Part shown: one piece after another, positions 1-36,104 of the stretch | Numbering within the stretch: position 1 is the first letter of the stretch | How the letters are laid out: every line of letters starts with the position of its first letter | Source of the DNA: Nitrosomonas sp. | GTDB taxonomy: Bacteria; Pseudomonadota; Gammaproteobacteria; Burkholderiales; Nitrosomonadaceae | Assembly: GCF_022842015.1 (NCBI RefSeq) | Contig: NZ_JALHQJ010000032.1 | Span: 1-36,104, forward strand | Direction: 5' to 3' | DNA length: 36,104 nt | The notes under the pieces: generated by a model | Database searches by the model: none | What the model was told of the DNA's origin: nothing | The model's input: the letters and a program-made list of their open reading frames with translations, nothing else | Made by a program: the position numbers and the translations under genes

Positions 1-82
1 GCAAAATAATATCGCGCCCTGAAATAAGTTCTTTTCTTCAGGGAATAAAGGTTTCTAGGCAGGTGGGAAAAGAATGGTTTTC

Positions 83-121
83 AGTTGCCCTTTGAGATCC
101 ACCTCAAAAGGCAACTTTATT
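83..121 (+). terminator. Probable intrinsic terminator of a gene upstream of the window
   Basis: A 14-bp stem with one mismatch (83-96 pairs with 103-116) encloses a 6-base loop and is followed by a short T-rich tail. It probably ends a plus-strand transcript that began before the window. The tail is weak, so termination may be partial. Confidence 0.5.
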
Positions 122-173
122 GAGAAAAATATAAATCATTCTATTAATGAGTTAAAAAAGGGGTCTTTATAAC

Positions 174-941
174 ATGTTAACAAAACAATTTAAGTCTTTT
201 ACCCATACTGCATTAGCAACTGCTTTGCTGTTGGGTCTCTCACAAAACGTATTATCGCATACTCGCCTGGAAATTCCTGCAGGAACCGAAGGGGTGAGAA
301 TTACTAACAATGTGGTGATTGGTCATAGTTGTGGAGAAACAGGTACCACTATTGCAAGTTCAGTGGTCTTTCCAGATGGTGTGGATTCAATTGTCAATGT
401 TAATGGCGCGGCTTCATCTGACACCATTGATATGCATGTTGCGAATTGGGGCAATAATTTTCAGAAAGTATTGGATACAGGCGTTTTCAAAGCAGAAGAT
501 GAAAAAAATGACGCTAACGGTAATGTCGTAGGATTTTATGTAAAAGATGGAAAAATGCCAAATCATTATAACGCTTACCTAAAATTTAGAGCCGGTGCGG
601 TTTTGATTGAACCGACTTCTTGCGCTTCAAGCGTGAAAATTGTTTTGGCCATTGCGGATATTTGCAAGGTAACACCGATATCGCGTTTTAGCGAGGAAAC
701 AGTCAATGTATGGACACCGGCGGTAGGATCCGATTATGACGGCGTTGGTACGGGTGGTTACAATTCTCCTGCAACTTATACAGTTAATCGTGATTTGGTT
801 AATAATCCGCTTCCCGAAGGTTGCTCAGAAGCAGGCGATGCGGTTGAAATCATTCCATCTGCAGCACAGATCAATCGTGATATGCCAATTGTTGTAAAAG
901 GCAAACGTGGGGAAAAAGTATACTGGCCAAAAAACCAGTAA
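174..941 (+). CDS. Exported YcnI/DUF1775-like protein, putative copper binder
   Basis: This 255-residue protein starts with a signal peptide; the best cleavage site is VLS|H after residue 28, so the mature protein would begin HTRLEIPAG. The pattern of an N-terminal His, a GHSCG segment followed by a VVFPDGV strand, and a later KMPNHYNAYLKF segment resembles the YcnI (DUF1775) family. Members of that family bind Cu(II) at the surface through the mature N-terminal histidine (a mono-histidine brace). Four later cysteines could form disulfides. An AAAGGGG ribosome site precedes the ATG. It is the first of four co-directional genes for exported proteins. The family call is by eye; the copper role is inference. 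Confidence 0.6.
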   Translation: MLTKQFKSFTHTALATALLLGLSQNVLSHTRLEIPAGTEGVRITNNVVIGHSCGETGTTIASSVVFPDGVDSIVNVNGAASSDTIDMHVANWGNNFQKVLDTGVFKAEDEKNDANGNVVGFYVKDGKMPNHYNAYLKFRAGAVLIEPTSCASSVKIVLAIADICKVTPISRFSEETVNVWTPAVGSDYDGVGTGGYNSPATYTVNRDLVNNPLPEGCSEAGDAVEIIPSAAQINRDMPIVVKGKRGEKVYWPKNQ

Positions 942-1032
942 GAGAATGATAGCCTTGAGCTAGCGTTTTGTTGCAAGAGGAGGTGAGCAGTGTGGGAGCT
1001 CTTGTTCATCTCCTAATTTTTGAGGAGCCATA

Positions 1033-1602
1033 ATGTTGAAATTACCAAACCATAAGAGTGGAATAGCCATGCCGCTCGTTATTTCTTTTATTGTAATGGC
1101 GGGATTTGCGAATCATGTGTTTGCAGACAATGCGAAAGCGAGATCGGCATCCAGTCTGGATTCCATCCAAATTTATTGTATGGCGGAACAGGGTAGTGTA
1201 GCGGAGCCTGATGCCAGTTTTACTGAGGCAATAGTTAACCTTGCGGGATCAAGTGATCCGGTTCAAAGAGTAAGCGCTTTGTCGCAACTGGCAGAAAAAG
1301 GGTCGATTGACGCCGGTGTTGTAGAGAAAATTCTGCAAACCGCGATTCAAGATGTCGATCCGAATGTCAGAGGGCAGGCAGTTTATGCCTTTGCACAGCA
1401 AGGTTGCGGGGATCTCTTTGTAGTGCTTGAACAAGCTTTGCAAGACACCGAGCTTTCAGTGCGATTGATGGCGTTAGATAGTTTAGGTGCTGATGAAAGA
1501 AGCGTGGCGCTACTTAAAGAAATTGTTGAAGACGAAGACGAGGCTGAAGCCATCAAAGATTTGGCCACGATGAAACTTGAATCTTTAAGCGTAAGTAATT
1601 AA
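1033..1602 (+). CDS. Exported HEAT-repeat protein
   Basis: The 189-residue product has a signal peptide, probably cleaved at VFA|DNAK (about residue 31), so the helical-repeat domain should lie in the periplasm. From about residue 70 onward there are three or four HEAT-like helix pairs with the usual signature (DPVQRVSALSQLAEKG, DPNVRGQAVYAFAQQG, ELSVRLMALDSLG). Such repeats usually form a protein-binding scaffold. A strong GAGGAG site lies 6 bases before the ATG. The gene lies between the YcnI-like gene and the duplicated His-start proteins in the same direction, so it may serve the same system. I do not recognise a named family. Confidence 0.7.
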   Translation: MLKLPNHKSGIAMPLVISFIVMAGFANHVFADNAKARSASSLDSIQIYCMAEQGSVAEPDASFTEAIVNLAGSSDPVQRVSALSQLAEKGSIDAGVVEKILQTAIQDVDPNVRGQAVYAFAQQGCGDLFVVLEQALQDTELSVRLMALDSLGADERSVALLKEIVEDEDEAEAIKDLATMKLESLSVSN

Positions 1603-1681
1603 AGCCTAGGACAGCGGCATTCAATAAGCCGCTTATGCTATCGATGGAATTGTAAGATTATTTTATTTAAAAGGATTGAAG

Positions 1682-2143
1682 ATGAAATTCTCAAATTTGA
1701 AGGGAATATTTGTTTTAGTTTTTGGATTGATGGCATTATATGCAGGCACAGCTTCGGCGCATAACCAAGCGGGCAGCTTCACTTCCGGCTTAGCGGCTGC
1801 GGTTGACTTTTATCAAGCCACTTGTTTTGACGATGGAAGTGGTGCGCCGTCCTATCTCGAAGCGCAAGTCAAGGATATGACAGCCAGCACCGCCAAAGTC
1901 AGCATACTCGCGCATAAAGGAACCAGTTGCACCACCAATCTGTGTGCGCAATTTAGTGTCGACACTACGGATAGCAACACCACCTATAGCCCTTTAGTGA
2001 CCGTAAAGCAAGGTGCAGGGGTGTATAGCATATTCGTGATGCATACCGCAGCGGGCACGGATAGTTACGATGTGGCGCTCCATTGTAAAACCGCAGCCGG
2101 TGCGCATACGGGTACCAGTGTCGTGTCAAGACAGCAGCAATAA
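1682..2143 (+). CDS. Small exported protein with predicted N-terminal His, paralogue 1
   Basis: The 153-residue product has a 26-residue signal peptide ending TASA; the mature 127-residue protein would begin HNQAGSF. Mature-chain histidines are at positions 1, 52, 95, 108 and 116, and cysteines at 22, 57, 62 and 109, enough for two disulfides. All nine are kept in paralogue 2. The sequence looks beta-rich and has no membrane segment after the signal. I chose the ATG at 1682, not a TTG two codons earlier, because AAGGA lies six bases upstream and the second copy starts at the same residue. A His at mature position 1 with other conserved His suggests a copper site like a histidine brace, but I do not recognise the family. 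Confidence 0.8.
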   Translation: MKFSNLKGIFVLVFGLMALYAGTASAHNQAGSFTSGLAAAVDFYQATCFDDGSGAPSYLEAQVKDMTASTAKVSILAHKGTSCTTNLCAQFSVDTTDSNTTYSPLVTVKQGAGVYSIFVMHTAAGTDSYDVALHCKTAAGAHTGTSVVSRQQQ

Positions 2144-2600
2144 TGCGTATCTGTTTCAATCAAATGGTTGCGGGCACTTAAAAATAAGAGCGTTACCGGG
2201 TCTGTGTTACAAATGCTCAATCCTAACCGCAAACAAAACAGACGGTAACGCTTTAATTTTGATGTTTCTATAGTAGTGCTGGCTTTTACATGTATCGTTT
2301 ACTCACAGAACAGGTGAAAGCAAACTGGGCTTCCAGCCTGAGTCCAACGTACATCAATTGTTTATCTGGAAATGGTCATTTAGCTTTACGGTATCGAATA
2401 ACCTCACACAAAGAGTAAGCACATTCTCGCGATTTGCCATCAAGGGTCGATTGGTGCTGGAACTCTACAAAATTCCGCATACAGCAAAGATAATGACATT
2501 CAATAAACTGCTCGCGGTGTTGGCAGAATTGTAAAGCTATATCAGATCATCACTCGTGTTAAAAATAGCAAAAAGAATTTTTTATTTAAGGAGCTGTATG
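2144..2600. other. Intergenic region between the two paralogues
   Basis: This 457-bp gap holds a long-stem hairpin near its start and the upstream flank of paralogue 2 at its end. A plus-strand frame is open without a stop from 2277 to 2534 (85 codons, ending GAATTGTAA) but has no convincing start codon or ribosome site. It may be a decayed 3' end of a gene carried by the duplication, or chance. I recognise nothing in its translation. Confidence 0.4.
2189..2259 (+). terminator. Long-stem hairpin, possible terminator of paralogue 1
   Basis: AGCGTTACCG at 2189-2198 pairs with CGGTAACGCT at 2243-2252, and TCTGT/ACAGA continues the stem after a small bulge. The loop is about 30 bases, which is long for an intrinsic terminator. 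A TTTAATTTT tail follows. No equivalent stem is seen after paralogue 2. Confidence 0.35.
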
Positions 2601-3062
2601 ATGAAATTCTCAAATTTGAAGGGAATGCTTGTTTTATTGTTTGTATTGATGACACTGAATGTTGTCACAGCTTCGGCGCATAATCAAGCGGGTAGTTTTA
2701 CCACTGGTTTAGCTGCTGCTGTTGACTATTATCAAGCCACTTGTTTTGACGATGGTAGTGGCGCACCGTCCTATCTCGAAGCGCAAGTTAAGGATATGAC
2801 AGCCAGTTCAGCTAAAGTGAGTGTGCTCGTACATAAAGGAACCAGTTGTACCACCAATAAGTGTGCACAATTCAGAGTCGATAGCGGGGATCGCAATACC
2901 ACTTACAGTCCCTTAGTAAAAGTTCCACAAGGTTCTGGTGTATATAGCGTATTCGTGATGCATACGGCAGCAGGCACGGATAGTTATGATGTTGCGCTCC
3001 ACTGTAAAACCTCAAGCGGCGTGCATACGGGAACCAGTGTCGTATCGAGACAACAGCAATAA
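2601..3062 (+). CDS. Small exported protein with predicted N-terminal His, paralogue 2
   Basis: This second copy also encodes 153 residues and differs from paralogue 1 at 17 of 127 mature positions. All five mature histidines and all four cysteines are conserved. The signal peptides differ at 8 of 26 positions, so the mature part is more constrained. Cleavage at TASA|HNQAG again exposes a histidine. AAGGAG ends seven bases before the ATG at 2601; an ATG one codon earlier is also possible. Relative to copy 1 this protein gains positive charge (L61K, S66R, S72R, T81K), which may tune binding or partner choice. Function unknown; extracytoplasmic copper binding is inferred. Confidence 0.8.
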   Translation: MKFSNLKGMLVLLFVLMTLNVVTASAHNQAGSFTTGLAAAVDYYQATCFDDGSGAPSYLEAQVKDMTASSAKVSVLVHKGTSCTTNKCAQFRVDSGDRNTTYSPLVKVPQGSGVYSVFVMHTAAGTDSYDVALHCKTSSGVHTGTSVVSRQQQ

Positions 3063-3194
3063 TGAGCAGTATCTGCTTTAACTAAATTGTTGTGGCTATT
3101 TGAAAATAAGCGTGTTGCCGTATTCGTTGGTTTCAGTCTGCTGATCACAATCAATCAAATGGTGATGCTTGAGCTTATGGAGAAGCCAGAGTGT

Positions 3195-3242
3195 AGCTCA
3201 TGTATCATTTGCATGAGCTGTATTATTAATTTATAAATTAAT
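3195..3242. terminator. Hairpin and AT palindrome between convergent genes
   Basis: AGCTCATG (3195-3202) pairs with CATGAGCT (3212-3219) around a 9-base loop, followed by TATTATTAATTTAT. An 18-bp perfect palindrome of A and T covers 3225-3242. The pair sits between paralogue 2 (plus) and ubiE (minus) and may stop transcription in both directions, although neither side has a strong T tract. Confidence 0.35.
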
Positions 3243-3263
3243 TCGAGTGGTTACTGACATGGA

Positions 3264-3998
3264 TTAAAACTTATATCCACGATGGAGCGCTACGATACCT
3301 GCAGTCAGATTAAAATATTCCACGCGCTCAAAGCCAACTTGTTCCATCAGTTCTTTTAATTCATTTTGCGAGGGATGCATACGAATGGATTCCGCTAAAT
3401 ATTGATAGCTTTCTGCGTCATTCGTTATCACTTTCCCCATGGTCGGCAGTAACTTGAATGAATAGGCATCGTAGGCTGGTTGCAGCGGTTTCCATATTTT
3501 GGAGAATTCCAGCACGAGAACAGTTCCACCTGGTTTTATGACACGTAGCATTTCTTTGAGCGCAATATCCTTATGGGTCATATTTCGCAAACCAAAAGCC
3601 ACACTGACGCAGTTAAAATAATTGTCAGGAAAAGGTAATTTTTCGGCATCACATTGTGCAACTGGAGTCGGCGTACCTTCATCAATTAGGCGGTCACGCC
3701 CGATGGAAAGCATGGAATTGTTAATGTCGGTTAGCCATACTTGCCCGGACTTTCCTACTTTTTGCAAAAACAATACGCTTAAATCTCCAGTGCCACCTGC
3801 AATATCCAATACCTTGTCACCGGGCTTTATTCCGCTGGCTTCAATGACAAAACGCTTCCATAACCGGTGCATTCCAACTGACATGAGATCGTTCATTAAA
3901 TTGTAGCGTTCTGCGACAGAATGAAAAACTTCAGCGACTTTGCCTGCCTTTTCATCTTCTGTAACAGTATTAAAACCAAAATGGGTTGTTTTAGTCAT
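3264..3998 (-). CDS. ubiE: Demethylmenaquinone / 2-polyprenyl-6-methoxy-1,4-benzoquinol methyltransferase
   Basis: UbiE is the SAM-dependent C-methyltransferase of ubiquinone (and menaquinone) synthesis. The 244-residue length is typical. The sequence has the family signatures: FGF and [20 protein letters not shown] near the N terminus, SAM-binding motif [13 protein letters not shown], the segment [18 protein letters not shown], and a C-terminal [11 protein letters not shown]. It is cytosolic or loosely membrane-associated. The DUF971 gene lies 54 bp upstream on the same strand, a pairing common in Betaproteobacteria, so the two are probably co-transcribed. An ammonia oxidiser needs ubiquinone to take electrons from hydroxylamine oxidation. 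Confidence 0.95.
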
Positions 3999-4052
3999 GA
4001 CATTAATTTGAATTCAATTGGATAAAGCGTATAGGTAATTGTCGAGATTCAG

Positions 4053-4463
4053 TTATTTGCAGGAATGATTAGATTTTTGAGGTTTGACTTCGTGTTCGCG
4101 GCTGGCACCGGCTGCTTCTAAGCGCTGCAAGTAACGCGGCCACATTGTATCCTGATTAAGGCCAAAGTTATACAACAGATCCCATGAATAAAGCCCAGTA
4201 TTATGGCCATCGGTGAAATTGAGTTGTATGGCATAATTACCAACAGGCTCGATTTTGCTGATATTGACCGTCTTCTTGCCGGTTTGTAGTACTTCTTGCC
4301 CCGGGCCATGACCACTCACTTCGGCGGAGGGTGAATGAACGCGCAAAAATTCACACGAGAATTGGAAGAATTTGCCATCAGAGAAAGTAATATCCAGTAT
4401 TCTGGATTGTTGATGCAACTTGATTTCTGTCGGATGCGGTGTGTTTTTGGTTAAACCGGCCAT
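4053..4463 (-). CDS. DUF971 (GBBH-like N-terminal domain) protein
   Basis: The 136-residue protein matches the DUF971 family, related to the N-terminal domain of gamma-butyrobetaine hydroxylase. Visible hallmarks are PTEIKLHQQSRILDITFSDG at the start, FSCEFLRVHSPSAEV, NFTDGHNTGLYSWDLLY and a final region with YLQRLEAAG. The Ser-Pro-Ser-Ala-Glu-Val segment is typical of the bacterial single-domain form. Its function is not established; the link with ubiE suggests a role near quinone or iron-sulfur metabolism, but that rests on gene order. The start ATG has only a weak ribosome site. Confidence 0.85.
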   Translation of the reverse strand: MAGLTKNTPHPTEIKLHQQSRILDITFSDGKFFQFSCEFLRVHSPSAEVSGHGPGQEVLQTGKKTVNISKIEPVGNYAIQLNFTDGHNTGLYSWDLLYNFGLNQDTMWPRYLQRLEAAGASREHEVKPQKSNHSCK

Positions 4464-4558
4464 GATGATTATTTAATACGATGAGTTAAAGTTAAGGGTA
4501 TGCAATGGCTCCATTGTAACAAACTGTGCAAAAAATTAATTGATGCAGGAATACAAGC

Positions 4559-5281
4559 ATGAGCGCAAAAATACTGATCGTGGAAGACGAAGCGGCTATC
4601 CGTGAGTTAATTGTTTATAATTTGCAGCAAGCTGGGTATGAAAGTATTTGCGCTGAAGATGCAGAGAAGGCAATGGCGATCATTCATGAGGCGTTGCCAG
4701 ATTTGATTTTGTTGGATTGGTTGCTGCCGAAAATGACTGGCATAGATTTTGCCCGAGTGCTGCGGCGCAATGAACGTACCCGTCTTATTCCGATTATTAT
4801 GCTGACAGCACGAACTCAGGAAGCGGATAAAGTAGCCGGTCTGGAAATAGGTGCGGATGACTACGTAACAAAGCCTTTCTCGCCGCGTGAATTGATTGCG
4901 CGAATTAATGCGGTCTTGCGTCGATTAACCCCGGAAGCTTCTGCACAAGTGGTTGAAATCCATGGATTGCGCTTGGATCCAGTCAATCATCGTGTTACAG
5001 ATGAGAATAGAGAAATTGCACTGGGGCCTACTGAGTATCGTTTGCTACATTTTATGATGTCACATACAGAACGCGTATATTCACGTAGTCAATTGTTAGA
5101 TCGAGTGTGGGGCGATCACGTATTTGTCGAAGAACGTACTGTCGATGTGCATATCCGCCGGTTGCGGAAAGCCCTGCAATGGACTGGTAAAGACAGCTGG
5201 ATACAAACTGTCAGAGGAGCGGGGTATCGGTTCTCGGCAGCTGCCGTAGGTCCCACTAATGATTCAAATAAGGAAATCTGA
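4559..5281 (+). CDS. phoB: Phosphate regulon response regulator PhoB
   Basis: This 240-residue OmpR/PhoB-type regulator has an N-terminal receiver domain (about 1-120) with acidic pocket E9-D10-E11, phosphoacceptor D53 in LILLDWLLPKM, T83 and K105 in DDYVTKPFS. A winged-helix DNA-binding domain follows (about 135-230), with LGPTEYRLLHFMM, a YSRSQLLDRVWG turn and the recognition region ERTVDVHIRRLRKAL. Phosphorylated PhoB activates phosphate-scavenging genes through Pho boxes. phoR follows after a 159-bp gap. I found no convincing Pho box in the window. The identity rests on the PhoB-like sequence and the PhoR neighbour. Confidence 0.93.
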   Translation: MSAKILIVEDEAAIRELIVYNLQQAGYESICAEDAEKAMAIIHEALPDLILLDWLLPKMTGIDFARVLRRNERTRLIPIIMLTARTQEADKVAGLEIGADDYVTKPFSPRELIARINAVLRRLTPEASAQVVEIHGLRLDPVNHRVTDENREIALGPTEYRLLHFMMSHTERVYSRSQLLDRVWGDHVFVEERTVDVHIRRLRKALQWTGKDSWIQTVRGAGYRFSAAAVGPTNDSNKEI

Positions 5282-5440
5282 TAATGTTTGCTGTGCTTAA
5301 TGTTACAGTGATGAAACTGATCAGCACAGAATGTTGATAAATGTGTATCGGTATCGTTATGATTCGGCAGATCGAGTCAGCGAATTTTAAAAATGTACAA
5401 AATTTTTCAGATAATCGTTTTATTGTAGGATAGTACTTAA

Positions 5441-6748
5441 GTGTCTGATATTTGGCGGCGTTCATCAAACATTCTTTTTCTTATCTTTGTTACAGCGTTA
5501 CTATGCATGATCTTTGGTGCCGTGAAGGCGCTGATTTTCTTTGGTGTGGTCATGCTATGGGTCGTATTCCATCATATTCGTCACTTGGTCTTACTTGAGC
5601 GTTGGTTACAGCTTTCTGATCATTCTCCCGCGAGCATTCCAGCTGGTTCTGGAGCTTGGGATGATGTGTATGCACATTTGGCGCGCTACGTGCGTGAGCA
5701 TAGTCAGAGCCAGGAAACGCTGAGTACTGCCTTAAGGCGTATGCAAAGTGTCACCTCTGCAATGCCCGATGGTATTGTTATTCTCGATATGAGTGATCGC
5801 ATTGAATGGTGTAACAAGGTTGCGGAAAAGCACCTAGGTATCAAGCTAGCATTGGATGCCGGTCAGCAGATTACCTATCTGGTGAGGCAAATACCATTTG
5901 TTGAATATATGACAGCACGCCAATATACTAATCCATTGATTCTAAATCAGACGCGATTGTATGGCCTGATTATTTCCTTGCAGTTGGTCCCTTATGGTTA
6001 TAACCAGAAGCTTCTGATTAGTCGCGATATTACGCGTTTTGAGAAAATAGAAACGATGCGGCGCGATTTTATTGCTAATGTCTCACATGAATTGCGCACA
6101 CCGCTTACTGTTATCAGTGGTTTTCTTGAAACACTATCCGCTGATGATAATGTTAATAGCAGTTTCAATAAGCGTGCCTTGGTATTAATGACAGAGCAGA
6201 CAACTCGCATGCAGCGGTTAATTGAGGATTTGCTGATTCTGTCACGTCTTGAAAATGAGCAGAATAAGATAAGCGAAAAAACAGTGAATGTAGTTAACTT
6301 GGCGCAAGATCTTTTACAGGAGGCGGAATCCCTGAGTGCAGGTCGGCATCAAATAAAATTAACTATTGCTTCGCAAGATCAGCTCTTGGGGAGCGAGGAA
6401 GAGTTACGCAGTGCTTTTGGCAATTTGATCAGTAATGCGATTCGTTATACTCCAGATGGGGGCGAAATAAATATTAGTTGGGAAAAGCACCATGATCAAG
6501 GATTGTTTGTTGTGCAAGATAGTGGAATCGGGATTGAGCTTGAGCACATTCCGCGCTTGACAGAGCGTTTTTATCGTATTGATAGTAGCCGTTCGAGAGA
6601 AACCGGCGGCACAGGGCTTGGCTTGGCAATTGTCAAACACGTTTTGAACCGGCATGAAGCGCGTCTTGAAATTACCAGTCAAGTAGGTAAAGGTAGCCGA
6701 TTTAATATCTGGTTCCCAGCCAAACGCCTAATTCCGGGAAATGCTTGA
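5441..6748 (+). CDS. phoR: Phosphate regulon sensor histidine kinase PhoR
   Basis: The 435-residue protein begins with two membrane segments (about 10-50) and no large periplasmic loop, the PhoR layout. A PAS-like domain follows (about 100-200, with MPDGIVILDMSDRIEWCN). The DHp helix carries H216 in NVSHELRTPLTV. The ATPase domain has the N box (NLISNAIRYTP), G1 (VQDSGIGIELEHI), the F box (LTERFYRIDSSRSR) and G2 (GGTGLGLAIVKHVL). It should phosphorylate the adjacent PhoB when phosphate is scarce. The start is GTG, preceded by TAGGA; no better in-frame start is visible. A terminator-like stem begins at the stop codon. Confidence 0.93.
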   Translation: MSDIWRRSSNILFLIFVTALLCMIFGAVKALIFFGVVMLWVVFHHIRHLVLLERWLQLSDHSPASIPAGSGAWDDVYAHLARYVREHSQSQETLSTALRRMQSVTSAMPDGIVILDMSDRIEWCNKVAEKHLGIKLALDAGQQITYLVRQIPFVEYMTARQYTNPLILNQTRLYGLIISLQLVPYGYNQKLLISRDITRFEKIETMRRDFIANVSHELRTPLTVISGFLETLSADDNVNSSFNKRALVLMTEQTTRMQRLIEDLLILSRLENEQNKISEKTVNVVNLAQDLLQEAESLSAGRHQIKLTIASQDQLLGSEEELRSAFGNLISNAIRYTPDGGEINISWEKHHDQGLFVVQDSGIGIELEHIPRLTERFYRIDSSRSRETGGTGLGLAIVKHVLNRHEARLEITSQVGKGSRFNIWFPAKRLIPGNA

Positions 6749-6794
6749 CCCATTTAGTATCTACGCGGTGCGCGGGAACTTAATGGGTTTTATT
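6748..6794 (+). terminator. Intrinsic terminator of phoBR
   Basis: ACCCATTTAG (6748-6757) pairs with CTTAATGGGT (6779-6788) with one mismatch, around a GC-rich inner segment. TTTATTT follows directly. The stem overlaps the phoR stop codon. Confidence 0.55.
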
Positions 6795-6874
6795 TAACAA
6801 GACAAGATCTGTGTAAACTCGATTGCTGGCGACGAGTAGTCGGGGTGAAGGATTTTTTTGAATAGGATTGTCGA

Positions 6875-6908
6875 ATAAAAAACAGCCACCTGTTGTTAGG
6901 TGGCTGTT
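6875..6908 (-). terminator. Strong intrinsic terminator of the 129-aa exported protein gene
   Basis: A perfect 10-bp stem (AACAGCCACC at 6881-6890 with GGTGGCTGTT at 6899-6908) has an 8-base loop. Read on the minus strand it is followed by a run of six T, so it ends minus-strand transcription from lgt and the small exported gene. Confidence 0.8.
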
Positions 6909-6952
6909 AGTTCTCTATTGGACCCTTTGCGGATCCTTGCGTTGCTACTAAA

Positions 6953-7342
6953 TTATCTGATTGCTGATGTTCTTGGATCGAGATTAACACGGGCTTTGTT
7001 GACTGTTGAATTATCATGATCCATTGTTATTTTTTTATGTAGATCCGCATTATTCAAACTTTCTGCCAATACTTCCTCGTATTCGCGAATATTGGCAACT
7101 GTATGTGATTTGAATTCTTGCCCTTGTCTTCCATAGTAATAAGGATGTGCTTCGTACTCTTCAAGAGCGGCTTTATTTTTTTGTAATTTTGCTTCAGTTT
7201 CCTTGGCAACATTTTCATAATATTGTGTCAATGCGGCATGATTGTTGTCATCAATACCTTCTACTTCTACCGCCAATACTGGTAATACTGTTAGGCTAAA
7301 TGCCAAAATAGAAATTAATGTCAAGAATTTTTGTGCTTTCAT
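6953..7342 (-). CDS. Small exported helical protein of unknown function
   Basis: With the ATG at 7342, which has a GAGGAG site just upstream, the product is 129 residues: a 24-residue signal peptide ending LPVLA and a mature chain beginning VEVEG. An ATG 12 codons further out lacks a good ribosome site and would spoil the signal peptide. The mature chain is rich in Glu, Lys and Ala, with helix-forming stretches (NVAKETEAKLQKNKAALEEYEA, AN-REYEEVLAESLNN) that may form a coiled coil. It has no cysteine and contains the tract HPYYYGRQG. It lies 99 bp downstream of lgt. I do not recognise the family. Confidence 0.75.
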   Translation of the reverse strand: MKAQKFLTLISILAFSLTVLPVLAVEVEGIDDNNHAALTQYYENVAKETEAKLQKNKAALEEYEAHPYYYGRQGQEFKSHTVANIREYEEVLAESLNNADLHKKITMDHDNSTVNKARVNLDPRTSAIR

Positions 7343-7441
7343 GATCGGCTCCTCGAGTGGTAGATTGATGGCTGTCATAATAGCGGTACTTAATGCAACG
7401 AGTATATTGGGGTAACCCTGGTTTTTATCTAGTGGTTTCCA

Positions 7442-8284
7442 TTAGATGCTATGCTTTTTATTTTTATTATGTTTTCGTGAGTTGGCACTGGGTTGAGCAT
7501 TGTTGGTTGGGTGTCGTGACCAAACAATTGCTGCGATTCCTGCCAAAATCATTGGAATCGATAGCCATTGCCCCATCGTAACCCCTAAAGTCAGTACGCC
7601 CATGAAGCCATCTTCCGGTTCGCGAAAAAATTCTGCGAATGAACGTAAGATACCGTAGCCAATCATGAATACACCCGTGACCGCACCAGTTGCACGTGGT
7701 TTGGCTGAGTAAATCCAGATGAAAATGAACAGTACCACACCTTCAAGCGCAAATTGATACAATTGGGAAGGATGACGAGGAAGTTCGTCAACATACGGAA
7801 AAACCATACCCCATGGAACGTCGGTGGGGCGTCCCCATAATTCACCGTTGATGAAATTGCCAATGCGGCCTGCTGCTAACCCTGGTGGAATCAGTGGGAT
7901 GACAAAGTCGGTTACTGCAAGCCATGACAATTTATATTTGCGGGCGAGCAATATCATTGCAACAAAGACGCCAAGAAATCCACCATGAAAAGACATGCCG
8001 CCTTCCCAAATAGCGAAAATATGTAGCGGATGTTCCAGATAATAGCCGAATTGATAGAATAATACATGCCCCAGCCGTCCGCCCACAACGACACCAAGCA
8101 TGCCGTAAAATAGGGCATCGTCGAGCATTTCGTAAGTAAAGGTGGCGTGCGGATTGTATTTGATGCGATACCGCCCGAGCAAAATGAACACCACAAAACC
8201 AAGCAGGTACATCAATCCATACCAGTGCACAGAAAGCGGTCCTAGTGAGATGGCAACGGGATCAATTTGCGGATGAACGAGCAT
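7442..8284 (-). CDS. lgt: Prolipoprotein diacylglyceryl transferase
   Basis: Lgt moves diacylglycerol from phosphatidylglycerol to the lipobox cysteine of prolipoproteins, the first step of lipoprotein maturation in the inner membrane. The 280-residue protein has about seven membrane segments, starts [26 protein letters not shown] as the family does, and has the Lgt signature [20 protein letters not shown] (about 142-161). The later [12 protein letters not shown] segment is also typical. A C-terminal His/Lys/Asn-rich tail follows the last helix. Its substrates here would include the two lipoproteins at 15362 and 28770. ilvD diverges from it across a 99-bp gap. Confidence 0.96.
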
Positions 8285-8319
8285 AGTTTCGACCTTATTT
8301 ACGGTAAAATATTAAGCAT

Positions 8320-8340
8320 TATACCAATTGCACTGGTATA
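8320..8340. promoter_or_regulatory. Inverted repeat in the lgt-ilvD intergenic region
   Basis: TATACCA (8320-8326) and TGGTATA (8334-8340) form a perfect inverted repeat with a 7-base spacer, 44 bases before the ilvD start. Its size and the T-N11-A geometry inside it would suit a LysR-type or GntR-type operator. No regulator gene is adjacent, so the identity of the factor is unknown. Confidence 0.35.
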
Positions 8341-8383
8341 CGCCGTGTCATAAATTGTATTTCTATCTTATTCAGGAGCAAGC

Positions 8384-10057
8384 ATGCCAGATAATAAACG
8401 TAGTCAGGCTATTACTCAGGGTACGCAACACGCACCCAGTCGTGCCATGTTGCGTGCGGTCGGTTTTAACGATGAGGATTTTAATAAACCGATTGTGGGT
8501 GTTGCCAATGGCTATTCCACGATTACGCCATGTAATAAAGGGCTGAATGAACTGTCATTACATGCCGAATTGGCATTAAAGCAAGCAGGTGCCATGCCGC
8601 AGATGTTTGGCACCATCACGGTGTCAGACGGAATCTCGATGGGAACGGAGGGCATGAAGTATTCTCTGGTTTCGCGCGAAGTGATTGCCGATTCGATTGA
8701 AACCTGTGTGCAGGCGGAAAGTATGGATGGTGTAATTGCTATCGGTGGTTGCGATAAAAACATGCCGGGCGCGATGATTGCGATTGCACGCATGAATGTG
8801 CCGGCAATTTTTGTCTATGGCGGTACGATCAAACCCGGGCATTATAAAAATCAAGATCTGACCATTGTTAGCGTATTTGAGGCGGTGGGGCAGCACAGTG
8901 CACATAAAATTGATGATGACGAATTATTGCAGATTGAGCGTCATGCTTGCCCAGGCGCTGGTTCTTGCGGCGGCATGTTTACCGCCAATACGATGTCGTC
9001 CGCATTCGAAGCGATGGGTATGAGCCTGTCATATTCTTCTACAATGTCAGCTGAAGACGACGACAAGTTAATCAGTGCTGGACAATCCGCTGAGGTATTG
9101 GTTAATGCCATCAAAAAACAAATCCTGCCGCGCGACATCATAACGCGTAAATCGATAGAGAACGCTGTTGCAGTAATTATGGCAGTAGGCGGATCGACTA
9201 ATGCCATACTGCATTTTTTAGCGATTGCGCACGCGGCTGAAGTCGAATGGAGTATTGATGATTTTGAGCGGATGCGCGGCAAAGTTCCGGTGCTGTGCGA
9301 CCTGAAGCCTTCTGGGCGCTACGTGACCTCCGATCTGCACCAGGCGGGTGGAATTCCACAAGTGATGAAAATGTTACTGGATCATGAACTGCTACACGGA
9401 GATTGCATTACGATCAGCGGGCAGACCATTGCAGAAGTGTTGCAAGCAGTTCCGGGTACACCACGCGCCGATCAGAATGTGATCCGGCAATGGGACAGTC
9501 CGATGTATGCACAAGGACATCTCGCTATTTTGAAAGGTAATTTGTCGACTGAAGGTTGCGTTGCGAAAATTTCCGGAATTAAAAATCCGAAAATTACTGG
9601 CCCTGCACGCGTATTTGAATCGGAGGAGACTTGCATGGCAGCAATTCTGGCACGCAAAATTCAACCTGGCGATGTGGTAGTGATTCGTTATGAAGGGCCT
9701 AAAGGTGGCCCGGGAATGCGCGAAATGTTGTCTCCTACCTCCGCTTTGATTGGTGAAGGTTTGGGTGATTCCGTCGGATTGATTACCGATGGGCGTTTTT
9801 CCGGTGGTACTTATGGGATGGTGGTCGGGCACGTGGCGCCAGAGGCTTTTGTCGGTGGTACTATTGCGCTGGTGAAGGAAGGAGATTCGATTACCATTGA
9901 TGCCGAACAGAGGCTGCTGCAATTGAACGTATCCGATGATGAGCTTGCGCAGCGCCGCGGATCTTGGCAACCACCGCAACCGCGTTATTCGCGTGGGGTG
10001 CTGGCCAAATATGCGAAGCTTGTGTCCAGCGCCAGTACAGGTGCAATAACAGATTAG
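8384..10057 (+). CDS. ilvD: Dihydroxy-acid dehydratase
   Basis: IlvD dehydrates 2,3-dihydroxy-isovalerate and 2,3-dihydroxy-3-methylvalerate, the penultimate step of valine and isoleucine synthesis. The 557-residue length is standard. Iron-sulfur ligands lie in [16 protein letters not shown] and [16 protein letters not shown]; the last two are the family signatures. Other hallmarks are [14 protein letters not shown] near the start and [15 protein letters not shown] with the final [21 protein letters not shown] region. AGGAG precedes the ATG. It stands alone and no other ilv gene is in the window. Confidence 0.96.
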
Positions 10058-10295
10058 TTCTTTGTATTGCCGATAATTTTGTTCAAAAGTTTTAGAATTG
10101 TGCTGGAACTAAAAATTTGCCCTGAAGTCTCAGCAAAGCAGTATCATCAGAGTTTGTAGTTGGAGTGGTAAGTGCGTGAGAAAGTATAGCAACAGGTGGA
10201 ATATTAAGAATCACAAACTTACAGGAAGTGCTGCAAGTCTGTAAAGTTCGGGTTAGAATATCAACCCATTTATAATTTTATAATAAGGAAGATAT

Positions 10296-10607
10296 ATGAA
10301 AAAAGTATTAATTGGAGCAGTAGCTGCATCTGCCTTTTTCTTAGTTAGTGTTGCGCAAGCAGATGCCGATCTGGCAAAAAACAGTGGTTGTTTGAATTGC
10401 CATAATGTTGATACTAAGCTAGTTGGTCCAAGCCTGAAAGATATTGGCGCTAAATATGCAGGTCAGGATGGTGCGGCTGAAATGCTGGCAGAAAAAATCC
10501 TAAAAGGAAGTAATGGTGTCTGGGGTCCAATTCCAATGCCGCCTAATGCTAACGTTAGTCCAGAAAATGCTAAAGTATTAGCTGATTTTATTCTGACACT
10601 GAAGTAA
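10296..10607 (+). CDS. Cytochrome c-552 (c551/c552 family), periplasmic electron carrier
   Basis: A 22-residue signal peptide ends AQA, leaving an 81-residue class I cytochrome c starting DADLAK. The haem motif is CLNCH (C32, C35, H36) and the sixth ligand is Met81 (mature 59) in GPIPMPPN. Length, start and ligand spacing match Nitrosomonas europaea cytochrome c-552 as I recall it. In ammonia oxidisers this protein passes electrons from hydroxylamine oxidation (via c554 and the membrane quinone chain) to terminal oxidases and peroxidases. AAGGAAG precedes the ATG and a strong terminator follows, so it is probably a single-gene unit. The 238 bp upstream hold no other gene. Confidence 0.95.
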   Translation: MKKVLIGAVAASAFFLVSVAQADADLAKNSGCLNCHNVDTKLVGPSLKDIGAKYAGQDGAAEMLAEKILKGSNGVWGPIPMPPNANVSPENAKVLADFILTLK

Positions 10608-10625
10608 TTAGCATTCAGAATTCAG

Positions 10626-10656
10626 AAAAGCCGACGCCTAACAGCGTCGGCTTTTT
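10626..10656 (+). terminator. Strong intrinsic terminator after cytochrome c-552
   Basis: AAAAGCCGACGC (10626-10637) pairs perfectly with GCGTCGGCTTTT (10644-10655) around a 6-base loop, ending in a run of five T. The flanking A and T runs could allow use on the opposite strand too. Confidence 0.92.
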
Positions 10657-10693
10657 GTTTGCATAAAATTTTTATTTTTGTAGTGGAGTAAAG

Positions 10694-11110
10694 ATGAAAA
10701 CTCGTATTAAATGGAAAGGCAACGTCAGTTTCCTGGCTGAATCCGCTAGCGGGCATTCGATATTAATGGATGGCGCGCCTGAAGCAGGGGGACAGAATCA
10801 GGGGCCACGCCCAATGGAAATGCTGTTGATGGGGTTAGGCGGTTGCACTACATTTGATGTGGTGCTAATTTTGAAAAAAAGCCGTCAGGATATTACCGAT
10901 TGCGAAGTGGAAATTGAAGCAGAGCGCGCACCTGTTGACCCAAAGGTATTTACTCATATTCATTTGCATTTCATCATTACTGGGCGCAATTTGAATTCAC
11001 AACAAGTTGAACGGGCTATTAATTTATCATCTGAGAAATATTGTTCGGCTTCCATCATGCTCAAGCAAACTGTTAAGATAACTCATGATTTTAAGATTAT
11101 TGATGCCTAG
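10694..11110 (+). CDS. OsmC/YhfA-family protein
   Basis: The 138-residue protein belongs to the OsmC superfamily. The two family cysteines are C51 in GLGGCTTFDVV and C117 in EKYCSASIML. In OsmC and Ohr this pair reduces organic hydroperoxides; the YhfA branch is less well characterised. The PRPMEMLLMGLGG lead-in is closer to YhfA-like proteins than to Ohr. It is probably a dimeric cytosolic enzyme. It lies downstream of the cytochrome terminator with its own GGAG ribosome site, and is convergent with lipA. Confidence 0.87.
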   Translation: MKTRIKWKGNVSFLAESASGHSILMDGAPEAGGQNQGPRPMEMLLMGLGGCTTFDVVLILKKSRQDITDCEVEIEAERAPVDPKVFTHIHLHFIITGRNLNSQQVERAINLSSEKYCSASIMLKQTVKITHDFKIIDA

Positions 11111-11145
11111 TTATAAATAATGGGTTGTGCTGGGGGTTAATACTG

Positions 11146-12090
11146 TCATAGTAATCCGGATTCATGTGCTTGCTGGTCGGCATGGTAGCTGGAACGTACC
11201 ATTGGCCCACAGGCGGCATGACTAAATCCCATCGCAAGTGCCGCATGCTCAAATGTTTTGAATGCTTCGGGCGTGACGTAGCGCATGACTGGTAAATGAC
11301 CGATGCTGGGTTGTAAATATTGACCAATGGTCAGCATTTCCACATTGTGTCTGCGCAAATCGTGTAATACCTCCATGATTTCTTCATCTGTTTCTCCTAG
11401 ACCTAGCATTAGGCCTGACTTGGTCGGGATGTGAGGGAAATCGGCTTTAAAATCTTTTAGTAATTTTAATGAATTAGCATAATCAGCGCCGGGTCGGCAC
11501 TGTTTATATAATCTGGGTACGGTTTCGAGGTTATGGTTTAAAACATCGGGTGGACAAGCTGCTAGTTTCTCCAAGGCAATCCCCAGACGACCCCTAAAAT
11601 CAGGTACCAAGGTTTCAATCTTGGTATTAGGTGAGTGAGTACGTATTTCGCGGATACAGTCAACGAAGTGTTGCGCGCCACCGTCACGTAAATCGTCACG
11701 GTCTACACTGGTAATCACCACATATTTCAATCGCATCGCGGCTATCGATTGCGCCAGATGCAACGGTTCACCGGCATCTGGAGGATTGGGTCTGCCGTGC
11801 GCAACATCACAGAAAGGACAGCGGCGTGTACATAGGTCGCCTAGAATCATAAAAGTTGCCGTTCCTTTTCCAAAGCATTCGCCAATATTAGGGCATGACG
11901 CTTCTTCACAGACCGTATGAAGCTTATGTTCACGCAACAGCCGCTTAACTTCGTAATAGCTTTCACTGTTGGATGAGCGAACGCGAATCCACGAGGGTTT
12001 ACGCAACAGATCATTGCGTGATTGCGGTGCTATTTTGACGGGATTGCGCGCAGTTTTGTCAGCGCCTTTTTGCCGGGTATCAGTGGTCAT
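11146..12090 (-). CDS. lipA: Lipoyl synthase
   Basis: LipA inserts two sulfur atoms into protein-bound octanoyl groups to make lipoyl cofactors for 2-oxoacid dehydrogenases and the glycine cleavage system. The 314-residue protein has both cluster-binding motifs: C61-x4-C66-x5-C72 (auxiliary [4Fe-4S], the sulfur donor) and the radical-SAM motif C87-x3-C91-x2-C94. The C-terminal RSSYHAD supplies the conserved Ser ligand. It is the last gene of the dac-dat-ybeD-lipB-lipA run, 13 bp after lipB. Confidence 0.97.
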
Positions 12091-12103
12091 AATGATAAAT
12101 TGA

Positions 12104-12709
12104 TTATCCTTTGATAAGTTTTTCTTGTATCTGATTAGCGAGTTTGTTGCTTAATATTTCCAGGCTATCGGTAATGCCCAAATCTTTGGTTTGCGTAATT
12201 TGTAAGCCTTGATGGCCGCAGGGATTAATGTAAGAAAATGGAGTCAGATCCATATTTACATTCAAAGCGATACCGTGATAACAGAAATTTCTCTTGATTT
12301 TGAGTCCCAATGAGGCGATTTTGGCATTGCCAATGTACACGCCTGGTGCCTCAACTCGTCCTGTCGCATTAATATGGTAATCCTTCAATAAGTCGATCAC
12401 AGCGTTTTCCATGTTTCTGACTAGTTCTCGCACGCCGAGTTTTAACCGGCGAACATCCAGCAATAAGTAAGCAATAATTTGTCCAGGTCCATGATAGGTG
12501 ATCTGCCCGCCACGATCAGATTTAATTACATCAATCCCGTGACTGTTTAATAGATGCTCATCCTTTCCTGCAATGCCTTGAGTAAATATAGGTGGGTGTT
12601 GTAATAACCAAATTTCGTCACAAGTTTCAGTGGTTCGAGCAGAAGTAAAATCCTTCATGGCTTGCCAGGTAGGTTGATAATCGGATAGCCCTAAGGTTCT
12701 GACGATCAA
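12104..12709 (-). CDS. lipB: Octanoyl-(acyl-carrier-protein):protein N-octanoyltransferase
   Basis: LipB transfers octanoate from ACP to target lipoyl domains, supplying the substrate of LipA. Hallmarks are [12 protein letters not shown] (66-77), the catalytic lysine K130 in NAKIASLG and the catalytic cysteine C164 in INPCGHQG. The 201-residue length is usual. The start appears to be TTG: the N terminus [17 protein letters not shown] aligns with the family from there, and the upstream ATG at 12723 runs in another frame into a stop after five codons. lipA follows by 13 bp and the DUF493 gene precedes it by 49 bp. Confidence 0.95.
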
Positions 12710-12758
12710 GCGCTGTCACTCATGAATGGAAAATGAATACTGGTTGTCGCATGGATAG

Positions 12759-13025
12759 TCATAATACCACTGAGATCATGGAATGTTCGGATAATGCCTG
12801 ATATAAAGCATCGAGTTGAGATCGGGAAGTGGCGCGAATGGTGCAGGTGAGGCTTAAATAAGTGCCATTTCTGCTGGCCTTGACAGCCGTAGTGGTGATA
12901 TCGAAATCTGGAGCATGGTATTTAACAATAGCCAATGTTGTTTGAGTAAAATCCTGATGCGCTTTACCCATAATCTTGATTGGAAAATCACAAGGATATT
13001 CAATTAATGAAGCTTGTTCTGTCAT
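12759..13025 (-). CDS. ybeD: DUF493/YbeD family regulatory protein
   Basis: This 88-residue protein matches the YbeD (DUF493/UPF0250) family: IEYPCDFPIKIMGKA at the start, then SRNGTYLSLTCTIRATSRSQLDALYQAL, an ACT/ferredoxin-like fold. E. coli YbeD sits between dacA and lipB, the same setting as here, where it lies between dat and lipB. Its biochemical role is not settled; gene order ties it to the lipoate genes. Confidence 0.9.
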   Translation of the reverse strand: MTEQASLIEYPCDFPIKIMGKAHQDFTQTTLAIVKYHAPDFDITTTAVKASRNGTYLSLTCTIRATSRSQLDALYQALSEHSMISVVL

Positions 13026-13056
13026 AACTGCAAATCGAAAATAGCTTAAATTTAAA

Positions 13057-13926
13057 TCAACTGGTTAAACGATCTGTGGTGTGCCCACGCATGTGAGTTG
13101 CTTTATATTCTTGATAGAGTGCATGCAATCGCCTGAAAAATTCTCCTGGTTTTCCATCTCCGACAGGTTTATTGTCCAATAAAGTAATTGGCATGATTTC
13201 TTTGGTCGATGACGTCAGCAGAATTTCGTCAGCTATTCGTATCTCTATTTCATGAATCTCTCTGATTTCATGGGGAATTTGATTGGCTGCAGCTAGTTCC
13301 AGCACTACATCATATGTGATCCCAGGTAACATCAGATTACTTTTTGGAGGTGCCAGCAATATTTTGTCCTTTACTATGAAAATGTTGCTGGCAGAACCTT
13401 CAGTCAGGAATCCATTTCGAATCAAGATGGTTTCGAGTGCCTGCACATCCACTGCCAGTTGCCGCAACAATACGTTGGGTAGCAGAGAAATGGCTTTGAC
13501 ATCGCAGCGAATCCAGCGATTATCATTAGCTGTAACAGCCGATGCACCACTTTTAAGTAATTCTTCAGATGGCTGCAGCAGCGGATTACTCATAATAAAA
13601 ATAGTGGGAGGAACATTTGCAGGAAAAGCATGATCACGCTTAGCCACTCCGCGCGTGATGTGCAGATAAATGTATTGGTCTTCCCCGTCATTATTAATTA
13701 TGACCTGCTCCAAAAGGTTTCTCCATTCTTCATTACTGAATGGATTCTTTAGGCGTATGCCATCCAAGCTGTGTTGTAGACGCATGAGATGTTCGGCGAG
13801 CCGGAAAGGTTTTCGTGAATAAACTGGAATAACCTCATATATGCCATCTCCGAAAATAAAACCACGATCCAGCACAGGAACAAATGCTTCTTCGATGGGC
13901 ATAAACTTGCCGTTCAGATATATCAT
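13057..13926 (-). CDS. dat: D-amino-acid transaminase, fold-type IV PLP enzyme
   Basis: The 289-residue protein has the class IV aminotransferase fold. FGDGIYEVIPVY near residue 25, PLP lysine K144 in CDVKAISLLPNVL, and TEGSASNIFIV for the cofactor phosphate are all present and closer to D-alanine transaminases than to IlvE or PabC. It would interconvert D-Ala and D-Glu with their oxoacids, feeding peptidoglycan precursors. It lies between a D-Ala-D-Ala carboxypeptidase gene and ybeD with about 30 bp on each side, so it is in an operon. Linkage to the carboxypeptidase, which releases D-Ala, fits the D-amino-acid assignment. Confidence 0.88.
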   Translation of the reverse strand: MIYLNGKFMPIEEAFVPVLDRGFIFGDGIYEVIPVYSRKPFRLAEHLMRLQHSLDGIRLKNPFSNEEWRNLLEQVIINNDGEDQYIYLHITRGVAKRDHAFPANVPPTIFIMSNPLLQPSEELLKSGASAVTANDNRWIRCDVKAISLLPNVLLRQLAVDVQALETILIRNGFLTEGSASNIFIVKDKILLAPPKSNLMLPGITYDVVLELAAANQIPHEIREIHEIEIRIADEILLTSSTKEIMPITLLDNKPVGDGKPGEFFRRLHALYQEYKATHMRGHTTDRLTS

Positions 13927-13957
13927 GCGAAATTCTTTTGATAAGTTTAGCTGGAGA

Positions 13958-15079
13958 TTAGTTTAACAACAATTTTACACTATCCCATGCTCGGCCCAGG
14001 AAACTGGCTGAATCAACTTTTTCCAAGGCGACTAATGGATAAACTTCAACGGTCTTATTGTCGAGTGTAAATTTAACCGTACCAACTTCTTGACCGAGTT
14101 GAACTGGTGCGATCAGAGGTTGTTTATACTCCATGGTGGCTTTAAGCTTGTCAGCCTGACCTTTTGGCAGAGTGAAAAAAACATCACGATCAAATCCGGC
14201 TTTCAATTCGTTCTGGGTGCCTTTCCACAAATGGATGGTGGCAAGTGAATCATTTTTTTTGTATAAATGCAGCGTATCGTAAAACTGGAAACCATAATTG
14301 AGTAGGCGCTGACTTTCCATACTGCGTGCATTGGCTGATTGGGCACCAATGACGACTGAGATTAATCGTCGTTTATCGCGTATCGCCGATGTAATCAGGC
14401 AATAGCCGGCAGTTTTAGTCCAACCTGTTTTCATGCCATCAACATGTGGGTCAATCCATAGCAACCGATTCCGGTTGGGTTGGGTAATGTTGTTATAGGT
14501 ATATTCCTTTAATGAGTAAAGCGGGTAAAAATCCGGAAATTCGCGGATGATAGCAGTTGCCAGTAAAGTTAAATCATGTGCGGTTGTATAGTGATTGGAG
14601 TCGGGCAACCCCGTTGTATTAGTGAAATTCGTGTTTCTCATTCCTAAACGCTTTGCTTCGTTATTCATGATAGTCACGAAACTTGCTTCTGAGCCTGCGA
14701 CGGCCTCAGCCAAGGCAATGCAGGCATCATTGCCGGATTGGACGATCATTCCACGGATTAATTCATCTACAGTAACTTGCTTCTTAGGCTCGATAAACAT
14801 GCGTGAACCAATCATGCGCCAGGCACTCTCGGATACCGGAACAGTTTGATCCAGTGCAATTTGCCTCTGTTTCAACGCAGAAAACACCACATAAGCAGTC
14901 ATCAGCTTGGTGAGAGATGCAGGTTCTATGCGTTCGTGTACGTTTTGTCCGGCCAATACCTGTCCCGTTTGAAAATCTGACAGCATAAAAGATTTAGCAG
15001 CCACGGAAATATCTTGTTGCTGTGCAGATACTGATGAAACAGCAAGGCACGCTAGCAATAACACGAATAAGAGCTTCAT
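13958..15079 (-). CDS. dacC: D-alanyl-D-alanine carboxypeptidase (penicillin-binding protein 5/6 type)
   Basis: With the ATG at 15079 the product has 373 residues and a normal signal peptide ending VSA|QQQ. A start 12 codons upstream is possible but lacks a ribosome site and adds a charged stretch before the signal. The serine-peptidase S11 motifs are complete: S55-L-T-K58, S115-G-N117 and K217-T-G219. A C-terminal beta domain follows from about 270, and the tail LGRAWDSVKLLLN looks like the amphipathic membrane anchor of DacA/DacC. The enzyme trims the terminal D-Ala of peptidoglycan stems. It heads the operon ending in lipA. dacA would be an equally fair symbol. Confidence 0.92.
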   Translation of the reverse strand: MKLLFVLLLACLAVSSVSAQQQDISVAAKSFMLSDFQTGQVLAGQNVHERIEPASLTKLMTAYVVFSALKQRQIALDQTVPVSESAWRMIGSRMFIEPKKQVTVDELIRGMIVQSGNDACIALAEAVAGSEASFVTIMNNEAKRLGMRNTNFTNTTGLPDSNHYTTAHDLTLLATAIIREFPDFYPLYSLKEYTYNNITQPNRNRLLWIDPHVDGMKTGWTKTAGYCLITSAIRDKRRLISVVIGAQSANARSMESQRLLNYGFQFYDTLHLYKKNDSLATIHLWKGTQNELKAGFDRDVFFTLPKGQADKLKATMEYKQPLIAPVQLGQEVGTVKFTLDNKTVEVYPLVALEKVDSASFLGRAWDSVKLLLN

Positions 15080-15361
15080 ATGAATCCGCAAAAAATAAAT
15101 ATTATATCTTGCCATCAGAGAATCTAAAACCTTACAGTTTTAAAATACGATAGATGCAAGACTAAAAGACAGTTCTTAGAAATTATCATGGGGTGCGCTA
15201 CATTGGCAACCTAGCATCTTGAGCAATCAACTATATAGTGAAATTGCTGAAAACTTGTCATGATTAAAGATAGCAGATTTCTCAATTATTGGAAGCGGAT
15301 TTTATGTCGATCAAGTACTCAAGTGCATGGGGAAGGTGCAACCAAAAATTAATCTTTTTGA

Positions 15362-15658
15362 TCAACGATGATGTCCTCTGCGATGGTTTCCTCCCCGGTG
15401 GTGATGTCCTCCATTCATGTGTCTGTGTCCACCGATAAAATGTCGATGCCCTCCACCCACATGCCTACTATATCCGCCGATAAAGTGTCTTTGCGCTCTG
15501 ATGTAGCCGGGACTGATGTAATTGGGGGATTGATACCCGTAACCATATACTGTATTTCGATAATATCCAGAGCCACCATAATAAGGCGTCGCCATACATC
15601 CACTGAGAAAAAATATTCCAATTATTGCCAACAGAATGAGTGTCCTTTTTGCGTTCAT
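15362..15658 (-). CDS. Small Gly/His-rich lipoprotein
   Basis: The 98-residue product begins with a lipoprotein signal; the lipobox is LSGC (FFLSGCMATPYY). The mature chain is Tyr/Gly-rich and then strongly His-rich: 12 His in its last 43 residues, in repeated GGHRH/GGHHH units. Such a tail is likely disordered and able to bind Ni, Zn or Cu, as in other His-rich envelope proteins. I chose the ATG at 15658 because a GGAGAT ribosome site precedes it; an ATG 18 codons earlier would spoil the signal. Lgt, encoded in this window, would lipidate it. Function unknown. Confidence 0.8.
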   Translation of the reverse strand: MNAKRTLILLAIIGIFFLSGCMATPYYGGSGYYRNTVYGYGYQSPNYISPGYIRAQRHFIGGYSRHVGGGHRHFIGGHRHMNGGHHHRGGNHRRGHHR

Positions 15659-16166
15659 AATGTATCTCCAGGTTAAACCAAAGTACAGATTGTTTGTAAA
15701 AATACTTTTCATTTAAATTTCATCTGTAATCCTTGGCGCAATGCAGAAATCTATTTGTTATTTTGGTTTCAATTGTGTGGTTTTTGACCTTAATAGGAGC
15801 TGAATAGAAATCGATTTTTGTCGGAAGAGCATTCTGGTTATAAATAGGGATACAAGCAGTAATAATCCATAGATATGTGTTATGAATCAGATGGCTATTT
15901 GTTTTTGTTGACGATAATAATTTGTCGCGGTGATTGTTTTTTTGAATGTTCTTGGGCTGGATTTTAGTCAGAGAGCCAATTTATTTCATACCCTTGCTTT
16001 GCATGAATTTTTTTCTATAACTGACCGATTGCTAACAATGAGGAGTGTAGTAATTTGCTGGGGCGGTAACAACTTCCTTGGTCTATACGATACGGCAGAG
16101 ATTATTGATATTGATTCTTCAGAATATCCAGGCTCGCTGCGATTACACAAAAATATTTCCTGATAG
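15659..16166. other. 508-bp gap with no intact gene
   Basis: The region is AT-rich and holds the promoter area of the His-rich lipoprotein gene. Apart from the possible RCC1 relic near its pyrC end, I see no supported gene, strong hairpin or terminator. Confidence 0.6.
15930..16163 (+). pseudogene. Possible relic of an RCC1-type repeat protein
   Basis: An open frame of 77 codons starting GTG has no good ribosome site. Its second half, LLTMRSVVICWGGNNFLGLYD followed by an Ile/Asp-rich stretch and EYPGSL, resembles one RCC1/BNR-like repeat of bacterial beta-propeller proteins (LxTDGxVxCWGxNxxGQLGxG...IGDxExPxSLG). Only about one repeat is left, so it cannot form a propeller. The reading is by pattern only and the match may be chance. 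Confidence 0.25.
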
Positions 16167-17204
16167 CTATGTCATTTTCCAAGTTAAGTTTTCCCCGGCA
16201 TAAAGGGGGATCAATTTTTCATTTGCGAATCCGAATTTCTCTGGAACAATCCAGTGTTCTTTTTTTAGCGTGATATGGCTGCTGTTACGGGGCAACTGAT
16301 AAAAATCCGCACCGTAAAAACTAGCAAATGCCTCTAATTTATCAAGCGCACCTGCTTGTTCGAATGCTGTTGCGTACAATTCAATAGCAGCATGGGCTGT
16401 GAAAATTCCAGCGCAACCACAGGCGTTTTCTTTATTTGTTTGTGCGTGCGGTGCACTGTCAGTGCCAAGGAAAAATTTCGGATTGCCGCTGGTGGCTGCA
16501 TTCAATAATGCTTGACGATGAATTTCGCGCTTTAAGATAGGTAAGCAGTAGTAATGAGGGCGGATACCACCTTGAAAAATCGCATTACGATTCAACAATA
16601 AGTGATGCGCCGTAATCGTAGCCGCAATCGATTTGGATGTCTCTTTTACAAACATTACTGCATCCCGTGTAGTAATATGCTCAAACACGATGCGCAAGTT
16701 TGGAAAACGTTGTGTCAGAGGAGCCAGTATCCGATCGATAAAAACTTTTTCTCTATCAAATATATCTATATTAGTATCTGTTACTTCGCCATGCACCAGC
16801 AACGGCAGGTTATTTTGCTCCATTGTTTCCAATGTAGTATAGCACTTGGTAATATCGGTTACTCCGGCATCCGAATTTGTCGTTGCGCCAGCCGGATACA
16901 GTTTTATGCCTTGTATCGCTTTACTTTCTTTTGCCCGAATGATTTCTGAGGGGGATGTATTTTCAGTCAAATAAAGGGTCATCAGCGGATTAAAACTGCC
17001 ATACAATGTCTCAGGTAAAGCAGCCAATATCTGTGCACGATAAGCCAAGGCCATTTCCGTTGTTACAATCGGCGGTTTAAGGTTAGGCATAATAATTGCG
17101 CGCGCAAACTGCCTTGCCGTATGCGGCAGCACAGAGCGTAATTGCTTGCCGTCTCGCAAATGTAAGTGCCAATCATCTGGACGGGTAATGGTTATGCTGG
17201 TCAA
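16167..17204 (-). CDS. pyrC: Dihydroorotase
   Basis: PyrC closes carbamoyl-aspartate to dihydroorotate in de novo pyrimidine synthesis. The 345-residue length and sequence are those of the E. coli-type class II enzyme. Metal-binding residues are visible: H13 and H15 in [10 protein letters not shown], the carbamylated lysine in [16 protein letters not shown], His in LLVHGEVTD and FEHITT, and the catalytic Asp in LGTDSAPHA. rsmI lies 52 bp upstream on the same strand and may be co-transcribed. Confidence 0.97.
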
Positions 17205-17256
17205 GGTTTATTAGCCATCAATATAAGAACTGGATTATAGCGTAAGCGCCATTAGG

Positions 17257-18114
17257 CTATTCGGGATATCCTGCAGTTTTTAATGCTAACGCCAGTTGAT
17301 AGAGCGAATTTTTGTTTTCACCCGTGATCTCTGTTGTCAGTTTAACTGCTTGCTTTAACGGCAGTTCAAGCAGTAAGCATTTTAATGTGTGCTGTGCTTG
17401 TTCACTGATTTCGGATTTGTCCATGGTTTCTGCACCGGACAACAATAAAACAAACTCGCCTTTTTGCTGATTACTGTCTCCCTGTAGCCAGGAATAAACT
17501 TCTTCCAAAGTGCCCATATGGATAGTTTCAAATAATTTAGTCAGTTCCCGGGCAATGGTAAGATTACGCTGAGAACCGTAAACCTCCATCATGTCGATTA
17601 TGCATTCCAGAATTCGATGAGGTGCCTCATAAAATATTAATGTGCACAGCTGTGGTTTTAATTCGATTAGTGCGCGCTTACGCAATCCAGTTTTAGTCGG
17701 TAAAAAACCATAAAATAAAAAATGTGGATCTGTAATGCCGCTGGCTGATAGGGCGCAAATTGCTGCATTCGCACCGGGAATGGGAATAATAGAATATCCA
17801 TGCGCACGTACGTGTTGAACTAGAATTGCGCCTGGATCGGAAATGCCAGGGGTGCCTGCATCAGTTACTAAAGCAACATTTTTACCGCTATTTAACAGTG
17901 CTAAAATCTTATTGGAAACAATTGCTTCATTGTGTTGATGTAAGCTAATAAGCTTGGTGGAAATTGAGTGTGCTGCTAAAAAATGTCCGGAAACTTGTGT
18001 ATGTTCAGCGGCGACTACATCCACTTTTGCCAGAATATCTAAGGCACGTAAGCTGATATCGTTTAAATTTCCTATTGGTGTGGCAACCACATATAATGCA
18101 CTTTTACTCAGCAT
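17257..18114 (-). CDS. rsmI: 16S rRNA (cytidine(1402)-2'-O)-methyltransferase
   Basis: RsmI methylates the 2'-OH of C1402 in the ribosomal decoding centre. The tetrapyrrole-methylase fold is clear: LYVVATPIGNLNDISLRAL at the start, LVTDAGTPGISDPGA, PIPGANAAICALSASG, FYGFLPTKTGLRKR and FYEAPHRILECI. With the ATG at 18114 the product is 285 residues. A GTG three codons earlier (18123) is also possible. The start abuts the divergent lppC start (ATG at 18125), leaving essentially no intergenic DNA. Confidence 0.95.
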   Translation of the reverse strand: MLSKSALYVVATPIGNLNDISLRALDILAKVDVVAAEHTQVSGHFLAAHSISTKLISLHQHNEAIVSNKILALLNSGKNVALVTDAGTPGISDPGAILVQHVRAHGYSIIPIPGANAAICALSASGITDPHFLFYGFLPTKTGLRKRALIELKPQLCTLIFYEAPHRILECIIDMMEVYGSQRNLTIARELTKLFETIHMGTLEEVYSWLQGDSNQQKGEFVLLLSGAETMDKSEISEQAQHTLKCLLLELPLKQAVKLTTEITGENKNSLYQLALALKTAGYPE

Positions 18115-18124
18115 AATCCTCACG

Positions 18125-19243
18125 ATGCAACGTTTCTTTATAATTACCCTAGTAGCAGTCTTGTTGTTAAGTTTTAGCTTTTCATCGATGGCGACTGATC
18201 TCAGTGAGCAAGATCAATTGGGAATTTTACCTGAATCTGCGCTAGTACCTCATATTGCGCTGTTACTGCCCTTGGAATCCGCCTCATTTGGCGAAGCTGC
18301 TAATATGGTGAAAGAGGGTTTTGTGACTGCTACACAGCGCGGAGAGCCGCTTCCAGCAATCATTCGGTTATATTCCACAACCGATGATCCGCTCGATATT
18401 TTGATTACTTATCATCAGGCGTTAAGTGCCGGTGCAATATTCGTCGTCGGCCCTCTCACGCGTGATGGTGTTTCGGCTGTGGCATCCAGTCATTTTTCCA
18501 GTGTGCCCACTTTAGCACTGAATACAGCGGACAGTAATACGAATTTGCCGCCTAAACTTTATTCTTTTGGTTTGCAAATGGAGTCTGAAGCGAATCAGCT
18601 TGCTGAACTGGCGCTGTCAAGTGGTAGAAGTCACGCCATTATCATCGGTGATGACAGTTCTTTGTCCAAGCGGCTCCAGAATGCCTTTACGCTGCGGTGG
18701 CAAAACGAAATTGATAAAACCACCGAATCATTTCTGTATGCTGATAATCCAGCAGTGTTGCAACAATTTCGTAACTTGACTGGCGGTAGCAATCATTTGG
18801 TTTTTCTTGCTCTGGACCTAGAAAAATCACGTTTGCTACGTTCCTACATTGATCCAGAAGTGCCGGTGTATGCCACATCACAGATTTTTGCAGGAACTGA
18901 CAATTTTTTACTCAATAATGATCTCAATGATATCCAGTTTCTGGATATGCCTTGGCTATTGCAACCTGATCATCCCGCTGTTATGGCCTATCGTCACACC
19001 AGCACAGCTAAGAGTATTGAAATGGAGCGCCTTTATGCGCTGGGTATTGACGCTTTCCGATTGCTAGTAAATTTGATGTTGCCACAGCCTATTGATGCAA
19101 TTTCTATTGATGGCGTTACCGGGCAAATTCGCTTCCAATTACCTAATCAGTTTGTGCGCGAACTTGTTGCAGCGCAATTTAAGAGCGGTAAAATTCAACT
19201 GATAATGAATTCAAAAAGTATCGTGGAAGATGAAGGGCAGTGA
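18125..19243 (+). CDS. LppC/LpoA-family periplasmic protein (penicillin-binding protein activator domain)
   Basis: The 372-residue product has an N-terminal signal sequence and a type-1 periplasmic-binding fold: PHIALLLPLESASFGEAANMVKEGFVTA, VVGPLTRDGVSAVA and LALDLEKSRLLRSYIDPEVPVYATSQIF are typical of the LppC family (LpoA C-terminal domain). E. coli LpoA is an outer-membrane lipoprotein that activates PBP1a. This protein has no cysteine near the signal, so it is probably soluble, and it lacks the TPR half of LpoA. The frame stays open upstream of 18125, but that ATG begins the signal. It overlaps yraN by 14 bp, the usual gene order. Confidence 0.85.
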   Translation: MQRFFIITLVAVLLLSFSFSSMATDLSEQDQLGILPESALVPHIALLLPLESASFGEAANMVKEGFVTATQRGEPLPAIIRLYSTTDDPLDILITYHQALSAGAIFVVGPLTRDGVSAVASSHFSSVPTLALNTADSNTNLPPKLYSFGLQMESEANQLAELALSSGRSHAIIIGDDSSLSKRLQNAFTLRWQNEIDKTTESFLYADNPAVLQQFRNLTGGSNHLVFLALDLEKSRLLRSYIDPEVPVYATSQIFAGTDNFLLNNDLNDIQFLDMPWLLQPDHPAVMAYRHTSTAKSIEMERLYALGIDAFRLLVNLMLPQPIDAISIDGVTGQIRFQLPNQFVRELVAAQFKSGKIQLIMNSKSIVEDEGQ

Positions 19244-19568
19244 GGCCGAAGAAATAGCCGTGTCGTATTTGCAGCGACAACAATTGGTTTTAGTGGCGCG
19301 AAATTATCGCTGCCGTTTCGGAGAAATCGATCTGATAATGTACGATAAAGAAACACTGGTTTTCATTGAAGTGCGCATGCGCACAAGTGAAAAGTATGGT
19401 GGGGCAGCTGCAAGTATTACCTTCACGAAACGAGCTAAAATATTACGCACTGCACGATATTATTTGGCTGAATCAGACTTTGAGTCACCTTGTCGATTTG
19501 ATGTACTCTTGCTGTCCGGTAGTCATGGGCAAGAGATTGAGTGGCTCAGAGATGCGTTTGGCGAATAA
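19230..19568 (+). CDS. yraN: YraN/UPF0102 family endonuclease-like protein
   Basis: The 112-residue protein matches UPF0102: SEAEEIAVSYLQRQQLVLVARNYRCRFGEIDLIMYDKETLVFIEVRMR. The E-I-D and E-V-R residues belong to a PD-(D/E)xK nuclease-like core; in most members the second is EVK, here EVR. The final DVLLLSG segment is also typical. The start ATG lies inside the lppC 3' end, so translation is probably coupled. Cellular role not established. Confidence 0.92.
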   Translation: MKGSEAEEIAVSYLQRQQLVLVARNYRCRFGEIDLIMYDKETLVFIEVRMRTSEKYGGAAASITFTKRAKILRTARYYLAESDFESPCRFDVLLLSGSHGQEIEWLRDAFGE

Positions 19569-20052
19569 TTTATTAGTAAGAAAAATAATCCAGAGGTATG
19601 CATTTATCTTGCGACATGAATGGGTTCTTTGTTTATTAGATTATTAGGATAGCAATCTGGTAATACTAGCCTGTAAGACATATCAGTGGCTGAAGGTGTA
19701 GAGAAGATGCACAATTAGGATTCTTGAAGCAGGAAGGTTGTAATTTAGTTCAAGGATGCCTTGGTGCATTCAGAAGACTTTAAAGATAGACATTTGGCAT
19801 GATTTAAGTCAAGAAAATCAATCAAAAATCTTTCTTCCTATCAAACTATTCTAGTTACATTTTTTACGATCGTCTAAGCACTCTGGAACTTGTTGATAGG
19901 CCATATAATTCAACCCACAAGGAAGTTGTTAGCTAACAGTGTGCGAATGAGTCGGATGCAAATGTAATCGGAAATTTTCAATCCTGACGTGATTCTGCAT
20001 CAATGAATGGGGTTTCTCCACTATCAAAAGAGAACAATAAAAGGAATGTTCA
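19569..20052. other. 484-bp gap with no gene found
   Basis: I see no supported gene or strong hairpin here. A TATAAT at 19904-19909 could be a -10 box for the thioesterase gene, but no good -35 box lies at the right distance. The end of the region carries the AAAAGGAA ribosome site of the next gene. Confidence 0.55.
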
Positions 20053-20529
20053 ATGACTAAGATTTGGTTTAAAGATTACACGATCGAGTACTTGGAAGGT
20101 TTGCGGAATGCCAATATGGGGGAACATATTGGCATCCAGTTTGTCGAGTTGGGCCCAGATTTCTTGAAGGCGCGCATGCCGGTCGACAAACGCACGACAC
20201 AGCCATTCGGTATATTGCATGGTGGTGCAAGTTGTGTGTTGTCTGAAACCTTAGGTAGTGTATCTGGCTGGATGACAATAAATCCCGAACAATACCGTGC
20301 GGTTGGGTTGGAATTAAATATCAATCATATCCGGGCAGTTACTAAAGGCCATGTTGTTGGTATTTGCACGCCATTACATACGGGTCGACGCACACAAGTT
20401 TGGCAAACAGATATTCTCGAAGAAGATACAGGTAAGCGTGTGGCAATTTCGCGATTGACGCTAGCGATTATTGAACAAGGTACGCTTAGTGCACAAAAGG
20501 AGCATGTAATTGTCGACAAACCCTCGTAA
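20053..20529 (+). CDS. Hot-dog fold acyl-CoA thioesterase (PaaI/YdiI type)
   Basis: The 158-residue protein has the PaaI-family active-site motif LHGGASCVLSETLGSVSG, with H56-G-G and the catalytic acid E65, as in YdiI/MenI and EntH. The C-terminal strand VWQTDILEEDTGKRVAISRLTLAI is typical. It probably hydrolyses an acyl- or aroyl-CoA in the cytosol. No menaquinone or siderophore synthesis gene is adjacent to name the substrate. It has its own AAGGAAT site and appears monocistronic. Confidence 0.9.
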   Translation: MTKIWFKDYTIEYLEGLRNANMGEHIGIQFVELGPDFLKARMPVDKRTTQPFGILHGGASCVLSETLGSVSGWMTINPEQYRAVGLELNINHIRAVTKGHVVGICTPLHTGRRTQVWQTDILEEDTGKRVAISRLTLAIIEQGTLSAQKEHVIVDKPS

Positions 20530-20565
20530 ACATCGATAGCAGCCTTTCAGCAATAGATGGTTACA

Positions 20566-21027
20566 TTAAATTTTTTCATTGCGATTAGGGGTGTGCTCTT
20601 TATCTATGTGGTTAGCTTTTTCTTCTTCTGTAACTAGATCAACTTCAGGTTGTGTTTCGGTTTTCTGGTCAGTGGGTTCATCGCTAATAGTTTCAGATGG
20701 CGCGCTTGCATTATCGAACGCATTTTCATCCGAGTCATCATCTTGTTTGCCTTTACTGTTCCACATGAAGTACACAGCACCCAGTGTCACTATCACAACC
20801 GGTAGAGTGATGAACACCAGCAACGCGTATTCGATAGTCATGTCAGCTCCCTGAGGAGGTGGACTGCTAACGATTACGTAAGCGTGTGTCAGCGCAACGC
20901 CATATACAGGTAGTAACGCAGCTATATAGCGATTTGTGATGAATGGACGGACTGTTAACATATTCAATACATTAGAAGCATAATATCCGATGAAATAAAT
21001 AAAGATATAAAAGAAAATAGCACCCAT
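20566..21027 (-). CDS. Membrane protein with acidic cytosolic tail
   Basis: The 153-residue product has about three hydrophobic segments (about 3-23, 35-53 and 66-87), then a soluble tail of about 60 residues rich in Asp, Glu, Thr and Asn. The tail looks disordered. I recognise no family. It is convergent with the thioesterase gene (36 bp apart). The upstream gap carries an orphan plus-strand terminator unrelated to it. Confidence 0.7.
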   Translation of the reverse strand: MGAIFFYIFIYFIGYYASNVLNMLTVRPFITNRYIAALLPVYGVALTHAYVIVSSPPPQGADMTIEYALLVFITLPVVIVTLGAVYFMWNSKGKQDDDSDENAFDNASAPSETISDEPTDQKTETQPEVDLVTEEEKANHIDKEHTPNRNEKI

Positions 21028-21543
21028 AAGTTTCCCTGTATTAATCTGGTTTGTCAGTGATAGAAAGCGGTTATCAAAAAGAATTAAAATATTGTAGCTT
21101 ATGATACATAGATCATCATAAAAAAGTACTAATTGGTTTTTTTATATTAAGTATTAATAAGGTCATTGATACATGATTCTAAATCGTTTGTTTGTTATCA
21201 CAAATACTTCACATTTGCCATGTTAGACTGCACTTACCTTCCTGATAGTTAGTTGATCAACGTTCATTCGAACGTTGATTTTTTTTATCCCATAGCTTGT
21301 TCATGAGTTTTTGACATTGATTTGTAAAAAACATGTTGTTGTGCTTTATTTAGGCGGGATCAGAAGAGTTATCTGTTCGTAAAATATTTATTTTTTTAAA
21401 AACTTTAAAGACTGCAGAGCAAGATATCAATGTGGAATTGCTGACTAGTCTTGCGATTCCAGTCGTGATGCTTGGAGTTTTCTTAATTGTTAGAAGAGCG
21501 TGCAATATAGTCAGTAAGTTGTAAAGTCATAGATGATGAATGA
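21028..21543. other. 516-bp gap with a strong orphan terminator
   Basis: The gap lies between a minus-strand start (21027) and a minus-strand stop (21544), yet carries a strong plus-strand terminator at 21256-21286. That suggests a plus-strand non-coding RNA somewhere in about 21050-21286. A weak promoter candidate is TTGTAG-17 bp-ATCATA (about 21094-21122). A 30-codon frame at 21432-21524 could encode a single membrane helix but lacks a ribosome site. Confidence 0.4.
21256..21286 (+). terminator. Orphan intrinsic terminator, possible end of a small RNA
   Basis: ATCAACGTTC (21256-21265) pairs perfectly with GAACGTTGAT (21270-21279) around ATTC and is followed by seven or more T. On the minus strand there is no T tract, so it acts on plus-strand transcripts. 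No plus-strand gene lies within 700 bp upstream. Confidence 0.85.
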
Positions 21544-22923
21544 TTAACATTCCGTGATGCTGACCGCCAGACCACCTAGTGAAGTTTCTTTATATTTTAT
21601 CGACATCTCTAGTCCAGTTTGTTTCATCGCGGCGATGCAATTGTCCAGTGACATAAAATGCTGTCCATCACCGCGGATTGCAAGTGAAGCGGCGGTATAA
21701 GCCTTAATGGCACCGAAACCGTTACGTTCTATGCATGGTACTTGTACCAAGCTGCCAACGGGATCACAAGTCATGCCTAAATGATGCTCTAATGCGATTT
21801 CTGCAGCATTTTCAATTTGTTGAGTAGTTCCACCCTTTATGGCACACAAACCTGCTGCTGCCATGGCTGAAGCTGAACCTACTTCGCCTTGGCACCCAAC
21901 TTCCGCGCCGGAAATTGAACTGTTATGCTTGATTAGTCCGCCAATCGCGCCGGCTACCAGCAAGAAATCACGTACGTGTTCCAGAGTTGCGCCTTCATGT
22001 TTTACGGCATAGTAAATAACAGCCGGTATCACGCCCGCTGCACCATTAGTCGGTGCGGTAACGACCATATGTCCGGCCGCATTTTCTTCATTGACTGCCA
22101 TGGCATATGCGCATAGCCAGTCATTTAAGTTGGCTTTTTGAGGATTATCCTGCAATTGTTGATATAACGCATGCGCACGTCGTTTAATATTTAAACCGCC
22201 AGGCAGTCGGCCTTCAGCGACCAATCCATTTTCCAGGCAAGTTTGCATTGCATTCCAGACTGCATCCAGTCCTTCATTGAGTTTGCTTTCATTAATTCGT
22301 TCTACTTCATTGCTGCGTTTCATAGCGGCAATCGATAAACCACTATCAGCCGACATTTTCATCATCTGATTAGCTGAGTCAAAAGGAAAGCCACAGGAGC
22401 TAGCAGCTTCTATTTTGATTGGTGCTACGAGTTTGCCAATTTCCGGTAATGTGGTGATAAAACCTCCGCCAATCGAGAAATAGGTTTCGGTTAATAACGT
22501 CTTGCCGGTTTCGTCCAACAGTTGAAAAATCATGCCATTCGGATGCTCCGGTAAAGGTTCTCCACGATCGAAAATAATGTTTTCTGCTGGGTTGAAGTAA
22601 ATTTTGATGGATTCGCTGATCTGAATCGTTGTTTGCTGCCAAAGTTGTTCGAATAATTCATTGACATTCAGCTTGGCTAATCCTTGCGGTGTATGTTGAT
22701 GCATGCCTAAAGTTACTGCTCGATCAGTAGCATGACCTTTGCCAGTGAAAGCCAAAGATCCTCGTAAAGTACAGCGAACCTCCAAGAAAGATGGAGTGTC
22801 GTGATTAGAAACATAGAGCTGAATGCGATCACGAAAATCTTTGGCTGCAACCATGGGGCCCATGGTATGCGAGCTTGATGGCCCAATACCTATTTTGAAA
22901 AGATCAAGAACGCTAATGAACAT
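21544..22923 (-). CDS. sdaA: L-serine ammonia-lyase, iron-sulfur dependent
   Basis: The enzyme deaminates L-serine to pyruvate and ammonia using a [4Fe-4S] cluster. The 459-residue single-chain form matches E. coli SdaA/Sda[24 protein letters not shown] at the start, then the fold with [39 protein letters not shown] and [21 protein letters not shown]. Cluster cysteines are in [22 protein letters not shown] and the following segment. It stands alone, transcribed away from bfd. In an autotroph it could serve serine breakdown or pyruvate supply. Confidence 0.96.
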
Positions 22924-23131
22924 TAAATTACCTGCGAAAATTAGGATTTGTTTACTGTAGAGGATTCAGGCGTTGATTGATGAAATTTGTGCCTTGAAAA
23001 TCAGCATCAGGCTAGTATCCTATATGTCTTGCATCGACTCAACAAATTTTTATTTTTTACAAGTTTTAAACAAGCAGTGCACAAAAGTAGTGTTCAATTA
23101 TTTATCACTAGATAGCGATCAGTGAAAAAAA

Positions 23132-23159
23132 TTGCTTTTTACAATTAATTTGGTATAAT
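23132..23159 (+). promoter_or_regulatory. Sigma-70 promoter of bfd
   Basis: TTGCTT at 23132-23137 and TATAAT at 23154-23159 are 16 bp apart, and TGG directly before the -10 box makes it an extended -10. It lies 88 bases before the bfd start codon and directly upstream of a Fur-like box. Confidence 0.65.
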
Positions 23160-23160
23160 T

Positions 23161-23179
23161 AAGAATCATTCTCATTATT
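23161..23179. promoter_or_regulatory. Fur box over the bfd transcription start
   Basis: AAGAATCATTCTCATTATT matches the 19-bp Fur consensus (GATAATGATAATCATTATC) at 13 positions. It begins one base after the -10 box, so bound Fur would cover the start site and repress bfd when iron is plentiful. Confidence 0.65.
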
Positions 23180-23246
23180 AATAATTCTTTGATCATTGTT
23201 TAATAATAATAAATTTAACTAAACTTTAGATCGCAGGGTATTCGAT

Positions 23247-23486
23247 ATGTACGTATGCATTTGCAAAGGAGTCACAGAAAGAGCATTGCGGGAAGCAATT
23301 TACCAGGGTGCTGACCGGATGAGGGATTTAAAGGCTTGCCTCGGCGTTACGGAGCAGTGCGGTTTGTGTGCGTGCCATGTTAAACAGGTATTGGATCAAA
23401 CGCTGGAACAGAAGTCTCAGATACAGGATTTTGTTCCTCAATCTTTTGTTTCTCAGTCCACTTGTATGTGTCCAAATACTGCGTAG
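23247..23486 (+). CDS. bfd: Bacterioferritin-associated ferredoxin
   Basis: Bfd is a small [2Fe-2S] protein that reduces bacterioferritin so that stored iron is released. The 79-residue product has the family cysteine pattern C4-x-C6 ... C38-x2-C41 in MYVCICKGVTERALREAI and EQCGLCACHVKQVL. The last 25 residues are a variable Gln/Ser-rich tail with two further cysteines (STCMCPN). The promoter carries a Fur box, the expected control for a gene needed under iron limitation. No bacterioferritin gene is in the window. The TonB receptor gene follows after 291 bp in the same direction. Confidence 0.92.
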   Translation: MYVCICKGVTERALREAIYQGADRMRDLKACLGVTEQCGLCACHVKQVLDQTLEQKSQIQDFVPQSFVSQSTCMCPNTA

Positions 23487-23777
23487 TGTGGGTGACTGAT
23501 TGGTATCTTCAGAATTGGTAATTACAGGCGATATGGAAAGCTTTATTGTCATCGTAGTATGAAGGAAGCTGTTTCTCAGTGATTTCTTCAGTCTTTTCTG
23601 CGTTATGAATGCCTTGGTTCAGCTCTATCAAATCCAGACTCAATCGAACAGATCTATATTTGCTGTTTATTTTCCTAGTGTGATACATATCCATTATTGG
23701 GTGACGAATATTGTGCTACATAAAATGCCCGAGAGCTCTTGCTAAAAGCAACAATAATATTTGTGCCTTAATTTATT

Positions 23778-26162
23778 ATGACTATCCGCGGGATTGCTAG
23801 GCGTTTCTGTTTTTGTGCAATATTGTTCAATTTGAGCTTGGCTTTAATTTTCTTTCCAGAACAAAGTGTTGCTCAATCTATAGATGCGTCGTCAACTACA
23901 CTCACCCTCAGTATTCCAGCCGGTTCTTTACATGATGCTATCAATCAGTTTGTAGAGCAATCCGGAGTCAAGCTGATTGCTGATCCTGCTTTGTTGCAAG
24001 GAAAGGTGACTTTTGGACTCAGTGGTGACTTTGAAATTCAGTCGGCTTTGAATCAGTTGCTTGAGAATTCTGGATTGCGAGCAATTCAACAAGCTGAAGG
24101 TTATATCATTGCTATGCAGCCAGCTGCATCAGGCGCTGAATCGGTGGTCACTTTGCCTTCAATTCAAGTCACTGCCGATAGTACTAGCCGTTATGCGGCA
24201 GTAAGCACCAATACAGCGACAAAAACCAATACCTTGTTGCGCGATGTTCCACAAGCAATTTCAGTAATAACCAATGAGTTGATTAAAGATCAATCCATTC
24301 GTAGTCTGAGCGATGCAGTTCGCTATGTGCCCGGTGTCGGTGTGTCACAAGGAGAGGGCAATCGTGATGCGCTGGTATTTCGCGGTAATCGTTCGACGGG
24401 AGATTTTTTTATTGATGGCATACGTGATGATGCCGAATTCTTTCGCGATTTGTATAATATTGAACGTATTGAAGTGCTCAAAGGTGCCAATGGGATGATT
24501 TTTGGCCGCGGTGGCTCAGGCGGTGTGGTCAATCGTGTATCGAAGCAGGCCAACTGGGATCCAGCCCGGGAATTTACTTTTCAAGGGGGCTCTTTCAATC
24601 AGAAAAGAATGACCGCAGATGTCGGTTATGTCATTAATGATGTGGCTGCTGTACGTTTGAATGCTTTATACGAAGATGCAGGTAGTTTCCGCGATGGTGT
24701 CAGTATGGAGCGTCTTGGAATATCTCCGACCGTTACGATCAAACCAACGTACCGTACTAAGATAGTTGCAGGTATGGAGCGATTCCACGATGATCGCACC
24801 GCTGATCGAGGTATTCCTTCATTTCTAGGGCGTCCTATTAATGTGCATGAGTCGCAGTTTTTTGGTGATCCTAAGCGTAGTAATGCAAACATCGATGTGC
24901 TGTCGTTCAATTCTTTCATTGAACATAAATTTGATTCCGGGGTTACGCTGCAGAACCGTACGAACTACACGACGTACGACAAGTTTTATCAAAACATCTT
25001 TGCCAATAGCCAGGCTTTTTCCGGATTAGTGTCGCTCGGCGCTTATAACAATGCGACTTCGCGTGACAATGTTTTTAATCAGACGAATTTACTCTATTCG
25101 CTCAACACCGGGCCAATTGCGCATACGCTGATGGCGGGTATCGAGGTGGGACGTCAGGAAACCCATAATCAGCGGCGAAATGGGTTTTTTAATAATGACG
25201 AATCGCAAGTTAATTTGCGCGTGCCTTTAAGTAACCCGGTTACAAATGCTCCCGTGGGGTTTTTGACGCGGGATACAGATGCGCATAATCGTAGTGTTGT
25301 CAACGTTACATCGTTGTATATCCAGGATCAGATTGAATTGTTGCCGCAGTTGCAACTAATTGCAGGGGTGCGCTACGATATGTTTGAAGTGGATTTCCGG
25401 CAGAGGAATGCGGATAGAGCACACTTAAAAACAAGAGATGATTTGATCGCGCCACGCTTTGGTGTCATTTATAAACCCATCGAGCCGATTTCTTTTTATG
25501 CCAGTTATAGCCAAGCCTATGTTCCACGCGCCGGCGATCAACTAACATCTTTGAATGTGACAGTTGATACACTTAAGCCTGAAAAATTCACGACACTTGA
25601 GACCGGGATTAAGTGGGATATCCGCCCTGATTTGGCATTAACGGGTGCTGTCTATCAATTGGATCGAACGAATGTGATTACGGCTGACCCAAATGATCCG
25701 ACGCGAACTTTTTTAGCCAAGGGGCAGCGTACAGAGGGTATTGAAATCAGTCTGAATGGCCAGCTGACCTCAGATTGGAGTGTGATGGGGGGCTACGCTT
25801 TTCAAACCGGTGAGTTTACTAGCGAAATACCGGGTGTAGCAAAAAAAGGAACCACAGTAGGGGAGCTTCCTCGACATACTTTTTCCGCCTGGAACCGATA
25901 CGATATCACCCCCAAAGTGGGAGCTGCAGTTGGCGTGATTTATCGTGGAGAGATGTTTGCTTCAGCCGATAATACGGTCAGAATTCCTGATTTTACAAGG
26001 GTCGACGCAGCTTTATTCGCGCAATTTACCAAACGGTTTCGCGGCCAGTTAAATATTGAGAATTTATTTGACGTCAATTATTTTGCTTCGGTACACAACA
26101 ACAACAATATCTCGCCCGGTTCTCCGATAGCCATTCGCGCTACCTTGATTGCAAATTTTTAA
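23778..26162 (+). CDS. TonB-dependent siderophore receptor with STN signalling domain
   Basis: The 794-residue product has a signal peptide ending SVAQ (about residue 33), an STN domain (about 43-113: LSIPAGSLHDAINQFVEQSG, then a GYIIAM strand), a TonB-box-like stretch (about 122-133), a plug (about 150-257, with DVPQAISVITNELI and IERIEVLKGANGMIFGRGG) and a 22-strand-type barrel ending in Phe. The plug resembles Fiu, FpvA and FhuE-like ferric-siderophore receptors. The STN domain implies signalling to a FecR-type anti-sigma factor, but no fecI/fecR pair is in the window. It lies between two Fur-controlled units and no Fur box lies directly before it, so it may be read from the bfd promoter. 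Confidence 0.92.
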   Translation: MTIRGIARRFCFCAILFNLSLALIFFPEQSVAQSIDASSTTLTLSIPAGSLHDAINQFVEQSGVKLIADPALLQGKVTFGLSGDFEIQSALNQLLENSGLRAIQQAEGYIIAMQPAASGAESVVTLPSIQVTADSTSRYAAVSTNTATKTNTLLRDVPQAISVITNELIKDQSIRSLSDAVRYVPGVGVSQGEGNRDALVFRGNRSTGDFFIDGIRDDAEFFRDLYNIERIEVLKGANGMIFGRGGSGGVVNRVSKQANWDPAREFTFQGGSFNQKRMTADVGYVINDVAAVRLNALYEDAGSFRDGVSMERLGISPTVTIKPTYRTKIVAGMERFHDDRTADRGIPSFLGRPINVHESQFFGDPKRSNANIDVLSFNSFIEHKFDSGVTLQNRTNYTTYDKFYQNIFANSQAFSGLVSLGAYNNATSRDNVFNQTNLLYSLNTGPIAHTLMAGIEVGRQETHNQRRNGFFNNDESQVNLRVPLSNPVTNAPVGFLTRDTDAHNRSVVNVTSLYIQDQIELLPQLQLIAGVRYDMFEVDFRQRNADRAHLKTRDDLIAPRFGVIYKPIEPISFYASYSQAYVPRAGDQLTSLNVTVDTLKPEKFTTLETGIKWDIRPDLALTGAVYQLDRTNVITADPNDPTRTFLAKGQRTEGIEISLNGQLTSDWSVMGGYAFQTGEFTSEIPGVAKKGTTVGELPRHTFSAWNRYDITPKVGAAVGVIYRGEMFASADNTVRIPDFTRVDAALFAQFTKRFRGQLNIENLFDVNYFASVHNNNNISPGSPIAIRATLIANF

Positions 26163-26215
26163 CTGGTATCAAGTAGTATAAGGCAATTAATGGTATATCG
26201 ATTGATTTTATAAAT

Positions 26216-26234
26216 AATAATGATTATCATTGGC
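26216..26234. promoter_or_regulatory. Fur box before the 749-aa repeat protein
   Basis: AATAATGATTATCATTGGC matches the Fur consensus at 15 of 19 positions and contains the perfect inverted repeat AATGAT-T-ATCATT. A TATAAA that could be the -10 box ends two bases before it. The box lies 44 bp before the chosen start codon. Confidence 0.75.
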
Positions 26235-26277
26235 GTTCGTATTAATATTGATTCATTTTATGAAGGGGTTTCCAATA

Positions 26278-28527
26278 ATGTTTTTATCCAAAAAAACCAT
26301 AATTTCAATAAAGAGATTATTGATAATGAGTTTAACTACTCTTGCTCTGGCGATAGGCAGTGCGAGCGTTGTTGCATCCGATATTCAAACCATTCAGTCG
26401 GCAGTGACTGCTTTTCAGACCATTGGCACATTGCGCAGGGAAACACCAATTAATGGTGATGCTATCGCTGCAGCCTATGCGGGTGAACTACAAACGCTAA
26501 CACAAGAAATCGATACAACCAATTCATTAAAACTGGATAGCGATATCCTGGCGGCGATCGAAGAAATTAAAAGTAACAATGAGCCTAGCTTGGCAGCACA
26601 GGTAATCGACAAGACATTACAGCGTGTATTTTATCAAAGTTTCTTTAACCGCATCGCAGCAATACGTGATGAATTTGAGTCAGCAACATCTGCGACACTA
26701 ATTCAGACGCTGGAGGAAACTGAGGCAGTATTTCAGGCGGTTTCTGCTACGGCTGCAAGATCCAATGAAGTGTTGAGCGCGGATAGACGGTTTATCGAAG
26801 AAGGCAGTAATCCCGAATTAGACGTTCAAATTACCGAGTCTCTGGCACGTATTAGGACTGCGCTAAATAAAAACAATCCAGAAGAAGATTTTGCCACTTT
26901 TTCTGTTGAACGTTATGTGACAAGAATGTCACTAGCGCGCGCCTATTATATAGGCGTATTAAGAGAAGTAAGAGGTGTCATTGAAAATAGAAACTCAGAT
27001 TTAATTACAGCACGAATACAATTAAAAGAAGGAGAGGTTTTTTATCGCATTATTGAGTCACTAGTTGCGCGCGATAATCCGACGGGTAATGCACTGATCA
27101 AAACCCAACTAGCAGGAAATGTTGCGGATGTTGTCGCGGACGAGATTGTCAGCGAATTGAATAAGGGATTCATTGGCCGGGTTAAAGGGGAAATGGATGG
27201 CCAGGCGAATAGCGTTGGCGTAGATCGCGTCCATGCAATGGCTGAAGCTGCAGGCGCGATAGCTTTTGCCAAGATTCTTTTACCTGATTTAGAATTACGG
27301 TTGGGTGCGGAGGCACGCGCGAATCTGGAAACCGCATTAAGTGATTTGCAAACTGCTAGCAGTGATAATAGTGTGCCTAATTCGGCAACAGCACGTGATG
27401 CGATATCAGCGATTTTGAATAGCTATGAGGCTGAATTAAACCTGGTTAAATACAGTGCTACAACGACCACAGCGCTTATTGATAATGCGGTTTCAGGTTT
27501 TCAGACAATTACAGATTTACGTGGACAAACTACCATAGATGGAGAAGCAATCGGGGCCGCATATACTGGAGAATTGCAGCAACTAACACAGCTGGTTGAT
27601 CAAATCTACGGTATATCGATTAACACAGATGTTTCGAACGCAATTGAATCGGTCAAGAATGGAAATGAAGTTCCATTTTCGCTGCAAATCATTGATAAAT
27701 CATTGCAGCGTGTATTTGCTCTCGTCGTTTATGATCGAACGACGTTCGTAAGTGAAAATCTTGCTTTATCAACTGATGAACTGGTTTTAGAATGGGATAG
27801 AGCTAATTCCGCTTATAGTGCGATTGCTGGCACCGCCGGCAGGGTCAACAAGGTGCTTACGGAGGATAAACAAACACTCCAGGATGGAAGTAACCCCGAT
27901 TTAGACGATCAAATCACTTTGGCGTTCGTCCAAGGAAGGGAAGCATTAAGCAATAAAACAAATCGAGATTATCCCCTCAATGTCTGGATCGCGCGAGAAA
28001 ACATCATTATTCCACTGGTGAGAACTTTTCTGATCGGGGTATTGCGCGAAGTCGAGGGAATCATTGAAAATCGAGATGCCGATGCTACCGAAGCGAGAGA
28101 AAAACAGATCGAAGGTGAATTCTTCTACCGTATCGTTGAGAGTTTTATTGCTCTGGAAAATCCTACCGGAAATGCACTGATTAAAACGCAATTAACGGGC
28201 GATATGGCTAATGTAGTCGCAAACGAAATCGTGATCGAGATCAGTAAAGGGATTGTTGGTCAGGTCAATAGAAATATCGGTATCATAGAATTGGCTTTTC
28301 ATCTTGATAGGTTTGTGCCTCTGGTGGCGGCTGAGAGAGTATCTTTGTATATCAATATCTTTTTACCGGATCTGGAGTTGCGTTTAGGTTCTCTGGAGCG
28401 CGTAAAAATGCAGAATGCACTGCAAGATCTGAGGGAAGCCATTGAAGCCCAGGATGTTTCCAAGGCATTAACGGCAGGATCGACGCTGACCGGAATCATA
28501 TCAGCGTACGAAAACGAGCTAATCTAG
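26278..28527 (+). CDS. Exported Fur-controlled protein with two 361-residue internal repeats
   Basis: I chose the ATG at 26278 because GAAGGGG precedes it and it gives a proper signal peptide (cleaved near residue 33-34); earlier starts lie in the Fur box. The 749-residue product holds two homologous halves (about 36-394 and 396-749) offset by exactly 361 residues. Shared motifs are AFQTI..LR..T.I.G.AI.AAY.GELQ.LTQ, a LREV-x-G-x-IENR segment (228-238 and 589-599) and NPTGNALIKTQL (267-278 and 628-639). It is helical and mostly acidic, with no cysteine seen in the repeats. Iron control and the receptor next door imply iron uptake or storage at the cell surface. I do not recognise the family; algal FEA1-type iron-assimilation proteins are one possibility to test. 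Confidence 0.8.
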   Translation: MFLSKKTIISIKRLLIMSLTTLALAIGSASVVASDIQTIQSAVTAFQTIGTLRRETPINGDAIAAAYAGELQTLTQEIDTTNSLKLDSDILAAIEEIKSNNEPSLAAQVIDKTLQRVFYQSFFNRIAAIRDEFESATSATLIQTLEETEAVFQAVSATAARSNEVLSADRRFIEEGSNPELDVQITESLARIRTALNKNNPEEDFATFSVERYVTRMSLARAYYIGVLREVRGVIENRNSDLITARIQLKEGEVFYRIIESLVARDNPTGNALIKTQLAGNVADVVADEIVSELNKGFIGRVKGEMDGQANSVGVDRVHAMAEAAGAIAFAKILLPDLELRLGAEARANLETALSDLQTASSDNSVPNSATARDAISAILNSYEAELNLVKYSATTTTALIDNAVSGFQTITDLRGQTTIDGEAIGAAYTGELQQLTQLVDQIYGISINTDVSNAIESVKNGNEVPFSLQIIDKSLQRVFALVVYDRTTFVSENLALSTDELVLEWDRANSAYSAIAGTAGRVNKVLTEDKQTLQDGSNPDLDDQITLAFVQGREALSNKTNRDYPLNVWIARENIIIPLVRTFLIGVLREVEGIIENRDADATEAREKQIEGEFFYRIVESFIALENPTGNALIKTQLTGDMANVVANEIVIEISKGIVGQVNRNIGIIELAFHLDRFVPLVAAERVSLYINIFLPDLELRLGSLERVKMQNALQDLREAIEAQDVSKALTAGSTLTGIISAYENELI

Positions 28528-28539
28528 CAGCTCGCAAGC

Positions 28540-28595
28540 ACCCCTTTGAGGGGGCAGCGATGAGCCTCCGGCTTTGCCGGAGGTGATTTACTTTC
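28540..28595 (+). terminator. Double hairpin after the repeat protein
   Basis: CCCC-TTTGA-GGGG (28541-28554) is followed by a stronger stem, CCTCCGGC (28565-28572) with GCCGGAGG (28576-28583) and a TTT loop. The tail TGATTTACTTTC is only partly T-rich, so it may be a terminator or an RNA-stabilising end. Confidence 0.5.
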
Positions 28596-28769
28596 ACGTC
28601 ACATCACTTCTCGTCTCGGCATAATTGACACAGTATTAACTGGTATTAATGAATCCATCTATGGCAGTATAGTAGGTAGCGTCAGAGTGAATTTGTTTTA
28701 AGAATACTAATATACATTCCAGTTATACTGCTTAACCAGATAAAAATGTTTCTGAGATGAGGGTAAACG

Positions 28770-29201
28770 ATGAAAATTGCAATAATATTGATGATAGGGT
28801 CGATTCTTATTGGTCTATCGGCCTGCTCTAGTACTGGGCCTGTGCTATATCCCAATACGCATTTCTTATCCGTAGGTAAAGATTCCGCGGAGCAGGATAT
28901 TGAGGTTTGTAAACAGTTGGCTGAATCAGCTGGCGCTCGGGAAGGTAAGGGGCAGATGGGGGACGTGGCAACTAGTACAGCGATGGGGGCTGGTGTTGGT
29001 GCTGCAAGCGGGGCCGCAGGAGGAGCTATTCGTGGATCAGCGGGGCAGGGCTCGTTGATTGGAGCCGCCGCCGGAGCTACTGCCGGATTGCTGCGAGGAA
29101 TTTTCTTCTCGACAAGGTCATCGCAACCGAGTCAAGCCTATGCGAACTTTGTGTCGCGTTGTTTGAAAGAGAAAGGCTATGAAGTTACCGGTTGGCAATG
29201 A
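28770..29201 (+). CDS. Glycine-zipper outer-membrane lipoprotein
   Basis: The 143-residue product has a lipobox at LSAC (C19), so it is a lipoprotein. A Gly/Ala-rich stretch (about 72-112, with GAGVGAASGAAGGA and LIGAAAGATAGLLRG) is a glycine zipper, which typically inserts into or packs against membrane. The C terminus FVSRCLKEKGYEVTGWQ is common in this family and keeps a cysteine that may pair with one in the EVCKQLAE segment. The gene stands alone between two non-coding stretches. Envelope stability is a guess; no function is assigned. Confidence 0.82.
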   Translation: MKIAIILMIGSILIGLSACSSTGPVLYPNTHFLSVGKDSAEQDIEVCKQLAESAGAREGKGQMGDVATSTAMGAGVGAASGAAGGAIRGSAGQGSLIGAAAGATAGLLRGIFFSTRSSQPSQAYANFVSRCLKEKGYEVTGWQ

Positions 29202-29263
29202 GCGGTAACTTTGCCTGTTCGAAAGCTGATTATTTTTTGGAAAGAAGTGATACTTGCTCTCGA

Positions 29264-30214
29264 CTACGCCAATACCTTTCGCATTGCATCGGCTAGTTCT
29301 TCTGCGACAAATTTTGCGACATAAGCATCCGCACCTACCGATTTAACGTGATTTTCGTTTGCTTCACCTGTAAGTGAGGAATGAATTATCACCGGGATGG
29401 AGTTAAATCGCTGATCGTTTTTGACGTTGCGGGTCAGCATGAATCCATCCATTTCTGGCATTTCCAGATCGGTCAAGACTAAAGCAACTTTGTCTTGAAT
29501 TGTTTTGCCTTCGGCTTCGGCAATATCCGACATGGATTGGATTTTGGTCCAAGCCTCGAGTCCGGTTTTAGCCATGACATAAGGCACATCTAATGCTTTT
29601 AGCGCATTCTCAATCATGCTGCGCGCCAACGGTGAATCATCAGCGGCCAATACTACTTTTCCAGCAGGCAGTCTTATTTTGTTGCCAATATTTTCGGGCA
29701 TGATATCACCGCAGGAGTTAGGCAGGACATCGCGCAGAATCTGCTCAACATCCAGAACCTGAGCCAAGCGAGAGCCTTCTTTATCGCCATCAAGCCGTGC
29801 GATACTGGTGACCAAGTTACCACCCTTGCCGTCTGCAGCAATTACTTGATTCCAATCCAGGCGCGCAATTTCGTTGACTTCTTCGACTGCGAAAGCTTGA
29901 GTCGAACGAGCAAACTCAGTGACCAAGAGTATCGAAGTTCCTTTGCTCGGTTTACAACCTACAACTTTCGGTAGGTTGATGACAGTAATGACTTGACCAC
30001 GAATATTAGCTATGCCCATTACATAGGGGGGAGCGTTGGCAATTTCGGTGATGTTTGGCATAACCAGGATTTCACGTACTTTAAAAACATTAATGCCAAA
30101 TAATTCACGCTGGTTGGCACCAGGAGCTTCGCCTAATCGAAACAGCAACAATTCGAACTTGTTATTAGCAGTTAAATTGGTGCGTTCGTCAATTTCGTGC
30201 AGGGCTGTGCTCAT
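29264..30214 (-). CDS. cheV: Chemotaxis coupling protein CheV
   Basis: CheV joins a CheW-like coupling domain to a receiver and links chemoreceptors to CheA. The 316-residue protein has the CheW domain at about 18-165 (FELLLFRLG, FGINVFKVREIL, YVMGIANIRGQVITVINL) and the receiver at about 186-314, with D192/D193, phosphoacceptor D249 in LTDLEMPEMDGF and K301 in YVAKFV. A FliA-type promoter lies about 50 bp upstream, fitting class 3 flagellar control. No other chemotaxis gene is in the window. It implies a motile organism. Confidence 0.94.
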   Translation of the reverse strand: MSTALHEIDERTNLTANNKFELLLFRLGEAPGANQRELFGINVFKVREILVMPNITEIANAPPYVMGIANIRGQVITVINLPKVVGCKPSKGTSILLVTEFARSTQAFAVEEVNEIARLDWNQVIAADGKGGNLVTSIARLDGDKEGSRLAQVLDVEQILRDVLPNSCGDIMPENIGNKIRLPAGKVVLAADDSPLARSMIENALKALDVPYVMAKTGLEAWTKIQSMSDIAEAEGKTIQDKVALVLTDLEMPEMDGFMLTRNVKNDQRFNSIPVIIHSSLTGEANENHVKSVGADAYVAKFVAEELADAMRKVLA

Positions 30215-30628
30215 AGTGTGCTCTCCAAATTTGTGAAGAAAATTAGAATTAATAGTTGTGTGCGGAATCGGCTAAAGTTAGAGAATCTTGAAAAATGTGG
30301 CGAAATACTTTTTGTCATGATTATTCATGAACTAAATTGGATTGCTATCAACTAGTCGGATATTTTCTTGTCGAATGAGTGAATAAGAGTGTTTCCTTCA
30401 AAAATTTCAGGTTGGTACATTATCAGTGCAGGGTAGGTCTTTTGATTGATTGAATAAGGGTTATTTTCATTGTTTTTCCCTGGCTTCTGGAGAATCATAC
30501 TAACTAGTTGGATTCTGGCAGAAATCGCACTAAAAAAGACTGCAAGAGTTCTGACGACACCTTCATTTGGATCTGTTATTGCCGTACTTAGCCTGTTGTG
30601 TTGATTGATACTAATCCCGGAGATAAAA
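30215..30628. other. 414-bp gap with the cheV promoter
   Basis: The gap separates divergent cheV and the C13 protease gene. Besides the FliA-type promoter near cheV it holds nothing I can support. A minus-strand frame (30352-30750) overlaps the protease gene and has no signs of a real gene. Confidence 0.5.
30265..30291 (-). promoter_or_regulatory. FliA (sigma-28) promoter of cheV
   Basis: Read on the minus strand, TCAAGATT-N11-GCCGATTC matches the FliA consensus TAAAGTTT-N11-GCCGATAA at 12 of 16 positions with the exact 11-bp spacer. It ends 51 bp before the cheV start codon. Confidence 0.65.
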
Positions 30629-32047
30629 ATGGATTTATATGCAAGTATTCCTAAAGAGCTGAAGCAATCTGGGGCAGTTAAAGAACTTCGGGTATTATTC
30701 AGGAATCTGTACTGTGGATTAAAATTACTTGCATTTCGTCGCAATATCATTAGCCAAATAACGGCTTCTTATGATCAATTCATCTTGCTCCTGGGATTTT
30801 ATGGCATAACAACGTTTATTGCTTCTTATGTAATAACGCCTAATCCGGTTTTCGGTTTATTCGGTCTGGGATATATCGGTGTAGAGTTGTTGGGAGTTCT
30901 GCTGGTAGGATTTGTGCTGGCGAAACTCTGTGAACCACAAGACCAATTATTACAGTTCCTGACAGCAACATATTGTGTATTACCGTTCTTTTATCTTTTT
31001 TCTATTACTGTTATACCCTTTTTGCCAGATGCTTACTTTGATGCTGGATACATGGTTTATACGTTATGGATTTTAAGTGTCAGTTTTTATGTTGTATTAC
31101 AATTATTAAATTGGCAAAAGATTAAAGCCATAATGGTTGTCATGCTCTGGGTGTGTGCTTCATATCCACTGACTAATGTTTCGTTGAGTTTCTGGCATGA
31201 GGATTTTGATTATTCAGAAGCACTGGCTGCTTATAACGATGATGATTTAAGTTTTGTTAATCAAGAGCAGGTTTATTATAACCAATATCAATTGTTGAAT
31301 AATGCGCTCAACGTTATCGAGTCTGGTGTAGAAGGTATAACTGATCTATTTTTCATCGGATTTGGCGCTGATTCATCGCAAGATGTATTCATGAAAGAAA
31401 TTAACAATGTGCAGAACATCATGAATCTTAATCTTGGAGCGGCAGGTCGATCTGTTGCTTTGATTAATAACCTGAAAACAATCGATACCACACCACTTGC
31501 TTCATCAACAAATTTAAGAATTGCATTGAATCATATAGGCAGTAAGATAAATCCTGAGGAAGATATCGTGCTGTTGTATTTAACCAGTCACGGTTCTTTC
31601 GACCACGAGCTTTCAGTTAATATGTGGCCGCTTGAGCTCAACGACATAGGTCCAGATGATATTAGAGCTTATCTGGATGATGCAGGGATACAATGGCGCA
31701 TTATTCTGGTTTCTGCGTGCTATTCCGGTGCTTTCATTGATGCTTTGAAGAATGAAACCAGTTTAATTATGACAGCTGCAGCTTCAGACAGAGCTTCTTT
31801 TGGATGTTCAAGTGAAAATGAATTTACTTATTTTGGTGAAGCGCTGTTTAAGAATGTAGAAGGCAAATCATACCAATTCATTGATGGTTTTAATCAAGCG
31901 ATAGAAAGAATCAAACAACGCGAAATATCGGAAAATCTCATTCCTTCAAACTCTCAATTGTTTGTCGGCAACTTGATGAGAGAAAAGTTAGAGCTGTTGG
32001 AACACGATATGGCCCGATATGCTCCAGAAAGATTTGGGAGTTTTTAA
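30629..32047 (+). CDS. Membrane-anchored peptidase C13 (legumain/caspase-like) protein
   Basis: The 472-residue product (ATG after GGAG) starts with a cytosolic segment, then about five membrane helices (about 51-69, 76-100, 112-132, 140-160, 167-187), which resemble a Yip1-type domain. A soluble C-terminal domain follows from about 200. The catalytic pair of the C13/caspase-like clan is visible: H321-G in LYLTSHGSFDH and C364 in VSACYSGAF, preceded by the hydrophobic strand VLL. The region ending TAAASDRASFGCSSENEFTYFGEA also matches C13. Substrate and side of the membrane are not clear. No obvious adaptor gene is adjacent. Confidence 0.82.
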   Translation: MDLYASIPKELKQSGAVKELRVLFRNLYCGLKLLAFRRNIISQITASYDQFILLLGFYGITTFIASYVITPNPVFGLFGLGYIGVELLGVLLVGFVLAKLCEPQDQLLQFLTATYCVLPFFYLFSITVIPFLPDAYFDAGYMVYTLWILSVSFYVVLQLLNWQKIKAIMVVMLWVCASYPLTNVSLSFWHEDFDYSEALAAYNDDDLSFVNQEQVYYNQYQLLNNALNVIESGVEGITDLFFIGFGADSSQDVFMKEINNVQNIMNLNLGAAGRSVALINNLKTIDTTPLASSTNLRIALNHIGSKINPEEDIVLLYLTSHGSFDHELSVNMWPLELNDIGPDDIRAYLDDAGIQWRIILVSACYSGAFIDALKNETSLIMTAAASDRASFGCSSENEFTYFGEALFKNVEGKSYQFIDGFNQAIERIKQREISENLIPSNSQLFVGNLMREKLELLEHDMARYAPERFGSF

Positions 32048-32237
32048 GCTGGGAATGATTAAACTCGCAATTCCCCTTAGTCTTGCCGCGGGGATAGGTG
32101 CAGCGCGTGCAAAGCAAATTTATTTTGCACTACCCAGTATTGAGTTAAACAGCAGGTTTATTGTATTTGATGGTTGAGCAGCATTAAAGCGAATTTGCCC
32201 GGAATGGATTAGTTCTGCTAGTCCGAGGGATAATTCC

Positions 32238-32855
32238 TTAGAATGGTTCTAGGTCTAGCTTAACTGTGTAGCGTAGAGTTTTTTTATCCGTTTCACTTCC
32301 CCATGAAATAATTGCATTGCAAATAGTGATCTGATTTGAGAGCTCTTTTTCATGGAGTCTGGAATGAAATCTTTTGGATTCATCATGGTTTAGATAACAG
32401 ACGGGGTGGCCGTTAATATCGATATGGACCACGTCGCTGTCGAAAGGGTTGCTATTGTCGGGTATTAGATGGGCTTTCAGGATGTGCGTTTTTGTGACTG
32501 AATTGTCATCAGGATTGATGATATTTTCCTGCATCAATTGCTGAATTACTTTCTGAAACGGAGTTGCTGCAATTTTACAAGCAAATTGCCCCGATTCAGG
32601 CCAGGTGTAATAACCTTCTGCTGGTTTTGTGTGTTGCCGCGTGCTTTTTTTCGGTTGATCTGAGTTAGCGATTTTGTTTCGATTGACAGTAAGTACCAAC
32701 GCAGTGATGAGTGCAATCGGAAGAATATACGACTTGTCGACACCAGCGCCGGCAATCAGCCCAATAAATAAGGACATAATCAGAATCGACAAGATGCTTA
32801 TTTCTGGTTCCTGCTTTTTGGGGGAATCAACAGAGGATTGTACTTGTTTTTTCAT
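32238..32855 (-). CDS. Membrane protein with C-terminal HIRAN-like domain
   Basis: The 205-residue product has two membrane segments (about 20-56) and a soluble domain with the pattern HLIPDNSNPFDSDVVHIDINGHPVCYL, close to the DNPxDxxAVxVxIxGxxVGYL core of HIRAN-type domains. HIRAN domains bind DNA ends in some helicases, but small membrane-bound versions have no known role. The start lies only 4 bp after the glutathione peroxidase stop, so the two are translated from one mRNA. The HIRAN call is a pattern reading. Confidence 0.65.
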   Translation of the reverse strand: MKKQVQSSVDSPKKQEPEISILSILIMSLFIGLIAGAGVDKSYILPIALITALVLTVNRNKIANSDQPKKSTRQHTKPAEGYYTWPESGQFACKIAATPFQKVIQQLMQENIINPDDNSVTKTHILKAHLIPDNSNPFDSDVVHIDINGHPVCYLNHDESKRFHSRLHEKELSNQITICNAIISWGSETDKKTLRYTVKLDLEPF

Positions 32856-32859
32856 TAGA

Positions 32860-33399
32860 TCATTGTGTTAAAGCCTGCTCAATGGCTGTCACCACGACTG
32901 GGTCAAAAGGCTTGGTGTGCGGGCTGAATTGTGTGATGAGCTTGCCGTCACGGCCGATTAGGTATTTCTGGAAATTCCAGGTCGGATAGGTGCCGGATAG
33001 TTCAGCCAACTGCACATAAAAAGGATGTGCTTGACCTTTTTTTACCGTGATTTTCTCAAACATAGGGAATTTCACATCGTAGGTCAAGCGGCAGAAATCT
33101 TGAATTTCGGCTTCGGTTCCAGGTTCCTGCCCCATAAAGTCATTGGATGGAAAACCCAGTACGACCAATCCTTTGGATTGATATTTATCGTGCAGCTGTT
33201 CCAATCCTTCATATTGTGGCGTATAGCCACATTTGCTGGCAGTGTTCACAACGAGTAGCACTTTATCGACGTAAGCTTCGCATAAATTCACCATCTCTGA
33301 TCCTGCAAGCTTACGAAAATTCTGATCCAATAGAGTGCTGTTACAAGAAAAAGCGGGATTCGTCAGAAGAATCATGATCAACGCGAGCAAGATACGCAT
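32860..33399 (-). CDS. Exported thiol (glutathione) peroxidase
   Basis: The 179-residue product has a short signal peptide (ending PAFS, about residue 18) and a GPx domain. The peroxidatic residue is Cys57 in VNTASKCGYTPQYEGL, not selenocysteine. GFPSNDFMGQEPG and WNFQKYLI are the other family motifs; the usual Gln of NQF is replaced by Asp87, while Trp141 and Asn142 are kept. C103 (DFCRLTYDVKFPMF) is a likely resolving cysteine, pointing to thioredoxin-type reductants. A strong AAGGAGGTG site precedes the ATG. It should remove peroxides in the periplasm, useful for an ammonia oxidiser. It forms a unit with the HIRAN-like membrane protein gene. Confidence 0.9.
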   Translation of the reverse strand: MRILLALIMILLTNPAFSCNSTLLDQNFRKLAGSEMVNLCEAYVDKVLLVVNTASKCGYTPQYEGLEQLHDKYQSKGLVVLGFPSNDFMGQEPGTEAEIQDFCRLTYDVKFPMFEKITVKKGQAHPFYVQLAELSGTYPTWNFQKYLIGRDGKLITQFSPHTKPFDPVVVTAIEQALTQ

Positions 33400-33468
33400 G
33401 AGGCACCTCCTTAATTAATGGGGCAGACAGCAAATCTGAGCGCTATCTGTGTCTATCTTATTAGTATA

Positions 33469-34770
33469 TTAGAAACTGACTTGAGTTCGGAAAGAAAGCA
33501 CTGAAAAATGATCCGTGCGTTCCGGTGTACCTAAACCAGTTTTTCCAATCGTGGCATCGCTCAAGTAATAATAATTCAACATAAACCGGATGTTCGAACG
33601 GGGATACCAATTCACGCCCAGCGTAACGACTTGAATCTGGCATTTTGACGAGCCTGTTTTGCATGGGGCTGCGGTGAGGCTCTGGTTGAAGTTCTCGGCA
33701 AGATCGTAACGTCCAGAAAACTCCAGTGCGCCCCATCGATCGTTTGGTTGAGGTTTGCCAAAAGCACCACGATCTTTCTTATAAACAGCGATTTATCCGC
33801 TTACAAACCAGCTGGCCTGTACGTAGAAAGCTTGAATAATCGAATCCCTGTTGCTTCCAGTTGTTTGATGGGTATTGTCGAGTTTTGTGATAGCGTATTC
33901 ACCTTGTAGCGTAAGCGGTCCGACGGAATACGCAGTTTCGGCGGCAATAGTCGATTGGCTATTGTGGCTAGGTGCGTTTAAACTGGTGCTGGCTCCTGCG
34001 ACTCCTAAGGATTGAGTGATACCTTGGCGTCCGCCATAAACATCGACGGCTCCGGCTGATAGTGAATCTTTGGTAGCAATGTCTTGGCTGGCTGAAAGCC
34101 CAAGATGCAGAATGTGACCTTCTTCGTCGATTGGCAGCCAGACAGCGCGACCGCCATAACTGATGCCTGCAAGCGGTAAGCCAAAGTGCGACAGACTCAT
34201 TACATAAACGCCAAAACCCAGATTATCCTTGATTAGTGTCCGGTAACCAATGCCGGTTAGAAATTGTCGTCCGTTGTATATTCCGGTAGATGACGTTGAT
34301 GGCCGTTCCATTAAAGTGATTTCATTGGAGCTGGTTATTTCCTCCAATCCGCGGTACGGCTTGAATTGCCCAAGCGTTAGCTGACCAGGTCCCAGTCTGG
34401 CAGCTACCCAAGCTTCACGAAGGCTATGGGGAAATGCGGTAGTCGCATTGACTGCGAAGTCATTTTCGAACTTAAAATTAATGTCGTAAAATTTTCCCGT
34501 GATTGTGGCATAGGTTCTGCGCCAATTGATGCCCTCACGATCATTGCTATTCAGAAGCTGGCTGCCAAACGCCGGATAATCTGAATTTGCCTGGTCTGGA
34601 TATAATGAATGTGCATCGAAATGCCCACGGCCATTCAACCCTATTTCAAAATTGCCATCTTCGGTCTTGATTCTAGGGCCGCCTTTGTAAGTGAAATAAA
34701 CCGCATGACATGACGCAATGCTCATATTTGCCAGCATTATGAGGCTACAAAACTTGATCGTGCATTTCAT
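33469..34770 (-). pseudogene. Phosphate-selective porin (OprO/OprP type) gene interrupted by an in-frame stop
   Basis: The first 325 codons encode a signal peptide and beta-barrel of the OprP/OprO type (FEIGLNGRGHFDAH, INWRRTYATITGKFY, RLGPGQLTLGQFKPY). A TAA (33793-33795) interrupts it at codon 326 after WFVSG. The same frame continues for 107 codons without another stop, encoding the usual family C terminus (KKDRGAFGKPQPNDRWGALE, LGVNWYPRSNIRF) and ending in Phe as barrels do. The expected residue at the stop is Glu, so GAA to TAA is a one-base change. Without the last strands and the C-terminal Phe, the barrel should not assemble. Phosphate selectivity is a family inference; PhoBR is elsewhere in the window. 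A sequencing error is the alternative. Confidence 0.85.
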
Positions 34771-34903
34771 ATATTATTTGGATTCTGCTGCGAGGCAGCT
34801 TAGAAAGAATCAAATATGCCATATTATATATCAGCCTAAACCGTATCAATGACGCTATACCTCGAGCAGTGCGGATGAAAATAATAATTTAGATGCTTTT
34901 CGA

Positions 34904-36103
34904 CTAATCCGTGCGCAATGCATCTACTGGATTCAATTTTGCTGCCTGCATAGCTGGGATTACACCGGCGGCGAGGCCGATCAGCATCGATATACATAAG
35001 GCGCCAAGGACATAATCCCATGGAATATTTACTGGTAGATCGCTGATGAGTAATTTGAGCAACCAAGCGATACCAGAGCCAATGAGCAACCCTGCCACTC
35101 CACCCAATGTGGAAAGCGCAATAGACTCCAACAAGAATAAAATACGGATGCGTGAACGTGTCGCGCCCAAGGCAGTGAGCAAACCAATTTCCGACACCCG
35201 CTCAGAAACCGTGATATGCATTAACGCGACCATACCGATAGCACCGACGATCAAAGAAATACCGCCCAGCGCAGCAACGGCAAACTTTAACACGTTCAAA
35301 ATGGTGGATAAAGTACTGAGCATTTGCTGCTGTGATTTGACGGAAAAATCTTCGCGCCCGTGACGCGCGATCAGGATACGCTGGATATCTTCGACAACAG
35401 CTTGCACTGGCGCATCTGGAAAGTATGCCAGTTGAATTTCCATTACACCTTGTCGGTTGAATACTTCTAATGCCCGAGTTGTGGGTATGAAAACTGTGTC
35501 ATCCAGATCGAAGCCGAGCACTTGACCCTTGGATGCCATCACTCCGATAACACGAAAGCGCGTCCCGCCAACTTGCAGAATCGCACCAAGAGGATTGGTA
35601 TCACCGAATAATTCAGCGCGCACTTTGGCACCCAGTACTACATACGCACGTGGATTACGCGGATCATCATCGGGTAAAAATTGTCCGATTTCGATTTGCA
35701 TGTTAAAAGCCTTGGCAAAATCAGGTCCCTGACCATACGCGGTTACGCGTCGGCTACGGCCTTGCGCACGAATTTCCGCATTCCCGACTACGCTGGCGTT
35801 GGTATATTCGGCGTAGCGGCTCTGTTTCAGCGCCATCGCATCTTCTATCGTTAATAATCGTGCGCTGCCAATAGCGCCCAGAGAGCCGCCATGTGTATTG
35901 ATTTTCCCTGGTGTGACCGTAACGATATTGGTACCAAACTGAGTGAATTCTGACAGCACAAATCGCTGCACACCATCGCCAATTGCGGTCAAGAGGATGA
36001 CCGCAGCAATTCCGACGGCAATTCCTGAGGCTGATAATGCGGTACGCAGCCGATGGGCTGTTAGTGACCGGAAGGAAAAATAGAAAGTGTCAATCGTGTT
36101 CAT
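34904..36103 (-). CDS. MacB-type ABC transporter permease
   Basis: The 399-residue protein is complete, its ATG at 36103 lying one base from the window edge. It has the MacB/FtsX layout: an N-terminal membrane helix (about 15-40) preceded by TIDTFYFSFRSLTAHRLRTALS, a large periplasmic domain (about 45-270), and three C-terminal helices (FAVAALGGISLIVGAIGMVAL, ISLGGVAGLLIGS-like, VLGALCISMLIGLAAG), ending AAKLNPVDALRTD. Such permeases work with an ATPase and often a periplasmic adaptor to export peptides, toxins or lipoproteins. The partner genes should lie just beyond the window. The substrate cannot be told from this gene. Confidence 0.93.
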   Translation of the reverse strand: MNTIDTFYFSFRSLTAHRLRTALSASGIAVGIAAVILLTAIGDGVQRFVLSEFTQFGTNIVTVTPGKINTHGGSLGAIGSARLLTIEDAMALKQSRYAEYTNASVVGNAEIRAQGRSRRVTAYGQGPDFAKAFNMQIEIGQFLPDDDPRNPRAYVVLGAKVRAELFGDTNPLGAILQVGGTRFRVIGVMASKGQVLGFDLDDTVFIPTTRALEVFNRQGVMEIQLAYFPDAPVQAVVEDIQRILIARHGREDFSVKSQQQMLSTLSTILNVLKFAVAALGGISLIVGAIGMVALMHITVSERVSEIGLLTALGATRSRIRILFLLESIALSTLGGVAGLLIGSGIAWLLKLLISDLPVNIPWDYVLGALCISMLIGLAAGVIPAMQAAKLNPVDALRTD

Positions 36104-36104
36104 T

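Follow-up and report, generated by a model that had tools for sequence, protein, structure and literature searches.

The window, by which we mean the whole analysed stretch of 36,104 nucleotides from a Nitrosomonas sp. contig (NZ_JALHQJ010000032.1), carries four open reading frames between positions 174 and 3,062, encoding products of 255, 189, 153 and 153 amino acids (Table 1). We refer to the 255-aa product as family B and to the two 153-aa products as family A. The two A copies are 84% identical, with amino-acid differences at 25 of the 153 codons, and judged by their sequences they are paralogues. The segment between them that resembles the HEAT-repeat gene aligns with positions 1264-1343 at 71% identity over 80 columns (35.6 bits; the best of 50 shuffles gave 23.8). 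The HEAT cluster was also seen in 5 of 20 fetched regions of the genus Nitrosomonas, and HEAT-like genes occur at two further loci, L139 and L155.

Table 1. Features of the locus, with window coordinates and the basis of each assignment
Feature	Position	Strand	Basis or remark
Family B, YcnI-like exported protein, 255 aa	174..941	+	Predicted mature His1 at base 258; conservation, fold, profile
Family B signal peptide, predicted, 28 codons, NVLS↓HTRL	174..257	+	Crude score; cleavage column invariant
Exported HEAT-repeat protein, 189 aa; mature protein predicted to start with Asp	1033..1602	+	Pfam HEAT_2, E 6.8e-12
Family A copy 1, 153 aa	1682..2143	+	Predicted mature His1 at base 1760; conserved partners His108, His116
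Family A copy 1 signal peptide, predicted, 26 codons, TASA↓HNQA	1682..1759	+	Crude score
HEAT gene remnant, decayed, between the two A copies	2409..2485	+	Nucleotide similarity to 1264-1343
Family A copy 2, 153 aa	2601..3062	+	Predicted mature His1 at base 2679
Family A copy 2 signal peptide, predicted, 26 codons, TASA↓HNQA	2601..2678	+	Crude score

A first-pass annotation had proposed that three of the four exported products begin with histidine once their signal peptides are removed. This was borne out by a purpose-made crude cleavage score (background threshold 2.5), which reproduced the proposed sites VLS↓HTR and, twice, TASA↓HNQ directly before His, placed that of the HEAT protein at VFA↓DNAK, and gave the B product a value of 2.38, which lies under the threshold. 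Applied to the fetched 19-kb regions together with the window, the score put cleavage directly before His in 20 of 29 proteins of family B and 12 of 23 of family A, counts that include some wrongly called gene starts. In a background set of signal-like proteins with a single representative per cluster and without A and B, His stood at +1 in 1 of 44. Conservation is a stronger test of the His start than this score.

In family B, the His1 column was invariant in a first alignment (65/65, one truncated B having been dropped from 66). Among 111 separate loci from genome contigs, position 1 was His in 109, and the remaining two entries, one Asp and one gap, both come from a single gene of L139 that is broken in two; His1 is present in every intact aligned B copy. 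A larger alignment of 101 mature sequences (106 of the 111 passed the filter and 100 of these were used with the window copy, the five left out being two with another start motif, the two pieces of the broken gene and one removed by the duplicate or length filter) showed His1, His23 and Trp152 invariant and E11, a possible counterpart of the Glu ligand of YcnI, conserved in at least 90%. In the methanotroph order, where only the best-scoring B loci were taken and typical members are accordingly favoured, His1 was kept in 30 of 30, His23 in 29 of 30 and E11 in 25 of 30.

The first-pass annotation had also likened B to YcnI/DUF1775, and the likeness found support in fold and profile. The AlphaFold model of B (pLDDT 95.3) gave YcnI as its best VIA match, starting from residue 1 (Z 11.4, 2.8 Å, 126 of 128 residues), with Z values of 10.9-11.4 for YcnI and 7.0 for the next unrelated row, and a Foldseek search placed a cohesin-dockerin chain (E 5.1e-5) ahead of YcnI 7mek (E 8.4e-5). 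By profile, the N-terminal part of B matched proteobacterial DUF1775 over the H1...HGC stretch (P 4.4e-5); it took an alignment at low stringency to pair the invariant Trp152 with the Trp of DUF1775. The Pfam DUF1775 model (PF07987) does not recognise B, matching 0 of 101 members at E up to 1; the window product had no sequence match in Pfam, NCBIfam or PDB, and when B was used as the profile against PDB sequences, YcnI chains were absent from the list at E values up to 10. PF07987 itself was found in 2 of 143 genomes of the class and is absent from the source genome. Searches for B elsewhere gave no match on plasmids and 28 pattern matches in viral contigs, none of them confirmed.

Family A proved more variable at its first residue, since the His-first pattern holds in 65 of 78 separate loci and gives way to Asp in 13; Asp1 is found in a minority of the Nitrosomonas copies. 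The mature His 1, 52, 95, 108 and 116 listed in the first-pass annotation are present in both window copies, and Cys 22, 57, 62 and 109 in copy 1. A first alignment held 54 of 55 sequences, one broken A being dropped, and a second held 76 (74 of the 78 and the two window copies). In these 76, His116 is invariant and His108 is kept in at least 90%, and 11 members combine Asp1 with both His108 and His116. Cys22 and Cys109 are conserved as well. Of the four histidines that the first-pass annotation named with His1, His108 and His116 are conserved and retained with it; because His52 and His95 are not conserved, we take positions 1, 108 and 116 as the candidate ligand set. In the methanotroph order, 33 of 34 A copies with His1 keep both His108 and His116, and 12 of 13 copies lacking His1 lack both. 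Of the 126 columns compared with His1, those of His108 and His116 covary with it best, and the three lie far apart in sequence. Position 1 switched between His and Asp about six times, and the joint loss of the three histidines needs only about three events, one of them on well-supported branches.

In line with the first-pass annotation, A lies outside catalogued families, with no sequence match in Pfam, NCBIfam or PDB, and a profile search of PDB sequences returned one flagellar protein (E 0.19). DUF4252 was dropped as a weak candidate (best E 0.0082, 12 of 76 members, the window copy under the cut-off), and hhalign gave probabilities of 0.09 for A as a DUF1775 member and 0.7 for A and B as mutual relatives, both of which were rejected. 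A is modelled as a beta-sandwich resembling the protein- or Ca-associated collagen-binding, PPC and calpain sandwiches and not copper folds.

The gene neighbourhood links both families to a redox operon. Among 100 Nitrosomonadaceae genomes, DUF3570 was found in exactly the 53 that bear A, and in each of these 53 a DUF3570 gene and an A gene are no more than 3 kb apart. In the methanotroph order, all 49 genomes with A have DUF3570 too. Pfam placed DUF3570, DUF4266, a thioredoxin-like protein and ApbE together on L066, L073, L075 and L146, and 11 of 20 chosen regions hold B, A, the thioredoxin-like protein, DUF3570 and ApbE. The thioredoxin-like protein (our label "TlpA-like") is a Redoxin/AhpC-TSA match with CPPC or CLPC, DUF4266 is a small CXC protein, the [ST]GA[ST] motif was found in 10 of 11 DUF3570 proteins, and the DUF3570 proteins beside A and B are enriched in His and Met in their C-terminal half. 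This set is not at the window locus itself: the four window genes form a satellite copy of a larger system, and the redox partners belonging to that system are carried by other contigs of the same genome. The proposed check of the neighbourhood for copper genes came back empty, with no copC, copD or PCuAC family among the selected neighbours scanned; no iron transporter was seen among them, nor DsbD among the genes scanned.

Both families have members in Nitrosomonas and in an order that we take to be the methanotroph order Methylococcales because PF04744 is found in 100 of its 121 genomes; ammonia- and methane-oxidiser lineages are both represented. By title, 66 of 78 loci are Nitrosomonas and 4 methanotroph, and B is carried by N. 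ureae Nm13 and N. oligotropha Nm45. The 40 genomes examined from three further genera of Nitrosomonadaceae contained neither A nor B. The tie to copper monooxygenases is loose: in the sample of the class, B is missing from 8 of 10 genomes with PF04744 and PF04744 from 2 of 4 genomes with B, and in the methanotroph order 6 of the 49 genomes with A and 8 of the 51 with B lack PF04744.

Families A and B look like parts of an undescribed copper-handling system, and we put at about one half the probability that the locus is one copy of the exported B plus A module of such a system, common to Nitrosomonas and methanotrophs. The complete system would place B and A next to the thioredoxin-like protein, DUF4266, a flavinylated DUF3570 enriched in His and Met in its C-terminal half, and the flavin transferase ApbE. 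Once its signal is removed, B would hold copper on a YcnI-like fold, with the free N-terminal amine and the imidazole of His1 as ligands and perhaps with help from the invariant His23 and Trp152. In A, a small beta-sandwich in which Cys22 and Cys109 are conserved, the ligands would be His1, His108 and His116. The thiol and flavin carriers would supply the electrons that turn Cu(II) into Cu(I) at the envelope, and copper destined for AMO or pMMO would be shuttled by B and A between the periplasm and a surface protein. What we infer is thus a system that captures copper and reduces it. It is possible, if distinctly tentative, that A is a new histidine-brace-like copper scaffold (His1/108/116 on a PPC-type beta-sandwich) forming, with the YcnI-like B and the flavinylated His/Met-rich DUF3570, an undescribed copper reduction and uptake system common to ammonia- and methane-oxidisers and feeding their copper monooxygenases.

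The same observations could be read in other ways. The operon might encode a reductase of the envelope that acts on ferric iron or on more than one metal, with A and B binding iron, zinc or another ion in place of copper, and the alternation of His and Asp at position 1 of A would suit other metals; we regard this as rather unlikely, since the YcnI-like fold of B and its H1...HGC motif point to copper and the selected neighbours scanned include no iron transporter. A narrower possibility, which we consider unlikely, keeps B as the only copper protein and makes A a structural or docking partner, its conserved residues serving folding or contact and its His start being a by-product of AxA↓H signal sites. 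The 13 Asp1 loci and the likeness of the A model to sandwiches other than copper folds agree with this role, but the joint behaviour of three histidines so distant in the chain is hard to reconcile with it. That the His start reflects descent or chance, with no metal function in either family, seems very unlikely to us: the two window copies of A are indeed paralogues and a His does occur at +1 in one of the 44 other signal-like proteins, yet A and B are unrelated by profile, and each has retained His1 in Nitrosomonas as well as in the methanotroph order, with no intact copy of B departing from it.

To our knowledge, the means by which bacteria with copper membrane monooxygenases acquire the metal are understood only in part. 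If the copper-handling module is real, two His-first exported families present in both guilds and set in a defined redox operon would provide named genes to test, with His1, His108 and His116 of A and His1 and His23 of B as the residues to target, and A and B would offer a substrate for the DUF3570 flavinylation clusters. In the titles and opening abstracts of the open-licence PMC literature we found no description of A, B or the operon in copper terms, and open-licence PMC searches combining Nitrosomonas with YcnI, or methanotroph with ApbE, copper and thioredoxin, found nothing.

Several known systems invite comparison. CorA/MopE is, according to PMC3912023, a surface or secreted copper protein of methanotrophs, as A and B might be, with a copper site formed by Kyn62, His64 and His114; its W(Kyn)-x-H is absent from the invariant columns of the B (101) and A (76) alignments, and homology of B to CorA/MopE was rejected because no W-x-H is invariant. 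With histidine-brace proteins (LPMO, CopC, PmoF; PMC8424229, see also PMC10952591), A and B share an N-terminal His and further conserved His as candidate ligands (108 and 116 in A, 23 in B); unlike these proteins, A is modelled as a PPC/collagen-binding-type sandwich and some A members start with Asp. The available sections of PMC8238504 describe ApbE-flavinylated DUF3570 encoded with thioredoxin-like and DUF4266 genes, the same four components that adjoin A and B, tie some of these clusters to iron (25 with VIT1) and call their function uncertain. A- or B-like proteins are not mentioned in those sections, and the DUF3570 described there has about 420 aa, whereas that beside A and B has about 900 aa with its second half enriched in His and Met.

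The closest likeness is to YcnI/DUF1775 (PF07987; B. subtilis YcnI, PDB 7mek, 7me6 and 8um6), which like B is exported, with a predicted N-terminal His and an Ig-like fold. B and the proteobacterial DUF1775 members have HGC and a Cys in common and, in the low-stringency alignment, a Trp; B differs in its gene partners and in its length (227 against about 128 resolved residues), its C-terminal part lying outside the match. In 3 of 8 plasmid records with DUF1775 homologues, CopC or CopD is annotated alongside, and in a fourth the DUF1775-homologue gene is itself annotated PCu(A)C.

Genes of family A, the 153-residue exported paralogues, and of family B, the YcnI-like exported protein, recur beside a redox operon centred on DUF3570. 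PMC8238504 describes DUF3570 as flavinylated by ApbE, with thioredoxin-like and DUF4266 proteins as companions. Among 100 Nitrosomonadaceae genomes, DUF3570 occurs in exactly the 53 that carry A, always (53/53) with an A gene within 3 kb, and an A neighbour accompanies 59 of the 60 DUF3570 matches; of 99 A matches, 32 are away from DUF3570, as in the window. B, A, thioredoxin-like protein, DUF3570 and ApbE stood together in 11 of 20 regions chosen for carrying A or B, and DUF4266 was called in 6 of those 11; Pfam checks covered selected genes. The window's own genome carries the full set on contig C45 (locus L066), with extra A or B copies on contigs C15, C12 and C50. These DUF3570 proteins have about 900 residues, with [ST]GA[ST] in 10/11, and their C-terminal half is richer than the part preceding it in His (4.5-6.1%, compared with 1.5-2.4%) and in Met (5.1-6.6%, compared with 0.6-1.5%). 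In the methanotroph order (taken as Methylococcales), DUF3570 was found in 75/121 genomes, including 49/49 with A; loci L146 and L150 have the order B-A-thioredoxin-like-DUF3570-ApbE (DUF4266 called in L146), and loci L139 and L155 hold a relative of the HEAT-repeat gene.

Features of the window around the B and A genes
Feature	Coordinates	Strand	Products	Basis
Four complete genes: B, HEAT-repeat protein, A twice	174-3062	all one strand	255, 189, 153 and 153 aa	gene reading and family search
Remnant of a decayed HEAT gene, lying between the A copies	within 2144-2600			sequence comparison
Genes downstream of the cluster	3264-5281		UbiE, GBBH-like_N (DUF971-type) protein, response regulator	

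The HEAT remnant aligns at 71% over 80 columns (35.6 bits, against 23.8 for the best of 50 shuffles), and, given its position between the A copies, a HEAT-A unit was probably duplicated in tandem. No copper-related sign was seen among the listed downstream genes.

Three of the four products have His at the predicted mature start, as the first-pass annotation had proposed, and the HEAT-repeat protein has Asp there; the cleavage score was crude and purpose-made, choosing the His site in only 20/29 B and 12/23 A when run over every A and B gene in the fetched regions. The background for His at +1 was 1/44 signal-like neighbours (one per cluster). In B this column is invariant (65/65 members, identity down to 34%; 30/30 in the methanotroph order), and His was found in 109/111 further sequences, both exceptions being pieces of one broken gene. 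That gene, split in a Methylococcaceae MAG (L139:1675-2467), is the only B with Asp at position 1. A has His there in 65/78 sequences and Asp in 13/78, with about 6 changes on the tree; in A, His at this position is preferred but not required.

B had been likened to YcnI/DUF1775, a likeness that holds for the fold and, over the N-terminal part, for the profile but not for the Pfam DUF1775 model, which matched 0/101 members. For the B protein of the window, neither Pfam nor NCBIfam gave a family at E up to 1, and a PDB sequence search returned no related entry. In a second-look structural alignment of its model (pLDDT 95.3, pTM 0.92; 96 over the first ten residues), YcnI entries ranked top (Z 10.9-11.4, 2.8-2.9 A, 125-126 of 127-128 residues) with a match beginning at model residue 1, followed by a Nocardia Ig-like protein (Z 10.5) and then cohesins and integrins (Z at most 7.0); by Foldseek E-value a cohesin chain came first (5.1e-5) and 7mek third (8.4e-5). 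The B profile aligned with the DUF1775 profile across H1...HGC (P 4.4e-5, probability 69), and C136 and W152 were also paired, in a low-stringency alignment only. In each of ten DUF1775-type proteins (2 genomic, 8 taken from plasmids) the predicted start, judged by eye, is His, and HGC, a Cys and a Trp are common to them. In three of the eight plasmid records (L237, L239 and L240, the last also with pseudoazurin) the gene adjoins annotated CopC or CopD, and in one more, L241, it carries the annotation PCu(A)C. Model and sequence mark B, in our reading, as a diverged YcnI-like protein; given the failed Pfam test, we stop short of classing it as a DUF1775 member. PMC8424229 reports that some YcnI members, mainly proteobacterial, keep His and Trp and not Glu, other ligands being possible; His23 of B would be an obvious candidate. 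A Pfam-recognised DUF1775 protein with H1...AHGC (L232:1447-2121) occurs in a genome, G237, with two genes of PF04744 (amoB/pmoB).

For A, sequence searches gave no related family, as anticipated. The structures most like its nine-stranded model (pLDDT 91.6, pTM 0.85), at Z up to 10.5, are sandwiches of the subtilisin-associated, collagen-binding, PPC and calpain types; there was no Foldseek match at E 0.001 or better. The mature His positions 1, 52, 95, 108 and 116 were correctly given, but His52 and His95 fall out of the proposed site, neither being conserved; across 76 sequences His116 is invariant and His108 is kept in at least 90%. Of 47 methanotroph-order sequences, the 34 with His1 keep His108 in 34/34 and His116 in 33/34, and the 13 without it in 0/13 and 1/13. 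These are the best His1 associates of 126 columns (Fisher p 7e-12 and 3e-9), values that overstate the link since the sequences are related and parsimony gives only about 3 joint losses, 1 on well-supported branches. All 11 Asp1 rows of the 76-sequence alignment keep both other His. The conserved residues fit one candidate site formed by the N terminus, His108 and His116, and A, an uncatalogued family, may be a new brace scaffold. Paralogues of A in L209, L214, L216 and other loci have all three His replaced together (Tyr/Asp/Ser in 6), as though the fold had outlived the site; some of them adjoin a copy with His1.

On the most likely reading, both B and A bind copper, as partners of a flavin/thiol redox system of the envelope that would capture and reduce the metal; we infer copper as the metal, both sites, the reduction, the direction of transfer and the client enzymes. 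The chief rival is that the metal is iron or another one: PMC8238504 terms the function of the DUF3570 clusters uncertain, and 25 clusters point to iron. Next comes the possibility that B alone is the copper protein and A is not.

Of the 100 Nitrosomonadaceae genomes, 53 carry A and 56 carry B, every one of them from the window's genus, of which 60 were sampled; the suggested survey of other Nitrosomonadaceae found neither in 40 genomes of three other genera. A scan started from a seed peptide, which misses members lacking that peptide, took a single genome for each of 84,980 species and confirmed 98 stretches; the best 78 loci (18 weaker stretches lie outside) are titled Nitrosomonas (66), methanotrophs (4: two Methylococcaceae MAGs, Methyloprofundus and Methylotetracoccus) and MAGs with broader titles (8). 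The 121 methanotroph-order genomes include 51 with B, 49 with A, 41 with both and 100 with PF04744, which is missing from 6/49 A-bearing and 8/51 B-bearing genomes (counting genome G583, absent from the positives listed); in 369 class genomes B occurs in 4 and PF04744 in 10, with an overlap of 2. B therefore goes with these lineages and is neither required for the monooxygenase nor strictly tied to it. PF04744 had no match in the window's genome (130 contigs, 99.95% complete draft) and three in a genus mate, G003; repeated multi-copy amo operons were perhaps lost in assembly.

Contigs C65 and C383 of G399, a genome from a different family that lacks PF04744, have weak B fragments at their ends, either a relative or contamination. 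The methanotroph-order genomes G558 and G564 have 13 and 9 DUF3570 and 11 and 4 A matches, an expansion of the system. In the one-contig genome G091, equal-scoring A and B matches close to both ends of C1 (near 13 kb and 3302 kb) may mean that the overlapping ends of a circular chromosome were left unjoined.
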